Assembly (NCBI RefSeq): GCF_002261185.1
Contig: NZ_NEVQ01000001.1
Span: forward strand, 186,001-250,000
Direction: 5' to 3'
DNA: 64,000 bases
Source: Bordetella genomosp. 4
GTDB taxonomy: Bacteria > Pseudomonadota > Gammaproteobacteria > Burkholderiales > Burkholderiaceae_B
The notes under the pieces were generated by a model, which was not told the DNA's origin, searched no databases, and saw nothing but the letters and a program-made list of their open reading frames with translations. Position numbers and translations under genes: made by a program. This document shows, piece after piece, positions 1-64,000 of the stretch. The first letter of the stretch is position 1; every line of letters begins with the position of its first letter.

Positions 1-1681
1 GCGCCTCGCGCAGGTCGTGTTCGCTGTTCAGGCGCAGTGCGACGAGGCCGTGTTCGGATTTGTGCGGCAACTGCGCCGAGCAGGCTTTTAATGCGACCGG
101 CCCATTTATCGTGCGCCAGGCCGCCACGGCGGTGTCTGCATCGGTGCAGCAGTGGTAGTCGGCCACGGTCAAGCCGTAATCCGACAACAGTGCGAGACTT
201 TGAGATTCAGAAAGAAAGCGTGAAGGCGATGACAATCCATCGAGCGAACCCGGGGCGCCCGATGCGGCGTCATGGTGTGGCGCAGTGTCGCGCGTTTGCC
301 ATTGGTGCAGGCGATACAAACTCGCCATGGCATTGGCCGCCTGTTGTTCATCGGCATAGACCGCGACACCGCGTGCACGAAACGTGGCGGCCACGTTTTC
401 TTGCCAGGCGACGACGGCGACGGGTTTGCCAGAGGCGGCGGCAAACGCTGCCGTGTCCGCCGCAAACGTCTCAACGTCATAGCCACGTCCCGCGACCGGA
501 ATATCGATCAGAAACATATCGGCGGCGGGGTCGTCAGCGATGATGGGCAGGACCTGTCCGAACAGCCCATTGTTCGACAGCAGTGCCGCCGTGATGTCGA
601 TCGGGTTGGTCGTGGTCGCATAACCGGGCAGGCGATCGGTCAAAGCCTGCTGAGTACGATCGGCCAGCGGCGTAATCTGCAGGCCGTATTCGACAGCGGC
701 ATCCGATGCCAGCACGCAGCTCGCACCGGAATTGCTGACGGCGACGACTCGCGGGCCCCGAGGTAATGGACCGCGCAATGACAGCTCCGCCCAGCGCACC
801 AATTCATGCGGATCGCGCGCGCGCAAGATACCGTGATGTTCGAAGTACGCATCCACCACGCGGTCTTCGCTCGCCATCGCCCCCGTGTGCGACGCCGCCG
901 CGCGTGCTCCGGCCTCGGAACGGCCGGATTTGACAGCGATCAATGGGACGCCACGTTCACGTGCGAGTGCGGCAGCCCGCGCCAGGACGTCGGCGTCCTG
1001 CAGCGACTCCAGATACAGCAACACCATACGTACCTGCGGATCGCGCAACACAGCGCAGGCCAGCTCCGATACGGTGACATCGGCCTCATTGCCGGTGGCA
1101 TGCATGTGACGTACACCGACACCGCGTTGGCGCAACAACCCATATATCATCGCGCTCATTCCACCACTTTGGCTGATGACAGCGACCGGCCCATCGGCTG
1201 GTTCGACCTCCAGGAACATGGTCGAAAAGCAGGCGATCGCACCATTGCCAAAATTGGCGAGGCCTTGCGAGTTAGGACCCACGATGCGCATGCCCGCCGC
1301 GCGGGCGCGTGCGGTCATGGCATCCTGCAAGGCTTTCCCTGAGCTGCCCGTTTCAGAAAAGCCCGCCGAGATCACGATGGCTGTGGATACCCCAAGCTCC
1401 GCGCATTTATCCACAGCTTGCACGGCTTGTTCACCGGCGACTGCCACGATGGCCAGATCGGGCGTCGCGGGCAGTGCATCCAGACTAGGCCAGGCGCGTT
1501 CGCCTTGCACCTCGGCGCGTTGCGGATTGATGGGATATATCGTGCCCGCATAGCCGTGCCGGCGCATATAAAAAATGGGCCGCCCGCCGATTTTGTCGGG
1601 ATTATCCGAGGCGCCCACGATGGCAATGGATGCCGGTTCGAGCAAGGTTTTCAGGTCGTCATGGCGAGAATTAAAGCCCAT
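1..1681 (-). CDS. ADP-forming acyl-CoA synthetase (acetate-CoA ligase family), C-terminus cut by window edge
   Basis: The reading frame is open from an ATG at 1681 to the left edge: 560 codons and no stop, checked codon by codon over most of the length. The family is normally about 700 residues, so roughly the last 140 lie outside. The N-terminus carries a CoA-binding Rossmann domain (SIAIVGASDNPDKIGGRP, then YPINP). Near the edge the ATP-grasp domain begins, with LPHKSEHGLVALRL. Such enzymes interconvert acyl-CoA and ADP with acid and ATP, or activate carboxylic acids. It is the last visible gene of a minus-strand group with an IclR regulator, a thiolase-like protein, a DUF35 protein and a Bug receptor, which suggests activation of a carboxylic acid taken up by that receptor. 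The substrate cannot be told from sequence. Confidence 0.85.
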   Translation of the reverse strand, partial: MGFNSRHDDLKTLLEPASIAIVGASDNPDKIGGRPIFYMRRHGYAGTIYPINPQRAEVQGERAWPSLDALPATPDLAIVAVAGEQAVQAVDKCAELGVSTAIVISAGFSETGSSGKALQDAMTARARAAGMRIVGPNSQGLANFGNGAIACFSTMFLEVEPADGPVAVISQSGGMSAMIYGLLRQRGVGVRHMHATGNEADVTVSELACAVLRDPQVRMVLLYLESLQDADVLARAAALARERGVPLIAVKSGRSEAGARAAASHTGAMASEDRVVDAYFEHHGILRARDPHELVRWAELSLRGPLPRGPRVVAVSNSGASCVLASDAAVEYGLQITPLADRTQQALTDRLPGYATTTNPIDITAALLSNNGLFGQVLPIIADDPAADMFLIDIPVAGRGYDVETFAADTAAFAAASGKPVAVVAWQENVAATFRARGVAVYADEQQAANAMASLYRLHQWQTRDTAPHHDAASGAPGSLDGLSSPSRFLSESQSLALLSDYGLTVADYHCCTDADTAVAAWRTINGPVALKACSAQLPHKSEHGLVALRLNSEHDLREA

Positions 1682-1706
1682 GGAGATTCCTATGCTGTGA
1701 TGGTAT

Positions 1707-2687
1707 TCAGTTGACAGTGGCGCCCGACGTCTTGACCACGTCTGCCCATTTCTTGATTTCGTTGTCGACGAACTGTTGATAATCCCCGGGACTCATCCAT
1801 TGCGCGTCAAATCCTTGTTGGGCAAATTGCTGCTGTAGCGCCTTGTCTGCCAGGACCTTTTGCAACGTGGCGCTGAGCTTTTGTACGACCGCATCGGGAG
1901 TTCCTGCGGGGGCCATGAGGCCGTTCCACGCGGTCGCCTCATAACCGGGCAAGCCGGACTCCGCGACAGTAGGGATCTCTGGCGCCGCAGGCGATCGCGC
2001 CGCACTGGTCACCGCGAATGCTTGCAGCTTGCCGTCGCGCACATAGGGCATCGATGACAGCATGGTGTTGAACATGACATCGGTTTGACCACCCATCACA
2101 TCCGTCATGGCGGGCGCGCTGCCTCGGTATGGGACATGCACCATGCGCGTTCCCGCCATGGCGTTGAACAGCTCCGCTGCCAAGTGCGTCGATTGCCCGT
2201 TTCCAGACGAGGCAAAGGTCAATTTGCCCGGTTTGGATTTCGCCAGCGCGATCAGCTCACGTACGTTGTGCGCGGGCAGATCGGGGCGCGCCACGATGAC
2301 CAGCGGACCTTGTGTCAGCAGTGACAAGGGAATGAAGCTCTTGCTGGTGTCGTAGCTCAGGGTTTTGAATAGCGACATGTTGATGGCATGGGCCGTCGTG
2401 GCCAACAGCAGCGTATAACCATCGGGGGCGCTTCTGGCGACGAGTTCCGCGCCTATGTTGCCGCCTGCGCCTGAGCGGTTGTCGATGATGACGGTTTGCT
2501 TGAGTTCATCGCCCAGACCTTTCGCCACGGACCGCGCCACGATATCCGTGGGGCCACCGGGGGGATAGGGCACCACCAAGGTAATCGGTTTGGCCGGCCA
2601 GTCGGTATCGGCGGCATGGACAGAGATCGTCGCGGTGAATAGCGTCAACGCGGCGAATGCGCCACGCCATAGCGTTTTAATAGGCAT
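1707..2687 (-). CDS. Bug-family periplasmic substrate-binding receptor
   Basis: A 326-residue protein with a cleavable signal peptide (MPIKTLWRGAFAALTLFTA, cleavage near VHA-AD). It has the hallmarks of the Bug/TctC receptors: WPAKPITLVVPYPPGGPTD at the mature N-terminus, GAGGNIGAE, and VPYRG around residue 200. These receptors bind carboxylates in the periplasm. Some work with the TctAB membrane proteins and many are orphans. No tctA or tctB is nearby, so this is an orphan within the acyl-CoA cluster, 25 bases upstream of the acyl-CoA ligase. It probably captures the cluster's carboxylate substrate or serves a shared permease; that part is inference. The family assignment is firm, the ligand is unknown. 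Confidence 0.9.
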   Translation of the reverse strand: MPIKTLWRGAFAALTLFTATISVHAADTDWPAKPITLVVPYPPGGPTDIVARSVAKGLGDELKQTVIIDNRSGAGGNIGAELVARSAPDGYTLLLATTAHAINMSLFKTLSYDTSKSFIPLSLLTQGPLVIVARPDLPAHNVRELIALAKSKPGKLTFASSGNGQSTHLAAELFNAMAGTRMVHVPYRGSAPAMTDVMGGQTDVMFNTMLSSMPYVRDGKLQAFAVTSAARSPAAPEIPTVAESGLPGYEATAWNGLMAPAGTPDAVVQKLSATLQKVLADKALQQQFAQQGFDAQWMSPGDYQQFVDNEIKKWADVVKTSGATVN

Positions 2688-2763
2688 GAGTGTCTCCTCC
2701 GTCCTCGCGGGACGTGTTGTGGATGCGGTTCGTTTGGATGTGATGCCGTGGATACGGCAAGCA

Positions 2764-3105
2764 TCAGGGCGGGGATCGGGCTTCGAACTTCAGTAGCAGG
2801 CGGCCGTTGATTTCTACGGCACGGCCATGCACGTGCTGGCCGACGGTGGTGGTGGCGTCTGCATGTCCCATCAGCGTGACCTGTTCATGCAATTTGACGA
2901 GCACCAGCGTATAGGGTGTCAGTGCTTTCCATTGCGCATCCGGGGCCCGATGCACCTCGCTGCGCGCAATGACGACGCCCTCGCCTGTCGCGCGCTGCCA
3001 TGACAATGCGGTGCCGCCACAGGCGGCGCAAGCATAGGGCCGTAACGCCCACCACGTGCCGCAGTGGTCGCAACGTTGGATATCCAGAGGATGCTGTGTG
3101 CTCAC
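2764..3105 (-). CDS. DUF35 OB-fold/Zn-ribbon protein, partner of the thiolase-like gene
   Basis: A small 113-residue protein. The start is taken as GTG at 3105, because that GTG overlaps the TGA of the upstream thiolase-like gene (GTGA), and residues upstream of it in the frame do not resemble the family. It has a rubredoxin-like zinc ribbon, C12-x2-C15 and C26-x2-C29, followed by an OB-fold half with GEGVVIARSEVHR and PYTLVLVKL. DUF35 proteins nearly always sit beside SCP2-type thiolases or thiolase-like aldolases and form a complex with them, the OB domain helping to bind acyl-CoA. The overlap implies translational coupling and a 1:1 complex. Confidence 0.88.
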   Translation of the reverse strand: MSTQHPLDIQRCDHCGTWWALRPYACAACGGTALSWQRATGEGVVIARSEVHRAPDAQWKALTPYTLVLVKLHEQVTLMGHADATTTVGQHVHGRAVEINGRLLLKFEARSPP

Positions 3106-4256
3106 GTTGTGCCCTCCGCTTGCAGTACCAAGCTGACATGGGCAGAGAGCACGCCACCATCGGCATGCACCAGGGCTCGCCGCCTCGGGGCGATCTGGCG
3201 TTCGCCAGCGCGGCCTGCCAGTTGAGTCCAAGCCTCGACGATATGTGCCAAGCCTCCGGCCACGCCGGAATGGCCGAACGACAGCAGTCCACCGTGCGTA
3301 TTGAGAGGCAGTGCACCAGACGATGCAAAATCTCCGCGACGCAGAGGGGCTCCCGCGCCGCCACGCGGCGCATATCCCAGCTCTTCAAGCAACATGACCA
3401 GCGTAATCGTGAAAGAGTCGTAGATCGCCAGATAATCGATGTGCCGCGACTCCAGCTTTGCCTCGGCCAAGGCTCTGGCACAAGCACGCGCGGCACCCGT
3501 GTCCAGCACGTCGCGCAACGCCGACAAATGCTGATGACGATGCGCCTGGCCATCGCCAATGACTTGAACGGGACCTTCGTCTGCGCTGAGCACCAGCGCT
3601 GCCGCTCCATCCGATATCGGGCAGCAATCCAACAGATTCAATGGTGTTGCGATCGGCTTGGACGCCAGCACTTGATCGACGGTGATAGGGTCGCGCAGAT
3701 GCGCATGAGGATGGCTTGCAGCATGCTCGCGCATCAGTACGGCGAATTCGGCCAAGGTCTCGCGATCGAGGCCGGTCTGATGCGTATAGGCCGAGGCCAG
3801 CAATGCATAGTAGGCTGGCACGGATGCGCCATTGGGGACTTCGGTATCGGGCTCGCCGACTTGGGCCAAGGTCTGGATAGACGTATCCACGGCTTGGCCG
3901 GTCAGTCGATTTTCCCCTGCGACCACCAGGATGCGCCGGCAGGTGCCTGCGCGCAGCAGTGTGCGGGCCAGCATGACCATGGCGGCCCCGGTGGCTCCGC
4001 CCATTTGCATGCCGTGCGCATAGTGGGGCTGCAAGCCCAGCTTTTCGCTCAGCAGATCGGCCAGCATCAAATGCGGAAAGGTCGTCGCATAGCCGCACAA
4101 TACGCCGTCGATATCGCCGCGTTGCAGGCCGGATTGCGCCAAGGCCTCATTCGCGGCTTGCGCCATCAGGTCCAGCGCACTGCTGCCCTCGTGGCGGCCA
4201 TATCGGGTCGTTGCGGCGGCGTGGATATAGGCGCGGGGATAGTCGATATCAGGCAT
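3102..4256 (-). CDS. Thiolase-like protein (SCP2 type) lacking the nucleophilic cysteine
   Basis: The ATG at 4256 gives 384 residues beginning MPDIDYPRAYIHAAATTRYG, like the family, and overlaps the end of the IclR gene by 8 bases. It has the SCP2-thiolase layout: GVLCGYATTF near 50-60, an oxyanion region near 85, YDSFTIT near 280, and NTHGG followed by GHSG near 340. The position that is cysteine in true thiolases (C-x-S/T-G) reads GATG at 87-90, so the nucleophile is glycine. Such proteins with DUF35 partners act as retro-aldolases in steroid side-chain loss (Ltp2 type), or serve acyl-transfer complexes. A claisen-type thiolase reaction is therefore doubtful here; aldol cleavage of a beta-hydroxyacyl-CoA is a reasonable guess. 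Confidence 0.85.
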   Translation of the reverse strand: MPDIDYPRAYIHAAATTRYGRHEGSSALDLMAQAANEALAQSGLQRGDIDGVLCGYATTFPHLMLADLLSEKLGLQPHYAHGMQMGGATGAAMVMLARTLLRAGTCRRILVVAGENRLTGQAVDTSIQTLAQVGEPDTEVPNGASVPAYYALLASAYTHQTGLDRETLAEFAVLMREHAASHPHAHLRDPITVDQVLASKPIATPLNLLDCCPISDGAAALVLSADEGPVQVIGDGQAHRHQHLSALRDVLDTGAARACARALAEAKLESRHIDYLAIYDSFTITLVMLLEELGYAPRGGAGAPLRRGDFASSGALPLNTHGGLLSFGHSGVAGGLAHIVEAWTQLAGRAGERQIAPRRRALVHADGGVLSAHVSLVLQAEGTT

Positions 4257-5019
4257 GTGGCCACCACGAGCGTTCGATGTCGCGAGCCTCTTGCGAGAGG
4301 GCCTGGGCGAGTTCTGCTTCGCGAGACTCGATGCGTTCATTCAACGCCGCGATGCTGAGCGCGGCGATCGCGCGTCCGCTGGGGCCTCGTACGGCGACAC
4401 CCAGGCCACCCATTTTTTCTACCACCACGTCCAGCAGCATGGCGTGTCCCACGCCTCGCGCACGTTGTGTTGCCGTGATCAAATCCGATTCAGGAAAGCG
4501 GGGATACTTGGCCGTCAGGCGTTGCCGCACCATGGGCATGACGGCTTCGGTTTCAACTTCGTCCAGTGTCGACAACAGAGCCAGGCTGCCTGCGCCCACG
4601 CCCAGCGGGCGTCGGCTGCCTACCTGCAGATAATTGGCTCGAATGGGGTAGTCGCCAAAGCACAGATCCAGACAAACCGATTCCCAGCCCATCGGTAGAG
4701 AGAGAATGACCGTGTCGCCAAAACGGCGTGCCAATCGGATCAGGGCTGGCCGTGCGAGCCCGCGCAGATCCAGTCCGTCCACCATCGCATGATGCATGGC
4801 ATAGACCTGGGGCCCCAGCATGTAGTGTTTGTTGACGGGATCCCGTTCGACGAAGCCTTCCGTCTCCAGGTCCTTCAGGATCCGTCGCGCCGTAGAGATA
4901 TCCAGCGCGGCACGTTGTGCGATATCGGTCAGCCGTTGGACGCAGGGGTCCGACAGGCTGGCCAGTACTCGACAAGTTTTCTGGGTCGCAGATAAGGCGT
5001 TGGCGTCTGGCGTGGACAT
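4249..5019 (-). CDS. IclR-family transcriptional regulator
   Basis: A 256-residue regulator with an N-terminal winged helix-turn-helix (about 10-75: TQKTCRVLASLSDPCVQRLTD, then STARRILKDLETEGFVERD) and a C-terminal GAF-like effector domain (from about 85). IclR proteins control catabolic operons in response to small aromatic or carboxylic effectors. Here the regulator is the first gene of the operon it most likely controls and overlaps the thiolase-like gene by 8 bases, so it would be co-transcribed with its targets. The 164-base gap to liuD on its upstream side must hold the promoter; I could not pick out a convincing operator there. Confidence 0.9.
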   Translation of the reverse strand: MSTPDANALSATQKTCRVLASLSDPCVQRLTDIAQRAALDISTARRILKDLETEGFVERDPVNKHYMLGPQVYAMHHAMVDGLDLRGLARPALIRLARRFGDTVILSLPMGWESVCLDLCFGDYPIRANYLQVGSRRPLGVGAGSLALLSTLDEVETEAVMPMVRQRLTAKYPRFPESDLITATQRARGVGHAMLLDVVVEKMGGLGVAVRGPSGRAIAALSIAALNERIESREAELAQALSQEARDIERSWWPHA

Positions 5020-5183
5020 GAATGTGGGGCAGTCCGATAGGGGAACACCGCCACAAGATAAGAACGCACGCCACGCCGGTAAAGTTGCATCGCAACAAAT
5101 TTTCGTCCAGCGACAATCGAGCTCATCCGCGCAAATCCCTCCGGGCCTCTCTCATAGAGATGGGGCCCGGACTAGCAGAGGCG

Positions 5184-7241
5184 CTACGCGACGATAGCGA
5201 CCAGCTCGGCACCCTCGCCGACCTGGTCTCCGACGGCGTAAAACACCTCTTGGACTTCGCCATCGCCCGGGGCCGAGATCGTGTGCTCCATCTTCATGGC
5301 CTCCATGACCAGCAGGGCTTGTCCTTTCTTCACTTTGTCACCCGCCTGGACGGCAATCGAAATGATCTTGCCCGGCATGGGGGCGGTCAGCCCGCCCGCA
5401 TGGTCACCCTCGCCATCCTGGGCGTGGGCCAATACATCATGCAGACCCAATATCTGGGTGCGGCCCTCGCGAAACACATACGCTTTATCACCGTGCAATA
5501 CCACCGTGCCCGTGCTTTCGCGTCCATCCAAGGTCACGCGCAGCCCATAGGCCAGGTTCGGGTTCGCCCCCGTATGCGCGCGCCAGGAAAAAGCCGACGA
5601 TGTTTGATCGTTGCGCAATGTCCAGGCCTGTCCGTCACGTGTGATCGTGACATCACGCAGGGTTTCATGATCGAGCCATTGCAGCGTTTGCTGATACTGT
5701 CCACCCAAACGCCATCCGTCGCGCACGTCCCATGGATCTGTGACTGATGCGCGCGTCGAGGGCGTCGCACCTGCCGAGCCTGGCAACGACGCACTGCTTG
5801 CGGGCGCCAAGCCCTGGCGGACCAGCACAGCCGCGGTGGCCAGCGCCACAGCGGTGGCATCTGCTGCAGCCGGCGGCGGCAGCAACGTCTCGCGCTGACG
5901 CTCGATCAAGCCCGTATCCAGATCCGCCGCAGCAAAGGCAGCATCCTGCATCAGGCGCGTCAGAAACGCCACGTTGGTCTGCACGCCCACGGCATGCGTA
6001 TGCGCCAACGCCTGAATCATGCGTGCGCGGGCCTGATCGCGGTCCGCACCGTGCACAATCAGCTTGGCGATCATCGGGTCGTAATACGGCGTGATGGTAT
6101 CGCCCATCCGCACCCCGCCATCCACCCGCACATCGCCGTTGGTAAACGCGACGTGAGGCGGCAACTCCAGATAGGCCAAGGTACCGATCGACGGCAAAAA
6201 GCCTTTATCGGGATTCTCTGCGTAAATGCGTGCTTCGATGGCATGGCCCTGAATGTGCAGGTCCTCTTGTCTGGCGGGCAGTGGTTGGCCCGCCGCAACA
6301 CGCAGCTGCCACTCTACGAGATCGTGCCCGGTGATCATTTCCGTGACCGGGTGCTCGACTTGCAGACGCGTATTCATTTCCATGAAATAAAAACGTCCGT
6401 CTGGCTCGGCGATGAATTCCACCGTCCCTGCACCCACGTAACCGACTGCGCGCGCGGCCGCGACAGCAGCCTCGCCCATGGCTTGCCGGCGCTCTGCGGT
6501 CATGCCGGGGGCTGGGGCTTCTTCGATGACTTTTTGATGGCGGCGTTGTACCGAGCAATCACGCTCGAACAAATACACGCAGTTGCCATGCGTATCGGCA
6601 AAGACCTGGATTTCGATGTGCCGCGGCTTTTGCAGATAGCGTTCGATCAGCACGCGGTCATCGCCAAAACTCGATGCCGCCTCGCGCTGGCAGGACGCCA
6701 GCGCCTCGATAAAGGCACCGGAGGACTCAACGACGCGCATCCCTTTACCGCCACCGCCCGCGCTGGCCTTGATCAACACGGGATAGCCGATGGCATCGGC
6801 TTGCGATTTCAGAAACGCAGGATCCTGGTTATCGCCGTGATAGCCGGGCACCAGCGGCACCCCTGCTTTTTCCATCAAGGCCTTGGCGGCCGACTTGCTG
6901 CCCATGGCGGCGATGGCCGACGCAGGCGGCCCGACAAAGGCAATACCTGCATCCGTCGCGGCCTGAGCAAACGCCTCGTTCTCCGACAAGAACCCATAGC
7001 CCGGGTGAATGGCCTGCGCACCCGTATCGCGCGCCGCCTGCAAAATGGCCTCTGCCCGCAAATAGCTCGCACGCGGCTCCGGTCCCCCAATATGCACCGC
7101 GACATCGCAAGCCGCCACATGCCGCGCGCCTGCGTCAGCGTCGGAATACACCGCCACCGTCCGTATGCCCAGACGGCGCGCCGTCGCCGCGACACGGCAA
7201 GCAATCTCACCACGGTTAGCTATCAGCAGAGTATCGAACAT
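5184..7241 (-). CDS. liuD: Methylcrotonyl-CoA carboxylase, biotin-carboxylase/carrier (alpha) subunit
   Basis: The ATG at 7241 (685 residues, MFDTLLIANRGEIACRV) is preferred over the in-frame GTG four codons earlier, because GGAAGA lies five bases upstream of it. Domains in order: biotin carboxylase N-domain (1-110), ATP-grasp (115-330, with GGGGKGMR and EMNTRLQVEHPVTE), C-domain (to about 445), linker, and a biotinyl domain with AMKME, where Lys650 is the biotinylation site. The domain order alone does not tell methylcrotonyl- from propionyl- or geranyl-CoA carboxylase. The neighbouring liuB with a methylcrotonyl-type signature and liuA support leucine breakdown: ATP-dependent carboxylation of 3-methylcrotonyl-CoA in the cytoplasm. 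A hairpin-rich repeat separates it from liuB. Confidence 0.88.
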   Translation of the reverse strand: MFDTLLIANRGEIACRVAATARRLGIRTVAVYSDADAGARHVAACDVAVHIGGPEPRASYLRAEAILQAARDTGAQAIHPGYGFLSENEAFAQAATDAGIAFVGPPASAIAAMGSKSAAKALMEKAGVPLVPGYHGDNQDPAFLKSQADAIGYPVLIKASAGGGGKGMRVVESSGAFIEALASCQREAASSFGDDRVLIERYLQKPRHIEIQVFADTHGNCVYLFERDCSVQRRHQKVIEEAPAPGMTAERRQAMGEAAVAAARAVGYVGAGTVEFIAEPDGRFYFMEMNTRLQVEHPVTEMITGHDLVEWQLRVAAGQPLPARQEDLHIQGHAIEARIYAENPDKGFLPSIGTLAYLELPPHVAFTNGDVRVDGGVRMGDTITPYYDPMIAKLIVHGADRDQARARMIQALAHTHAVGVQTNVAFLTRLMQDAAFAAADLDTGLIERQRETLLPPPAAADATAVALATAAVLVRQGLAPASSASLPGSAGATPSTRASVTDPWDVRDGWRLGGQYQQTLQWLDHETLRDVTITRDGQAWTLRNDQTSSAFSWRAHTGANPNLAYGLRVTLDGRESTGTVVLHGDKAYVFREGRTQILGLHDVLAHAQDGEGDHAGGLTAPMPGKIISIAVQAGDKVKKGQALLVMEAMKMEHTISAPGDGEVQEVFYAVGDQVGEGAELVAIVA

Positions 7242-7389
7242 GTTGTCTTCCACACAAAATTTGTTGTCACCGCGACCATGTCAAACAAACCCAATCGGCC
7301 ACGCGTAATTACAGAGATCCTGTCCCCCACTCCACAGTGCCCCACAATCGGGAAAGTCACAGATCCGGCTCCGCCGGTCTGTAGACTTT

Positions 7390-7424
7390 GCCCCCTTGAG
7401 GGGGCGCGCGAAGCGCGTAGGGGG
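7390..7424. repeat. GC-rich hairpin element between liuB and liuD
   Basis: Just past the liuB stop lie two adjoining hairpins: GCCCCCT-TG-AGGGGGC (7390-7405) and CGCGC-GAA-GCGCG (7405-7417), followed by TAGGGGG, which can also pair with the CCCCC at 7391. No T-run follows on the liuB strand, so it is more likely an RNA-stabilising or attenuating structure than a full terminator. It resembles the CCCC-AAGGGGG core of the elements at 20.7 and 43.1 kb, but identity outside the core is low. Confidence 0.6.
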
Positions 7425-7434
7425 TGGGTTTCAC

Positions 7435-9042
7435 CTACATCCGGAATACACCAAAGCGCGTGTCTTCGATCGGTGCATTCAATGCCGCCGAGAGCGCCAG
7501 GCCCAGCACACGGCGGGTATCTGCCGGTGCAATGATGCCGTCGTCCCACAACCGCGCGGTAGCGTAATAAGGATGCCCTTCGCGTTCGTACTGATCACGA
7601 ATCGGTGCCTTGAAGGCTTCTTCGTCTTCTGCCGACCAATGCCCGCCTTTGGCCTGAATCCCATCGCGTCGTACCGTAGCCAGCACGCTTGCGGCCTGTT
7701 CGCCACCCATGACCGAAATGCGCGCGTTGGGCCACATGAACAACATGCGTGGCGAATACGCGCGTCCGCACATTCCATAGTTGCCCGCGCCAAACGAACC
7801 GCCGATCAACACCGTGAATTTAGGCACATTGGCCGTCGCAACGGCGGTGACCATCTTGGCGCCATGCCGCGCAATCCCTTCGTTCTCGTACTTACGGCCC
7901 ACCATGAATCCAGTGATGTTCTGCAAAAACACCAGCGGGATTTTGCGTTGCGCGCAAAGTTCGATAAAGTGCGCGCCCTTTTGCGCCGACTCTGAAAACA
8001 GGATGCCATTGTTGGCCACGATGCCTACCGGCATGCCATGAATATGCGCAAAGCCCGTCACCAAGGTCGTGCCGAAACGCGCCTTGAATTCGTCAAAATC
8101 CGAGCCGTCCACAATGCGCGCGATGATTTCCCGCACGTCATAGGGTTTGCGGGTATCGGAGGGGATGATGCCGTTGAGCTCCGCCGGGTCGTAGCGCGGC
8201 TCGCGTACGGGGGTCAGTGCCAGAGGCGTGGGTTTTTGACGGTTGAGCCGTGACACCGCGTCGCGCGCGAGTTGAAGGGCATGCAGATCGTTGACGGCCA
8301 GGTGATCAACAACGCCGGATAACCGTGTATGCACATCGCCGCCGCCGAGATCTTCGGCGCTGACTTCTTCACCGGTCGCTGCTTTGACCAGCGGCGGGCC
8401 GCCCAGAAAAATCGTGCCTTGATTACGCACAATGATGGATTCATCGCTCATTGCCGGTACATAAGCGCCGCCCGCTGTGCAGGAACCCATCACGACTGCA
8501 ATCTGCGCGATGCCTTGCGATGACATCACGGCCTGGTTGTAGAAAATGCGGCCGAAGTGATCGCGATCGGGGAACACCTCGTCCTGGCGCGGTAAATTCG
8601 CGCCGCCCGAATCCACCAGGTACACACAAGGCAGATGATTCTGCGCGGCGATTTCTTGTGCGCGCAGATGTTTCTTGACGGTCATGGGATAGTACGTTCC
8701 ACCCTTTACCGTCGCGTCATTGCAGACGATGATGCACTCCGTACCGGCGATGCGGCCGATGCCTGTGATGACACCGGCTCCCGGTGCCTCGCCGTCGTAC
8801 ATACCGTGCGCCGCCAACGGCGACAGCTCCAGAAAGGCGCTGCCCGGGTCGATCAATCGCTCGACGCGTTCACGTGGCAGGAGCTTGCCGCGCGCCACAT
8901 GTTTTGCGCGCGCGGCTTCGTTGCCGCCCAGCGCGGTCTGGGCCAATTGCCGGGCCAGGTCGTCCAGCAGCGCCTGCATGGCGCGTGCGTTGTCGGCGTA
9001 GTCTTGTGAACGCGGATTGATGCGAGATTCGATAGTGGGCAT
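7435..9042 (-). CDS. liuB: Methylcrotonyl-CoA carboxylase, carboxyltransferase (beta) subunit
   Basis: Start chosen at ATG 9042 (535 residues, [20 protein letters not shown]), the usual beginning of the family; an in-frame GTG 12 codons upstream (9078) has no ribosome site either. The protein is a crotonase-fold carboxyltransferase with two halves. [19 protein letters not shown] and [18 protein letters not shown] near residues 400-440 are typical of methylcrotonyl-CoA carboxylase beta subunits rather than PccB. With LiuD it transfers the carboxyl group from biotin to 3-methylcrotonyl-CoA to give 3-methylglutaconyl-CoA. The next enzyme, methylglutaconyl-CoA hydratase (LiuC), usually encoded between liuB and liuD, is not in this window. 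Confidence 0.93.
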
Positions 9043-9264
9043 AGCGGGCCGTTGTCGTGCAAAGAGATCGACAGGCACTGCGGATGCAGGCCGTTTTGTT
9101 TATCGGAGGCTCTGGAACTTTCGACGTTTAGTGCATAGAGCCGTCAACCTGCGTAAAGGCCGATGCCTCAACGCCTGGATACCTGATCGAAATGCAGTGG
9201 TCTTGCTTATGGTGGGTCGCGGTGTGTCAGATCACATGCGCGATCCGACACACGCACAGACTCG

Positions 9265-10446
9265 TTAAATCATTTCGATGGCCATGGCCACGGCTTCGCC
9301 GCCGCCAATGCACAGCGTGGCGACGCCGCGCTTGCCGCCGGTCTTGCGCAGGGCCCCGATCAGCGTGGTGACCAGACGGGCGCCCGATGCGCCGATAGGA
9401 TGGCCCAGCGCCGTTGCGCCACCGTGCACGTTGACTTTGTCGTGAGGCAGTTTGAAGTCGTTCATGGCAGCCATGGTGACGACGGCAAAGGCCTCGTTGA
9501 TTTCATACAGATCAACGTCCTCGGCTTTCCAACCGGTTTTGGTGAACAGGTTTTTCAGTGCACCGACGGGCGCGGTCGTGAACCAGTTCGGTTCTTGCGA
9601 ATGCTGGCTGTGCGCCACGATACGAGCCAGCGGCTTGAGGCCGAGTTCTTCGGCAGTCGAGGCACGCATGAGCACCATGGCAGCCGCACCATCGGAAATC
9701 GACGACGAGTTGGCCGCGGTGACGGTGCCGTCCTTTTTGAATGCGGGTTTCAGCGTCGGGATTTTCTCCGGCATGGCTTTGGTCGGCGCCTCGTCGGTGT
9801 CGATCACGGTATCGCCTTTGCGGCCAGCGACGGTGACGGGGGCGATTTCCCATTTAAAGCTGCCGTCTTCGGTCGCGGCACGGGCACGGCGCAGCGACTC
9901 CAGCGAAAACGCGTCTTGCTGTTCGCGCGTGAAGCTGTATTTCGCCGCGCAGTCTTCGGCAAAGACGCCCATGGCCTTGCCGCGATCGTAGGCGTCCTCC
10001 AGGCCGTCCAAGGCCATGTGGTCATACACCGTGCTGTGGCCATAGCGATAGCCTTGGCGGCCCTTGAGCATCAGATACGGGGCATTGCTCATGCTTTCCT
10101 GACCGCCCGCGACGACGATGCGCGCCGAGCCGGCGTTCAACAGGTCATGGCCGAACATGGCGGCCTTCAGGCCTGAACCGCAAACTTTGTGAATGGTCGT
10201 GCACGCAACACCCAGCGGCAGCCCGGCACCCAGCGCGGCTTGACGCGCGGGGGCTTGGCCCTGGCCGGCCTGCAACACATTGCCCATGATGACTTCGTCG
10301 ACCTGGTCCGGTTTGATACCGGCGCGTTCAACGGCGGCTTTGATGGCGACAGAGCCGAGTTCGTGGGCGGCCAGGCCTGACAGGCTGCCCAGCATGCCGC
10401 CCATGGGGGTGCGGGCAACAGAAACGATAACGACGGGATCAGACAT
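9265..10446 (-). CDS. Acetyl-CoA C-acetyltransferase (biosynthetic-type thiolase)
   Basis: A 393-residue thiolase, full length for the family. The acyl-accepting nucleophile is Cys89 in KVCGSGLK. The conserved NEAFAVV, GGATALGHPIGASGAR and the C-terminal CIGGGEAVA (second catalytic Cys) are all present. It condenses two acetyl-CoA or cleaves acetoacetyl-CoA. In the leucine pathway the end products are acetoacetate and acetyl-CoA, so a thiolase fits after acetoacetate activation. It starts 37 bases after aceK and ends 222 bases before liuB, so the operon may carry an internal promoter there. Compare the unrelated cysteine-less thiolase-like gene at 3.1 kb. Confidence 0.92.
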   Translation of the reverse strand: MSDPVVIVSVARTPMGGMLGSLSGLAAHELGSVAIKAAVERAGIKPDQVDEVIMGNVLQAGQGQAPARQAALGAGLPLGVACTTIHKVCGSGLKAAMFGHDLLNAGSARIVVAGGQESMSNAPYLMLKGRQGYRYGHSTVYDHMALDGLEDAYDRGKAMGVFAEDCAAKYSFTREQQDAFSLESLRRARAATEDGSFKWEIAPVTVAGRKGDTVIDTDEAPTKAMPEKIPTLKPAFKKDGTVTAANSSSISDGAAAMVLMRASTAEELGLKPLARIVAHSQHSQEPNWFTTAPVGALKNLFTKTGWKAEDVDLYEINEAFAVVTMAAMNDFKLPHDKVNVHGGATALGHPIGASGARLVTTLIGALRKTGGKRGVATLCIGGGEAVAMAIEMI

Positions 10447-10483
10447 GATGGGCGCTCCTGAAAATCAGAGATAAATTGGATTG

Positions 10484-12319
10484 TTACGACGCGAAAACAG
10501 GCGGCGTTGCGCCAACGCGCAGCCGTCTGTCCTTATCGTAAGGGAAAAATTCTTCGATTTGACCTTGCGCAACATGGGTGCGGCAGGCCTGCCACCAGTC
10601 GGCTTGTAACAGCTCGGCATGGTGCCGTAGAAAGGCTTTGCGTATACGAGGGTCGCCCAGCAAAAAGCGGTCGAATTCCTCGGGGAAAACATCATTGGGG
10701 CCGATGGCGTACCACGGTTCGCTGGCCATCTCGGCCTCTTCGTTCGGCGCGGGCGGAATCTGGCGAAACTGCATCTCGGTCATGCGCTGAATTTCGTCGT
10801 AGTCGTAAAACACCACGCGGCCCAGGCGAGTGACGCCGAAATTCTTGTACAGCATGTCGCCAGGGAAAATATTCGCGCTGGCCAACTGACGGATCGCGTC
10901 CCCATATTCGCGTATCGCATGATCCACCATCGGCTCGCTGGCATGTTGCAAATACAGATTCAACGGTGTCATTCGGCGTTCGATGTACACATGCCGGATG
11001 ACGATCGAGTCATGGTTTTCCTCGAGCAGGCTGGGAACACGCTGCCGCAGTTCGTCCAGCAGGGCCGATGAAAAACGCGCGCGCGGCAACGCGACTTGGG
11101 AATATTCCCAGGTATCGGCCATGCGGCCCACACGGTCATGCAGTTTGACCATCTGGTATTTGCGCCGCACGGTGGCGTGATCGATGCCATCCTTGTCGAT
11201 GTGGTCCTTGATCAGCTTGAACACATACGGATAGGACGGCAACGTGAACACGCACATCACCATGCCTTTGATGCCTGGCGCAATATCAAAGGCATCGCGC
11301 GAATGCGCCAGATGGTGCAGGAAATCGCGATAGAACAGCGTCTTGCCCTGTTTTTGCAGGCCGATCATGGTGTAGAGCTCGGCCTTGGGCTTGCGTGGCA
11401 ACAAGCTCGACAGAAAACTCACCACGGCGGCCGGCGTTTCCATGTCGACCAGAAAATACGCGCGGGTAAAGCTAAATAGCGTGCTCAGATCATCCGCACC
11501 CAGCAATAACGCGTCCAGCTCGATCTGGCCCGCGGCGTTGCGCGTCAGCGCAATGGCAAAAGGCAGCAGGCTGCTCTGATTGATCAGGCGGCCAACGATA
11601 TAGGCGCCCTTGTTGCGAAAGAACAGCGAGCCCAATACCTGGATCTGGCAGTCTGGCGCGAGCCGCCGGCCCTGATGCCGAGGCCATTGCGCACGCAACT
11701 GCCGCACAGCGGCACGCGCCAGCAAACGTGTATCGCGCGGCAGATCCGCATACGGCGCGGCTAACCCGAAATCAGCCACCATGCGGACCAGGCCGCTGCG
11801 TAACCCCTCGGACAAGGGGTAATAAACCCGGTACGACGGAATGCGGCTATCCAGATAATCCGTCGCAACCGCCGGCCGGACAAACAAGAAATCGTTATGG
11901 AAATAGTCGCGATGCAGAATGCGGCACGATACCGAATTGAAAAACGTTTCCGCGCATTCGGGTTGACGGTGCTCTGACAGCAACCCGACGAATTGCTGTT
12001 TGACATCTTGCCAGAACGCCGTTTGTGCAGGCGTCAGACTTGTCTCGCTATCTGATGCGGCCAAACCTTGCAAAGTGCGTTGCAGTTGATTGGCGCACTC
12101 GCGCACGCGCATGTCGTAGTACTCGATGCGTTCGCGAGAGAGCTGCTGGATACCATGCCAATCGCCCGATTCGAACAAGGCCTTGGCACGTTGGGCGCTG
12201 TAGCGAAACAGCGCGTAATGCCGGTCAAAACCTGCCAGGATCTGGCGGGCGACATCCAGCGGCAGTGGCGCAGGTGCGGCCACTGGCTCGATATGCTGGA
12301 CGTCGCCGGTGTAGATCAT
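10484..12319 (-). CDS. aceK: Isocitrate dehydrogenase kinase/phosphatase
   Basis: A 611-residue protein, the normal AceK length. It shows the family landmarks from its N-terminal regulatory half (ILAGFDRHYALFRYSAQRAK) through GLQKQGKTLFYRDFLHHL (ATP-binding loop around residue 340) to FYDYDEIQRMTEMQFRQIP in the catalytic part. The enzyme phosphorylates and dephosphorylates isocitrate dehydrogenase and so diverts isocitrate to the glyoxylate bypass. It starts 12 bases after the liuA stop, so it is surely co-transcribed with it. That placement makes sense because leucine is broken down to acetyl-CoA units and growth on it needs the bypass. No aceA or aceB is in the window. Confidence 0.96.
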   Translation of the reverse strand: MIYTGDVQHIEPVAAPAPLPLDVARQILAGFDRHYALFRYSAQRAKALFESGDWHGIQQLSRERIEYYDMRVRECANQLQRTLQGLAASDSETSLTPAQTAFWQDVKQQFVGLLSEHRQPECAETFFNSVSCRILHRDYFHNDFLFVRPAVATDYLDSRIPSYRVYYPLSEGLRSGLVRMVADFGLAAPYADLPRDTRLLARAAVRQLRAQWPRHQGRRLAPDCQIQVLGSLFFRNKGAYIVGRLINQSSLLPFAIALTRNAAGQIELDALLLGADDLSTLFSFTRAYFLVDMETPAAVVSFLSSLLPRKPKAELYTMIGLQKQGKTLFYRDFLHHLAHSRDAFDIAPGIKGMVMCVFTLPSYPYVFKLIKDHIDKDGIDHATVRRKYQMVKLHDRVGRMADTWEYSQVALPRARFSSALLDELRQRVPSLLEENHDSIVIRHVYIERRMTPLNLYLQHASEPMVDHAIREYGDAIRQLASANIFPGDMLYKNFGVTRLGRVVFYDYDEIQRMTEMQFRQIPPAPNEEAEMASEPWYAIGPNDVFPEEFDRFLLGDPRIRKAFLRHHAELLQADWWQACRTHVAQGQIEEFFPYDKDRRLRVGATPPVFAS

Positions 12320-12331
12320 GATGGGATCGGA

Positions 12332-13510
12332 TCAGGCGGTTTCGGCAAACAATTCGCGGCCGATCAGCATGCGGCGGATTTCGCTGGTGCCCGCGCCGAT
12401 TTCGTACAGCTTGGCATCGCGCCACAGGCGGCCCGTGGGGTATTCGTTGATGTAGCCATTGCCGCCCAGAATCTGTACGCCCTCGCCGGCCATCCAGGTG
12501 GCTTTTTCGGCGGTGTACAGAATGAGGGCCGCGCAGTCTTTGCGGACTTGCCGCACGTGCTCGGCGCCGAGTTGATCCAGGTTCTTGCCGACGGCGTAGC
12601 AAAACGCGCGGCTGGCCTGCAACGTGGTGTACAGGTCTGCGACCTTGCCCTGGATCAATTGAAATTCGCCAATCGCCTGACCGAATTGCTTGCGGTCGTG
12701 GATGTACGGCACTACGACGTCCATCACTGCCTGCATGATGCCCAACGGCCCGCCGGACAGCACGGCACGTTCGTAGTCCAGGCCGCTCATCAGGACTCGC
12801 ACGCCGCCATTGACCTGACCCAGCACGTTTTCCTCGGGGACCTCGCAATCCTGGAACACCAACTCGCCCGTGTGGCTGCCGCGCATGCCCAGCTTGTCCA
12901 GCTTTTGCGCGACTGAGAATCCCTTGAAGTTCTTTTCCACCAGAAAGGCCGTAATCCCGCGCTGGTGGGCCTCCGGATCGGTCTTGGCATAGACCACCAG
13001 GGTATCGGCGTCCGGACCGTTGGTGATCCACATCTTGGTGCCGTTCAGTACGTAGCGATCGCCCTTTTTCTCGGCTCGCAGCTTCATACTCACCACATCG
13101 GATCCCGCGCCTGGTTCGCTCATCGCCAGGGCGCCCACATGTTCGCCGGAAATCAGCTTGGGCAGATAACGGGCTTTCTGTTCTGCCGTGCCATTGCGAT
13201 GGATCTGGTTGACGCACAAATTGGAATGCGCGCCATACGACAGGCCGATCGACGCGCTGGCGCGCGAGATTTCTTCCATGGCCACCATGTGCGCCAGGTA
13301 GCCCAGATTGGCGCCGCCGTATTCCTCACTGGCAGTCATGCCCAATACGCCAAGCTCGCCGAACTTGCGCCAGAGGTCCATCGGGAATTGATCGCTGCGA
13401 TCGACTTCGGCGGCGCGCGGCGCGATCTCGGCCTGTGCAAAAGTACGCACCGCGTCGCGCAGCATATCCAGGTCTTCGCCTAGATTGAAGTTCAAGCCGG
13501 GAAGGTTCAT
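12332..13510 (-). CDS. liuA: Isovaleryl-CoA dehydrogenase
   Basis: A 392-residue acyl-CoA dehydrogenase. The segment [19 protein letters not shown] near residue 250 carries the catalytic Glu in the place peculiar to isovaleryl-CoA dehydrogenases (human IVD has LDLERLVLAGGPLG). The C-terminus [20 protein letters not shown] and [13 protein letters not shown] complete the FAD-dependent fold. It oxidises isovaleryl-CoA to 3-methylcrotonyl-CoA and passes electrons to ETF. First gene of the liuA-aceK-thiolase-liuB-liuD run; a perfect LiuR-type palindrome lies about 113-133 bases upstream of the start. Confidence 0.95.
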
Positions 13511-13622
13511 CGCGATCTCCGTGAGAGTATGTACTTACATTCGGTGGCGCTGCATGCGTGAGTCCGTTCGCTGGATCCATCATGCTCCACCGCTGGTGGC
13601 TAAGCAATGTAGAAGGTTTATA

Positions 13623-13643
13623 TTACGTTTACGTAAACGTAAA
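13623..13643. promoter_or_regulatory. Candidate LiuR operator upstream of liuA
   Basis: TTACGTTTACGTAAACGTAA (13623-13642) is a perfect 20-bp palindrome, and 13627-13643 is identical over 17 bases to the site in front of liuR at 17492-17508. LiuR-type MerR regulators are known to bind palindromes built around TTACGTnnACGTAA. Placed upstream of liuA, it should control the whole liu/aceK run. Confidence 0.82.
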
Positions 13644-13765
13644 GTAAAACGCGGGTTTACCCCTAACAAAAATACGACGAGGACTTGTCAGACCATGCCA
13701 GAATTTGCCTGGAACTTGTCTGACCAATCCATTGCTGGCCCGAGCGGGCCTCTGGAGGGACTGTC

Positions 13766-14944
13766 GTGATAGAACTCGCCGATCTGGACGAGATGATTGC
13801 CTTGCGGCGCGATATCCATGCGCATCCTGAGCTGGCGTATGACGAACATAGGACGGCCGCCCTCGTGGCCGAGCGCCTGCGATCCTGGGGGATCGAAACC
13901 CATACCGGCATCGGGCGCACCGGGGTGGTGGGCGTGCTCAAGGCAGGGAGCGCATCGCGAGCCATCTTGCTGCGGGCGGACATGGACGCATTGCCCATCC
14001 AGGAAGCCAACACCTTTGACCATCGCTCGCGCCACGACGGCAAAATGCACGGCTGTGGCCACGATGGCCATACGGCGATGCTGCTGGCCGCGGCCCGCTA
14101 TCTAAAACAGTCGGGCGGCTTTGACGGTACCGTCTATGTTTGCTTTCAGCCGGCGGAGGAAAACGGCGGCGCGGGTGCCCGGGCCATGATCGAGGACGGC
14201 TTGTTCGAGCGTTTTCCGTGCGAAGCCGTGTTCGGCATGCATAACTGGCCCGGGATGCCGGCGGGCAGTTTCGGCGTTTGCAGCGGCCCGATGATGGCGG
14301 CCGCGAATGCGTTCAAAATCACGGTAACCGGACGTGGTGGGCATGCCGCGGCCCCGCAGGACTGCGATGACCCTGTCCCGGCGCTATTTGCGATCGGCCA
14401 GGCGCTGCAAACCATTTTGACGCGCAGCAAACGTCCGCTGGACGCCGCGGTCGTGTCCATTACGCAGGTGCAGGCGGGTGGCGAAGTGACCAACATCATT
14501 CCCGGCAGTGCGTGGCTGGGGGGCTCGGTGCGTGCTTACAGCACGGATGTCGTGGATTTGATCGAGCGGCGCATGAACGAGCTGGCAGAGCCGATTGCTG
14601 CGGCCCATGGCTGCCGGGCCGAGGTGTATTTCGAGCGTCGCTATCCCGCTTTGGTGAATACGCCTGATGAAACCGCCTTTTGCCTGGACGTCATGCGCGA
14701 CGTCGTGGGATCCGATCAGTCGCGGGTGATCGAGCCCGTGATGGCATCCGAGGATTTTGCTTTCATGCTGCAGGCCAAGCCAGGCTGCTACGTGTTTCTA
14801 GGTAACGGAGACGGCGAGCACCGCCTCGCAGGTCACGGGCTGGGTCCGTGCATGCTGCATAACACCAGCTACGACTTTAATGACAATTTGATTCCTGTCG
14901 GCGCGTCCTATTGGATTCGCCTGGCGCAGCGTTACCTGGCTTGA
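13766..14944 (+). CDS. M20-family amidohydrolase (hippurate hydrolase/N-acyl amino acid deacylase type)
   Basis: GTG start at 13766 with GGAGGGA six bases upstream; 392 residues. Metal-binding and catalytic motifs of the M20D family are present: RADMDALP (about 71), HGCGHDGH (about 95), PAEENGGAGA (about 131), MHNWPG (about 158) and SEDFAFML near the end. These enzymes remove the acyl group from N-acyl amino acids such as hippurate or acetylated amino acids. The gene diverges from liuA and is followed 67 bases later by a Bug receptor, so it may process an imported N-acylated or amide compound. Whether LiuR also controls it through the divergent region is open. Confidence 0.9.
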   Translation: MIELADLDEMIALRRDIHAHPELAYDEHRTAALVAERLRSWGIETHTGIGRTGVVGVLKAGSASRAILLRADMDALPIQEANTFDHRSRHDGKMHGCGHDGHTAMLLAAARYLKQSGGFDGTVYVCFQPAEENGGAGARAMIEDGLFERFPCEAVFGMHNWPGMPAGSFGVCSGPMMAAANAFKITVTGRGGHAAAPQDCDDPVPALFAIGQALQTILTRSKRPLDAAVVSITQVQAGGEVTNIIPGSAWLGGSVRAYSTDVVDLIERRMNELAEPIAAAHGCRAEVYFERRYPALVNTPDETAFCLDVMRDVVGSDQSRVIEPVMASEDFAFMLQAKPGCYVFLGNGDGEHRLAGHGLGPCMLHNTSYDFNDNLIPVGASYWIRLAQRYLA

Positions 14945-15011
14945 GTGTTCATCGACAGCCATCTTGATGGCTTTCCCCGGCATGAGCAGAGGGGATTCTC
15001 GGAGCGTTGAA

Positions 15012-15998
15012 ATGATCAGAATGGCAGCACTTTCGAAGTTCATCCGTAGCGTTGCGATCATGGCCGTAGCGGCGATGACCACCGCCGCTCACGCCCAGCC
15101 TGCATGGCCGGGCAAAACCTTGACGCTCGTCGTCCCTTATACCGCTGGCGGCACGAATGACACTTTGGGCCGTACGCTGGGCGACATTCTCCGCCAGACC
15201 TATGGCACGGCGACCATCATCGAAAACAAACCTGGTGCGGGAGGCAGCGTGGGGACTGAGGCCGTTGCGCGAGCCAAGCCCGATGGGACCACATTGCTGC
15301 TGGCATCGACCAGCCCGCTGACGATTTTTCCGAATCTAGTGAAAACCTCGTATGACCCGATGAAAGACCTCGTTCCGGTTGCCAGTGTGGCAGTCGGGCC
15401 TGTTGGCATCCTGGCCACCAAAGCGCTGCCCGTGAGCACGTTTGCCGAGTTGGTGGACTATGCCAAGCAGCACCCCGGCAAAGTCACGTTCGGCATCCCT
15501 GGCCTGGGCTCCGTCGCACATATTGGTATGGCCGCGCTGAACAAGCAGGTGGGCATCGAGATGCTGCAAGTGCCGTATCGCGGCGGCAGTCAGGCGGTGT
15601 CGGATGGTCTGGGTGGCCAAGTTGATCTGTTGGTCGTCAACACGGATATCGTGCTGCCTCACGTTGCCGCCGGCACGCTCAAACCCCTCGCGGTGATGGC
15701 GCCGCAACGGCTTGCACCGTGGCCCGATGTGCCGACCATGGCAGAGCTGAAGCTGCCGGACATCCGCTATTTCTCGAACTTTTCGCTGTTCGCGCCTGCC
15801 GGCGTGCCACCCGAAGTGATGAAAACAATGCGTGACGCAATAGCAAAAGCGCTCGCGAGCCCGCAGTATCAACAGATGCTGGAGAAAAACTCCATGCAAC
15901 CCGGCACCGGTATCGGCGAGGAGTTCGCGAAACAGGTTCGCACGGACTACGAGAACAATCAGCGCATCATTCGCGAAAGCAAGATTCAAGTGCAGTAG
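15012..15998 (+). CDS. Bug-family periplasmic substrate-binding receptor
   Basis: The ATG at 15012 has GGAG seven bases upstream and is preferred over an in-frame ATG 16 codons earlier that would add a non-signal-like extension. The 328-residue product has a signal peptide ending AAHA-QP and then PGKTLTLVVPYTAGGTND, GAGGSVGTE and VPYRGG, as in TctC/Bug receptors. It forms an apparent operon with the M20 amidohydrolase, so a plausible ligand is that enzyme's substrate or product. No TctAB membrane genes are nearby. It is similar in plan to the receptor at 1.7 kb but clearly diverged from it, so not a recent duplicate. Confidence 0.9.
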   Translation: MIRMAALSKFIRSVAIMAVAAMTTAAHAQPAWPGKTLTLVVPYTAGGTNDTLGRTLGDILRQTYGTATIIENKPGAGGSVGTEAVARAKPDGTTLLLASTSPLTIFPNLVKTSYDPMKDLVPVASVAVGPVGILATKALPVSTFAELVDYAKQHPGKVTFGIPGLGSVAHIGMAALNKQVGIEMLQVPYRGGSQAVSDGLGGQVDLLVVNTDIVLPHVAAGTLKPLAVMAPQRLAPWPDVPTMAELKLPDIRYFSNFSLFAPAGVPPEVMKTMRDAIAKALASPQYQQMLEKNSMQPGTGIGEEFAKQVRTDYENNQRIIRESKIQVQ

Positions 15999-16039
15999 TT
16001 CATGCGTGACGAAAATGGGGATTTCCTTTGGAGCATCTG

Positions 16040-16639
16040 ATGACGCGTACGCTGGTCTTTTTGTTTGTACTGTTGACGACGGCCCTGAGTTCCGGACTAT
16101 CCCATGCGGAATCCAACCCTGCTCTGGCTGGCCAGAGCGTGACCAAGGACATTGACGGCGGCCGGCACACCAAGGAATACGCGCGCAATGGGACCTTGAT
16201 CTACGAAGTCATCGAGCGCGAGGTTACGCAGGGTGGGGCCAAGACGATTCAAGCCACTGAGCGCGAGTGGCTGGACAATGCAACGCCAGTACGCGAGCAA
16301 GAATTCCTGGGTGGCAAAGAAATAAAGGCCACGTTCTGGTACATGAACGGCAAGGTCAAAGAGACCCGGTTGGACCAATCGATTCATGATCCCAAAGGCG
16401 TGCCGGGGACATATGTAGAGCGGTTTTCCGATCTCGGCGTCTTGCAATCGGCCGGTGTGTTTCAGGGGCAATACCGCCACGTCGGCGTGCATCACTACTA
16501 TGACGAGGCAGGCAAACTGACCAGCGAGATTACTTACGGACCGGATGGCACGAAGCTTTCCAGCAAGACATTCGATGCGAGCGGTGCAGCCAAAGACACG
16601 GCCCAGTATTACCCCGACGGATCGCGCAAGATGCAGTAG
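16040..16639 (+). CDS. Secreted YwqK/MORN-variant repeat protein
   Basis: ATG at 16040, with GGAG six bases upstream, gives 199 residues; a TTG four codons earlier is unlikely. The N-terminus is a signal peptide (TRTLVFLFVLLTTALSSG, cleavage near SHA-ES). The mature part has several 20-25 residue units of the kind YxxNGxLxYE/YxxxGKxxxE (TKEYARNGTLIYEV; YYDEAGKLTSEITY; YYPDGSRK), typical of YwqK-like antitoxin or MORN-variant repeats. Function unknown; it probably sits in the periplasm. It starts 41 bases after the Bug receptor, so could be co-transcribed, but the content gives no functional tie. Confidence 0.75.
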   Translation: MTRTLVFLFVLLTTALSSGLSHAESNPALAGQSVTKDIDGGRHTKEYARNGTLIYEVIEREVTQGGAKTIQATEREWLDNATPVREQEFLGGKEIKATFWYMNGKVKETRLDQSIHDPKGVPGTYVERFSDLGVLQSAGVFQGQYRHVGVHHYYDEAGKLTSEITYGPDGTKLSSKTFDASGAAKDTAQYYPDGSRKMQ

Positions 16640-16718
16640 CCGTACGAGGTCGCTGTCGCGCTACGGATATTGCTGTGCTGCGGGAATTTGCTGCAGCAGT
16701 AAGGAACCATGACGTGCG

Positions 16719-17051
16719 CTATTCCGCGCGGTGGCCAGCCACGATGAGGGCCATACCAGCCAGGCAGAGCCCGACACCGGCCCAGTCAGTCAGCGCCGGA
16801 CGCACACCGTCTACGGCCCAGAGCCATATCAGTGCCATGGTGACGTATACGCCGCCATAGGCCGCATACACCCGGCCCGAGGCTGTCGGATGCAACGTCA
16901 ACAGCCAGACAAATAACGCGAGGCTCAACACCGCCGGCAATAATAGCCAGGCGGAATGGCCCTGCTTTAACCAGAGGTACGGCAAATAACAGCCGAGGAT
17001 TTCGGCGAGCGCCGTCAAGACGTACAAGCCTAATGTGGGCAGCAAAGTCAT
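16719..17051 (-). CDS. ynfA: YnfA/UPF0060 small membrane protein
   Basis: The ATG at 17051 gives 110 residues, as in YnfA. It has four predicted membrane helices: [60 protein letters not shown] and [33 protein letters not shown] is the family signature. YnfA proteins are inner-membrane members near the small multidrug resistance superfamily; the physiological role is not settled. A 14-base hairpin, CCGAGA-AG-TCTCGG, lies at 17060-17073 just before the start. liuR ends 49 bases upstream on the same strand, so read-through from liuR is possible. Confidence 0.88.
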
Positions 17052-17100
17052 CGTCTGTTCCGAGAAGTCTCGGCATTGATGCGGGAGGTCAGCGGCACGG

Positions 17101-17478
17101 TCAAGGCTTTTGTGCCAGCAACATCTGACACTGCTGTTCCTGCTCCGCGATTTCCGACAGTGTGTCTTCGATATCGCGGCGTTGTTGCTCCAGGGCCGCA
17201 CGGTGCTTGGCCAGGACATCCAGATACTGTCGCAATTGCATCGCGTTGTCGCTCGGGCTGTCGTACATGTCGATCAATGCGCGGATTTCCGACAATTGCA
17301 GTCCAAGCCGTTTGCCGCGCAACGCGAGCTTCAGGCGGGTGCGGTCGCGTGGGCTGTACACACGGTTGCGGCCATCACGCGCAGGGCTGACGATGCCCTG
17401 ATCCTCGTAGAACCGGATGGTGCGCGGCGTGATGTCGAACTCGCGAGAGAGCTCGGAAATCGTCCAGGTGGGCGGCAT
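17101..17478 (-). CDS. liuR: MerR-family regulator, LiuR type
   Basis: A 125-residue MerR protein: winged helix [20 protein letters not shown] at 5-24, [19 protein letters not shown], then a coiled-coil dimer helix with many Gln and Glu (80-120). The sequence pattern, including [21 protein letters not shown], is that of LiuR, repressor of branched-chain amino acid catabolism in proteobacteria. The 17-base palindromic site present both before liuA and 14-30 bases before this gene supports the call and implies autoregulation. It lacks the cysteines of metal-sensing MerR proteins; effectors of LiuR are thought to be pathway CoA intermediates. Confidence 0.87.
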
Positions 17479-17491
17479 GCGATATTTGGCA

Positions 17492-17508
17492 GTTTACGTA
17501 AACGTAAA
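17492..17508. promoter_or_regulatory. Candidate LiuR operator in the liuR/MBL divergent region
   Basis: GTTTACGTAAACGTAAA is identical over all 17 bases to 13627-13643 upstream of liuA; its first 12 bases form a perfect palindrome. It lies 14 bases before liuR and 77 bases before the divergent MBL hydrolase gene, so it could control both. Confidence 0.8.
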
Positions 17509-17584
17509 TTATGATGGTCTGGAACAATCGTCAAGCTTATTTCTAACCGTCGACGCGGTTCGGCGGTTTAACCGAGAGCAATAG

Positions 17585-18643
17585 ATGAATCCTAACGAGC
17601 ATCAACTGCAGTATCCCTGGGGAGATACACAGCCCGAGCCAGGCGTTGCACTAGAGGTCGCGCCAGGCGTGAAGTGGATCCGCATGCCGCTGCCCTTTGC
17701 GCTGGATCACATCAATCTTTGGTTGCTGCGCGACGAGATCGGCGGACGCCAGGGCTGGACGATTGTCGACTGTGGCATCAGCCGTGACGAGGTGCGCACG
17801 CTGTGGGAACAGGTCTTTGCCCAGGAGCTGGACGGGTTGCCGGTGTTGCGCGTGCTGGTCACCCATATGCATCCCGATCACGTCGGGCTGGCCAATTGGT
17901 TGTGCGAGCGTTGGAATGCGCCGTTGTGGATGAGCATGACCGACTACATGGTGGCCGTGCTGTGGTCATCGCGTTCGACGGGCTCGGGTCCCAATGGCGA
18001 GGCGGCCGTGGCGCATTTTGCGCGCCATGGAATGACCGACCCCGATGCTCAAGAGCAGATCCGCCTCCGCGCAGGCTATTACCCGAATCTGGTGCCCGCC
18101 ATGCCGGCGCGTTACACCCGTATGCTGCACGGCGACCAGGTTGCCATCGGCGGCCATGATTGGCGCGTCATCGTGGGCTACGGGCATGCGCCGGAACATG
18201 TTTCGCTTTACAGCCCCACCTTGAACGTCGTGATCTCTGGCGACATGGTGCTGCCGCGCATTTCCACGAATGTCAGCGTATTCGATTACGAGCCGGACTC
18301 GGATCCTCTGCGCTTGTATCTGAGTTCGCTGGACGGCTATGGCGATCTGCCGGCCGATGCCTTGGTATTGCCATCGCACGGGCGCCCTTTCAAGGGCCTG
18401 CATGAGCGTATCGCCCAGCAGCATCAGCATCACGCGGATCGGCTGGCAGAGGTGCTACAGGCTTGCGTCACGCCGCAATCCACGATGGATATCGTGCCTG
18501 TGCTGTTCAAGCGCAAACTCGATCTGCACCAACTGACGTTTGCCATGGGCGAGGCGCTCGCGCACCTGCACACGTTGTATTTCGAGGGCAAGCTGACTCG
18601 CAAGACCGATGAAGACGGAATCGTGAGATTTACCTCCCGCTGA
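17585..18643 (+). CDS. MBL-fold metallohydrolase
   Basis: A 352-residue metallo-beta-lactamase-fold protein. The metal site THMHPDHVG (His94, His96, Asp98, His99) is intact; further ligands are in YGHAPEHVSLY (near 200), SGDMVLPRIS (near 220) and LPSHGRPF (near 262). The C-terminal 70 residues form a helical extension (TMDIVPVLFKRKLDLHQLTF, ALAHLHTLYFEGKLTR) seen in LACTB2-like or thioesterase-type members, so it may hydrolyse an acyl-CoA or thioester. The gene diverges from liuR over 106 bases containing the LiuR site, so a link to branched-chain acyl-CoA metabolism is plausible but inferred. Confidence 0.88.
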   Translation: MNPNEHQLQYPWGDTQPEPGVALEVAPGVKWIRMPLPFALDHINLWLLRDEIGGRQGWTIVDCGISRDEVRTLWEQVFAQELDGLPVLRVLVTHMHPDHVGLANWLCERWNAPLWMSMTDYMVAVLWSSRSTGSGPNGEAAVAHFARHGMTDPDAQEQIRLRAGYYPNLVPAMPARYTRMLHGDQVAIGGHDWRVIVGYGHAPEHVSLYSPTLNVVISGDMVLPRISTNVSVFDYEPDSDPLRLYLSSLDGYGDLPADALVLPSHGRPFKGLHERIAQQHQHHADRLAEVLQACVTPQSTMDIVPVLFKRKLDLHQLTFAMGEALAHLHTLYFEGKLTRKTDEDGIVRFTSR

Positions 18644-18669
18644 ACGTGAGCACTGACCGGGCGTGAGGG

Positions 18670-19302
18670 TCAGCGGCTGGCCGTGGCCAGCCGGATGGCC
18701 AGCCCGAGAAAAACAATACCCGTCACGCGGTTCAACCAGCGCGACGCGGTAGGCGAGCGTTGCAGCAGTTGCCCGAAAGTACCCGAGAAAAAAGCGATCG
18801 CGCTAAATACCAGTAACGCGGCCAGCATGAACAGCACGCCCAATACAGCCGTTTGCAGGCCGACAGGACCGTATTCCGGTTTCGGCGAGGTGAATTGCGG
18901 CAAGAACGCAAAAAAGAACAGCAGCACCTTGGGATTGGTCAGGCTCATGATGACACCGCGCCGATAGAGCGCACCCGGTGTCATCGCAGGTGGCCGCTCG
19001 GCATTGGCCGGACCGCCACGCGCGCGCAGCGCCTGCCACGCCAAATAGGCCAGATAGGCGGCCCCCGCGAGCTTGAGGACGGTAAACGCATGCGACGAGG
19101 CCGCAAAAACCGCCGCCAAACCGGCAGCGACGGCAGCCGTATGGCCCAGTACGCCGGTGCATAGCCCCAACACCACGCACATCCCCGCGGAACGGCCCCA
19201 CAGGGCCGATTGCATCAAGACGAACAGATTGTCGGGGCCAGGCGTGAGAGCCAGCACAATCGCGATACCGAAAAAAGCAAGCAATGTGTCAAAGGGCAGC
19301 AT
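18670..19302 (-). CDS. LysE/RhtB-family amino acid exporter
   Basis: A 210-residue inner-membrane protein with six hydrophobic helices. It shows the RhtB signature ALTPGPDNLFVLMQSALWGR near residue 20, GLCTGVLGHTAAVAAGLAAV, and SLTNPKVLLFFFAFLPQF near 120. The family exports amino acids and derivatives such as homoserine, threonine or lysine. It converges on the MBL gene (26 bases apart) and diverges from metC over 155 bases. With metC next door, export of homocysteine- or cysteine-like compounds is conceivable but not shown. Confidence 0.9.
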   Translation of the reverse strand: MLPFDTLLAFFGIAIVLALTPGPDNLFVLMQSALWGRSAGMCVVLGLCTGVLGHTAAVAAGLAAVFAASSHAFTVLKLAGAAYLAYLAWQALRARGGPANAERPPAMTPGALYRRGVIMSLTNPKVLLFFFAFLPQFTSPKPEYGPVGLQTAVLGVLFMLAALLVFSAIAFFSGTFGQLLQRSPTASRWLNRVTGIVFLGLAIRLATASR

Positions 19303-19457
19303 GGCGCGGCGGCCGCAGAGGCGGCCATAGAGAAGTGGCGTCGGAGGATCTCAAGGGTACAGCGCGCAGGCTTGGTGAGCAATTCGTCGGCACGAATACG
19401 GCGAATCTCCTAATATCGAGGTTCTGACTGTTTTCTGCCCATCCTCATTGCATTCCT

Positions 19458-20663
19458 ATGGCCAAAGATCCTGTCTCGCATATCGACACGCTGCTCCAGC
19501 ATACCGGCACGGCGCCATTCAATCCGCAAACGGGCTCGGCCCCCGTCAACCTGCCGTCGATGCGGGCCAGCACCGTGCGTTTTCAGAATCTGGATGCACT
19601 CGAGGCGACCCAGCGCCGCAAAGCATCCGGCCAGCGCGCCGCGACCTATGGCCGTATGGGCATGGATACGCATGCGGCGCTAGAGCAGGTGTTCTGCGAG
19701 CTCGAAGGCGGCACGCATGCCTATCTGGCGTCCTCGGGGATGTCGGGCATTACCTTGGTGATGCTGTCGCTGCTGTCCGCTGGCGACCATGCGCTGGTGG
19801 CCGACTGCGTCTATGGCCCGGTATATGAGCTCGACGCGGCGTTACTCAAGCGTTTGAATATCGAGATCACCTATTTCTCGGCGGATGACGATCTGGAATC
19901 CTTGGTGCGGCCGAACACCCGGCTGTTGTACGTGGAATCCCCTGGTTCCTTGCTGTTCCAGATGCTGGATATTCCCGCATTGGCGGCGTTTGCGCGCAGC
20001 CACGATCTGGTGCTGGCTTGCGACAATACGTGGGGATCGGGGTACATCTATCAGCCGTTGAAGTTGGGCGCGCACGTCTCGGTTGTGGCCGGCACGAAAT
20101 ACGTGGGCGGACACTCGGACCTGATGCTGGGCGCGGTCGTCACGAATGATGCCGAGGTTGCACAGCGCCTGAATCGTACGCAGTACGCCATGGGATATTC
20201 CATCAGTGCGGACGACGCCTGGCTGGCGCTGCGCGGGGTGCGCACCTTGCCCATTCGTATGGCGCAACACGCTAATCATGCATTGCAGGTATGCGAGTTC
20301 CTCGCGGGACGCCCTGAGGTTGCACGTATTTATCACCCCGCCTGGCGGGACGACGCCGGCCATGCATTGTGGCAGCGCGACTGCACTGGTTCAAATGGCA
20401 TGTTGGCTGTCGAGCTGCGCCTTTCCCCCGAAGCTTCTCGCCGTTTCGTGGACGCGTTGCAGCTGTTCGGTATCGGCTTTTCGTGGGGAGGCTTCGAAAG
20501 CCTGGTGCAGTGGGTGACGCGCGGCGAGCTTGCGCGACATCGCTATTGGACGGGGGGCGATCACGCGTTGGTGCGGTTGCATATCGGGTTGGAAAACCCG
20601 GCGGATGTGATCGCCGACCTGACACAGGCGCTTGATCAGGCGGGCGCATCACAGAAACAGTAG
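19458..20663 (+). CDS. metC: Cystathionine beta-lyase
   Basis: A 401-residue PLP enzyme of the Cys/Met metabolism family. The Schiff-base lysine is Lys214 in SVVAGTKYVGGHSD. Upstream are RAATYGRMGMDTHAALE, ELEGGTHAYLASSGM and DNTWGSGYIYQP with the PLP-binding Asp. The N-terminal half and GYSISADDAWLALRG match MetC beta-lyases better than gamma-lyases or synthases. It would split cystathionine to homocysteine, pyruvate and ammonia in methionine synthesis. No ribosome site stands out before the ATG. The gene is followed by a hairpin repeat that should end transcription. Confidence 0.9.
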   Translation: MAKDPVSHIDTLLQHTGTAPFNPQTGSAPVNLPSMRASTVRFQNLDALEATQRRKASGQRAATYGRMGMDTHAALEQVFCELEGGTHAYLASSGMSGITLVMLSLLSAGDHALVADCVYGPVYELDAALLKRLNIEITYFSADDDLESLVRPNTRLLYVESPGSLLFQMLDIPALAAFARSHDLVLACDNTWGSGYIYQPLKLGAHVSVVAGTKYVGGHSDLMLGAVVTNDAEVAQRLNRTQYAMGYSISADDAWLALRGVRTLPIRMAQHANHALQVCEFLAGRPEVARIYHPAWRDDAGHALWQRDCTGSNGMLAVELRLSPEASRRFVDALQLFGIGFSWGGFESLVQWVTRGELARHRYWTGGDHALVRLHIGLENPADVIADLTQALDQAGASQKQ

Positions 20664-20688
20664 GACTATTGCGTTCCAACGCAAAAAA

Positions 20689-20750
20689 GCCCTCCGCAGC
20701 GCTTTTGGCTTGCTGCCCCAAGGGGGCGTTTTTGTTTTGGGGCGGCCCAG
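20689..20750 (+). repeat. Dispersed intergenic hairpin repeat, copy A
   Basis: Copy A of an element found again at 43113-43176. The two share TTTGGCTTGCTGCCCC (20704-20719) and, after a short gap, the 20-base run TTTTTGTTTTGGGGCGGCCC (20729-20748). The core GCCCC-AAGGGGGC followed by a T-rich run is a rho-independent terminator on the plus strand and would stop metC. Confidence 0.8.
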
Positions 20751-20756
20751 CAAAAA

Positions 20757-20782
20757 AAACCGCCTGATGATTCAGGCGGTTT
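20757..20782 (-). terminator. Rho-independent terminator of dsbA
   Basis: AAACCGCCTGA-TGAT-TCAGGCGGTTT, an 11-bp stem with four-base loop, starting 11 bases past the dsbA stop. On the minus strand it is followed by a run of eight T. Confidence 0.9.
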
Positions 20783-20792
20783 GATCACGTGC

Positions 20793-21422
20793 TTACTTGC
20801 GCGCCATCGGGATCAAGCGATCGATTTCCTGGATCGCGCCCTCATAGCTGTTGCCGGCCAGGCTGGGCGAGGTGATGAACTTGCCGCCCACGCTGAATGT
20901 CGGCGTGCCGTCGATCTTGTATTCCTGAGCCAATTGATCGGCGCGTTGCACTTGCGTCTGTACGCTGAACGAATCGAAAATCGAATCGAACTGGGCACGA
21001 TCGACACCCTGCTCGGCAGCCCAATCGCCCATGGCTTTCTTGTCGAACAGGCGCTTGCGTTCGACGTGCATGGCGGTGAACACCTTGGTGTGCAGGTCGG
21101 GGCGATTCAACGTCTGCAGCGTGTAGTACAGCTGTTGCAAAGGCTTCATGCTGGCGTTAAACGCGATGGGAACTTGCTTGAGCACGACATCGTCCGGCTT
21201 GGTCTTGGCCCAGTTTTCGACCATCGGCTCCATTGCGGCGCAGTGGGGGCAGGTATAGGCAAAGAACTCCAGGACTTCGATCTTGCCCGGGGTGTCAGAC
21301 GGCAGCGGCGGATTGACGGCCACATACTGCTGGCTGCTTTGCGCCTGACTGGCGGGAGCGAACAAGGTGGTGGCGGCCAACGCGGCGGCGGCAGCAAAGC
21401 GGGTGAGCATGGAGAACTGCAT
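20793..21422 (-). CDS. dsbA: Periplasmic thiol:disulfide interchange protein DsbA
   Basis: A 209-residue protein with a signal peptide (cleaved near SQA-QS), a thioredoxin fold split by a helical domain, the redox motif Cys58-Pro-His-Cys61 in FFAYTCPHC, and the cis-proline loop [10 protein letters not shown] near 175. CPHC is the oxidising DsbA dipeptide. It introduces disulfides in exported proteins in the periplasm and is normally reoxidised by DsbB. The upstream neighbour is a SPOR-domain protein and then argS on the same strand, the usual order in this bacterial group. A clear terminator follows. Confidence 0.95.
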
Positions 21423-21561
21423 CGTGCGTATTCCTGAGTAAATAGTTACTAGTTACGGTGACAGACTGATCGTACCCGAGATAAGTTCCGGGGGTTACCA
21501 GGTGCAACGGTCGTGGGCGGGTTCGACGTGTGGCGCCAGATGACGCGTCACAGGATGTTCC

Positions 21562-22275
21562 CTACTGCCGCACCACAGCCGTCTCGATCTTGTTTTCGCC
21601 TAAACGGCCTCGGGCGCGGTTCATGTCGTCCAGCCGGGCAAATGGACCGACCCGCACGCGATTGATCTGTTTGCCATTGACTTCGGCTCGCTGCACCGCG
21701 ACAGGGAGGCCCAGCAACAGAATGCGGGCTTTGACGGCCTCGGCATCGGCTGCTCCCTGGTAGGCGCCTGCCTGCAGAAAATACTTGCCGCTGGATGTGG
21801 CGGTGGCTGGAGCTGGCGCCGTTGCCGTCGCCGGACGTTTCTGCGTGGCGGCCGGGGCCGGTGCTGGCGTCGCAGCGGGGGCCTGAGCCCCACTCGAGGG
21901 CAATGTGGCAATCAAGGCACCCAGCTCGTCCGAGGGCTTGCTCTGGGACGTGTCAGGCGTCGGCGTCGGGATAGCCGGCTGCAGATTGGGCAGGGGCGCA
22001 GGCGCCGTGGCGGTCGGGCCGCTGGGCGGTATGCCTGCAGCGCCATCACGTCCATACAGCCCCAGATTCGGGTCTGGCGCCAAGCGTGGATCAGGCTGCT
22101 CGGTCCGGTCGGGATCGCGCGTGGCACGGTCCACAAAGGGCATCGGGGCCTTGGTGACGTAGAACGCCACGATGGCTGCGATGATGAGACCGATGAGCAA
22201 CCCGGCCAGCGCACCGTACATGGTGCTGCCGCGTTGTTGGGGCTGACGGGAGGTTGATTTGCGTTTGGTTGCCAT
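21562..22275 (-). CDS. SPOR-domain membrane protein
   Basis: A 237-residue protein: a short basic cytoplasmic start (KRKSTSRQPQQRG), one membrane helix (GALAGLLIGLIIAAIVAFYV, about 21-40), a long Pro/Ala-rich periplasmic linker (about 60-155), and a C-terminal SPOR domain (about 160-237: GKYFLQAGAYQGAADAEAVK ... RVRVGPFARLDDMNRARGRL). SPOR domains bind denuded glycan strands at the division septum, as in FtsN and DedD. It starts 8 bases after argS, so the two are co-transcribed. FtsN-like by layout, but the essential FtsN segments cannot be confirmed by eye. Confidence 0.88.
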   Translation of the reverse strand: MATKRKSTSRQPQQRGSTMYGALAGLLIGLIIAAIVAFYVTKAPMPFVDRATRDPDRTEQPDPRLAPDPNLGLYGRDGAAGIPPSGPTATAPAPLPNLQPAIPTPTPDTSQSKPSDELGALIATLPSSGAQAPAATPAPAPAATQKRPATATAPAPATATSSGKYFLQAGAYQGAADAEAVKARILLLGLPVAVQRAEVNGKQINRVRVGPFARLDDMNRARGRLGENKIETAVVRQ

Positions 22276-22283
22276 GAAACTGC

Positions 22284-23966
22284 TTACATTCGTTGCGGGG
22301 CCGACACGCCCAGCAGCGCCAGACCGTTGGCCAGGACCTGCCGGGTGGTGGCGGCCAGACGCAGACGGGCTAATTTGAGAGACTCATCGTCGACCAGCAC
22401 ACGTTCGGCGTTATACCAGGCGTGGAAGTCAGAGGCACAATCACGCAGCCAGAACGCGATGTGATGGGGCGAGAGCTCCTGTGCAGCGAGCGCCACGACC
22501 TGGGGGAACCCGGCCAGACGTTGCATCAGCGCGAACTCCGAGGGCGCGTTCAGCAGCGCCACGTCAGCCTGCGCGATCTTGGCGTCGTCGGCGCCCGCGT
22601 TCGCGATCATCGAGCAGATACGGGCGTGGGCGTACTGGATGTAGTACACGGGGTTTTCGTCGCTCTTGGACAGCGCCAGATCGATATCGAACACGAATTC
22701 GGTATCGGCCCGGCGCTGGATCAGGAAATAGCGCACCGCATCGCGGCCCACCCAGTCGATCAGATCGCGCAGGGTGACATAGCTGCCGGCGCGCTTGGAG
22801 ATCTTGACTTCTTCGCCGCCACGCATGACTTTGACCATCTTGTGCAGCACATATGATGGGTAGTCTTTCGGGATGCCTTCTTCGAGGCCCTGCAGGCCGG
22901 CGCGCACGCGCGCTACCGTGCCGTGGTGGTCGCTGCCCTGAATGTTGACGGCGCGATGAAAACCGCGTTCCCATTTGGCCTTGTGATAGGCCACGTCGGG
23001 GACAAAGTACGTATAGCCGCCTTCGCTCTTGCGCATGACGCGGTCTTTGTCGTCGCCCGTGCCCAGCTCGGTCGTACGCAGCCACAGTGCGCCGCCTTCT
23101 TCGTAGGTATGGCCCTTGGCGATCAGGGCCTGGACGGTCTGCTCGACCCGGCCCGACGTGTACAGCGAGCTTTCGAGATAGTAGTTGTCGAAAGCCAGGC
23201 CGAACGCTTGCAGATCCAAATCCTGTTCGCGGCGCAGGTACGCAACGGCGAACACGCGGATGTCATCGAGGTTGTCGACCTTGCCCGTGGCGGTGATTGC
23301 CTGGCCGTCGGCGGTCACCGTTTTGCCGGCGACGAAATCCTGGGCGATCTCGACGATATAGTCGCCCTTGTAGCCGTCGGCGGGGTAGTCGGGCGAGTCG
23401 GGGGCGATGCCGCGGGCGCGCGCCTGCACGCTGATGGCCAGGTTCTGGATCTGGTTGCCGGCGTCGTTGTAGTAAAACTCGCGCGTGACGTCCAGGCCGG
23501 TGGCTTCGTACAAGCGGCAAATGGCGTCGCCCAGCGCTGCCTGGCGAGCGTGGCCGACGTGCAGGGGGCCTGTCGGGTTGGCCGAGACAAACTCGACCAG
23601 GACTTTTTCGCCATTGCGAGGGGCGCGGCCAAAGGCCTCGCCTTGCTCGGCTACTGCCTGGATCACGGCCTGCCGGGCGGCCGCGGTGATGCGGAAATTG
23701 ATGAACCCGGGACCTGCGATCTCGGCGCTCTCGATGAGCGCCCGAGCCGGGGTCTCCGCCATCAGGGCATCGACGATACCCTGAGCCAATTCGCGCGGAT
23801 TACGGCGGGCGGGCTTGGCCAGCTGCATGGCGACGTTGGTCGCGACATCACCGTGCGCGGCGACTTTGGGACGCTCCAGCAGCACCTGGGCCTGGGCATC
23901 GGGCAGGCAGCGCGCGACAGCAGCCTGAATCAGCGAAATGAGTTGTTGTTGTTGCTCAGGGAGCAT
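22284..23966 (-). CDS. argS: Arginyl-tRNA synthetase
   Basis: A 560-residue class I synthetase. It has an N-terminal Add-1 domain (1-100), the HIGH-type motif [12 protein letters not shown] with HVGH at 136-139, the KMSKS equivalent KISKRAG near 380, and the helical anticodon-binding DALR domain at the C-terminus, ending [13 protein letters not shown]. It charges tRNA-Arg in the cytoplasm. The length is normal and no motif is broken. It precedes the SPOR-domain gene by 8 bases and follows a small coiled-coil membrane protein gene by 8 bases, making a compact minus-strand run. Confidence 0.97.
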
Positions 23967-23974
23967 GAGAGAAA

Positions 23975-24265
23975 TCAGAAGAAAGTTTTAAGTATCAGTG
24001 ACGAGATGCCCGCCAACACCAAGCCGGATGCCCATTTCAGAAAGGTCACATCGGCCTTGAGTGCCGCCAGTTCGATTTTTATGCCAGTTACATTGCTGGA
24101 TAAATCTTCCTTGGTGACAATTTGGGCAAGATCGGCTTGAGTGATCAGGCGCGTATCGATAAGGCGCGCCTGCTCGTCGGCCAAAACTTCAGCCTGCCCG
24201 ATGGGCATACCTTCGGCGGTCAGTCGTTTGACGAAATTATGCGTATCAAAAACCATGGCATTCAC
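23975..24265 (-). CDS. Small coiled-coil, C-terminally anchored membrane protein (DUF1640/CCDC90-like)
   Basis: A 96-residue protein. The GTG at 24265 has AGGAAA just upstream and is preferred over the ATG three codons in. Visible parts: an N-terminal helix [20 protein letters not shown], a heptad-like stretch LATxxDL-type ([18 protein letters not shown], then [19 protein letters not shown]), and a C-terminal membrane helix [18 protein letters not shown]. This plan is shared by short bacterial homologues of the mitochondrial CCDC90/MCUR1 family. Function in bacteria unknown. It is the first gene before argS, 8 bases away. Confidence 0.72.
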
Positions 24266-24438
24266 GGGAATTTCCTAGATCATAGCGTGATTTGGCTGGA
24301 TTTCCCTTGTAACGGCAATGTAGCGGTCTGTCTTGCCCTCAGGCTCAAGGGGGGAAATCCGTACTATGTATCTTGCCAGTGGCAGTGTGCGCCACATTGC
24401 GGTAGTGTATGGAAATGTCCATTGTGGAAGTCCGCAAC

Positions 24439-24792
24439 ATGCTGATCAAATTCAAATCCAAAACCGTCGCTGAAGTCTTGATGTTGTCGCCTAATGCCGC
24501 GCCATTGTTGCGTGCCGCAGGCAAGTCGATTGGCGATCAGGTTCCCGAGCGTGGTGTGTTTACGGTCGAGCAGTTGCCTGCCGCCATTGCGGGTATCGAG
24601 GCGGCCATCAAGGCCGAGGAGCGCGTTCACCCGTCAAAGGCGAACGACGCTGACGAAGACGAGGAAAAATCCGTGCCCGCCATGGCTCAGCACGTGGAAT
24701 TGCACCAACGGGCGTTTCCCCTGGTGGACATGATGCGCCGTTCGCTGGCCGATGGCGAGGATGTCACCTGGGAAGCCACCAAGGGCTGGTAA
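24439..24792 (+). CDS. DUF1840 family protein
   Basis: The ATG at 24439 (GGAAG nine bases upstream) gives 117 residues starting MLIKFKSKTVAEVLMLSPNA. The family pattern is a short N-terminal beta strand, GKSIGDQVPERGVFTVEQLP, an Ala-rich helix, an acidic linker (NDADEDEEK) and a C-terminal helix with VELHQRAFPLVDMMRRSLADG. DUF1840 is a small cytoplasmic family widespread in Burkholderiales with no known function. The following gene begins 19 bases later, so the two probably form an operon. Confidence 0.8.
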   Translation: MLIKFKSKTVAEVLMLSPNAAPLLRAAGKSIGDQVPERGVFTVEQLPAAIAGIEAAIKAEERVHPSKANDADEDEEKSVPAMAQHVELHQRAFPLVDMMRRSLADGEDVTWEATKGW

Positions 24793-24811
24793 GGGACGGA
24801 TGGGAGGCGCC

Positions 24812-25129
24812 ATGCGCAGCGATGTGACAGTCATATTCGATACCCGTCGTACGGCCAATTTGTCCGTCGATGTCGAGCCCTCTGCGCAAGCCGCCAGCGA
24901 CGCGCGCGATTGGTTCGAGGCGGCCTGGGATACGCTCGGGTGCGAACCATTGCGCCCCAGCGGCAAGGTGCTGCTGCTGGACAAGATCATGGGCGTGGCC
25001 GATGCCCTGGGGTATGAAATCCTGACCTCTGACGCCAAGGAAAGCCAGGAATTCGCCCAGCATGCCGCGCTGGCCCTGGACAAGCCGCGCATCATTGTGG
25101 ACCTGCCGGGTCTGTCGGTCGGCTATTAA
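24812..25129 (+). CDS. Conserved hypothetical protein
   Basis: I do not recognise this 105-residue protein. The ATG at 24812 has GGGAGG five bases upstream, and an earlier in-frame start would run back into the DUF1840 gene. It is acidic, without signal peptide or membrane helix. It begins with a beta-like VTVIFDTRRTANLSVDVEP and has an ASDARDWFEAAWDTLG helix, a LLLDKIMGVADALGYEIL helix and a hydrophobic end (ALDKPRIIVDLPGLSVGY). The good ribosome site and coupling to the DUF1840 gene argue it is real. It converges on ugpE. Confidence 0.7.
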   Translation: MRSDVTVIFDTRRTANLSVDVEPSAQAASDARDWFEAAWDTLGCEPLRPSGKVLLLDKIMGVADALGYEILTSDAKESQEFAQHAALALDKPRIIVDLPGLSVGY

Positions 25130-25153
25130 TGGTCTCGGTGGCCGAGTTGGCTT

Positions 25154-25169
25154 CGTTAGCGCGCTAACG
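25154..25169. terminator. Palindrome between convergent genes, overlapping the ugpE stop
   Basis: CGTTAGCGCGCTAACG is a perfect 16-bp palindrome whose right half contains the ugpE stop codon (CTA on the plus strand at 25164-25166). It could fold as a hairpin for either transcript, but no T-run follows; role uncertain. Confidence 0.4.
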
Positions 25170-25964
25170 GATCCCTGCCCGCATGAACGACTGCACGAAT
25201 TGCCGCTGGAATAGCAGAAACGCGATCAGCAGGGGCGCGGCAGACAGCAAGGTCGCAGCCGTGATCACGGACCAGTCGATGCCCTGGTCCGTCGACGAAA
25301 ACACCTGCAGTCCGACCGTCAGGGGCCGCGACTCTACCGAGTTGGTGATGATCAACGGCCACAGGAAATTATTCCAGTGGTGGCTGACCGACACCAGCCC
25401 ATACGCGACATAAATCGGCTTGGCGAGGGGTACATAGACCTTCATCAGGATCTGCAGTGGTCCGGCGCCCTCTACACGCGCAGCCTCTTCCAGCTCGCGC
25501 GGCACGGTCTTGAACGTCTGCCGCAGCAAAAAGATGCCGAACGCCGAGGCAAAATACGGCAAGCCCACGGCGAATACCGTGTCGCGCACGCCCAACAGGC
25601 TCATGGAGCGATAGTTTTCCACCAGCAACACATCGGGCATGATCATCAGTTGCAACAGCACCAGCATGAACGCCACGTCGCGGCCACGGAACTCAAAGCG
25701 CGCAAAGGCATAGCCGGCCAATGTGGACAACACTAGCTGCGCCGCCAACACCATCGTGACCAACAAAAAAGTATTCAGGAAGTACCTTGGAAACGGTGCG
25801 GCATGCCAGGCGCGGCTGAAGTTTTCCAGCGTCAACGGCGCCAGCAGATCGAAACGGGTGGCATAGGCGGGCGGATGAAACGCTGCCCAGACGGCGTAAG
25901 CCAGCGGCAAGATCCACAGCAAGCCCAGCAGCCAGGCACCTAGAGTGTCGAGTTTGTGGGTCAT
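25164..25964 (-). CDS. ugpE: ABC transporter permease, UgpE type
   Basis: A 266-residue inner-membrane protein with six helices of the MalG/UgpE class. The EAA loop that docks with the ATPase reads LEEAARVEGAGPLQILMKVY near residue 180. It begins with an ATG overlapping the ugpA stop (ATGA), so the two permeases are translationally coupled. Together with UgpA, UgpB and UgpC it would import sn-glycerol-3-phosphate or a glycerophosphodiester, to judge from family resemblance. The sugar-type ABC family is broad, so the ligand stays an inference supported by the phosphodiesterase gene upstream. Confidence 0.85.
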   Translation of the reverse strand: MTHKLDTLGAWLLGLLWILPLAYAVWAAFHPPAYATRFDLLAPLTLENFSRAWHAAPFPRYFLNTFLLVTMVLAAQLVLSTLAGYAFARFEFRGRDVAFMLVLLQLMIMPDVLLVENYRSMSLLGVRDTVFAVGLPYFASAFGIFLLRQTFKTVPRELEEAARVEGAGPLQILMKVYVPLAKPIYVAYGLVSVSHHWNNFLWPLIITNSVESRPLTVGLQVFSSTDQGIDWSVITAATLLSAAPLLIAFLLFQRQFVQSFMRAGIR

Positions 25965-26836
25965 TGGTAGTGCGTCTTTCTATCGAGCCAGCGGAACTTC
26001 ACCAGCGCGGTGATGGCCAGGATCAGCAACAACACGACGGTCAACGTGGCGGCATACGACGTGTCCCAGAAACTGAAACCCACTTGGTAGATGTAGTACA
26101 GCAACAAGGTGCTGGCGTTATCGGGGCCGCCTCGTGTCATGACGACCACATGATCCACCAGCCGGAATGCGTTGATCAGCGCATTGACCAGCACGAATAG
26201 CGTTGTGGGCATCAGCAGCGGCCACAGCACGCGGCGGAAATATTGCCAACGCGATGCGCCCTCCAGCAGCGCCGCTTCGCGCAGCGACGGCGATACCGTC
26301 TGCAATGCGGCCAGATAAAAAATCATGAAAAAGCCGGCTTCTTTCCAGATCGTCACGACCATCAAGGCCGGCAGCGCGGTATCGCGGCTGCCCAGCCAGT
26401 TCGGGCTGGACATGCCAAACATCTGCAGTACCTGCGCGATCAGTCCGTATTGCGGGGTGTAGAAAAACAACCAGATATTGGCCACGGCCACCATAGGCAG
26501 GACCGTGGGCGTGAAATACGCCATGCGCAGAAAACCACGCCCCGCCAGATTGCGATTGACCCACAAGGCCATGATGAGCGCGATCGCGATCGATGTGGGA
26601 ATCGTACCCAAGGCAAACCACAAGTTGTTCCACAGCGATTGCCAGAACACCGGATCATCACGCATCAGCGCGTAGTTCTCGAGCCCCACGAAGCGCGCAG
26701 GACGGTTGCCCCGCGGGGTCGAGAAAAAGCTGTGCCACAACGTGGCCAGCGCAGGATAGTGCGTGAACGCGGCCAGCAATACGATCGCCGGCAATAACAG
26801 CAGCCAACCGTAGACAGCCTGCATGGACTTGTTCAT
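25961..26836 (-). CDS. ugpA: ABC transporter permease, UgpA type
   Basis: A 291-residue permease of the MalF/UgpA class with six helices: the first is YGWLLLLPAIVLLAAFTHYP, followed by the family motif LWHSFFSTPRGNRPARFVGL. The EAA loop is LREAALLEGASRWQYFRRVL near residue 200. It starts 12 bases after ugpB and overlaps ugpE by four. It forms the heterodimeric membrane channel with UgpE. Confidence 0.86.
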   Translation of the reverse strand: MNKSMQAVYGWLLLLPAIVLLAAFTHYPALATLWHSFFSTPRGNRPARFVGLENYALMRDDPVFWQSLWNNLWFALGTIPTSIAIALIMALWVNRNLAGRGFLRMAYFTPTVLPMVAVANIWLFFYTPQYGLIAQVLQMFGMSSPNWLGSRDTALPALMVVTIWKEAGFFMIFYLAALQTVSPSLREAALLEGASRWQYFRRVLWPLLMPTTLFVLVNALINAFRLVDHVVVMTRGGPDNASTLLLYYIYQVGFSFWDTSYAATLTVVLLLILAITALVKFRWLDRKTHYQ

Positions 26837-26848
26837 CGCACAGCGCCT

Positions 26849-28144
26849 TTAACGATAGCTGCGCAGCACGCGATCGGCTTCCCGTTGAGCGTCGCCGAGC
26901 GCTTGCTCAGGAGTCTTGGAGCCCGTCAGCATGGCTTGCAGCGCATCGTTCAGCGTCTTGGTCACGCGCTGATTGTCGTGCGTGGAGAACTCCGCCACGC
27001 TGACATCCAGCTGGTCACGCGCGACCGTTGCGGCGGGGACTTCCTCGGCGTACTTTTTCATCTTGTCGGTGGCCCAGGCGGCAGGCGTGACGGCAACGTA
27101 GCCCGTTGCAATACTCCAGTCCGCAGCCCGTTCCGGCGTCGTGGCCCATTGCGCGAACTTCAGCGCCGCGGCCTGTTGTTCCGGCGTGCCGCTCTTGAAC
27201 ACATAGAAATTGCCGCCGCCCGTCGGGCTGCCGCCGCGCTTGGCCTTGGGCATCATGGCGACACCGAACGGAAAGCTCGCGTTCTTGCGGATGTTGGTCA
27301 GGTTGCCTGTGGTGGTCCAGACAATGGCCGCCTTCTTTTCCAGAAAATCTTTAGGGGTGGTGCCCCAATCGATCGTGCCGCGCGGCATGACGCCGTGCTT
27401 GGCCGACAAGTCATTCCAGAACTTGGCCGCTTCGATGACGCCGGGTTTGTCCAGATAGACTTCGTTGCCCGCTTCATTCATCAAGATGGCATCGTTGGGC
27501 GTGGTCAATGCCTGGAACAGCCAATATGCAAAGGCACCTCCCGACGGGATTTTCAGGCCCCACTGCGTGACGTTGCCGGAGGCGTCTTTCTTGGTCAGCT
27601 TCTTGCTGTATTCAACCAACTCGTCCCAGGTCGCGGGCGCGCGTTCAGGATCCAGGCCTGCTTCCTTGAACAGATCCTTGTTGTAGTACATCACGATGGT
27701 CGAGCGCTGAAACGGTACGCCCCACACATGACCGCCGGTGCGGCTGTTTTGCATGAACGCATCGTAGAAACTGCCCAGCCATTTTTTGTCGGCGTCGGAT
27801 TTTGCGAGGCCGTCGATGGGCACAATGGCGTCTTCATCGATCAACGTGAACATGTCGGTCGATAACAGCACCGCCAGTTGCGGGGGCGTGCCGCCCTTGA
27901 GCGCCGTCAGCGCCTTGGCGATCGAGTCCTGATACGAGCCCGCGTAGATAGGCTTGATGTCGATGTCAGGATTTTCTTTTTCGAATGCGGCCACCATGTC
28001 GTCAACGATCTTGGTGATCGGACCGCCGACGGCAACGGGGTAATAGAACTCGACTTCGACAGATTTCGCTTGCGCGTAAATAGGCAGTGACAGAACGGCG
28101 CCAGCCAGACCGGCTGCTAGGGCTTTGAGAGCGGTGCGTCGCAT
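26849..28144 (-). CDS. ugpB: Periplasmic binding protein, UgpB type
   Basis: Start chosen at ATG 28144 (431 residues): AGGA lies eight bases upstream, a signal peptide begins at once (RRTALKALAAGLAGAVLSLP, cleavage near YAQA-KS), and the longer frame would overlap ugpC. The mature protein follows the UgpB pattern: EVEFYYPVAVGGPITKIVD, ENPDIDIKPIYAGSYQDS, PFQRSTIVMYYNKDLFKEAG, LTNIRKNASFPFGVAMMP and a C-terminal KTPEQALGDAQREADRVLR. In E. coli UgpB binds glycerol-3-phosphate and glycerophosphocholine. Similarity is clear, but ligand residues were not checked one by one. Confidence 0.86.
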   Translation of the reverse strand: MRRTALKALAAGLAGAVLSLPIYAQAKSVEVEFYYPVAVGGPITKIVDDMVAAFEKENPDIDIKPIYAGSYQDSIAKALTALKGGTPPQLAVLLSTDMFTLIDEDAIVPIDGLAKSDADKKWLGSFYDAFMQNSRTGGHVWGVPFQRSTIVMYYNKDLFKEAGLDPERAPATWDELVEYSKKLTKKDASGNVTQWGLKIPSGGAFAYWLFQALTTPNDAILMNEAGNEVYLDKPGVIEAAKFWNDLSAKHGVMPRGTIDWGTTPKDFLEKKAAIVWTTTGNLTNIRKNASFPFGVAMMPKAKRGGSPTGGGNFYVFKSGTPEQQAAALKFAQWATTPERAADWSIATGYVAVTPAAWATDKMKKYAEEVPAATVARDQLDVSVAEFSTHDNQRVTKTLNDALQAMLTGSKTPEQALGDAQREADRVLRSYR

Positions 28145-28154
28145 GATGGCTTTC

Positions 28155-29234
28155 CTAAAGGGATGGAGAGTCGGCGCCTGAGCGCCCATAGGGGGAAACC
28201 GCCGCCGCGTCGGCGGCAAAAAAATGCTGGTGCTCGGGTTGCCATGTCAGTTTCACGGCGTCGCCGGCCGTCGCGCGCAAATGCCCTGGCGCACGTACGG
28301 CAATGCCGCTACAAGTACCGATCCGGCACACCACAATGGAGTCTGCGCCAAAATATTCGACGCTTTCGACGACAGCCGGACGGCCATCGCCGTCAATCCG
28401 AATATGTTCCGGCCGAACGCCTAGACGCTTTGCTTGAACAGGGGCTGCGATGACCGGCAGGCTTTCTGTGCCGGCGATGCCGAGGCCGTTCCCTTGTGCG
28501 GACAAGTCCATCAGGTTCATCGGCGGCGTGCCGATAAAACGTGCCGCAAACTCGGTGGCAGGCCGTGCGTACAGGCCATCAGGCGTGTCGCGTTGCTCGA
28601 TGCGTCCATCACGCAGCAACACGACCTGATCGGCCATGCTCATGGCCTCGGTCTGATCATGCGTGACATATACCATGGTGATCCCGAGCGACTGTTGCAA
28701 GGCGCGGATCTCGCGCCGCATGTCATGGCGCAACTGTGCATCCAGATTCGAAAGCGGTTCGTCCATCAGGCATACCGGCGCCTCTGAAATGACTGCACGC
28801 CCTAATGCCACCCGTTGTTGTTGTCCACCAGACAACTGCGAGGGCTTGCGATCCAGCAAAGCCGTCAAACCCAATAAATCCGCTACGCGCTTGAGCCGGC
28901 GAGGATAGTCGGCAGACGGCTCTTTGCGGACCTTCAGGCCGAACAGAATATTCTCGCGCACCGATAGATGCGGGAATAGCGCATACGACTGGAACACCAT
29001 CGAGATGCGTCGCTGCGATGGCGGCAGATGCGTGACATCGCGATCGCCGATACGAATGTGGCCTGACGTCGGCGTGTCCAGTCCTGCGATCATGCGCAGC
29101 GTGGTTGATTTGCCGCAACCCGATGGTCCCAACAGCACCGTAAAACTACCAGCCGGCGCAGTGAAACTGACTCCCTGGATGGCAGCCGCATCGCCGTACT
29201 GTTTGGTCAGGTCTTCCAGGATGAGCATGGACAT
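28155..29234 (-). CDS. ugpC: ABC transporter ATPase, UgpC type
   Basis: A 359-residue MalK/UgpC-class ATPase. Walker A is GPSGCGKSTTLRM (about 37-49), the signature is LSGGQQQRVALGRA (about 135), Walker B is VCLMDEPLSNLD, and the switch is VYVTHDQTEAMS. The C-terminal 110 residues form the TOBE/regulatory OB domain (RLGVRPEHIRI). It is first in the ugpC-ugpB-ugpA-ugpE order, unlike the E. coli order B-A-E-C. It lies 148 bases after the phosphodiesterase gene, and that gap holds a LacI-type palindrome. Confidence 0.88.
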   Translation of the reverse strand: MSMLILEDLTKQYGDAAAIQGVSFTAPAGSFTVLLGPSGCGKSTTLRMIAGLDTPTSGHIRIGDRDVTHLPPSQRRISMVFQSYALFPHLSVRENILFGLKVRKEPSADYPRRLKRVADLLGLTALLDRKPSQLSGGQQQRVALGRAVISEAPVCLMDEPLSNLDAQLRHDMRREIRALQQSLGITMVYVTHDQTEAMSMADQVVLLRDGRIEQRDTPDGLYARPATEFAARFIGTPPMNLMDLSAQGNGLGIAGTESLPVIAAPVQAKRLGVRPEHIRIDGDGRPAVVESVEYFGADSIVVCRIGTCSGIAVRAPGHLRATAGDAVKLTWQPEHQHFFAADAAAVSPYGRSGADSPSL

Positions 29235-29311
29235 AATGATCGTTGGGTGGAATCGGATCTGTGTGCGGCGGTGTGGACCCCTGAGGGCGCGAGCCTCTTA
29301 TTCTGGAGGTA

Positions 29312-29329
29312 AATGAAATCCTTTTCATT
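29312..29329. promoter_or_regulatory. Candidate LacI-type operator upstream of ugpC
   Basis: AATGAAA-TCCT-TTTCATT, an inverted repeat of seven bases with a four-base centre, 78-95 bases before ugpC. Its arms ATGAAA-N4-TTTCAT are the same as those of the site just before the LacI-family gene (35056-35071). Confidence 0.65.
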
Positions 29330-29382
29330 CTGCGGTGCAAACATGACGTGGCCATGTCAGGTCCGCTGCCCTGCAGCACGCG

Positions 29383-30207
29383 TTACTCATCGATCAGGAC
29401 GCCGCCCTCTTCGTGAAACGGATAAGGTCCGGGATAGTCGCCGATGTAGGCGTGGTGCGTGACGAGGACGCCATTGCGCCATTCATGTAGGTGAAAACCC
29501 GGTGGTTCCATGACAAAGGCCGAGGGTCCATCCGGCCTCAGATCCAGCGCCACCTGATGCGCCGGACTTGGGCACGTCGAAGCGATCGTGCCGCCAAAAC
29601 GTTGAAAAATGGTGCGGTGCAGATGGCCGCACAGAATGCGTTCCACGTTGGGATGCGAGGCGACGATCTGCTCCAGCTCGGGCGCACCCGCGAGCAGGCC
29701 AATTGCATCCATGTGAGCAATGCCGGTAACGAATGGCGGATGATGCATGGCAATTGCGGTGGGCCGGCCCGGTTGTTCCGCGAGGCGTTCGCGCAGCCAA
29801 TCCAGCCGCTGCGAACACAAGGTGCCGTGGCTTTGCATCGGCACGACCGTGTCCAGCATCAACAGGCGCAGAGGATGATCCTCGACTGCGTATTGAACAA
29901 AACCATTTGCGCCCTGCAGATAGGTATGCGTGGGAAAGGCCGCCAATAGCGCTTCGCGCGCATCGTGATTGCCGGGCATCAGAAAATACGGTGTATGCAA
30001 AGCATCCAGCATGTTTTTCAAATGGGCGTATTCCTGCGGCCGGCCGAAATCCGTGAGATCGCCACTGATGATGACCAGATCCGGCGCGGGATCGAGACGG
30101 TTCAATGCTTCGATGGCAGGCGGCAGATAGCGATCGGTTTCGACCACGCGATAGGCCTTCTGGCCCGGCATGCGGATATGCAAATCAGTAATCTGTGCGA
30201 TGAGCAT
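29383..30207 (-). CDS. Calcineurin-like phosphodiesterase (GpdQ/CpdA type)
   Basis: A 274-residue metallophosphoesterase with all metal-site blocks: QITDLHI (Asp8, His10), VISGDLTDFG (about 46), MPGNHDAR (about 78), AMHHPPF (about 155) and CGHLHRTIF (about 195). The layout matches class III cyclic-nucleotide phosphodiesterases and the glycerophosphodiesterase GpdQ. There is no signal peptide, so it acts in the cytoplasm. It follows the ATPase of the neighbouring importer by 23 bases and precedes ugpC, so it probably cleaves an imported phosphodiester such as a glycerophosphodiester, releasing glycerol-3-phosphate. That substrate is inferred from context. Confidence 0.88.
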   Translation of the reverse strand: MLIAQITDLHIRMPGQKAYRVVETDRYLPPAIEALNRLDPAPDLVIISGDLTDFGRPQEYAHLKNMLDALHTPYFLMPGNHDAREALLAAFPTHTYLQGANGFVQYAVEDHPLRLLMLDTVVPMQSHGTLCSQRLDWLRERLAEQPGRPTAIAMHHPPFVTGIAHMDAIGLLAGAPELEQIVASHPNVERILCGHLHRTIFQRFGGTIASTCPSPAHQVALDLRPDGPSAFVMEPPGFHLHEWRNGVLVTHHAYIGDYPGPYPFHEEGGVLIDE

Positions 30208-30230
30208 GATGAGTCTGTAGGTGAGAGTCG

Positions 30231-31244
30231 TTAAATATGGCGAGCGGCAGGCGACGCAATTGCGGCTCGCGCCAACACAATGCTGACATGATCGCCTGCG
30301 GCATGCTGACTATGCGCCGGAGCAACCACCGGAAATCGCTGACCGTCGTCCAGGCCGATTTCGTAGCGTACTGAACTGCCGAGAAAAAAACGTGCCAGCA
30401 CACGGCCTGTCAATGCGCTGTCGCGAGGTGCCTCGAGCTGCGCCTCATGAGGACGAAACGCGACCGCATCATCACCGGCGATCAACCTGCCGTCATGCAG
30501 CCTCGCACGGACGCGACACAGGGTACCGAGAAACTCGGCAACGAAATCGCTGGCCGGCTCTTGATACAGGGTTTCTGCGGTTCCGACTTGTTCTAGATGT
30601 CCTGCAGACATGACGGCAATACGGTCACCCAACATCATCGCTTCGTCCTGGTCGTGCGTGACGATGACCGTCGTGATGTGCAACTCGCGGAGCATCTGCG
30701 CCAACTCCACGCGCAAGTGTTCGCGCAGTTTTGCGTCCAGCGCTGTCAGCGGCTCGTCGAGCAACAGCACACGCGGTTCGATAGCCAGGGCACGGGCCAG
30801 GGCCACGCGTTGACGTTGTCCGCCGGACAACTGATCGATACGCCGGTCGGCATAGGCCTCCAGGCGCACCAGCGCCAGCAGTTCACGTGCGCGCTGTTCT
30901 CGCGTGCCAGCATGGACATTGCGCACGCGCAAACCATAAGCCACGTTCTGCACGACGGTCATGTTGGGAAACAACGCATAGTTCTGGAACACCACGCCCA
31001 CACCTCTGTCTTCCGGCGAGAGCTGTGATACCTCGTCATTGCCGAAACGAATCGACGCACCGGCATCGGCCTGCTCCAGGCCGCAGATCAGGCGCAGCAA
31101 GGTTGTCTTGCCACAGCCCGATGGGCCGAGTAATGCCAGCGTTTCACCGCCCTGCACGTGCAGATCAATAGGATGCAGGGCTCGCGTTCCGTCTGGCCAA
31201 GTCTTGGCGCAGCCGCTTAGCGTAATGGCGATGGGGTCCGTCAT
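30231..31244 (-). CDS. ABC transporter ATPase (PotA/FbpC/PhnT-like)
   Basis: The ATG at 31244 overlaps the upstream permease stop (ATGA) and gives 337 residues; the longer reading frame is not needed. Walker A is GPSGCGKTTLLRL, the signature LSGGQRQRVALARALA, Walker B VLLLDEPLTALD, and the switch VIVTHDQDEAM. The C-terminal TOBE domain (VAFRPHEAQLEAPRDSALTG) follows. It belongs to the class that serves Fe3+, polyamine, thiosulfate and 2-aminoethylphosphonate importers. Its operon partners are two permeases, a periplasmic receptor, a LacI-family regulator and the phosphodiesterase. Confidence 0.88.
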   Translation of the reverse strand: MTDPIAITLSGCAKTWPDGTRALHPIDLHVQGGETLALLGPSGCGKTTLLRLICGLEQADAGASIRFGNDEVSQLSPEDRGVGVVFQNYALFPNMTVVQNVAYGLRVRNVHAGTREQRARELLALVRLEAYADRRIDQLSGGQRQRVALARALAIEPRVLLLDEPLTALDAKLREHLRVELAQMLRELHITTVIVTHDQDEAMMLGDRIAVMSAGHLEQVGTAETLYQEPASDFVAEFLGTLCRVRARLHDGRLIAGDDAVAFRPHEAQLEAPRDSALTGRVLARFFLGSSVRYEIGLDDGQRFPVVAPAHSQHAAGDHVSIVLARAAIASPAARHI

Positions 31245-32077
31245 GATGAAGAAGTCCGGATAACAGGTGTTTGGGCGGAGCGATCGCCGCGGGCGGCCAG
31301 CCATTGCAGACCTACCAGTAGCGGGATCAACATCAACAGAAAGACCAGGGTGTATGCTGATGCGATTTCCAATCGCATCGAGGCATAGCTGTCGGCCAGG
31401 CCGACGGGCAAGGTCTTGGTCAATGGTGTGTGCAACAGCCACGTCAAATTGAATTCGCCGATCGACAAGGTCAGCACGGTCAATGCGCCTGTGACAATGC
31501 CTGGTGCGGCGTTAGGCACGACAATGTGCAAAAAACGCTGCATACGTGTTGCGCCCAACGTCGAGGCGGCTTCGTCCAGTGTTGCCAAGTCAGCGCCCTG
31601 CATGCTGGCGCGCGCAGCACGCACCATGAATGGCAGTGTGAACAACACATGTCCGATCACGATGAACCAGATACTGCCACGCAGCCCGCTGACCGTGCCC
31701 CATGAGACGATCAACGCCAGCGCTGACGCCAGGCCTGGGACCGCAACGGGCAGGGTCAACAGTTCTTCCAATGCGCGAGCCAGGCGGCCGCGATGCAGCG
31801 TGAGCACCCACGCTGCAGGGACACCGACCAGCGTGCAAATTGCCAAGGTCAACAACGCGACGGCAAACGAACGCCAGATCGTATCGGCATAGAGTTCCCA
31901 GACCTCTGCGACCCAGCGCAAAGTCAGCCCGCTGGAAAGCCCCACAAAATAATTGTTGGTGAGGCCGGCCAAGACGGACAGCACTACTGGGCCGATCAAG
32001 AATGCCGCGACAGCCAGTGTGACGGTCAGTCCCAAGCGCGTATCAAATTTGGAAGCATGCATCATGGACCTCATCAC
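31241..32077 (-). CDS. ABC transporter permease (second of pair)
   Basis: A 278-residue inner-membrane protein of the CysW/PotC/PhnV class, with about six helices. The EAA loop is LDEAASTLGATRMQRFLHIV near residue 185. The start ATG overlaps the stop of the first permease by four bases and its own stop overlaps the ATPase start. All three genes are therefore translationally coupled. It pairs with the 32.1-32.9 kb permease to form the channel. Confidence 0.87.
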   Translation of the reverse strand: MMRSMMHASKFDTRLGLTVTLAVAAFLIGPVVLSVLAGLTNNYFVGLSSGLTLRWVAEVWELYADTIWRSFAVALLTLAICTLVGVPAAWVLTLHRGRLARALEELLTLPVAVPGLASALALIVSWGTVSGLRGSIWFIVIGHVLFTLPFMVRAARASMQGADLATLDEAASTLGATRMQRFLHIVVPNAAPGIVTGALTVLTLSIGEFNLTWLLHTPLTKTLPVGLADSYASMRLEIASAYTLVFLLMLIPLLVGLQWLAARGDRSAQTPVIRTSSS

Positions 32078-32919
32078 GCGGCCGCACCTGCACGGGCGCC
32101 CGCCAGGCTATGAGCGAGATATAACACCGCCCATGTGGCCAGGCCCAGCACAATAGACAGTGCTGCGGCGACCGGGATGTTCGCGTAGTTGGTGAACTCG
32201 TTATAGATGGTGATAGGCAGCACGTCGATCTGCGTTGCCAATGTGAATGCCGTACCGAATGCGCCCATGCTGGTCGCAAAACTCATCGCGCCTGCGCCGA
32301 TCAAGGCAGGCGTCAGTGCCGGCAATTCAATATCCATGAAGCGGCGCCACGGGCTCGCGCCCAATGTCCGTGCAGCCTCGAGCAAGCTCTGATCAATTTG
32401 CTCGGCCGCCGCCGTCAGCACACCGACGCAACGCGGCAGCGAAAAATACAGATAACCCAAAAACAATCCCGCCATGCCATAGGCAAACACCACGGTATCG
32501 CCAGTGAGCCATTTCGTGAGCGCACCGATGATGCCCTGACGTCCCGCGAGCAAGATAATCAGGAAGCCGACGACGACACCCGGAAAGGCCAATGGAAACA
32601 TCAGCAAGGAAATCAGCAGGCGGCGTCCCACAAAGTGCCGATGTCGGGCGAGAAAGCGGCCCACAGGCAACGCCACCAGCAGCGTTGCCAACGTCGCGGC
32701 CAATGACAGCGCGACGGTATTGAACAAACTGATCCAATACTGCGTGCCCGTCAGCACCGTCCAATAGGCCGATTGTCCGTTACGGCTTTCTGCGCCTGCC
32801 AGCGCCAACCCTGCCATGGGCAGCAGCCAGAACGCCAGGAATAGCGTCGCGGCAGGCGCCGCAAACCAAATCCATCCGCGGCGTCCCATTTCAATGCACT
32901 CCGAGGACAATGCCAACAC
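32074..32919 (-). CDS. ABC transporter permease (first of pair)
   Basis: A 281-residue permease with an N-terminal helix (WIWFAAPAATLFLAFWLLPM) and five further helices. The EAA loop is LLEAARTLGASPWRRFMDIE near 180. LLMFPLAFPGVVVGFLIIL is typical of the PotB/PhnU-like class. It starts 12 bases after the receptor gene and overlaps the second permease. The class covers iron, polyamine and phosphonate importers; the neighbouring phosphodiesterase points to a phosphorus-containing ligand. Confidence 0.87.
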   Translation of the reverse strand: MLALSSECIEMGRRGWIWFAAPAATLFLAFWLLPMAGLALAGAESRNGQSAYWTVLTGTQYWISLFNTVALSLAATLATLLVALPVGRFLARHRHFVGRRLLISLLMFPLAFPGVVVGFLIILLAGRQGIIGALTKWLTGDTVVFAYGMAGLFLGYLYFSLPRCVGVLTAAAEQIDQSLLEAARTLGASPWRRFMDIELPALTPALIGAGAMSFATSMGAFGTAFTLATQIDVLPITIYNEFTNYANIPVAAALSIVLGLATWAVLYLAHSLAGARAGAAA

Positions 32920-32931
32920 GCACGCAGAACA

Positions 32932-33942
32932 TCAGTTCACCTCTTTAGCGTACCGCTGCGAGAACGCACGCTGGCCCTCGGCCATTTTGACGTAGTCCAC
33001 CGTACCGGCGCGGGCATACTCTGCCTCGGGCAAGAACTTTTTCTGCGCTTCGGCTGACATGGCTTCCGGTCGCACGGGACGCAGGAATGCATTGGCCCAG
33101 ATGGCTTGGCCTGCATCCGACAACGTAAAGTCCAGCACTTTCTTGCCATTGTCGGCATGCGGTGCATTGGCCACCAGGCTCATAACGTAAGGCACTGCGA
33201 TCGTTCCTTCGGCCGGAATCACGAACTCGACGTTGCTGTGGTCCTTATACTTGGCCCGATACGCATTGAAATCGTAGTCGATCAAAATCGGAATTTCGCC
33301 CGACAAGACGCGTGCGTAAGCGGTCTGTTTGGGAACGATGGGCTGATTGGCCTTCATGTCTTTGAACCACTTGAGCGCCGGGTCAAAGTTATCCGGTGTG
33401 CCTCCCAGCGCGCGGTTGATGGCGACGGCGCCCACATAGCCGACAAAGGCCGAAGCCGGATCCAGATAACCGACCATGCCTTTGTACTCAGGCTTGAGCA
33501 GATCGGCCCAAGAGCGCGGAACAGGCTTGCCATCGAGTGCGTCGACGTTGACCATCAGGCCCAACGTGCCCGAATGAATGGCAAACCATTTGCCGTCGGG
33601 ATCTTTCATGCCTGCGGGAATCTGGTCCCAGTGTTGCGGTTTATAGTTTTGTACCAACCCGTCTTGCGCGGCCTGGATGCCGAACGTGACGCCGTAGTAC
33701 ACGACATCTGCCACGGGGTTGCCTTTTTCCGCCGCGATAGAGGCTAGCGATTGTCCCGAGTTTTTGTTGTCTGCCGGCACCGTGATACCGGTGGCTTTCT
33801 TGATGGCTTGGAGCTGTGTGCCCCAATCCGCCCACTCTGGCGGACAGTTGTAGCAGATCGCATTTTGCGCGTAGGCAGATGCGCCTGTCAGAGAAAGCGC
33901 CAATGTGGCGGCGCGTAACACGCATTGGACGAGGGATTTCAT
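32932..33942 (-). CDS. Periplasmic binding protein of the second ABC importer
   Basis: A 336-residue class II binding protein of the AfuA/PotD/PhnS kind, with a signal peptide (MKSLVQCVLRAATLALSLTG, cleavage near AYA-QN). The mature chain starts with ICYNCPPEWADWG, an unusual CxxC close to the N-terminus that may form a disulfide. Other landmarks are GQSLASIAAEKGNPVADVVY, WADLLKPEYKGMVGYLDPAS and PVRPEAMSAEAQKKFLPE. The conserved iron-coordinating tyrosine pair of FbpA is not evident near the C-terminus, so an Fe3+ ligand is not favoured. Its ATG overlaps the LacI-family stop, so regulator and transporter are made from one message. Confidence 0.85.
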   Translation of the reverse strand: MKSLVQCVLRAATLALSLTGASAYAQNAICYNCPPEWADWGTQLQAIKKATGITVPADNKNSGQSLASIAAEKGNPVADVVYYGVTFGIQAAQDGLVQNYKPQHWDQIPAGMKDPDGKWFAIHSGTLGLMVNVDALDGKPVPRSWADLLKPEYKGMVGYLDPASAFVGYVGAVAINRALGGTPDNFDPALKWFKDMKANQPIVPKQTAYARVLSGEIPILIDYDFNAYRAKYKDHSNVEFVIPAEGTIAVPYVMSLVANAPHADNGKKVLDFTLSDAGQAIWANAFLRPVRPEAMSAEAQKKFLPEAEYARAGTVDYVKMAEGQRAFSQRYAKEVN

Positions 33943-35042
33943 GTCGAACGTTTCCTTGGCGAAGGGAGAAAAGAATGAGCTGCAGCGCTTGCTGCGGCGT
34001 GGCGACGCAGCCCTTCATGACGGCGATCGGTGATGCATAACGCAGTTGCCGTGCCACCGTCGGAAATACGATGTGGCAGCCGGACTGATGAGGGTTTGTC
34101 CCCCTTCAGGCAGCCCAGTAATAAGGCGCATGCTGTCGCGCCGATTTCGCGGCTCGGTTGTGCCACTGTGGTCAGTGCCGGGACCATGAGCGCGCCAATG
34201 CTTGCACCGTCGAACCCGCAGACAGCGACGTCATCGGGTACGCGTATGCCCAGCGAGGCCAGTTGCGCGATGACGGAAACGGCCAGCAGATCGTTAGAGC
34301 AAAACAGTGCACTGGGGGCATCAGACTGCGCCAGCATGTCACGCAGCATGGGCGCGCTGGACTCGGTGTGCGCCGGCATGACCCAGTGCGCAATCGGTGG
34401 CAAGCCCGCCGTTCTCGCATAGCTCTGCGCGCCTTGCAGGCGGCGCCGCGCGCGATCCGACGCAGTCAATGGGCCACTGACAAAGGCAATGCGCCGATGG
34501 CCCAGCGCGCACAGGCGCGACACCATGTCGTGCGCGGCGGCCTTGTTGTCAACCGAGACAAAAGGGTGCGAGTTGGATTCGTTATAGGCCAGGATGTGCG
34601 GCATGCCCGCTTCATCCAATGCGCGCAAGGTCGCATTGCGCGACGGATTGCCCACTGTCAGGATCAAGCCATCGATCTGATGATCGATCAAGGCCTGCAC
34701 GCATTCCGACTCTACCGAGGGGTCGTAGCTCGTGATTCCCATCATGACGCTATAACCCGCCCTGCGTGCATATTGTTCAGCGCCCTCGAAACAATCCGCG
34801 AATACCGGATTGGCCAGCGTAGGCAGCAACAGACCGATGGTACGCGTACGGCCGGCGCGCAGACTGCGCCCTACCCGATTGGGGCGAAACCCGATGCGTT
34901 GCGCGACAGCGGCGATGTGTTCGCGTGTTTCGGGACGCAACAGTTCGGGTTGATTGAACGCACGCGAGACAGTCGCAGGGGATACGCCGGCCTGCTTGGC
35001 GATCTCCAGTATCGATGGTCGGTGCGGTATTTTTGCGGTCAC
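33939..35042 (-). CDS. LacI-family transcriptional regulator
   Basis: A 367-residue regulator starting at GTG 35042. The helix-turn-helix is SILEIAKQAGVSPATVSRAF (about 10-29), followed by the hinge helix and a periplasmic-binding-like effector domain (RTIGLLLPTLANPVFADCFE; HPFVSVDNKAAAHDMVSRL; DDVAVCGFDGASIGALMVP). The C-terminal 40 residues (ITDRRHEGLRRHAAASAAAH) extend past the usual end. It leads the operon and overlaps the receptor gene by four bases. A LacI-type palindrome lies 14-29 bases before its start, and a similar one precedes ugpC, so it probably regulates both importers and itself. Confidence 0.9.
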   Translation of the reverse strand: MTAKIPHRPSILEIAKQAGVSPATVSRAFNQPELLRPETREHIAAVAQRIGFRPNRVGRSLRAGRTRTIGLLLPTLANPVFADCFEGAEQYARRAGYSVMMGITSYDPSVESECVQALIDHQIDGLILTVGNPSRNATLRALDEAGMPHILAYNESNSHPFVSVDNKAAAHDMVSRLCALGHRRIAFVSGPLTASDRARRRLQGAQSYARTAGLPPIAHWVMPAHTESSAPMLRDMLAQSDAPSALFCSNDLLAVSVIAQLASLGIRVPDDVAVCGFDGASIGALMVPALTTVAQPSREIGATACALLLGCLKGDKPSSVRLPHRISDGGTATALCITDRRHEGLRRHAAASAAAHSFLPSPRKRST

Positions 35043-35055
35043 GGCAGGCTCGGCA

Positions 35056-35071
35056 ATGAAAACGATTTCAT
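35056..35071. promoter_or_regulatory. Candidate LacI-type operator before the lacI-family gene
   Basis: ATGAAAACGATTTCAT contains TGAAA-ACGA-TTTCA, the classic LacI/GalR operator form with a central CG. It lies 14 bases before the regulator's start codon. It would cover the promoter or the start region and give autoregulation; it is also 226 bases from the divergent amidase gene. Confidence 0.75.
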
Positions 35072-35296
35072 CTTAGGGGTAATACATGACAGCCAGATTT
35101 CACGAGATACGGTATCGTGCTTATATGGCAGTGCCAATGAAAATCGGTGTTGCGATGCGGCACAGGTTCATCACCAATACACCTTTTTGTTGTATGAACT
35201 TATAGAAAAACAGTTGTGCCGCAACGCAATACAGACGAGGTGCCTGTGCTACATCTGTAGGACGAAAAAAATCGAGGATCATCCCGGGGAAGGGAC

Positions 35297-36610
35297 ATGG
35301 GTGTGCAGCAAAAAAAAACAATTGAACTGAATCGCTTGAGTGCAACGCGGGCGGCGCAGCTATTGGCGCGTCGCGAGTTGAGCGCCGAGCAATTGCTACG
35401 GGCGTGTTTTGCGCGCATTGAACAGCGTGAGGGCGCTGTGCGAGCGTGGGCCGCCCTGGACAAGGAACTCGCGCTGACTCGCGCTCGCGAGTTGGATCGG
35501 GCGAGTACCCAAGGGGTTTTGCATGGTTTGCCGATCGGCGTGAAAGACATCTTTGCGACCAGCGATTTGCCGACGCGCTACGGGTCGCCCATCTATGAAA
35601 ATCACCAGCCGTCCATGGACGCAGCGGTGGTCGCGTTGTGCCGCGAGGCGGGAGCAGTGGTGGCGGGTAAAACCGTAACGACGGAATTCGCCACGTTTCA
35701 ACCGGGGCCGACGCGCAATCCTCACAACCAGGCATATAGTCCAGGCGGCTCGTCCAGCGGCTCTGCGGCCGCAGTGGCCGATCATATGGTGCCTCTGGCG
35801 TTGGGGACTCAGACAGCCGGTTCGATCATTCGCCCTGCCGCCTATTGTGGCGTTGTCGGATACAAACCTTCCTTTGGCCGGAGTCAACGCGCGGGTTTAA
35901 AGACCATCGCCGATTCATTGGACACCATAGGCGGGTTCGCACGCTCCGTTGACGATGTGGCGCTGCTCGCCTCGGTGCTGATGCGTGATCGCGAGTTGCG
36001 TGAGCTCGATTACGATGCCAAACCCCGTATTGGCATGTACCGCACCTCGCAATGGCGGCATACAGATCATGCCACGCGCGATGCCTATGCCCAGGCTGCG
36101 AGCGTGCTCTCGCGTGCGGGCGCACAGGTCGATGAGGTGGAGTTACCGCCGGTACTGTGTTCCCTGGTTCAGGTGCATGCCGATATCATGGGCTTTGAGA
36201 TGGCGCAGTCGCTGACTTTCGAGCGCACGCGTCATCGAGCCGGCCTGAGCAGCTCGCTACAGGCTTTGTTGGATGCAGGGTCCCAGATCACTGCAGAGGA
36301 GCATCGCGCCAATCTGGTTCGCGTCGAAGAAGGTCGCCAGCGTGCGCACAGCTGGTTTGAGCAGTACGACGTCGTGTTGGCGCCCAGCGCCAGCGGTGAG
36401 GCACCTTTTTTTGACCAAGGTACGGGCGATCCTTTGTTCTGCCGCGTGTGGACGCTGTTCGGTGCACCTTGCGTGCATCTGCCGTTCTACACGGGGCCTC
36501 AGGGTCTGCCTGTGGGCTTGCAGGTGGTTGGGCGCAGCGGCGACGATCGGCGTACGCTGGCCATCGCCCGGTGGCTTTTGAATGTGCTGCGTCCCGGCGA
36601 GGGGGACTGA
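35297..36610 (+). CDS. Amidase signature family hydrolase
   Basis: A 437-residue amidase with the complete Ser-cisSer-Lys triad region: LPIGVKDIF (Lys near 82), PGGSSSGSAAAVAD (cis-Ser near 155) and GTQTAGSIIRPAAYCG (nucleophile Ser near 178). It hydrolyses an amide to acid and ammonia in the cytoplasm. GatA is unlikely, since gatB and gatC are absent and the body matches catabolic amidases. The gene diverges from the lacI-type operon and ends before a very strong terminator. Two dyads upstream (35101-35119 and TGGCA-G-TGCCA at 35126-35136) could be regulator sites. Substrate unknown. Confidence 0.9.
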   Translation: MGVQQKKTIELNRLSATRAAQLLARRELSAEQLLRACFARIEQREGAVRAWAALDKELALTRARELDRASTQGVLHGLPIGVKDIFATSDLPTRYGSPIYENHQPSMDAAVVALCREAGAVVAGKTVTTEFATFQPGPTRNPHNQAYSPGGSSSGSAAAVADHMVPLALGTQTAGSIIRPAAYCGVVGYKPSFGRSQRAGLKTIADSLDTIGGFARSVDDVALLASVLMRDRELRELDYDAKPRIGMYRTSQWRHTDHATRDAYAQAASVLSRAGAQVDEVELPPVLCSLVQVHADIMGFEMAQSLTFERTRHRAGLSSSLQALLDAGSQITAEEHRANLVRVEEGRQRAHSWFEQYDVVLAPSASGEAPFFDQGTGDPLFCRVWTLFGAPCVHLPFYTGPQGLPVGLQVVGRSGDDRRTLAIARWLLNVLRPGEGD

Positions 36611-36684
36611 TCAGCTCCATAGCATGGACTGTTGGCATGACCGCGTGCGCTGCGGTTCCATGGTTACCGCGTGGAACCCAAGCT

Positions 36685-36725
36685 AAAAGGCCTGAGTCCG
36701 ATGCTGAATCGGACTCAGGCCTTTT
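36685..36725. terminator. Bidirectional rho-independent terminator between amidase gene and leuA
   Basis: An 18-bp perfect stem: AAAAGGCCTGAGTCCGAT (36685-36702), loop GCTGA, and its complement (36708-36725). A-runs on one side and T-runs on the other make it work in both directions. The two genes converge here. Confidence 0.95.
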
Positions 36726-36808
36726 CAATTGAGCCCGGCTTTTTAACTTCAACTTCCTTGTGGGCAGTTCAAGTAGACGGGTTTTTCATGGGCGCCAAGG
36801 GCTGCGGA

Positions 36809-38521
36809 TCACGCAGCCTGGGCCGACTCGCTTTCGATTTGCGTCGCAGCACCATTGGCCAAATGACGGTTGACTGCGCTGAGCACGGCGCGGAACGACG
36901 CGGTGACGATATCGCGATCGATCCCGACACCGAATCCGGTTGCGGAGTCTCCGACTCGCAATTCAACATAGCTGGCCGCGCGGGTATCCGTGCCGGTGCC
37001 GATGGCATGCTCGTGGTAATCCATGATGCGCACGGGAATATCCAACGCGTTCACAAAGGCCGAGATGGCGCCATCGCCCGAGCCCGTGACGATGCGACGT
37101 TCGCCGTTATAGTCCAGCTCAACCTGGATATTGAATTGCTTGCCTTCACCGGCCGACGGATCGCCCTCGATGCGGTGACGCACCAATTTCCACGGCGTAT
37201 GTTGTTCCAGGTACTCGCTGCTGAAGATGGTGTGCACATCGTCAGCTGTGACTTCGCGGCCAGTTTCGTCGGTGACACGTTGGATGGCGCGGCTGAATTC
37301 GATTTGCAGGCGGCGCGGCAAGACCAGGCCATGTTCTTGTTCGAGCAGATACGAGACCCCGCCTTTGCCCGATTGGCTGTTGACGCGGATGACGGCGTCG
37401 TAGCTGCGGCCGAGGTCGGCCGGGTCGATAGGCAGATAGGGCACTTCCCAAACGGCATCGGCCTGCTGTTGCGCAAAGCCCTTTTTGATGGCGTCCTGGT
37501 GCGAGCCGGAGAAGGCCGTGAATACCAGGTCGCCGGCATAGGGATGGCGCGGGTGCACGGGCAACTGATTGCAGTACTCGGCACAACGGCGCACTTCATC
37601 GATATCGGAAAAATCCAGGCCCGGATGCACGCCTTGGGTGTAGAGATTCAGCGCGAGCGTGACCAGGTCCACGTTACCCGTACGCTCACCGCTGCCAAAC
37701 AGGCAGCCCTCGATGCGATCGGCGCCGGCCATCACGGCGAACTCGGCGGCGGCAACCGCGGTGCCACGGTCATTATGGGGGTGCACGCTGACGATGATGC
37801 TGTCACGGCGAGCCAGGTTCTTGTGCATCCATTCGATCTGGTCGGCGTACAGATTCGGCGTCGTCGCCTCGATCGTTGCGGGCAGATTCAGCACCATTTT
37901 GTTCTGCGGCGTGGCGCCCCAGGTTTCGGCCACGGCGTTAGAGACTTCCAGTGCGAATTCAGGTTCGGTGGTGCTGAAAACTTCGGGCGAGTATTCGTAG
38001 CGCCATTGCGTCTCTGGAAACTTCGCCATGTGTTGCTTGATCAGCTGCGTACCGCTGATGGCGATCTGCTTGATCTCGTCTTTGCTCATATTGAAGACGA
38101 TCTTGCGAAACGCCGGTGCGCACGCGTTGTACAGGTGCACCATGGCTTGCTTGGCGCCGGCGGCCGATTCGACCGTGCGGCTGATCAGGTCTTCGCGTGA
38201 TTGGGTGAGCACGATGATAGTGACATCATCCGGAATGCGTTTTTCGTCGATCAGCTTGCGTACGAAATCGAAATCCGTTTGCGAGGCCGACGGAAAACCG
38301 ACTTCGATTTCCTTGAAGCCGATCTTGACCAGCTGCTCAAAGAAACGCAGTTTGCGTTCGATGCTCATCGGCTCGATCAGCGACTGATTGCCGTCGCGCA
38401 AATCGGTGCTCATCCAGATGGGCGGCTGCGTGATGCGGCGGCTGGGCCAGGTGCGTTCGGAAAAGTCACGCGCGAACGGGGCAAACGGTACGTATTTGGT
38501 AGCGGGGTTGGCAAGCATCAT
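36809..38521 (-). CDS. leuA: 2-isopropylmalate synthase (type 2 LeuA)
   Basis: Start set at ATG 38521 (570 residues, [17 protein letters not shown]) because AAGGTG lies six bases upstream; an in-frame ATG at 38584 would add 21 atypical residues. The catalytic start of the HMGL barrel is [15 protein letters not shown] (metal-binding Asp, Arg). [20 protein letters not shown] and [12 protein letters not shown] follow, and the C-terminal regulatory domain (from about 430: [20 protein letters not shown]) gives leucine feedback control. It condenses acetyl-CoA with 2-oxoisovalerate in the first committed step to leucine. It stands alone, away from leuCDB. Confidence 0.95.
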
Positions 38522-39020
38522 TACACCTTGATCAGTGGTCCCGGGGGTGGCGGGATAAGTATTTCCGGTTTTTGTTACCGGCATGCTCTGTTCGGCTGGT
38601 CAGGGTTCTAGGCCTGGACCGTCAGTGGACCGTGGATGGGCCGACTGGAATCAATAAGTGAACAGAGAAAAAACTTGTGGCGTACGAGGCTGCCGAGCTA
38701 CCACAGGCGCGAGGCCCGGCAACCGATCGGTAGGTGTAGCGATAGCGCGATGAGGGAAATACGAGCGCGCAGGCCGGCACCCGGTGCGCTGAAGCGTCCG
38801 GAGGCAATCGCGAGGGGGATTCGGATATCGGCCATAAGTCGCTAGTCAAACACATTTTTGACCAAGATGCAACGGACACGGGCGTAATGAGCTCAAAAAG
38901 ACGCCCATACCGCGCCTGCAGCGCGCTCCGCAACCGGGCGACAGATTAGCCTCTTGGAATCGCCAGGAGCAGCCCACCCGGGTTGATCCCCACGGAGCCA
39001 TCCTAGAAGCCCGGGCGAAA
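38522..39020. other. Intergenic region upstream of leuA
   Basis: About 500 bases between leuA and the terminator of the next minus-strand gene. Short frames on both strands have no ribosome sites and no recognisable product. A direct repeat GGACCGT-CAGT-GGACCGT occurs around 38617-38634. It must carry the leuA promoter, but I cannot place it with confidence and see no leucine-rich leader peptide. Confidence 0.5.
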
Positions 39021-39044
39021 AAAATCGCCTCGAGAGGCGATTTT
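39021..39044 (-). terminator. Terminator of the 39.1-39.7 kb membrane protein gene
   Basis: AAAATCGCCTC-GA-GAGGCGATTTT, an 11-bp stem starting 24 bases past the stop of the minus-strand gene, followed by T-rich sequence on that strand. Confidence 0.88.
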
Positions 39045-39067
39045 CCAAGATGTGGCGATGTCGCGTG

Positions 39068-39739
39068 CTACAGGTTGGGTTCGATGCGCCCTGAGGCCGG
39101 GCGCGTCTCGGTGGCCGCGGCTGGCGTCGTGAGGACGGCTGCCTGGGCGGGCGCGGTGGCGGGCGCGGCTGGCGTACGGGTGGCGGGCTGAGCACGGGTC
39201 GGCGCAGCGGCCTGACCGTCAAGAATGTTGCCTTGCTCTCGGACCAGATCGATCTTGTCGATGCGGCCGTGGCGCAATTCGATATGCGCCTGGCGCAAGT
39301 CGCCGAGGGTAAAGGGCTCTTCGCGGTTGCCCCAGACCCAGCGCAGGACGTTGGTGACCTCGTCGCAGAGCTGGGAAGCCAAGGCGGACAGATCCCTCGG
39401 AGCGACCGGTTTGGCACGCGCAGCGTCAATGTCCGAGGCGACCCAGGCGCGTACTGCAAAAAATACAATCAGCGACCAGATGACCACCACACCCCACCAT
39501 AGATAGGGGTTGACGCGCGTCAGGAGGTCGATCGCCTGCTGGCCAAAAGCCTGCAGGCCCTCAAAGCTCAGGCTGCGGCCAAAATCCAGCAACCACGAGG
39601 CCACTAATAGCCATATGATGGCGGCGATGACCAGCACCACCCCCCGGACTATGAGTCGAGGCAGCGCTAATTTCAGCAGCGTTTGGCCGATCAGTCGGCG
39701 ATCTTGGCGTATGCGTTCGGGCGAGGCGGCATTCATCAT
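39068..39739 (-). CDS. Hypothetical membrane protein diverging from rpoN
   Basis: I do not recognise the family of this 223-residue protein. Two membrane helices are clear: LIVRGVVLVIAAIIWLLVAS (about 29-48) and YLWWGVVVIWSLIVFFAVRA (about 78-97). They are followed by a soluble domain (ARAKPVAPRDLSALASQLCD to HIELRHGRIDKIDLVREQGN) and a Pro/Ala/Thr-rich tail of about 45 residues. The layout recalls small inner-membrane assembly factors with a cytoplasmic C-terminus. Its start ATG lies 16 bases from the likely rpoN start on the other strand, so the two genes' promoters must overlap each other's coding or start regions. Confidence 0.7.
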   Translation of the reverse strand: MMNAASPERIRQDRRLIGQTLLKLALPRLIVRGVVLVIAAIIWLLVASWLLDFGRSLSFEGLQAFGQQAIDLLTRVNPYLWWGVVVIWSLIVFFAVRAWVASDIDAARAKPVAPRDLSALASQLCDEVTNVLRWVWGNREEPFTLGDLRQAHIELRHGRIDKIDLVREQGNILDGQAAAPTRAQPATRTPAAPATAPAQAAVLTTPAAATETRPASGRIEPNL

Positions 39740-39755
39740 GCAAAATATTGTACCT

Positions 39756-41177
39756 ATGACTCGGCCCGCATTAGAACTTCGTACCGGTCAACATTTGACG
39801 TTGACCCCTCAACTGCAGCAATCCATCCGATTGTTGCAGCTTTCGACGCTGGATCTGCAAGCCGAAATCTCGCAGGCCTTGGCCGATAACCCGATGCTCG
39901 AGCGCAGCGAAGAACGGCCTGAGGCCGAGCCGGAAGCGCCCGCGGAACGCGAAACGTCGATGGACGACGAATCCTTTCGCGATTCGGAACCCCGTACGGA
40001 AGAAATGCCCGGCTCGGGAGGTGTCTATCCGGATGATCGTTCCGACGGTCCGGACCGCGCGCGCAGCGACACTTTACGTGAGCACTTACTCTCACAATTG
40101 GGCCTGACACGCGCCGGAAGCCGTGATGCGGCATTGGTAGCTTTGCTGATCGATGAGCTTGATGAGAACGGTTATCTAGGCTCGTCGCTGGAAGAGATTC
40201 TCTCTTGGATCCCTCCTGAGGCCGAGGCGGATCTGGATGAGTTGCGAGCCGCGCTGACGTTGCTGCAATCCTTCGACCCGCCCGGGATCGGCGCGCGGGA
40301 TATGGCAGAGTGTCTGGTGTTGCAATTACGCAACCCTGACCTGCAACATTTGCGCGAAGCGGCCGACCCGGCCGTCCTGGCCTGTGCTCGCCGGCTATGC
40401 GCCGAGCATCTGCCCTTGCTGGCCACCGGCAACGTGACGCGGCTGAGGGATGCTTTGCAATGCGACGAGGCGACGGCGCGCGCCGCCCATGCGCTGATTC
40501 GTAAACTGGACCCTCGTCCGGGACGCGCCTGGACCGTGCCTGCCGCGGATTATGCGGTGCCGGACGTGATTGTGCGCAAGGCGCGCCAGGGATGGCAGGT
40601 GGTACTCAATACCGCGGCTGTCCCGCGTTTGCAGGTCAATGCACTGTATGCCCAGTTGTTGGGCAATCAGCGTGAGGCCAGCCATGCAGGCCTGCATGCC
40701 CAGTTGCAGCAGGCGCGTTGGATGATCCGTAACGTGGAGCAGCGCTTTGACACCATCTTGCGTGTGGCGCAGGCCATCGTGGCGCATCAGACCGCTTTTT
40801 TCAGCGAGGGTCCAGCCGCGATGCGGCCGCTGATCCTGAAGGATATCGCCGCAGAGCTGGGCTTGCACGAGTCGACCATTTCACGGGCCACGACGCAGAA
40901 ATACATGTTGACGCCGTTCGGGACCCTGGAGCTGAAGCATTTCTTTGGCACGGGGGTGGCGACTGACGGCGGCGAAGTGGCCTCGGCAACGGCTGTACAG
41001 GCCGTGATTCGCCAGATGGTGGCGGATGAGGACCGTGGCAAACCCTTGTCGGACAGCCAATTGACAAAGCGGCTCGCCGACCAGGGGATCGTGATCGCCC
41101 GCCGCACGGTGGCCAAATACCGCGAAGCCATGCGGATTGCGCCTGCCAGCCTGCGCAAAGCGCACGCGGCACGATAG
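39756..41177 (+). CDS. rpoN: RNA polymerase sigma-54 factor
   Basis: ATG 39756 gives 473 residues starting MTRPALELRTGQHLTLTPQL, as in other RpoN proteins. An ATG 18 bases upstream (39738) has a weak GAGG at 11 bases and cannot be excluded. Region I is the Gln/Leu-rich start (QLQQSIRLLQLSTLDLQ), region II an acidic stretch (ERPEAEPEAPAE), region III the core-binding part, and the C-terminus has the helix-turn-helix and the RpoN box ARRTVAKYRE. It directs core RNA polymerase to -24/-12 promoters with AAA+ activators. The usual neighbours lptB and hpf are not adjacent; a terminator follows. Confidence 0.95.
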   Translation: MTRPALELRTGQHLTLTPQLQQSIRLLQLSTLDLQAEISQALADNPMLERSEERPEAEPEAPAERETSMDDESFRDSEPRTEEMPGSGGVYPDDRSDGPDRARSDTLREHLLSQLGLTRAGSRDAALVALLIDELDENGYLGSSLEEILSWIPPEAEADLDELRAALTLLQSFDPPGIGARDMAECLVLQLRNPDLQHLREAADPAVLACARRLCAEHLPLLATGNVTRLRDALQCDEATARAAHALIRKLDPRPGRAWTVPAADYAVPDVIVRKARQGWQVVLNTAAVPRLQVNALYAQLLGNQREASHAGLHAQLQQARWMIRNVEQRFDTILRVAQAIVAHQTAFFSEGPAAMRPLILKDIAAELGLHESTISRATTQKYMLTPFGTLELKHFFGTGVATDGGEVASATAVQAVIRQMVADEDRGKPLSDSQLTKRLADQGIVIARRTVAKYREAMRIAPASLRKAHAAR

Positions 41178-41265
41178 GCCCGGCGCTCGGACGTTGCGAC
41201 CCCGCAGGCCGTTTTCGAGCCAAGCCTGAATGGCGACAGTTTTGTCCCTATTTTCAACGACTTGG

Positions 41266-41299
41266 AGCAAGCGGATCACAATCTGATCCGCTTGCTTTT
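41266..41299 (+). terminator. rpoN terminator
   Basis: AGCAAGCGGATCA-CAATC-TGATCCGCTTGCT followed by TTT, a 13-bp stem about 90 bases past the rpoN stop. Its 3-prime arm contains the TTGCTT that seems to serve as the -35 box of bfd. Confidence 0.9.
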
Positions 41300-41328
41300 A
41301 TGAGAATAAATCACGATAATTATTCTCA
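41292..41328 (+). promoter_or_regulatory. bfd promoter with overlapping Fur box
   Basis: TTGCTT (41292-41297), a 17-base spacer and GATAAT (41315-41320) form a sigma-70-like promoter whose start site would fall at or next to the A of the bfd ATG (41328). A Fur box of 7-1-7 form, CGATAAT-T-ATTCTCA (41314-41328), matches TGATAATnATTATCA at 12 of 14 defined positions and covers the -10 and the start codon. A wider inverted repeat TGAGAATAA/TTATTCTCA spans 41301-41328. This predicts iron-repressed expression from a leaderless mRNA. Confidence 0.75.
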
Positions 41329-41603
41329 TGTACATTTGCATATGTAATGCCGTCACTGAACGCCAAGTTCACGCCGCCGTCGATGCGGGCGCTACTACAC
41401 TGTCCGATTTGCAGTTTGAATTGGGGGTAGCGTCGTGCTGTGGCTGCTGTGCAGAGATGGCTCAAGAATATCTGCCAGGTGGCCGCTGTTCCAGCGTGTG
41501 CCAGGGCAAGTCGATGGCTGTGGATCTCACGGCCTCTGCTCCCATGGTTGACGCCCAGCCCGCTGCCAATAGTTTTCCGATCGCGCTGGTTGCTGCAGCC
41601 TGA
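41328..41603 (+). CDS. bfd: Bacterioferritin-associated ferredoxin
   Basis: A 91-residue [2Fe-2S] protein beginning MYICICNAVTERQ. Cys4, Cys6, Cys38 and Cys41 match the four cluster ligands of E. coli Bfd; Cys37 and Cys40 are extra. The last 35 residues, rich in Ala, Ser and Pro, are a tail beyond the usual 60-70 residue fold. Bfd reduces the iron core of bacterioferritin to release Fe2+ when iron is short, which fits the Fur box over its promoter. bfr lies 409 bases downstream. No ribosome site precedes the ATG, in line with leaderless translation. Confidence 0.93.
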   Translation: MYICICNAVTERQVHAAVDAGATTLSDLQFELGVASCCGCCAEMAQEYLPGGRCSSVCQGKSMAVDLTASAPMVDAQPAANSFPIALVAAA

Positions 41604-42012
41604 GACGGGACATCGTTGTGCAGCCAAGGCAGCGCGTCCAGCCTGCCTGGTAGCGACAGCGCGCGGCTGCGTGCGTTGCAGTTCTCCAACATCACCGCTT
41701 GTCGAGATTTGAGCCGATTTACGTTCATACGGCGCGCATCATTCGACATTCGGCGGGCAATTTTCCTCGACATTTTGCGTATTGGCCGGCCTCAACGGCA
41801 AGCCTGGCGTCACGCTATGTGCGGATAGTCCGAAACGCATACTCATTCTCATTTTGTTGTCGCTTTCAGATTGCGCTTGCAAAGCCATTTATCAAATGCA
41901 GCGCGGCTCTAGCCGTGACCCCGCCGGCGGTGTTAGCCTGCGATCGTTGCATACGCGATAAGGCGTACGCAGGGTCGCGGGCGCCGCGTCCCGGGATCGT
42001 AAGGAGTACACC
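41604..42012. other. Intergenic region bfd-bfr
   Basis: 409 bases without a credible gene; the short frames here lack ribosome sites and family features. AT content rises around 41830-41890. On the minus strand, 41837-41851 reads TGAGAATGAGTATGC, which fits a Fur box at about 10 of 14 positions and may be a weak site. An AAGGAG at 42000-42005 is the bfr ribosome site. No terminator for bfd is obvious, so read-through into bfr is possible. Confidence 0.5.
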
Positions 42013-42489
42013 ATGAAAGGCGACAAAACCGTCATCCAGTTTCTGAACAAGCAACTGACCAATGAGCTGACGGCCATCAATCAATATTTCCTGCATGCCC
42101 GCATCTTGGGGCATTGGGGCCTGAAGAAGCTGGGCAAGCACGAATACGAAGAATCGATTGGTGAGATGAAGCACGCCGATCGTTTGATCGAGCGTATCTT
42201 GATGTTGGACGGTCTGCCGAACTTGCAGGACCTGCACAAGCTGCTGATCGGCGAAGACGTCCCCGAGTTGCTGGCCTGTGACCTGAAGGTCGAGCAAGGC
42301 GCGCAAGCCACGGTGAAAGAAGCCATCGCTTACTGTGAGTCAGTGCGTGACTACGTGTCACGCGATCTGTTCCAGGCCATCCTGGACGATACTGAAGAAC
42401 ACATCGACTATCTGGAAACCCAGATTGAGCTGATTGACAAAGTCGGTCTGCAAAATTACCTGCAAAGCCAGATGGAAGTCGAAGGCTGA
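42013..42489 (+). CDS. bfr: Bacterioferritin
   Basis: A 158-residue ferritin-like protein with the same length and numbering as E. coli Bfr. Ferroxidase ligands Glu18, Glu51, His54, Glu94 and His130 are present, as is the haem ligand Met52. The position of Glu127 holds Thr (DDTEEHID), with Glu128 and Glu129 next to it; this variant seems common in the betaproteobacterial branch, but I state that from memory. The 24-mer shell stores iron as ferric mineral in the cytoplasm, released via Bfd. A good AAGGAG ribosome site precedes it. Confidence 0.95.
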
Positions 42490-42539
42490 TTGGTTTTTCA
42501 GGCGGCGTCGATGCGCTAACGCCCGCATTGCCGTTGTGT

Positions 42540-42575
42540 TGAGCCCATCCAGACCGGCCGGTCTGGATGGGCTCA
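42540..42575. terminator. Perfect palindrome after bfr
   Basis: A 36-base perfect palindrome starting TGAGCCCATCCAGACC, 51 bases past the bfr stop. RNA could form a stem of 16 bp with a tetraloop. No T-run follows on either strand, so it may act as an mRNA 3-prime stabiliser or a weak bidirectional terminator for bfr and the convergent gene at 42648. Confidence 0.6.
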
Positions 42576-42647
42576 TTGCATTCGAGGACCAGGCGTGTGC
42601 ATCTCCGCTGTCTGATTGTCAACCGATCCGTCAGCGGCCTTTGTCTA

Positions 42648-43016
42648 TTAGGGCTTGACGATATGCCAGACGTCTTTGACGTTGTCGCCGGTCTTGTCGC
42701 CCGGGTTTTTGTCTTTCACGAACAGGTATAGAGGCTTGCCTTTGTAGGCCCATTGTTTGGAGCCATCGTCGCGGGTGATGATGGTCAGGTCGCCTTGCGG
42801 CTTGGCATCGGCGGAGGCCATCACGGGCGGCCAGGCCTTGGCGCATTGGTCATAGCAGGCGCTCTTGCCGTTTGTGTCCTTGTCGAAGGTATAGAGCGTC
42901 ATGCCTGCGTTGTCGACCAGCATGCCGTCCTGGGTCTTGACTGCCTGAGCGTGGGCGCTGACCGAAAACAAGGTGGCGCAGGAAACGAGCAGGGTTGCAG
43001 CGATTCGAGTGTGCAT
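42648..43016 (-). CDS. Secreted YxFxxD-repeat protein (COG4315 family)
   Basis: A 122-residue exported protein with a signal peptide (MHTRIAATLLVSCATLFSVS, cleavage near AHA-QA). The mature part has the family units LYTFDKDTNGKSACYDQCAK followed by WPPV, and LYLFVKDKNPGDKTGDNV, that is the Y-x-F-x-x-D pattern with a CxxxC. Such proteins are called predicted lipoproteins, although this one has no lipobox. Function unknown, extracytoplasmic. It converges on bfr, with the palindrome between. Confidence 0.8.
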   Translation of the reverse strand: MHTRIAATLLVSCATLFSVSAHAQAVKTQDGMLVDNAGMTLYTFDKDTNGKSACYDQCAKAWPPVMASADAKPQGDLTIITRDDGSKQWAYKGKPLYLFVKDKNPGDKTGDNVKDVWHIVKP

Positions 43017-43112
43017 GGCGTGTCATCCAGTATGAGAAAAGGGGACTGCTTGCTATAGACGTCGCTCACATCTACTTTATTCCACTTCCGATGAAAATAA
43101 GGATGAAAAGAG

Positions 43113-43176
43113 CCCCCACGCTGCGCTTTGGCTTGCTGCCCCCCCAAGGGGGCTTTTTTGTTTTGGGGCGGCCCGG
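43113..43176 (+). repeat. Dispersed intergenic hairpin repeat, copy B
   Basis: Second copy of the element at 20689-20750: it shares TTTGGCTTGCTGCCCC (43128-43143) and TTTTTGTTTTGGGGCGGCCC (43155-43174). The core CCCCC-AAGGGGGC plus TTTTTT is a plus-strand terminator, although no plus-strand gene ends nearby. Confidence 0.8.
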
Positions 43177-43180
43177 CAAC

Positions 43181-43212
43181 AAAAAGGCTGCCTCGTGTGA
43201 GGCAGCCTTTTT
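43181..43212 (-). terminator. Terminator downstream of the 43.3 kb gene
   Basis: AAAAAGGCTGCCTC-GTGT-GAGGCAGCCTTTTT, a 14-bp stem with four-base loop and T-runs on either strand, 78 bases past the stop of the minus-strand gene. It directly adjoins repeat copy B, just as the dsbA terminator adjoins copy A. Confidence 0.88.
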
Positions 43213-43289
43213 AGCGGGGGCATACCAGCCGCGCGATTGCACGGCGTATGGTGTATGCCGTTCTGCGCCGGTGACCTATGCTCCACGTC

Positions 43290-43946
43290 CTATTGACGCG
43301 CTGGACACTCGGCGATGGTGCCCCAGGCACGATTCGGGCCACAGTACTTGTTGCGGGCGTTCCACGAGCACGTGGGGCGCTGGAAGAAGCCCTCATTGGC
43401 ACATTGGGCCAGTTCTCGTTTGAGGGAGTCCTGCCAGTTGCCCGCAGGAGCAGGAGCTGCTCCGCGAGGCGCGGTGTTTGCCGCGGTGACCGCATAACCG
43501 TCCTGATTGGCGGGCGGAGGCGTGGTGGTGGTGGGCGGCAAGGCCTGCAAATCCAGCGTAGTGACATCGGAGGTGCCGGAAGGCAGCGGGACGTTGGATG
43601 CCGCTGCGAGGTGGCGAGCCTCGTCCATACTGATATTGTCACGCGAAATCTGAATCGACGGGTCCTTCGCCGTTTCGAACAAGGAAACCATCGGTACGGC
43701 CCAGCTCTGGCCATTGGGTTTGTCGGGCACGCCAAGGCTGCCGTCCACCCGAGGTTGGGGGGGCTGAGCGACATAGGGGCGACCATTGGCGTCCAGGATG
43801 GGCTCTTGAGACGCCAGGGCTTCCTGGCCCGGTGCGGCCGAGGCTTTGGGGGCGTGTGAAACCAGCCAATCACCCAGTTGGATTCCACCCCACGCCGCAG
43901 CGCCTAGCGCCAGCAGAAGCGTCGCGAATAATACTCGCCAAGACAT
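43290..43946 (-). CDS. Hypothetical membrane-anchored protein with Cys-rich end
   Basis: The ATG at 43946 has GAGGG five bases upstream and gives 218 residues; an ATG four codons earlier is less well placed. A single N-terminal helix (WRVLFATLLLALGAAAWGGI) anchors it. The rest should be periplasmic: a Pro-rich linker, WAVPMVSLFETAKDPSIQIS, another Pro/Thr-rich stretch, and a C-terminal domain of about 45 residues with four Cys (LAQCANEGFF, PTCSW, KYCGP, AECP), able to form two disulfides. I do not recognise a characterised family. It starts 33 bases after prfC on the same strand and may be co-transcribed with it. Confidence 0.7.
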   Translation of the reverse strand: MSWRVLFATLLLALGAAAWGGIQLGDWLVSHAPKASAAPGQEALASQEPILDANGRPYVAQPPQPRVDGSLGVPDKPNGQSWAVPMVSLFETAKDPSIQISRDNISMDEARHLAAASNVPLPSGTSDVTTLDLQALPPTTTTPPPANQDGYAVTAANTAPRGAAPAPAGNWQDSLKRELAQCANEGFFQRPTCSWNARNKYCGPNRAWGTIAECPARQ

Positions 43947-43979
43947 TGCTACCCTCATTTTTGCGGCGCCCTGTTCAGT

Positions 43980-45587
43980 TTACGCATGGCTGCTAAAAAC
44001 CTGACCGCCGTGCTCACGCATCGCGTGGAATTTCACATCCGGATACAGGTCCTCAGCCACGCGCAGCTGCGCAGGCGAACCAATCAAAAAAGCCGCCGCA
44101 TCAACGACATCATAGGCGATGTGCGCCGCGTTGGCATCCATGAACTTGCGCAGCGCGCGCGGGTTGTCCGACGTGATCCACCGAGCCATGGTGTAGCGCG
44201 ATGGCAACATCCGGGCCTCGACGCCGTATTCGGTCTTAAGGCGATGTGCGACGACCTCGAACTGCAGTTGACCGACTGCACCGAGCAGCAGCGTGCCGCC
44301 AGCCGCCTCAGGACGAAAGACCTGGATCGCGCCCTCTTCGCCCAGCTGAGTCAGACCCACGCGCAACTGTTTGGTGCGTAAAGGATCTTTGACTTCCACG
44401 GCTTGAAAGAGTTCGGGCGCAAAGAACGGCAAGCCCGTGAAACGCAGGCTTTCGCCCTCGGTGAGTACATCCCCCAGCTGTAATACGCCGTGGTTCGGAA
44501 TACCGATGACGTCGCCGGCATAGGCCTCGTCCAGCAGCTCGCGGCGCTGAGATAGGAACGACACCACGTTATTGGGGCGCATTTCCTTGTTGGTGCGGGC
44601 GACTTTCAAACGCATGCCGCGCTCAAAGCGTCCGGAGCTCACGCGTACGAACGCCACGCGGTCGCGGTGGGCAGGATCCATGTTGGCCTGCACTTTGAAC
44701 ACGACGCCGGTGAATTTGGGTTCTTGAGGCTCGACCAGGCGTTCCAGTGCCTGGCGCGCTCCAGGCGCGGGGGCTTGTTCCACCAGCGCGTCCAGGACCT
44801 CCTGGACACCGAAGTTGTTGATGGCCGAGCCGAAAAAAACCGGGGTCTGCTTGCCAGCCAGAAAGGCGTCGCGATCGAAGGCAGGAGCTGCCTCCTGAAT
44901 GAGCTCGATCTCGCTGTTGGCCTGTTCGAAGGCCGAGCCGAAGCGTTTGGCGATTTCGGGGTTGGACAGGCCATTGATGATGTCGTCGTCGTCGGAGCGG
45001 CGTTCCTGGCCGGGACGGAAGACGCGCATGCGATCGCGGCGAATGTCGAATACCCCGCCAAAGGCCTTGCCCATGCCGACCGGCCAGGAGAACGGCACGG
45101 CGTCCATGCCCAGGTGGCCTTCGATTTCGGAAAGCAGATCCAGGGGCTCGCGGACTTCGCGGTCCATCTTGTTGATGAACGTGATGATGGGGGTGTTCCG
45201 GGCGCGGCATACCTGCAACAACCGGATGGTCTGCGGCTCTACCCCGTTGGCAGCGTCGATCACCATGAGCGCCGCGTCTACCGCTGTCAACACCCGATAG
45301 GTGTCTTCGGAGAAGTCTTGGTGGCCCGGGGTGTCCAGCAGGTTGATGACGCAATCGCGGTATTCCATCTGCATCACGGATGATGCGACCGAAATCCCGC
45401 GCTGCTTTTCGATTTCCATCCAGTCTGACGAGGCGTGGCGCGACGCCTTGCGAGCCTTGACGCTGCCGGCGATCTGAATCGCGCCTGCGAACAGCAGGAG
45501 CTTTTCGGTCAGCGTGGTTTTGCCCGCGTCCGGGTGGGAGATGATGGCGAAGGTACGTCGCCGGGCGACTTCTTGGGAAATATTCAT
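43980..45587 (-). CDS. prfC: Peptide chain release factor 3
   Basis: A 535-residue translational GTPase. G1 is ISHPDAGKTTLTEKLL (about 16-31), G3 is LLDTPGHQDFSEDTYR, and G4 is TFINKMDRE. EF-Tu-like domain 2 and the RF3 C-terminal domain follow (AVGQLQFEVVAHRLKTEYGV, near 420). RF3 removes RF1 and RF2 from the ribosome after peptide release. The length and all G motifs are normal. It lies 63 bases after a LysE-family gene. Confidence 0.96.
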   Translation of the reverse strand: MNISQEVARRRTFAIISHPDAGKTTLTEKLLLFAGAIQIAGSVKARKASRHASSDWMEIEKQRGISVASSVMQMEYRDCVINLLDTPGHQDFSEDTYRVLTAVDAALMVIDAANGVEPQTIRLLQVCRARNTPIITFINKMDREVREPLDLLSEIEGHLGMDAVPFSWPVGMGKAFGGVFDIRRDRMRVFRPGQERRSDDDDIINGLSNPEIAKRFGSAFEQANSEIELIQEAAPAFDRDAFLAGKQTPVFFGSAINNFGVQEVLDALVEQAPAPGARQALERLVEPQEPKFTGVVFKVQANMDPAHRDRVAFVRVSSGRFERGMRLKVARTNKEMRPNNVVSFLSQRRELLDEAYAGDVIGIPNHGVLQLGDVLTEGESLRFTGLPFFAPELFQAVEVKDPLRTKQLRVGLTQLGEEGAIQVFRPEAAGGTLLLGAVGQLQFEVVAHRLKTEYGVEARMLPSRYTMARWITSDNPRALRKFMDANAAHIAYDVVDAAAFLIGSPAQLRVAEDLYPDVKFHAMREHGGQVFSSHA

Positions 45588-45629
45588 GGTTGATGCGATT
45601 TTACTGACGCGGATCGTACGCCGGTAACC

Positions 45630-45657
45630 GGCCTTGTTACATGGGCCTTGTTACGTG
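45630..45657. repeat. 14-bp tandem duplication at the end of a lysE-family gene
   Basis: GGCCTTGTTACATG is followed at once by GGCCTTGTTACGTG (13 of 14 identical). The lysE stop codon lies in the second copy and is duplicated in the first, so the duplication probably left the protein unchanged apart from its trailer. Confidence 0.6.
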
Positions 45658-46280
45658 TGACGACGAAAAGTGGCCAGGAAGGCGCCCGCCACAATGAACA
45701 GAGAACCGAAAATGCGGTTCATCCAGCGGATATGGCGGGCACTGCGCAACAGGCGCAGCACCTTGGCAGCCAACAGGGTATAGACGCCCATGGCGACCAG
45801 GTCGGTGAACACCAGGGTCCCGGCCAGGGCCAGGTACTGCGGGGTCAGAGAGGCTGCCGGATTCACAAACTGGGGTACGACGGCCAGCAAGAAAACCGTG
45901 CCTTTAGGGTTCATCAGATTGACGAGGATGCCGCGCAGCACCAGATCGCGCACTGAGAAGTCGGCAGGGTTGCCGGCATCGACGGCGACCGGCGCCGCAT
46001 CGGTACGAATCTGGCGTATGCCCAGATAGACCAGGTAGGCCACGCCCAGGTATTTCACGATCGAGAATGCGAGCTCGGACGTGGCCAGTACCGCGCCCAG
46101 ACCTACTGCAACGATCACGAACTGCGCCATGATCCCGATGATCAAGCCTACCGTGTTCCAGTACCCGCGTGCAAAACCGTACTTCAGGCCCGAGGTCATG
46201 GCCGAAATGGCGCCCGCGCCCGGCGAGAAGGAAATAGCCCATGAGGCCACAAAAAAGGTCAGCCAGGTCGAGAGCGTCAT
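45651..46280 (-). CDS. LysE/RhtB-family exporter
   Basis: A 209-residue protein with six membrane helices. It has the family start WAISFSPGAGAISAMTSGL near residue 15 and NLMNPKGTVFLLAVVPQF near 120. It would export an amino acid or related compound across the inner membrane. It is not closely similar to the exporter at 18.7 kb (that one has LTPGPDN at the motif; this one SPGAGA), so the substrate is likely to differ. It lies between rhlE (49 bases upstream) and prfC on the same strand. Confidence 0.9.
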   Translation of the reverse strand: MTLSTWLTFFVASWAISFSPGAGAISAMTSGLKYGFARGYWNTVGLIIGIMAQFVIVAVGLGAVLATSELAFSIVKYLGVAYLVYLGIRQIRTDAAPVAVDAGNPADFSVRDLVLRGILVNLMNPKGTVFLLAVVPQFVNPAASLTPQYLALAGTLVFTDLVAMGVYTLLAAKVLRLLRSARHIRWMNRIFGSLFIVAGAFLATFRRHT

Positions 46281-46329
46281 GATGGTTTACAGACAGAATG
46301 ACACGGGTGAAAGGAACGGAGGGTTGATA

Positions 46330-47982
46330 TTACTTGCCCAACAAGGCCGCACGGGGCGCACCGGCAGCGCGATTGGAGCCTGCCGCGGAACGGCCGGCGC
46401 TTGCGGGACGGCCTGACGGACGGCCGTTACCGTCGGTGCTGCGAGGACCTTGCGATTGCGGACGGCTGTCTTGGCGATGGCCGCCGGCTGGGCGGTCGCC
46501 GCGAGCGGCTGACGGCTGGCGTGGATTACCTGCCTGGCCCTGACCTGCCGGGCGGCCTGCTCCCGTTCCATGGCGAGGTGCCAGGCCTGCACGGCCTGCG
46601 TGGTGTTCCGCGCCATTGCCGCCATGAGGCTCGCCGCCGTTGCGCGCGGCGCGAGATTCGCCATTTGCGCCGCGAGCGTCGTTGGCGCGATGGCCGTTCG
46701 TTCCGGCCCCGCGGCTGCCACCAGGGCGTTGGCCGCCCTGGCGTTGCTCGCTACGCGGGCTGCCGTGGCGGCGTGGTTGGCGCGTGTCTTCGTCGCGCTC
46801 TTGGCGGGCGTAAGCGGCGGCGGTGTTGCCGGCAGACGGCGTCCAGCCTTCCACCGGCAGGCGCTCGATGGTTTTGCCAATCAGACGTTCGATACCCTTG
46901 AGCAGCTTGATTTCGCTTTGGTCGACCAGCGAAACCGCCGCGCCCGTCGCCCCTGCCCGGCCCGTACGGCCGATGCGGTGCACGTAGTCTTCGGGGACGT
47001 TGGGCAGCTCGAAATTCACGACTTGCGGCAATTGGTCGATATCCAGGCCGCGCGCGGCAATATCGGTGGCGACCAGCACGGTCACGTTGCCGTCCTTGAA
47101 GCCGGCCAAGGCGCGCGTGCGCGCTGCCTGGCTCTTGTTGCCGTGGATGGCAGCCGCGCTCAGGCCGTCTTTCACGAGTTTTTCGGCCAATCGGTTGGCG
47201 CCGTGCTTGGTGCGGGTGAATACCAGCACCTGATACCAGCCGCTTTCGCGAATGATGTGGCTGATGAGGTCGCGTTTGTGGTGCTGTTCGACCAGGTGCA
47301 CGGTCTGCTTCACCAACTCGGTCGCGGTATTGCGCGGGGTGACGGAGACTTCGCCGGGATTGTTCAGTACGCCGCGGGCCAGGCCACGGATCTCGTCCGA
47401 GAACGTTGCCGAGAACAGCAGGTTCTGGCGTTGCTTGGGCAGCAGTGCCAGGATTTTGCGGATGTCGCGGATAAAGCCCATGTCCAGCATGCGGTCGGCT
47501 TCGTCCAGGACCAGGATCTCGACGCCGGACAGATCCACGGTTTTCTGGCCGCAGTGATCCAGCAGACGGCCGGGCGTGGCTACCAGAATGTCCACGGGCT
47601 TTCTCAGCGCGCTGATCTGCGGATTGATGTTGACCCCGCCGAACATCACCATGGAGGTCAACGGCGTGTGTTTGCCATAGGTCTGCACGGATTCGGCGAC
47701 CTGCGCCGTGAGTTCGCGCGTCGGGGTCAGGATCAGGCAGCGTGGGCGGCCCGGGCTCTTCAGAGCGGGCTTGTTTTGCATCAACAGATGCAGGATGGGC
47801 AGCGTAAAGCCGGCGGTCTTGCCGGTACCCGTCTGGGCCGCAGCGAGCAAATCGCCGCCTTTTAACACCTGGGGAATGGCTTGCGCCTGAATCGGGGTGG
47901 GCGCGGTGTAGCCGGTTTCGGCGATGGCACGCAAAAGGGGATCAGCCAGCCCGAGGTCGGCAAAAGAAACAGTGGCAGTCAA
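46330..47982 (-). CDS. rhlE: DEAD-box RNA helicase, RhlE type
   Basis: Start placed at TTG 47982, since GGAG lies five bases upstream and the family begins right after ([19 protein letters not shown]); the open frame continues 94 codons further but without family features. 550 residues. The two RecA domains carry TPIQAQAIP (Q motif), [38 protein letters not shown] and [10 protein letters not shown]. From about 390 the protein is a low-complexity tail rich in Arg, Gly, Asn and Gln, an RNA-binding extension. RhlE works in ribosome maturation and RNA decay. Confidence 0.92.
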
Positions 47983-48256
47983 AACAACTCCAGCAACAGC
48001 CAGTCGCTCTAGTTGAGAGACTCCAATCCAGGCGGTCGAATGAGGAGATAAAGGAAAGGCCCGGCTCGTGTCGGGCCTGGCGTGGCGGCCTAGCGCCAGC
48101 GATGTGTGCTGATTGGCTAAGCACACGGCGTGTATTGTAGCCCATGCCCATGCGGTTTCACGTAACAAGAGATAGGGGACGTTACATCGCGCCCTGGGCA
48201 AAGCAGGCTCAACCTGCTGTAATGTCCCTCTCTTTGTTGAAAGGATTGAGGACACG

Positions 48257-48904
48257 ATGAACATCCCCCGTTGGCTGGGTCTTTCTTGGTTGGCGTTGAT
48301 TGCCGCTTTGTTGTCGGGTTGCGGCTACAACAGCATTCAGGCGGCAGATGAGGAGGTCAAGGCCTCGTGGTCCGAAGTCCTGAACCAATATCAACGGCGT
48401 GCCGACCTCGTGCCGCAGCTGGTGAAATCGGTCGATGCCTATATGACGCACGAGCGTGATGTGCTGACCCAGGTGACCGAGGCGCGCAGTAAAGTCGGCA
48501 GCTTGCAGATTTCTGCGGATCAGCTGGATGACCCCGCTGCGCTGGAGCGTTTTCAACAGGCGCAGAGTCAGTTGACGTCCGCACTTTCGCGTCTGATTGC
48601 TGTGTCTGAAAATTATCCGCAGCTCAAGGCGGATGGCTTGTTCCGCGATCTGATGACGCAGCTCGAGGGCACGGAAAATCGCATTTCGGTGGCGCGCGGC
48701 CGGTATGTGAAATCGGTGCAGGCGTATAACGTGCTGGTGCGTCAGTTCCCTGCCGTGATTACTGCCAAGGTGTTCGGCTATGCGCCCAAGGCCAATTTCA
48801 GCGTGGAGAACGAGGCAGCCATTTCGCAGGCGCCGAACATTCAATTCAGCAACCAGGCTCCGTCTTCTGCTCCGGCAACGACAGCGCCTGCTCCGGCTCG
48901 GTAA
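48257..48904 (+). CDS. lemA: LemA family lipoprotein
   Basis: A 215-residue protein. The signal ends in the lipobox LLSGCG with Cys22, so it is probably a lipoprotein. The body is the helical LemA fold: [50 protein letters not shown] and [20 protein letters not shown]. The last 25 residues are Ala/Pro/Thr-rich. LemA proteins are paired in many bacteria with TPM-domain proteins, as here with the next gene 19 bases downstream. Their joint function is not established; roles in envelope stress or photosystem assembly are reported for relatives. Confidence 0.93.
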
Positions 48905-48923
48905 GCGGGTGAGGGTAAATCGG

Positions 48924-50051
48924 GTGTTGTCGCGTATGGTCTGGCGCAAATGTGTATCCTGGCTCCCCCGCGGGCTGATGCTGATGTTGTCCGGTATGTT
49001 GGTTGGCATGCCGGTGAGTGCGCAGCTCGCGCCGGCCGCACAGCATGATGCTGTGCCGCCAGTAATACGAACGATCCCACCCGTTTCATCTGGTACGGGA
49101 GCAGCGCCGGTTGTCCCTCTTGCACCCGCGCCAGAGACCTCTGCGTCGACGCCATCGAGGGCGTCGACGGTCTCGCCAGCCGATGGCTCGACAACGAATG
49201 CTCCCGCCGGCGTGCCGGCATTGCAGGCGCGTGTCACAGATCTGACGGGCACGCTGGATACGGCGCGTCGCCAAGGGCTGGAGCAGCGCCTGGCCGCATT
49301 GGAGCAGCGCAAGGGGGCGCAGGTCGCCGTGTTGATTGTGCCGACGACGGCGCCGGATACGATCGAGCAGTTTGCCACGCGTGTGTTCGATGCCTGGAAA
49401 CTGGGGCGTAAGGGCACAGACGATGGCGTGCTGCTGATCATGGCCAAGAATGACCGCACATTGCGTATCGAAGTCGGCTATGGCCTGGAAGGCGCCATTC
49501 CAGATGCGATGGCGGGCCGCATTATTCGCGAACAGATCGTACCCAGGTTGCAGGCGGGTGATTACGCTGGGGGCATCGAGGCCGGCGTCGCGGCGATCGA
49601 GAAATTGGTCGATGGCGAGGCGTTGCCTGCTCCGTCCGCTAATTCTGACGAATCCATGTTCAGCGGTTTCAGCGTGTCGGAACTGGACTTGGCGTTTGTG
49701 ATTGGAATGACCGTCTTGTTCCTGGCAGGATCTACCCTGGTAGCTGGACTGGGAGCGGCAGTCGCCTCATGGTTTTTTTTTGGTACGTGGTGGGCTGTCG
49801 TCGCCGGTGGTGTGGCGGGCCTGTTGCTGAGTGGTGTGTTGGGGGTGTTGGGGGTCAAACGCCTGTTTCGGGAATGGCTCGGCCGGGGTGGTGGCGGTGG
49901 CGGTAGTGGCGGCGGTTTTGGTGGTGGATTTGGCGGTGGCCGAGGGGGCCGTGGCGGTTTCGGCGGCGGTGGCGGGTTTCGCGGGGGCTTCGGAGGCTTC
50001 GGGGGCGGTGGTGGCCGCAGCGGGGGCGGTGGAGCGTCAGGGCGTTGGTAG
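48924..50051 (+). CDS. TPM-domain (YgcG-like) membrane protein with Gly-rich tail
   Basis: The GTG at 48924, with AGGG eight bases upstream, gives 375 residues; the longer open frame runs back into lemA. A signal segment (LPRGLMLMLSGMLVGMPVSA) is followed by a Pro/Ala/Ser linker. The TPM domain (about 95-235) has LTGTLDTARRQGLEQRLAAL, GTDDGVLLIMAKNDRTLRIE, VGYGLEGAIPDAMAGRIIRE and the end DYAGGIEAGVAAIEKLVDGE. Two membrane helices follow (about 265-320), then a tail of about 55 residues made almost only of Gly with Phe and Arg. TPM domains occur in envelope proteins and a plant PSII repair phosphatase. Likely an operon with lemA. Confidence 0.9.
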   Translation: MLSRMVWRKCVSWLPRGLMLMLSGMLVGMPVSAQLAPAAQHDAVPPVIRTIPPVSSGTGAAPVVPLAPAPETSASTPSRASTVSPADGSTTNAPAGVPALQARVTDLTGTLDTARRQGLEQRLAALEQRKGAQVAVLIVPTTAPDTIEQFATRVFDAWKLGRKGTDDGVLLIMAKNDRTLRIEVGYGLEGAIPDAMAGRIIREQIVPRLQAGDYAGGIEAGVAAIEKLVDGEALPAPSANSDESMFSGFSVSELDLAFVIGMTVLFLAGSTLVAGLGAAVASWFFFGTWWAVVAGGVAGLLLSGVLGVLGVKRLFREWLGRGGGGGGSGGGFGGGFGGGRGGRGGFGGGGGFRGGFGGFGGGGGRSGGGGASGRW

Positions 50052-50095
50052 GGGTGCTGTTGCTTTTCGGGGGCGCTCTGTTGGGTTCTTAAGAC

Positions 50096-50228
50096 GTCCC
50101 GGGTGCGTGCCGGCCTGCTGCACCGGGCCTATCGCACGGGTTCGGCCCGTTAGCAGGGGCCGAAGTCCCCTGCGGGGACTGCCCCGCGCTCTACGGCCCG
50201 GCGCAGCAGGCCGGCACGCACCCGGGAC
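50096..50228. repeat. 133-bp near-perfect inverted repeat with nested hairpins
   Basis: The arms 50096-50121 and 50203-50228 are perfect 26-bp complements (left arm begins GTCCCGGGTGCGTGCC). After one mismatch the pairing continues for 7 bp (50123-50129 with 50195-50201). Inside are ACGGG-TTCGG-CCCGT (50136-50150), GCAGGGG/CCCCTGC (50153-50173), AGTCCCC-TGC-GGGGACT (50164-50180) and GCGGGG-ACTG-CCCCGC (50172-50187); the last three overlap and exclude one another. It lies between the convergent TPM and dipeptide-ATPase genes. No flanking direct repeat was seen. Confidence 0.85.
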
Positions 50229-50263
50229 TCGCGATTGAGATGAACAACGGATGCTGGCCGGCG

Positions 50264-52000
50264 TTAGGCGGTTGCCGGTTCTATTTCCAGTGATTCGCGT
50301 GACATGGCTTGTAGTTGCGGCATCAGGTTCAATAGGTGGCGGGAGTATTCATGCTGCGGGGCCTTGAACAGTGTTTCGGTGTCTGCGACCTCTAGGAGTT
50401 CTCCGTGACGCATGACGCCGACACGGTCGCACATTTGGCGGATGACCGGGAGGTCGTGGCTGATGAACAGCATGGTTAGGCCCAGTTGTTCCTGCAGGTC
50501 TTTGAGCAGGTTCAGGATCTGTGCCTGGATGGATACGTCCAACGCTGAGGTGGGCTCGTCGCAGATCAGAAAGCGGGGCCGTGTTGCCAGCGCGCGTGCA
50601 ATGCATATGCGTTGGCGTTGCCCGCCGGAAAATTCGTGTGGATAGCGTGGGGCCGCGCTTGCGCCGAGTCCGACACCATCAAGCAGGTCGGACACAATGC
50701 TGCGGGTCTGGGCTTCGTTATCGGCCAATTTATGAAATCGGATTGGCTCTGCGACGATGTCGAGTACGCGCATGCGCGGGTTGAGGGACGAAAACGGATC
50801 CTGGAACACCATCTGGATCTGGCGTCGAAAAGCGTTCATGCGTTTTTCGTCTTTCAGTGTCGTGAGGTTGGTGCCGTTGAAAATCACGGATCCGCCGCTC
50901 GGGGTATACAGCCCGCTTATCAGACGCGCGACGGTCGATTTGCCTGAGCCCGATTCACCGACCAAGCCAAACACTTCGCCCTGTGCAATCGAAAAATTGA
51001 CTTGTTTGACCGCGTCCAGCGTGCGCCGATTGCGCGCCAGAAAGGCACTCTTGAGGACAAAGCGCATGCCGATGTCTTGCACCTGGACCAGTGGCCCATT
51101 GGCTTTTTCGCCAAAATCGCGGCGCTGGCCTAACCAGTGTGTGGCGATGTCCATCGGTTTGACGGGTGTCTTGACGTCCTCGATGTAGGTTACCAAGGGG
51201 AAGCGCCGCAGTTTGACATCGGGGCGTGGGACGGCTGAAATCAAGCTGCGTGTGTAGGGATGGTCGGGGTTACCCAGGATTTTTGCGGTGGGGCCTTGTT
51301 CGACCAGCTTGCCGCGATAGAGCACAGCAACACGATCGGTGATGTCTGCGATCACGCCCATGTCGTGCGTGATGATGATCATGCCGACCTGTTTTTCTTT
51401 ACATAGCTTGCGCAGCAGATCGAGGATCTGGGCTTGGATCGATACGTCCAGCGCCGTGGTGGGTTCGTCGGCAATGATGATCTCGGGTTCGCAGCACAAG
51501 GCCAGCGCAATCACCACGCGTTGACGCATTCCCCCCGAGAACTGATGCGGATACTGTTTGACCCGCAGTTCTGGCTGATCAATGCCGACTTGCCTGAGCA
51601 GATCGACCGCACGCTGCTGTGCCTGGGCGTGGCTCAAATCCAGGTGCACCAGCATGGTTTCGACTAACTGGCTTTCTACGGTTTGCAGCGGGTCCAGCGA
51701 TGTCAGCGGATCTTGAAAGATCATGCCGATGCGGCGGCCGCGCACTTTGCGTTTGTCGGACTCGGGCAAGGTATCGATGCGCTGTCCATCCAGATGTACC
51801 TCGCCACCGGCGAGGCGGCCTGGATATTCCAGCAATCCGATCACAGCGTTGCCGATGGTGGATTTCCCCGCGCCGGACTCTCCGACCACACCGAGAATTT
51901 CGCCACGATCCAACGAGAGCGACACACCATCGACGGCGACCAGTGTGCCGCGCCGGCTGGCGAATTCTATGCGCATGCGGGCGATATCAAGTAATGCCAT
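50264..52000 (-). CDS. Dipeptide/oligopeptide ABC transporter, fused double ATPase
   Basis: A 578-residue protein with two full ABC domains in one chain, as in GsiA. Domain 1 (1-270) has Walker [15 protein letters not shown] and signature [15 protein letters not shown]. Domain 2 (305-565) has [14 protein letters not shown] and [15 protein letters not shown]. Each ends with the oligopeptide-type extension ([27 protein letters not shown]). It corresponds to DppD+DppF fused. It energises import by the two permeases encoded just upstream, 9 bases away. Confidence 0.93.
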
Positions 52001-52009
52001 GACAGTCCT

Positions 52010-52936
52010 TTAGCGCAATTTGGGATTGAGGGCGTCGCGTAGCCAATCGCCGAGCAAATTGACCGACAACACTAATGCGACCAAGGCGATACCCGGAAAA
52101 ATAGATATCCACCACATCCCGGAAAACAAATAGCTATTGCCGATACGAATCAATGTGCCCAGCGACGGCGCGGTGGGCGGAACCCCCACCCCCAGGAATG
52201 ACAGCGTGGCCTCGGTAATGATGGCAATGGCCAGATGGATGGTGGCGATGACCAGCACCGGACCCATGACATTGGGCAAGATATGCCGGCGCAAAATCGT
52301 CAACGGACCAATGCCTATCAGTTTGGCAGCCTGCACGTATTCCTTGTTGCGCTCGACCATGGTGGAGCCACGCACCGTGCGCGCGTATTGCACCCAGCCC
52401 GAGATGCCGATGGCAAAGATCAACACATACAGCGCCAATTGGTCATGCATGTCGCGCGGCAACAGACCGCGTGCCACGCCGTCGATCAATAGCGCAATCA
52501 AAATTGCAGGGAACGAGAGCTGTACGTCGGCGATGCGCATGATGACGCTGTCGACACGGCCGCCGACGTAGCCGCTGATCAGGCCCAGCGAGACGCCCAG
52601 CACCATGGAAAACAGGACCGATGCAAAGCCGACAAACAGGGATACGCGAGAGCCATACAGGATCGCCGACAAAATATCGCGACCCTGATCATCGGTACCC
52701 AGTAGAAAGTCTGTCGTGCCTTCGGGATTCCATGCGGGTGGCGTGTTGGCATCCATGATATTCAACGATGCCAGATCGAAAGGATTGTGTGGCGCGATAA
52801 AGGGTGCGCATAGCGCTCCGACGACGATGACCAGAGTGATGACGGCAGAAATGACGGCGCTGGGTGTGCGTTTGAAGCTATACCAAAGGTCGCTGTCGGC
52901 CGCGCGCGCAAACAGTGGGGCCAGGCGGGCAATCAT
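52010..52936 (-). CDS. Dipeptide/oligopeptide ABC permease, DppC type
   Basis: The ATG at 52936 has AAGGAG five bases upstream and leaves 10 bases to the preceding permease; the 15 codons before it in the open frame are not protein-like. 308 residues. The N-terminal OppC segment (WYSFKRTPSAVISAVITLVI) is followed by helices and the EAA-type loop YVQAAKLIGIGPLTILRRHI near 205. FLGTDDQGRDILSAILYGSR is the DppC signature. It forms the channel with the DppB-type partner. Confidence 0.92.
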   Translation of the reverse strand: MIARLAPLFARAADSDLWYSFKRTPSAVISAVITLVIVVGALCAPFIAPHNPFDLASLNIMDANTPPAWNPEGTTDFLLGTDDQGRDILSAILYGSRVSLFVGFASVLFSMVLGVSLGLISGYVGGRVDSVIMRIADVQLSFPAILIALLIDGVARGLLPRDMHDQLALYVLIFAIGISGWVQYARTVRGSTMVERNKEYVQAAKLIGIGPLTILRRHILPNVMGPVLVIATIHLAIAIITEATLSFLGVGVPPTAPSLGTLIRIGNSYLFSGMWWISIFPGIALVALVLSVNLLGDWLRDALNPKLR

Positions 52937-52946
52937 GAGTGCTCCT

Positions 52947-53918
52947 TCACTTGCTTTGCACGCGCAGGCGTGGATCGACAACGACGTACAGAATGTCGAC
53001 GATGAGATTGATCAGCACAAAAAAGAACGCGGTCAATACCAAATAGGCTGCCATCACCGGGATATCGACTGTGCTGATGGCCTGGATGAAGAGCAGCCCC
53101 ATGCCAGGCCACTGGAATACGGTTTCCGTAATGATGGCAAAGGCGATGATGGAGCCCAGCTGCAGGCCCGTGATGGTGATGACGGGAACCAGCGTGTTTT
53201 TCAATGCGTGGCGGAAATTGATCAAGCGCTGCGGCAGGCCACGTGCACGGGCGAATTTGATGAAGTCTGCGCGCAGGATCTCCAGCATCTCGGCGCGCAC
53301 CAGACGCATGATCAGCGTCATTTGAAACAGCGCCAGCGTGATCGCCGGCAGGATCAGTGCAGCCAGTCCGGATGGCGTGAGCAGACCCGTCGTCCAGCCG
53401 CCGATCGCGATGACTTCGCCGCGGCCGAAGCTCGGCAGCCAACGCAACTGCACGCTGAATACCAGAATGAGCAGAATGCCGATCAGGAAAGTCGGCAAGG
53501 AAATGCCTGCCAACGATAACGCCATAAATGCCCGGGACAGCACGCCGTGGCGCCGCAGCGCGGTATAGATGCCCATGGGGATGCCAAAGGCCAAGGCCAT
53601 CAACGCCGAGACAAAAGACAGCTCCAGCGTGGCTGGCAGGCGCTGTTCGATGAGATCGCTGACAGGCTGGCGCTGACGGTAGGAAATGCCAAAATTGCCC
53701 TGTGCAGCATTGCTCACGAAGCGTGCATACTGCACGACGAACGGATCGTTGAGCCCCAAACTCTGGCGCAGTTCGGCGCGTTGAGCCTCGGTGGTGTCTT
53801 GCCCTACCATGCTGACGATGGGGTCGCCAACGTAGCGGAACATGGCAAATGCAATGAGCGCGACGGTCAGCATGACTAGGACCGATTGCAGCAGGCGTCG
53901 CCCGATAAAAGCCAGCAT
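52947..53918 (-). CDS. Dipeptide/oligopeptide ABC permease, DppB type
   Basis: The ATG at 53918 gives 323 residues beginning MLAFIGRRLLQSVLVMLTVA, the normal DppB start; the 26 upstream codons of the frame fall into the hairpin-rich spacer. Six helices are visible. The family signature is LRQSLGLNDPFVVQYARFVS near 75. The EAA-like loop is FIKFARARGLPQRLINFRHA near 220. First of the two permease genes. It is separated from the receptor gene by about 200 bases holding stable hairpins. Confidence 0.92.
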   Translation of the reverse strand: MLAFIGRRLLQSVLVMLTVALIAFAMFRYVGDPIVSMVGQDTTEAQRAELRQSLGLNDPFVVQYARFVSNAAQGNFGISYRQRQPVSDLIEQRLPATLELSFVSALMALAFGIPMGIYTALRRHGVLSRAFMALSLAGISLPTFLIGILLILVFSVQLRWLPSFGRGEVIAIGGWTTGLLTPSGLAALILPAITLALFQMTLIMRLVRAEMLEILRADFIKFARARGLPQRLINFRHALKNTLVPVITITGLQLGSIIAFAIITETVFQWPGMGLLFIQAISTVDIPVMAAYLVLTAFFFVLINLIVDILYVVVDPRLRVQSK

Positions 53919-54002
53919 GAGCGGATTCCGTGAGGGGGAAATCAGATACGCGTGATGTGACGGTTCGTACGTATCGTGTTTTCGTGTGCGGTGCATCGCG
54001 CA

Positions 54003-54051
54003 GCAGGGATCGACCCTGCCGCGCGAGACATGAATTCAGCTTGTCTCGCGC
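54003..54051 (-). promoter_or_regulatory. Hairpin pair in the receptor-permease spacer
   Basis: GCAGGG-ATCGA-CCCTGC (54003-54019) is followed by GCGCGAGACA / TGTCTCGCGC (54021-54030 and 54042-54051, 10-bp stem, 11-base loop). It lies between the receptor stop and the first permease start. There is no T-run, so it is likely to stabilise the receptor mRNA or lessen read-through into the permeases. Confidence 0.6.
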
Positions 54052-54120
54052 TGCGCGAAGCTACGAGGCAACCAGCGAGCCATATCCTCACCAGTCCGCT
54101 CATCCTCGCGCAGCGGCTCA

Positions 54121-55725
54121 TCAAGGCATGACGACGTTGCGCAGATCCAATACGTCATCGGCGCGCTGCACGACCTGGAGCGAGTCTTTGATGCCCCAAG
54201 ACATCGGCTGCTGATGCAACGGCAGGTAGCCGTAGTCTTTGCTCACGATCTCAAAGGCTTCTTTGATCATGGCGTTACGCTTGGCTTGATCGGTTTCTAC
54301 GCCGATCTTGTTGGTGAGTTCGTCGACTTTCGGGTTGCAATAGCCGCCCAGATTGAATTGCCCCGCCGCTGTCTTGCTGTTTCGGCACGATGCCAGGTTC
54401 AACAGCACGTTGTGGGCATCGGTAGAGCTTGGCGTCCAGCCGAGCATATACATGCTGGTGTCGTTGCCGGCCTGCAGCAGGATCTTGCCGAAGTACTTGG
54501 ACTTGGTTTGTGCGAGCAGGTTGATCTTGATGCCCACACGCGCCAGCATGCCGGCGACGGCCTGGCAGATCTTTTCGTCGTTGACGTAGCGATCGTTGGG
54601 GCAGTCCAGTGTGACGGTAAAGCCATCGGGATAGCCGGCATCGGCCAGCAGTTTCTTGGCGCGGGCGGGATCGGGTTTGTAGGGCTCGCCATAGGAGTCA
54701 TCGTAGCCATTGACCGACGTCGCGACCAACGAGCCCAAAGGCTTGGCGGCGCCGCGCATGATCTTCTGGTTGATGGCGTTGACGTCTACTGCCAGCACAA
54801 CCGCCTCGCGCACGCGAGCGTCTTTGAAGGGATTTTTGCCCTTGATGTTCGAGTACAGCAGTTCGTCGCGGTGTTGATCCATTCCGATGAACACGGTACG
54901 GGCCTCGGGTTCAGTCAAGGGCTTCACGCCGGGGGCGTCTTCCAGGCGTTTCCAATCCTGCACCGGCACGGGCTGAACGATGTCCATCTCGCCCGAGATC
55001 AATGCCGCGACACGCGTGGCTTCTTGAGTGATCGGTTGGAAGACGACTTCGTCGATATTCGTCTTGATGTCTTTATTCCAATAGCCGTCAAAGCGTTTGA
55101 GCGTGGTTTTCACATCGGGTTGGCGCTCGACCAGAACGAAAGGGCCCGTGCCGTTGGCATGCAGGTTGGCGTAGTTGCCTTGATTGTCGCCCTTGACGTT
55201 TGTAGCTTCGGTGGTCTTGTTTTTCTCCGACCACGACTTGCTCATGATGTAGAGAAAGGTCCACTCTCGCGGCAGAATCGGGTTGGGAGTGGGCGTGATG
55301 ACTTCGATGGTGTGGTCATCGATTTTCTTGACCTCGGAAGCTTTGGCGCCGTAGCCCTTCATGTCCGAGCCCGGCGTCATGCTGCGTTTCCACGAGAAAA
55401 TCACATCGTCCGCGGTAAAGGGCGAGCCGTCATGAAACTTGACCCCTTTGCGCAGCTTGAACACCCATTTGGTCGGTTCGGTGTTTTCCCAGCTCTCCGC
55501 CAATAGCGGGACCAGTTTCATGTCGCCGTCGTAACCGGCGAGTGTCTCGTAGATGTTGCCTTGAAAGCCCAGCGTGAAGGTTTCATTCAACGCCATGGGG
55601 TCCATCGAAGTGGCATCGCCCTGATAGGCCCAGTGCAGGGTCTTGGCGTGCGCGGTGCCCGCGACTGTCGCGGCGCAAATGGCCAGCGCCAACGCCGAAC
55701 GCTTGATGAGAGGAGTGATACGCAT
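54121..55725 (-). CDS. Dipeptide/oligopeptide-type periplasmic binding protein
   Basis: A 534-residue family 5 binding protein (DppA/OppA class) with a signal peptide (ALALAICAATVAGTAHA-KT). The mature chain has LHWAYQGDATSMDPMALNET, LAESWENTEPTKWVFKLRKG, VKFHDGSPFTADDVIFSWKR (the SBP_bac_5 signature) and FKDARVREAVVLAVDVNAIN. It captures peptides, or opine- or nickel-type ligands, for the transporter downstream; the class is broad and the ligand is not evident. A strong sigma-70-like promoter about 260 bases upstream implies a long untranslated leader. Confidence 0.93.
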   Translation of the reverse strand: MRITPLIKRSALALAICAATVAGTAHAKTLHWAYQGDATSMDPMALNETFTLGFQGNIYETLAGYDGDMKLVPLLAESWENTEPTKWVFKLRKGVKFHDGSPFTADDVIFSWKRSMTPGSDMKGYGAKASEVKKIDDHTIEVITPTPNPILPREWTFLYIMSKSWSEKNKTTEATNVKGDNQGNYANLHANGTGPFVLVERQPDVKTTLKRFDGYWNKDIKTNIDEVVFQPITQEATRVAALISGEMDIVQPVPVQDWKRLEDAPGVKPLTEPEARTVFIGMDQHRDELLYSNIKGKNPFKDARVREAVVLAVDVNAINQKIMRGAAKPLGSLVATSVNGYDDSYGEPYKPDPARAKKLLADAGYPDGFTVTLDCPNDRYVNDEKICQAVAGMLARVGIKINLLAQTKSKYFGKILLQAGNDTSMYMLGWTPSSTDAHNVLLNLASCRNSKTAAGQFNLGGYCNPKVDELTNKIGVETDQAKRNAMIKEAFEIVSKDYGYLPLHQQPMSWGIKDSLQVVQRADDVLDLRNVVMP

Positions 55726-56131
55726 AGCCCTTTGTGCTCCGTGTAATGCGCGGATTGCGCGACAGAAGTAACAGGGCCCCCGCCCCGATGGTATGTATAG
55801 GCCGGGGGCTCGGCGTATTGCTTACAACGATGCGAGGCCTTGTATGAGGCGATGCGCGACGGCGTGCGCATGATGGCGCGCAACGGCGGCGTTGATCACT
55901 GTATAGGACTTCGAATTCACGATAGACCTGACCTCGGGTGATTCGGTTGCTCGGCGTGGGATAAGTGCTGCCAAGGTACGTCGAATCTTATAGAGGCAGT
56001 GATTTAAGCGTCAACTGTTTTGGCTTGGGGTTAGTACTCGGTTGCGGCTAGTGAAAAACCCGGGTGTATGCGAGCGTGAGGCGATTGGGAAAGCTTGGAC
56101 TGGGCGGCAGATTTCCCCAAGATGTATCGGC
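55726..56131 (-). other. Promoter and long leader region of the dipeptide transporter operon
   Basis: A 406-base gene-free stretch read on the minus strand. A promoter lies at 56014-55987; the leader that follows would be about 255 nt. It contains a GC hairpin, GCCCCCG (55776-55782) with CGGGGGC (55803-55809), about 50-85 bases before the start codon, and other GC-rich pairings around 55855-55890. No open frame with a ribosome site is visible. Confidence 0.55.
55987..56014 (-). promoter_or_regulatory. Sigma-70-like promoter of the dipeptide receptor gene
   Basis: On the minus strand: TTGACG (56014-56009), a 16-base spacer, then TATAAG (55992-55987). Five of six bases match consensus at -35 and five of six at -10. 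Confidence 0.65.
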
Positions 56132-57517
56132 TCAGGATCCGCCATCCTGGGCCGCCAGGATGCGTGCCAGCTCGGCTATGGTGCGTTTGCGGCGTTCGTC
56201 GTCCTCGTGGCCTTTGTTCAATGCGGACCATTCGGGGCGGCTGCGGGCCTCTTTCAGGGCGTCGGGAAGTCGGCCCGAGCGCCATGCCTTGTCGGCCGGC
56301 CGATCCAGATGGACGGGATCGCGTGCGGCATGTCCGCGACGTTCCAACGCGTTGATCAGTTGACGTTGCCGCATTGCTAATAGGCGTAGTACTGCATCGT
56401 CGACGGTGATTTCGCGATAGCCGCGCAGTTTGCCCATCAGCCGTCCGCCAAAACGTTCGACGCCCTGCCAGAGTCCCCCCGCGGCAGCGCCGATCAGCAT
56501 GCCGGTACCCAGGCTCAGGCCCGCGCTGAGCATATCGACGGCCGCGCCGGCCATGGCGCCCGCGGCCATGCCGGTACCTAGCTGGATTCCCATGTCTTTC
56601 AGGGCCTGGGGGTGAAATAGATCCATGCCCCAGCGGGTGTCGGTCAACGGCAGGCCGTCCTCGGCATAGTCGCTGCGGTGAAAGTTGTATAGCGCGAGCA
56701 AGGCATCGACGCAGGCCTGTTCGCGGCGCCGGACCTGTTCGCGCAACGTCGCAGCGTGTGTTTGCAGGGCCTCGTCATCGGGCGGGCTCGCAACCCGTAG
56801 CGCGGCCACGTCTATCAGCAGGTCCGCGGCCAACTGCCAGGCGGCTTGGCTGCGTTCGGTGCGCTGGAGCACCATCGCGTCTGACAGGCGATGCAATATT
56901 GAGGCATGCCGGTCCAGCAAGACTGCCAATTTGGCATACAACTGACGTTCGCCATCGAGAGGCGGCGCCACCGTGTCGAACTCCAGCGCGGCATGCAAAC
57001 CCAGACGCGACATCGCATCGCGCCATTCATCGGCACGGTGGGCGGGAGCATTGACGAAGTTCAACACCGGCAACAGAGGCCGGCCGCACGCTGCCAGCAA
57101 GGCTAACTCGTCCCGATGTTTGCTCAGCACAGGATCGCGTGCGTCGATCACGTACAGGGCCGCATCGCAGTCCAGCATTTTGGTCAGCACGCGGGCTTCC
57201 TGTTCGTAGCGCCGGTGTGCTTCGGGCGAATCCAGAAAACGGCGAATACGTGCGGGACCATCGCGACGCGTATCCGGGTTGTCGAGCCTTTCGAGGTACT
57301 CCAGCAAGGCGATGCTGTCTTCCATGCCTGGCGTATCAAACCATTCCAGCACAGGTTTGCCATCCAGTTTCAGGCGTGCGCCTTCTACGTGGCGGGTGGT
57401 GCCAGGACTATCTGCGACTTCGCCGAATTCGCTATTGCGCGTCAGCGTGCGCAACAATGACGTCTTGCCAGTATTAGTGTGTCCAACAACGGCGATCTTC
57501 AGCATCGGATCACTCAT
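56132..57517 (-). CDS. DUF3482-domain GTPase
   Basis: ATG at 57517 overlaps the end of the DUF2868 gene by 8 bases and gives 461 residues. The N-terminal domain is a TrmE/Era-like GTPase: P-loop GHTNTGKT (12-19), Thr40/Thr41 in switch I, and DTPG (61-64). The G4 motif is atypical, LNFVN (152-156) in place of NKxD, so nucleotide choice may differ. The C-terminal DUF3482 part has a strikingly Gly/Ala-rich segment (310-348, with GTGMAAGAMAGAAVDML and LGTGMLIGAAAGGLW) like a membrane-inserting glycine zipper. Function unknown. It is the third gene of a coupled operon with YkvA and DUF2868 proteins. Confidence 0.82.
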   Translation of the reverse strand: MSDPMLKIAVVGHTNTGKTSLLRTLTRNSEFGEVADSPGTTRHVEGARLKLDGKPVLEWFDTPGMEDSIALLEYLERLDNPDTRRDGPARIRRFLDSPEAHRRYEQEARVLTKMLDCDAALYVIDARDPVLSKHRDELALLAACGRPLLPVLNFVNAPAHRADEWRDAMSRLGLHAALEFDTVAPPLDGERQLYAKLAVLLDRHASILHRLSDAMVLQRTERSQAAWQLAADLLIDVAALRVASPPDDEALQTHAATLREQVRRREQACVDALLALYNFHRSDYAEDGLPLTDTRWGMDLFHPQALKDMGIQLGTGMAAGAMAGAAVDMLSAGLSLGTGMLIGAAAGGLWQGVERFGGRLMGKLRGYREITVDDAVLRLLAMRQRQLINALERRGHAARDPVHLDRPADKAWRSGRLPDALKEARSRPEWSALNKGHEDDERRKRTIAELARILAAQDGGS

Positions 57518-58955
57518 TGCCAGTCTCCAGCCAGCGTAGCGGGCGATCGGCATTTTGCACAATGGCGTCCGGCGCCATGCCGGTCGCCATGAGGCGTTCA
57601 CGCCATGTTTGCAGGCGGTTTGATGAAGAGGAATGTGCCTCGTGTGTGTACAGCCACACACGCGTTTGGCCAGTCTTGTCCGTCAGCGAAGCGATCAGCC
57701 CCAGCGTCCCGCGATCAGGCGTCTGGCGGGCGTCGCACGCGATCAGCAGACGCGGGGTATGGCTCTGAGCCAATGCATCCTGCAAACGATTGCGTTGCTC
57801 GCGTGAATCCAGATTGCCCGCGTCGACCACGCCGCCGGGGACATCCTCGGGCGGCCAGGGCAGATCGGTGGGCAGTTCCAAGCCGACTAACAGAGGCTGG
57901 GTGCCCAATGAATCCAGCGCGTCTGATTCGATGGAGCGTCCAGCGCCAATCTGGGGTTGATGCAAGGGATCGACCGGACGGTCAATGCCGCTGGACTGTA
58001 CGGTCGGCAGCAGGCGGTCGCGCAATGTGGCGTAGCCGGGCAATGTCGGATCGATATGCAGACGCTGTTTTGCATGGATTGTTTGGGCCAGGCACAGCAA
58101 CCATGCAATGAGTCGGGGCAGCAAGCCATACACCACGATCACGCCGATGAGCCAGACCGACCATTGGGCCTGTGCCGCGGCAGGCAGCGTCTGGCTGTTG
58201 TCGCTGGCGCGCACGATGTCGTCGGCCGGGATGGCGAATCCCAGCTGTGCAGGCAGCCAGCCCAGCGCGCGCGTCAGAAAAACGAAGGTCTCCGGCTGTA
58301 GTAGCGTAGTCGCCCAGACAAAGCGATAGCTGGCGGTAGAAAGCATCACCAGCAAGGTGATCAGCGCTGCGCCCAGCCCTGCCAGCCACAGGGTATGGCT
58401 GATCGTGCCGAATAGACTGCGCAAGGCCCCTGCCCGCGCCAGTAGATTCATCAACGCTTGCGGCACGAGGGCCGCATCTGGGCCTCGTGCAAATTTGCGG
58501 GTCGCCCAGAGCCACAGACGTCCCAGGCCTGTGGCCTGGCTGGGGCGCAGTAGAAATGACGCCAGCCAAAGCAAAAAGGTCAACGCATGCAGACCGAGCA
58601 GCGTGCCGACCGCCCACAGGACATTAACGGGGCGCGTTCCATCGCCTAATGTGCCCGCTGCTGAACCGATCCCGGCCAGGACAGCGATCAACAACAATAG
58701 CAGCAGGCTGATGACTGCGCCCTGACGCCAGCGCCCTATCAGTGCGTCCAGACCCTCACGGCGGCCGAGCCATTGTGCGCGCAGCAAGACGCGGTCTTGC
58801 AGAACGTCGGGTCCATTGCGCGCGTGGCGTACGGCGTCGGCGTCTTCGAGAGGCCCCCAGTGTTCTTCGCGCAGGCGTATCGCTTCGGCCAACCAGTGCG
58901 CTTGCCACGGCGGGGTGTTTTCCAAAGCCGTCGTAGGGGCGGCAGGGGGTACCAT
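57510..58955 (-). CDS. DUF2868 membrane protein
   Basis: ATG at 58955 gives 481 residues. A cytoplasmic helical start (WLAEAIRLREEHWGPLEDAD) is followed by four likely membrane helices: VISLLLLLLIAVLAGIGSAA, VGTLLGLHALTFLLWLASFL, LWLAGLGAALITLLVMLSTA and VWLIGVIVVYGLLPRLIAWL. A soluble C-terminal domain of about 170 residues follows (LVGLELPTDLPWPPEDVPGG; RLLIACDARQTPDRGTLGLI). The start codon shares a base with the YkvA stop (TGATG), and its end overlaps the GTPase gene. The family has no known function; the fixed pairing with a DUF3482 GTPase suggests a membrane-bound GTPase complex. Confidence 0.8.
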   Translation of the reverse strand: MVPPAAPTTALENTPPWQAHWLAEAIRLREEHWGPLEDADAVRHARNGPDVLQDRVLLRAQWLGRREGLDALIGRWRQGAVISLLLLLLIAVLAGIGSAAGTLGDGTRPVNVLWAVGTLLGLHALTFLLWLASFLLRPSQATGLGRLWLWATRKFARGPDAALVPQALMNLLARAGALRSLFGTISHTLWLAGLGAALITLLVMLSTASYRFVWATTLLQPETFVFLTRALGWLPAQLGFAIPADDIVRASDNSQTLPAAAQAQWSVWLIGVIVVYGLLPRLIAWLLCLAQTIHAKQRLHIDPTLPGYATLRDRLLPTVQSSGIDRPVDPLHQPQIGAGRSIESDALDSLGTQPLLVGLELPTDLPWPPEDVPGGVVDAGNLDSREQRNRLQDALAQSHTPRLLIACDARQTPDRGTLGLIASLTDKTGQTRVWLYTHEAHSSSSNRLQTWRERLMATGMAPDAIVQNADRPLRWLETGNE

Positions 58956-59332
58956 CAACGAGCGGGGGGCGCGTCGGTCTTGTCAGAGGCGCCAAACCAG
59001 TTCTGCAGCTTGACGCTGGCCTGTTGTTTGACGTCGTCATTGATGTAGAACGCCACCGTCGCCAGTGCCGCGGTCATGACGCTCAGGTCATCGGTGTAGC
59101 CCACCAGCGGCGCCAGGTCCGGAATGGCGTCTAAGGGCAACACGAAATAGCCTAATGCGCCGTAGATGACGCGACGCGCCCATTTGGGCGTATCGGGACT
59201 TTTCACGGCGTAATACAGCCATAGTGCTTTTTCCAGTGCCTGTCGACCCGCGGCCGACGCATGGCGTGTCGCCTTGCGCCAGAAGCGCTGGTCGGAATAG
59301 GCCTTTTCGTAGGTAGGGTTCGCAGTCGACAT
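58955..59332 (-). CDS. YkvA family (DUF1232) protein
   Basis: ATG at 59332 gives 125 residues; earlier codons of the open frame are not protein-like. The DUF1232 core is WARRVIYGALGYFVLPLDAI followed by PDLAPLVGYTDDLSVMTAAL (about 55-94). That is a hydrophobic hairpin with the family's PxDxIPDxxPxxGYxDD pattern. It is followed by a short polar end. Related proteins are small membrane-associated factors without a defined role. It is the first gene of the coupled YkvA-DUF2868-DUF3482 operon. Confidence 0.87.
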   Translation of the reverse strand: MSTANPTYEKAYSDQRFWRKATRHASAAGRQALEKALWLYYAVKSPDTPKWARRVIYGALGYFVLPLDAIPDLAPLVGYTDDLSVMTAALATVAFYINDDVKQQASVKLQNWFGASDKTDAPPAR

Positions 59333-59668
59333 GGTGCGTTGGGCGTCAGCCCAATGGTGATCAGGTAACAACCCATTGTAGACCGCCCCGCTGACGTCTT
59401 TGTTCGAGTCTGTTGACGGCGTTGTGCGGGACGACCCGTTTACAACATTGCGTAGCGCTGGCAGAAGCATCGCTGATTGCAACGTTGTTGCGTATAAATA
59501 ACGATCGTTACGTTTAATTTGACAGTTACGTTGCTTGTTGTTTCTCGGAACGTTAAATTTGCCGTTAATAACTCATTTTGTGAAAATAGAAATATTTTGT
59601 TTCGTTTGTTCCACCTATAGCAGGGCTGCCGCGACTGTACGGGTCCACGGGCTTTGCAGAGAGACATC
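59333..59668. other. AT-rich regulatory region before the fimbrial operon
   Basis: 336 bases with no gene. From about 59460 to 59620 it is much richer in A+T than the surroundings, which often marks silenced, foreign-type or tightly regulated promoters. It contains TTGACA (59519-59524) without a well-placed -10. GTTACGTT occurs twice, 18 bases apart (59507 and 59525). A diverged direct repeat, ACGTTTAATTTG (59510) and ACGTTAAATTTG (59550), has a 40-base period. No homopolymer tract of the kind that drives fimbrial phase variation was seen. Confidence 0.6.
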
Positions 59669-60217
59669 ATGATGCTGAAAAAATTGCTCGTCGCGTCCTT
59701 CGTAGTCGCCGCTTTCAGTCAGTCCCCCGTCCAAGCCGCAGGCACTCTGGTAGGCCAAGTGGGAGTACAAATGGTCATTGGGGCCGGCTGTACCATCATC
59801 AACGGCTCCGTTGCTGGCGGCATCAATCAATGGGGTACCTTGGATTTCGGCACGTATGCCGATTTAACCAACGTGGTGGATGCTCAAGCGGTGGGAACGT
59901 CGGGCAATATCCAGATCCAATGCAGTACTGGATTGACTCCGGTGTTGCAGGTTAACGCGGGTTTGCATGCCTCAGGCGGTCAGCGCTACATGCAGAACAG
60001 CACTACGACCTCGAGCACGATAGCCTATAACCTGTATTCGGATGCCGCGCGTTCCGCATTGATCCAGGCCAACACGCCCGTGGACATATCCTCGGTGTCA
60101 ACGGGCACTGCGGTCAATATTCCGCTCTATGGCCGTGTGGTGCCTACCGGGCAGGCAACGCCGACGCCTGCAGCTGGCACCTATATCGATACGCTGTTGG
60201 TGACGCTCGCCTGGTGA
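59669..60217 (+). CDS. Spore coat U domain protein (Csu-type pilin subunit)
   Basis: The ATG at 59669 (AGAGAG upstream) gives 182 residues. A signal peptide (MLKKLLVASFVVAAFSQSPV, cleavage QA-AG) is followed by the SCPU domain: AGCTIINGSVAGGINQWGTL, DFGTYADL, IQIQCSTGLTPVLQVNAG, RYMQNS, IAYNLYSD, IPLYGRV and the terminal AGTYIDTLLVTLAW. Two Cys form the conserved disulfide. The beta-rich terminal strand is the donor for chaperone-usher assembly. First of three such genes and likely the major shaft subunit (CsuA/B-like). Confidence 0.92.
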   Translation: MMLKKLLVASFVVAAFSQSPVQAAGTLVGQVGVQMVIGAGCTIINGSVAGGINQWGTLDFGTYADLTNVVDAQAVGTSGNIQIQCSTGLTPVLQVNAGLHASGGQRYMQNSTTTSSTIAYNLYSDAARSALIQANTPVDISSVSTGTAVNIPLYGRVVPTGQATPTPAAGTYIDTLLVTLAW

Positions 60218-60223
60218 TAGCGG

Positions 60224-60724
60224 GTGCGTGATGCGCGCGGCGTGCTGTTGATGGCGGCACTGGGTGGAGCTCTGTTTGGGGCAGCACACGCCCAGGCCCC
60301 TACGGCGACCATCGGTTTACGCGCCATGATTGCGCCGGCCTGCGCTGCGGGCAGTCTGGATTACGGCGTGCTGGACTTTGGGTCACACGGCTCGTTGAGC
60401 AATCAAGTCGAGACAAGCAGCAGTGTCGGTGGAGGGACCATTCAAGTCACTTGCGTCAATGGCTTGAGCTATTCGATTCGCCTGGATGGCGGGTTGTATG
60501 GCAATGGGACACAACGTTATATGCGAAGCGCTGCAGGTGCCGCGATCTCGTATCAGTTGTTCGGTGATGCGCAGTTCAATGTGCCATGGAACGTCGGTAT
60601 CGCGCTGAATCAAACAGGCACCGGTTCGCTGCAGCAAATCCCGCTGTATGGCCGGGTGCCTGCGCAGACAACACCGGCGGCCGGAACCTATAGCGACATC
60701 GTGCGCGTGACGGTGGAGTGGTAA
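60224..60724 (+). CDS. Spore coat U domain protein (Csu-type minor subunit)
   Basis: GTG start at 60224, six bases after the previous stop; 166 residues. Signal peptide GVLLMAALGGALFGAAHA-QA. SCPU landmarks: APACAAGSLDYGVLDFGSHG, IQVTCVNGLSYSIRLDGG, RYMRSAAGAAISYQLF, IPLYGRVPAQTTPAAGTYSD, VRVTVEW. It is clearly homologous to its two neighbours but diverged, so the duplication is old. It is secreted to the periplasm and assembled through the chaperone and usher encoded downstream. Confidence 0.9.
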   Translation: MRDARGVLLMAALGGALFGAAHAQAPTATIGLRAMIAPACAAGSLDYGVLDFGSHGSLSNQVETSSSVGGGTIQVTCVNGLSYSIRLDGGLYGNGTQRYMRSAAGAAISYQLFGDAQFNVPWNVGIALNQTGTGSLQQIPLYGRVPAQTTPAAGTYSDIVRVTVEW

Positions 60725-60727
60725 ATC

Positions 60728-61246
60728 GTGCGGACCTGGCTATGGTTGCTGGCATTGGTTGCGGCGCAAAGTGTTGCCGATCCCTCGCCTATCAGTCGTT
60801 CGTTTCAAGTACAGGCGTTCGTCGTGAACGGCTGCGTCTTTGGATCGAGCGGCAACTCGGTGAGCGATTTGGGCACGATCGATTTCGGCACCGTGACGAA
60901 TCTTTCGCTTGGACAATCCGCGTCGAGTACCGCGGGTAATGGTTCCATTGTGCTGACGTGCACGCCCGGCATGAGTCTGAATGTCGGTTTGGGCAGTGGC
61001 CTGAACAGCGTCAGTACGAGCGAGCGTTATCTCAAACACGTCAGCGGTACGGAGTTGCTGGCTTATCAGCTCTATCGGGATGCTGCGCATATGACTGTCT
61101 GGGGGACCGGGGCGCAGGCATTGTCGATTGCCAATTTTTCGGTCGCGACGCAGACCTACGTCGTTTATGCGCGATTACTGCCTCGCACTGGTCTGCCGTC
61201 GGCGGGCGAGTATCGCGATACGGTGGTGGTCGAGTTGCTTTATTGA
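60728..61246 (+). CDS. Spore coat U domain protein (Csu-type minor subunit)
   Basis: GTG start at 60728, three bases after the previous stop; 172 residues. Signal peptide RTWLWLLALVAAQSVA-DP. SCPU features: VNGCVFGSSGNSVSDLGTID, FGTVTNLS, GSIVLTCTPGMSLNVGLGSG, RYLKHVSGTELLAYQLYRD, YVVYARLLP, AGEYRDTVVVELLY. The IPLYGRV block of the other two is changed to YVVYARL. Probably a minor or adaptor subunit; the order subunit-subunit-subunit-chaperone-usher equals csuA/B-A-B-C-D. Confidence 0.9.
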   Translation: MRTWLWLLALVAAQSVADPSPISRSFQVQAFVVNGCVFGSSGNSVSDLGTIDFGTVTNLSLGQSASSTAGNGSIVLTCTPGMSLNVGLGSGLNSVSTSERYLKHVSGTELLAYQLYRDAAHMTVWGTGAQALSIANFSVATQTYVVYARLLPRTGLPSAGEYRDTVVVELLY

Positions 61247-61272
61247 AGGCGCCGACTTGCAGGGAGTACGGG

Positions 61273-62043
61273 ATGGCTGGGTGGTTTAGAAAGTTGTTGT
61301 GGATCGGTTGCCTGGCGCTGTCGGCGGTGAGCGTCGCACGTGCTGCCAGCGCAGTCCTGATCTGGCCGATCAATCCTGTGTTGGAATCGGACCAGTCGGC
61401 AACGGCCCTATGGCTGGAAAATCGCGGTAAACAACCGGTGACGCTGCAAGTGCGTGTGTTGGCCTGGGCTCAGGCCAACTACGAGGAAGACTATGCCGCA
61501 CAGAAGGAGATCGTGGCCAGTCCGCCCTTTGCACAGATCGAGCCAGGCAAGCGGCAATTGGTGCGCTTGATTCGCCAAGGCCCCCAGCCTACACGCGCCG
61601 AGGATGCCTATCGGATCGTGATCGACGAGGTACCTGCTGCTGCAGCTCAGGCGCAACCTCAGGGCCTGGGCGTGCAGTTTCAGATGCGTTATTCGCTGCC
61701 TTTTTTTGTGACTGCCCCTGGCATCTGGACTCAGCCGCGCAACGATGTAGAGCGTGATCCTGCCACCGCAACACAGCCGAAGCTGAACTGGCAATTGACT
61801 ACCGTGCAAGGCGCGCGTTATCTCGAGGTTCAGAACACAGGTACGGTGCATGCGCGGTTGAGTAGAGTGCGTTGGACGGGCGATGGCACAGAGGCCGTGC
61901 TCAACAACGGGTTGCTGGGGTATGTGCTGGCCGGTCAGCGTATGCGTTGGAAATTGCCGCCTAATGTGATGCCCAGACCGGGAATGCGATTGTCGGTACA
62001 GTTGGCAGACAACACGTCGCCTATTGAAGTTCCGGCACGCTGA
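61273..62043 (+). CDS. Periplasmic fimbrial chaperone (Csu type)
   Basis: ATG at 61273 with AGGGAG upstream gives 256 residues; the longer frame overlaps the third subunit gene and is not real. A signal peptide (LLWIGCLALSAVSVARA-AS) is followed by the PapD-like two-domain immunoglobulin fold. The G1 and subunit-binding region includes TALWLENRGKQPVTLQVRVL, EIVASPPFAQIEPGKRQLVR, GVQFQMRYSLPFFV and the C-terminal LRLSVQLADNTSPIE-like beta strands. It holds subunits by donor-strand complementation until the usher takes them. Confidence 0.93.
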   Translation: MAGWFRKLLWIGCLALSAVSVARAASAVLIWPINPVLESDQSATALWLENRGKQPVTLQVRVLAWAQANYEEDYAAQKEIVASPPFAQIEPGKRQLVRLIRQGPQPTRAEDAYRIVIDEVPAAAAQAQPQGLGVQFQMRYSLPFFVTAPGIWTQPRNDVERDPATATQPKLNWQLTTVQGARYLEVQNTGTVHARLSRVRWTGDGTEAVLNNGLLGYVLAGQRMRWKLPPNVMPRPGMRLSVQLADNTSPIEVPAR

Positions 62044-62046
62044 GCC

Positions 62047-64000
62047 ATGCTCGGGCGACGGCGATTTTGGATCGCGGTTTGGTGGTTCGGGATTCTGTTG
62101 GTCATCCAGAGATCGTATGCGGCCAATGCGTTGCCGCCGGCACCTGGGCCTGTGCAGGCGGATGCCGCGATTACGTACTATCTGGGGTTGACCGTGAATG
62201 GCCAGGATCGCGGACGTGTCGAGCCTGTGCAACATAGGGATGGCCATTTCTGGGTACAAGCGGCAACCCTGCGCAGCTTGGGGCTGCATGTGCCCGCGGA
62301 CGCGGCGGGGCTGGTGGCGGTAGATCAACTCCCTGATGTGACGGTGGATTATGACGCTGCGCATCAGATGTTGCATCTGAGGGTGCCCAGCGAGTGGCTG
62401 CCCAGGCAACACGTGGGCGGTCAAGGCTTGATTCCGCGCGAGCAGGCACGTAGCAGCCTCGGGGCGTTGTTCAACTATGACGTTTACTATTCTGACCCGG
62501 CCCGCAATGCTCGGTCGTATGTGGCGGCATTGACAGAGCAGCGGATATTTGACGGTTTTGGCGTGATCTCCAATACGGGCGTCTATACCCGTTACCTGGG
62601 ACACGATGCCGAGTTTGGCAGCAATCAGCGTGACCGCTATGTGCGCTATGACACGTATTGGCGTTACAACGATCAACGCAACATGCTCAGTTATCAAGTC
62701 GGCGATTACGTCAGTGGATCGCTCAACTGGAGCAATGCGGTACGCATGGGAGGGCTGCGGTTCTCGCGAAACTTTGCTGTGCGGCCGGATCTGGTGACTT
62801 ACCCATTGTTGAATTTCAACGGTGATGCGGCGGTGCCTGGCGCAGTGGATCTATTTATCAACGGCGCCAAGGCCAGCAGCGCCGAATTGCAGGCCGGACC
62901 ATTCACCCTTTCCAATGTGCCTTATATCAACGGCGCAGGCCAGGCCACCGTGGTGACAACCGATGCCTTAGGACGGCAGGTGACAACGAGCCTGCCCTTT
63001 TATGTATCGAACACGTTGCTGGCCCCTGGCCTGAGTGATTTCGATCTGTCGGTGGGCAAATTGCGCCAGGACTATGGTTTGCGTAATTTTTCGTATGACA
63101 CGACGGCGGTGAGCGGTACCTATCGTTATGGTGTGAGCCAGTATCTGACGCTGGCCGCACATGGCGAAAGTGCCACGGGTCTGAAACTGGCTGGCGCGGG
63201 AGCGGATATCGGTGTGGGCGTTTTCGGTACGCTCAGCCTTGCGGCCAGCAATAGTCACAGCGACAGTGGCAATGGCCAGCAGTATCTGGCGGGCTATTCG
63301 TATTATTCGCGCAGGATTGGTTTGGCATTGCAGCGTGTACAACGTGTCGGTGACTACAGCGACCTGAGCAACGTGAATAGCGTGTTGCGTCTCGCCCGCC
63401 GCAGCGACCAGGCGACCGGGACGCTGAGCCTGGATGGATTGGGTACGCTCGGTGCGGGTTATTTTGACGTGCGTGCCGATGACGGCAGCCGTACTCGGTT
63501 GCTGAATTTGTCGTATAACCGCTCGCTGTGGGGCAACAGCAGTGTTTATTTATCGTTGAACAAAGAGCTTGGCGGCAAGGACTACAGCGCATTCCTGCAA
63601 TTTGTGATTCCGCTGGGCCAAGGCGGCATGGTGAACGTCGGCGTGACGCGCGATACGCAAAACCGCTATAGCGAACGGGCGATATGGAGCCGGGCGGTTC
63701 CCAGTCAAGGCGGCGTGGGATGGAACGTGGGCTATGGAGGTGGCGCGCAACATTATCAGCAAGCCGATATGACGTGGCGCACGCAGGGCATGCAAATCCA
63801 GGGCGGTTTGTATGGTGAGCGCGACAACTATACGCGCTGGGCCGATCTGAGTGGTTCGCTGGTGTGGATGGATAACGCGGTCTTTGCCAGCAACCAGATC
63901 AACGATGCCTTTGTGGTAGTCAACACAGAGGGATATCGCGACGTGCCCGTGCGGTACGAGAACCAGTTGATGGGCCGGACCGACGAGAACGGGCACCTGC
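62047..64000 (+). CDS. Outer-membrane fimbrial usher (Csu type), C-terminus cut by window edge
   Basis: ATG at 62047, three bases after the chaperone stop. The frame stays open to the right edge, 651 codons and one base; ushers are about 800-850 residues, so roughly 150-200 are missing. A signal segment (WIAVWWFGILLVIQRSYAAN) is followed by the N-terminal chaperone-binding domain (YYLGLTVNGQDRGRV, FWVQAATLRSLGLHV) and the barrel strands with the FimD/CsuD signatures GALFNYDVYYS, LSYQVGDYVSG, RMGGLRFSRNFAVRPDLVTY and VPGAVDLFINGAK (plug). It translocates the subunits across the outer membrane. Confidence 0.95.
   Translation, partial: MLGRRRFWIAVWWFGILLVIQRSYAANALPPAPGPVQADAAITYYLGLTVNGQDRGRVEPVQHRDGHFWVQAATLRSLGLHVPADAAGLVAVDQLPDVTVDYDAAHQMLHLRVPSEWLPRQHVGGQGLIPREQARSSLGALFNYDVYYSDPARNARSYVAALTEQRIFDGFGVISNTGVYTRYLGHDAEFGSNQRDRYVRYDTYWRYNDQRNMLSYQVGDYVSGSLNWSNAVRMGGLRFSRNFAVRPDLVTYPLLNFNGDAAVPGAVDLFINGAKASSAELQAGPFTLSNVPYINGAGQATVVTTDALGRQVTTSLPFYVSNTLLAPGLSDFDLSVGKLRQDYGLRNFSYDTTAVSGTYRYGVSQYLTLAAHGESATGLKLAGAGADIGVGVFGTLSLAASNSHSDSGNGQQYLAGYSYYSRRIGLALQRVQRVGDYSDLSNVNSVLRLARRSDQATGTLSLDGLGTLGAGYFDVRADDGSRTRLLNLSYNRSLWGNSSVYLSLNKELGGKDYSAFLQFVIPLGQGGMVNVGVTRDTQNRYSERAIWSRAVPSQGGVGWNVGYGGGAQHYQQADMTWRTQGMQIQGGLYGERDNYTRWADLSGSLVWMDNAVFASNQINDAFVVVNTEGYRDVPVRYENQLMGRTDENGHL

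Follow-up and report, generated by a model that had tools for sequence, protein, structure and literature searches.

Introduction

The locus described here raises the question of what a DUF2868 protein and a DUF3482 GTPase do together, since most of the genomes sampled from the window's family carry the pair, although neither of its two domains has an assigned function. The window is the whole 64,000-nucleotide stretch of Bordetella DNA that was analysed, and all positions refer to it. In an earlier note on this DNA, the genes were taken as a system without a functional description. In agreement with that, the parts of the literature retrieved under the names DUF2868 and DUF3482, other gene names lying outside the search, described no function for either domain; the mentions found there were a list of Pseudomonas aeruginosa hypothetical proteins, a Thiodictyon differential-expression table with a DUF2868 protein, and a use as a taxonomic marker.

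Organisation of the locus

Three genes lie on the minus strand at 59332-56132, in the order of a ykvA-like gene (DUF1232; 58955..59332; 125 aa), a DUF2868 gene (57510..58955; 481 aa), and a gene for a GTPase carrying MMR_HSR1 and DUF3482 (56132..57517; 461 aa). The TGA stop codon of the ykvA-like gene (58957-58955) has one base in common with the ATG of the DUF2868 gene (58955), and the GTPase ATG (57517) lies ahead of the DUF2868 stop codon (57512-57510), which gives an 8-base overlap. These ORF coordinates confirmed the 1-base and 8-base overlaps given in the earlier note. All Pfam matches exceeded their cut-offs: PF06803 in the ykvA-like product (1.3e-13), PF11067 in the DUF2868 protein (1.2e-89; 301.4 bits against a cut-off of 26.8), and MMR_HSR1 (4.4e-15) and PF11981 (1.6e-100; 336.7 bits against 29.2) in the GTPase. 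Near relatives of the ykvA-like gene had the same start residues when a script took the starts nearest to that of the window.

The flanks of the locus are of other kinds, with genes for a peptide-binding protein and a permease (SBP_bac_5, BPD_transp_1) on one side and spore-coat-U and PapD-chaperone genes on the opposite side. A promoter scan near the operon gave one weak site, which did not exceed the shuffled controls. Each of the 7 upstream stretches that were aligned, two being identical, had a GTCTACAAT box 40-50 bases ahead of ykvA; its GTCTACAATGGG form occurred once in the window, against 0.01 expected.

DUF2868 and the DUF3482 GTPase form a two-gene unit

Among 398 Pseudomonadota genomes, 36 had DUF3482 above its cut-off, and these were exactly the 36 with DUF2868 above its own, at adjacent coordinates, which bears out the earlier statement that the DUF2868 and GTPase genes are coupled. 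Neither domain was found in 14 control genomes. Weak DUF3482 matches, all below the cut-off and mostly on the glycine zipper of the GTPase described below, were left out (G279, G373, G041, G119, G020, and second places in G054 and G130), as were G275 and G291 in this phylum draw and G498 in the family draw, where DUF2868 fell below its cut-off. In a draw of 145 genomes from the order of G070, which was searched with DUF2868 only, this domain exceeded the cut-off in 40 genomes (11 also in the phylum draw, 19 checked for the GTPase, and 10 left out). The GTPase adjoined DUF2868 on the same strand at all 20 loci examined, i.e. those of the 19 new genomes and of G158, already counted in the phylum draw. 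Of the 151 genomes from the window's family, 128 had DUF3482 and 126 had DUF2868 above its cut-off; the two further DUF3482 genomes were G401, whose GTPase gene is located at the end of a contig, and G498, in which DUF2868 is just below the cut-off. All nine genomes of the window's genus had DUF3482, and the pair was also found in Pseudomonas and Neisseria.

Both genes were recovered in 79 of 80 named relatives, always on the same strand (79/79). They overlapped in 68 of the 79, by 8 bases in 35, a figure that depends on the choice of start; nine relatives had gaps of 3 to 147 bases, and two had approximately 5 kb between the genes. Since the strand was the same in 79/79 and the genes overlapped in 68 relatives, the arrangement is no product of chance. 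Tight coupling is not essential, because approximately 5 kb of other genes separates DUF2868 from the GTPase in two Bordetella ansorpii records. By reading, the insert in Bordetella ansorpii L179 holds an AraC-type regulator, an Fnr-type regulator, a HemF-like enzyme, a desaturase, and an OmpW-like protein. Around the pair, no neighbour gene common to most lineages was seen, gene calls in these high-GC loci being rough. The neighbours looked ordinary by reading, e.g. folA-like and plsC-like genes, and gave no clue to what the pair does. The core unit thus consists of two genes, DUF2868 and the DUF3482 GTPase, and not of three.

A natural fusion of the DUF2868 membrane part to the helical and zipper parts of the GTPase was found in G225, where a single 720-aa open frame exceeded both Pfam cut-offs (PF11067, 2.3e-13; PF11981, 5.8e-12). 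Residues 13-385 of this protein correspond to DUF2868, residues 450-518 resemble GTPase residues 194-262 weakly (12.9 bits), and residues 561-611 match the zipper; the G1-G4 stretch had no match in the fusion, and no second location of either domain was listed for this genome. A larger frame on the opposite strand overlaps the fusion, and the homology belongs to the fusion frame. The fusion is evidence that DUF2868 and the GTPase may form one machine, and it suggests that the membrane part and the zipper part would be the minimum unit; as the only example seen, the fusion may also be a gene in decay.

The GTPase has a conserved but atypical G domain

The G1 region with the P-loop GHTNTGKTSL (residues 12-21; 57455..57484, minus strand) and the G3 motif DTPG (residues 61-64; 57326..57337, minus strand) were present. 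Across 75 de-duplicated GTPase sequences, H13, N15, G17, K18, T41, DTPG 61-64, N153, W165, and D181 were invariant, so that the G1, G2, and G3 motifs of Era/MnmE-type GTPases (K18, T41, and D61-G64) are all retained. At G4, the window has NFVN (residues 153-156; 57050..57061, minus strand) in place of the NKxD of this type: Asn153 was kept in 75/75, Lys154 was seen in 0/75, and the guanine-reading Asp156 was lost in 74/75, with Asp in one sequence and Glu in another. The intact P-loop and DTPG and the atypical G4 noted earlier are present and mostly conserved.

A glycine-zipper hairpin follows at residues 305-347 (56477..56605, minus strand), with G320, G324, D328, G333, G343, and G347 in 75/75 sequences. 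This segment had been described as glycine-zipper-like and possibly able to insert into the membrane; the zipper is present and conserved, whereas its alignment-averaged mean hydropathy, which peaks at 1.57, is borderline for insertion.

The DUF2868 protein is a predicted membrane anchor with a candidate pseudo-G domain

Alignment-averaged hydropathy gave four membrane segments in the DUF2868 protein, at residues 84-98 (58662..58706), 117-130 (58566..58607), 189-203 (58347..58391), and 273-284 (58104..58139), all on the minus strand. The four-helix membrane protein with a soluble C-terminal domain proposed from the window alone was thus recovered, the four segments being mostly conserved. The K/R counts of the successive loops over the alignment (12.2, 0.7, 6.4, 3.4, and 19.4) fit a predicted topology with both termini in the cytosol, and the C-terminal domain (residues 345-481; 57513..57923, minus strand), in which PDRG and W451 are invariant, would therefore be on the side of the GTPase.

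When this cytosolic domain was compared with the G domain of the partner by hhalign, the two aligned around the beta-4 strand and a W-L-GL helix, labels taken from GTPases in general. A shallow alignment gave an E-value of 5e-4 over 32 columns, deeper ones gave 1e-5 and 5.2e-6 over 75-76 columns, and a third alignment gave 9e-4 over 26 columns and 4.7e-4 over 78 columns, each value coming from one pairwise comparison. The register was constant wherever these alignments overlapped, and the span varied from 26 to 78 columns. The match scored 39.1, whereas 120 column shuffles gave no more than 26.4; a deeper profile scored 39.0 against 19.5 at most in 100 further shuffles, and the reversed profile scored 12.5. 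Twenty other gene clusters, which are neighbouring ORFs and some of them perhaps spurious, reached 16.8, and the twenty-first, at 22.6, was DUF2868 of another clade. Swapping the query and template gave a score of 32.8 (E 1.2e-4), and shuffles of 12-column blocks (n = 60) reached 36.9, indicating that short stretches carry a large share of the score. A general GTPase profile matched the DUF2868 domain near the same strand with E 0.059 (shallower profile) and 0.0042 (deeper profile), and PDB searches with the DUF2868 domain profiles gave no GTPase match. Taken from profile comparisons of this kind, the cytosolic domain of DUF2868 is, by a small margin, more likely than not a degenerate GTPase (pseudoGTPase).

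Proposed machine

We propose, as a serious but still tentative reading, that DUF2868 and the DUF3482 GTPase may constitute one GTP-driven inner-membrane machine with a role in the envelope, in which DUF2868 would be the anchor, with its four membrane helices and a cytosolic domain resembling an eroded version of the G domain in its partner. The soluble GTPase would dock on DUF2868, possibly with its G domain against the pseudo-G domain. The nucleotide cycle would then shift the C-terminal helical region and the glycine-zipper hairpin of the GTPase, and the hairpin might pack against, or enter, the membrane part of DUF2868. The likely job would be inner-membrane or envelope homeostasis, in the niche of YcjX-YcjF, for which the sampled pair-bearing genomes without YcjX (see below) serve as a pointer. 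The data show the pairing, the gene overlap, the predicted topology, the motifs, and the fusion; the docking, the conformational change, and the physiological role, including the stress or membrane-remodelling role suggested in the earlier note, are inferred. A bolder version holds that DUF2868 is a membrane pseudoGTPase duplicated from its partner, that the two form a lopsided G pair in which the DUF3482 cycle drives the zipper into the inner membrane, and that the pair replaces YcjXF in bacteria without the latter. Judged from the sequences at hand, this version is unlikely to be right as a whole. Since G4 is broken, the nucleotide cycle under this duplication reading would perhaps not be guanine-specific.

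Alternative readings

The pair could act as a gated transporter in the manner of FeoB, in which the DUF2868 helices would be a pore or carrier that the GTPase gates without inserting into the membrane. A separate G domain with a multi-helix partner fits this arrangement, transport genes lie near the pair in the window and in Neisseria, and the G domain has a weak FeoB_N similarity, below the cut-off (3.9e-5; 23.7 bits against 27). In the available text of one study, K+-activated GTPases are marked by two Asn residues, one in GxxNxGK and one five residues past the Lys (PMC3466195). The first of these, in the P-loop, was found in 75/75 GTPase sequences, but the second position held Asn in 0/75 (Arg in 70, Ala in 4, and Ser in 1). 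Besides, the membrane segments number only four, and a neighbour gene shared by most lineages, as noted above, was not seen. We regard a FeoB-like transporter as improbable.

The earlier note had suggested that YkvA, DUF2868, and the DUF3482 GTPase are one dedicated three-gene machine. The 1-base overlap in the window speaks for it, and YkvA-type genes occurred in 78 of the 151 family genomes and lay just upstream of DUF2868 on the same strand in 54, a number that refers to the 126 genomes with DUF2868 above the cut-off and was counted by reading coordinate lists. However, none of the 35 pair genomes that the phylum draw contained from outside the window's family had YkvA next to the pair, 25 of these genomes having a DUF1232 gene elsewhere, and no YkvA was found at any of the 13 Achromobacter loci searched. 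Of the proposed machine, the pairing of DUF2868 with the GTPase therefore stood, and YkvA as a general part was ruled out by the contrast between the 54 family genomes and 0/35; within the window's family, probably Alcaligenaceae going by its named relatives, YkvA would serve as an optional helper. A dedicated three-gene system is quite improbable and as a general rule largely refuted; a local three-part complex within the family is possible.

That the protein acts on the ribosome or in translation, as an Era/Der-type GTPase that happens to sit at the membrane, is very unlikely. In the PDB, the G domain matched Der and MnmE best, and these also ranked high in NCBIfam, below the cut-offs; against this, no RNA-binding domain was found in the GTPase by Pfam, the membrane partner is constant, and G4 is broken in nearly all sequences.

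Least credible is a dynamin-like or LeoA-like defence system acting on phage infection, to which a weak PADLOC match of the G domain to LeoA (6.6e-8) points, but against which stand core-type inheritance (128/151 family genomes), ordinary neighbours, a single relative with a 70-residue match in a viral_contigs scan, GTPase relatives in three plasmid records, two of them chromosome-sized, and one phage record with a candidate DUF2868 relative, plasmids having been searched with the GTPase only and phages with DUF2868 only. A mainly mobile or defence-island system was rejected on the presence in most family genomes and on the few relatives in plasmids (searched with the GTPase) and phages (searched with DUF2868).

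Comparison with known systems

The G domain shares G1 GxxNxGK[ST], the G2 Thr, and G3 DTPG with GTPases of the Era/Der/MnmE type (profile match E 2.2e-24 over 168 columns), and differs from them in lacking the G4 NKxD, in the DUF3482 helical and glycine-zipper region that then follows, and in having a membrane partner. FeoB likewise has a membrane-linked G domain with a P-loop Asn; in the pair, the membrane partner is separate and short, the FeoB transport domain was not found, and FeoB_N stayed below its cut-off. With LeoA, a bacterial dynamin-like protein, the pair has a weak G-domain similarity, whereas its partner is an integral membrane protein and there is little sign of mobility.

YcjX-YcjF of Escherichia coli (DUF463 and DUF697) likewise consists of a GTP-binding protein and an inner-membrane protein encoded by overlapping genes with domains of unknown function, with the gene order reversed, the GTPase coming first in E. 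coli. Structures of YcjX have been solved (6nz4-6nz6). Homology between the two systems was rejected: hhalign aligned YcjX and DUF3482 at the P-loop only (28 columns), there was no convincing match between YcjF and DUF2868, and Pfam gave no DUF463 or DUF697 match in the window pair.

YcjX was present in 162 of the 398 genomes and in 0 of the 36 pair genomes (hypergeometric 2e-9), and in 26 of the 145 order-draw genomes and 0 of the 40 with DUF2868 (8e-5), genomes being treated as independent in both cases; the two draws have genomes in common, the overlap having been counted by reading lists. When counted by family, YcjX and the pair met in one family per draw (f14 and f25), and the chance of at most one common family was approximately 0.06 in each draw if 37 and 46 families are assumed in total. 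Mutual exclusion by family, confounded as it is by phylogeny, is only suggestive.

The pspA operon of Yersinia enterocolitica is reported to contain ycjXF (PMC3467454), and both ycjX and ycjF are reported to go up on phiX174 infection of E. coli (PMC8125068). In the available text of PMC9239133, ycjX-like genes often sit with psp genes and the physiological link of YcjXF to this envelope-stress system is given as unknown; it is to a counterpart of E. coli YcjXF that the pair points. With constant pairing, the fusion, a possible pseudoGTPase anchor, and the absence from the sampled YcjX genomes, the two orphan domains become a single machine that can be tested, perhaps a functional counterpart of YcjXF and not a homologue.

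Fusion and separation of DUF2868 and DUF3482

The two proteins of the pair, which are encoded by separate genes in the window, were found as a single-chain DUF2868-DUF3482 fusion in locus L065 of genome G225 (7603-9765, minus strand), and this fusion was without a recognisable G1-G4 region. In the two loci from Bordetella ansorpii (L179 and L180), other genes occupying ca. 5 kb lie between the DUF2868 gene and its GTPase gene (about 990-6000). Judging from the coordinates, the spacing in another sampled genome, G471, is similar.

The pair also appeared in records labelled as phage or plasmid. Both genes are present in the unverified record of Pseudomonas phage Y10 (L303, OQ572411.1), representing either host DNA or a phage-borne copy. 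A Neisseria gonorrhoeae record (L304, NZ_CP119142.1) is labelled as a plasmid, yet its size of 2.17 Mb is that of a chromosome, and the pair in it adjoins ordinary chromosomal genes such as nusA.

Upstream region of ykvA and other genes

A GTCTACAATGGG box is located 40-50 bases 5' of ykvA (59372-59383, minus strand), and its first nine bases were found in all seven aligned stretches upstream of ykvA. This box may be the -10 region of a promoter. The spore-coat-U and PapD-chaperone genes at 59654-62043 of the window probably belong to a chaperone-usher cluster. The genome of the window carries a second DUF1232 gene away from ykvA, at 232647-232754 of contig C16 (G000).
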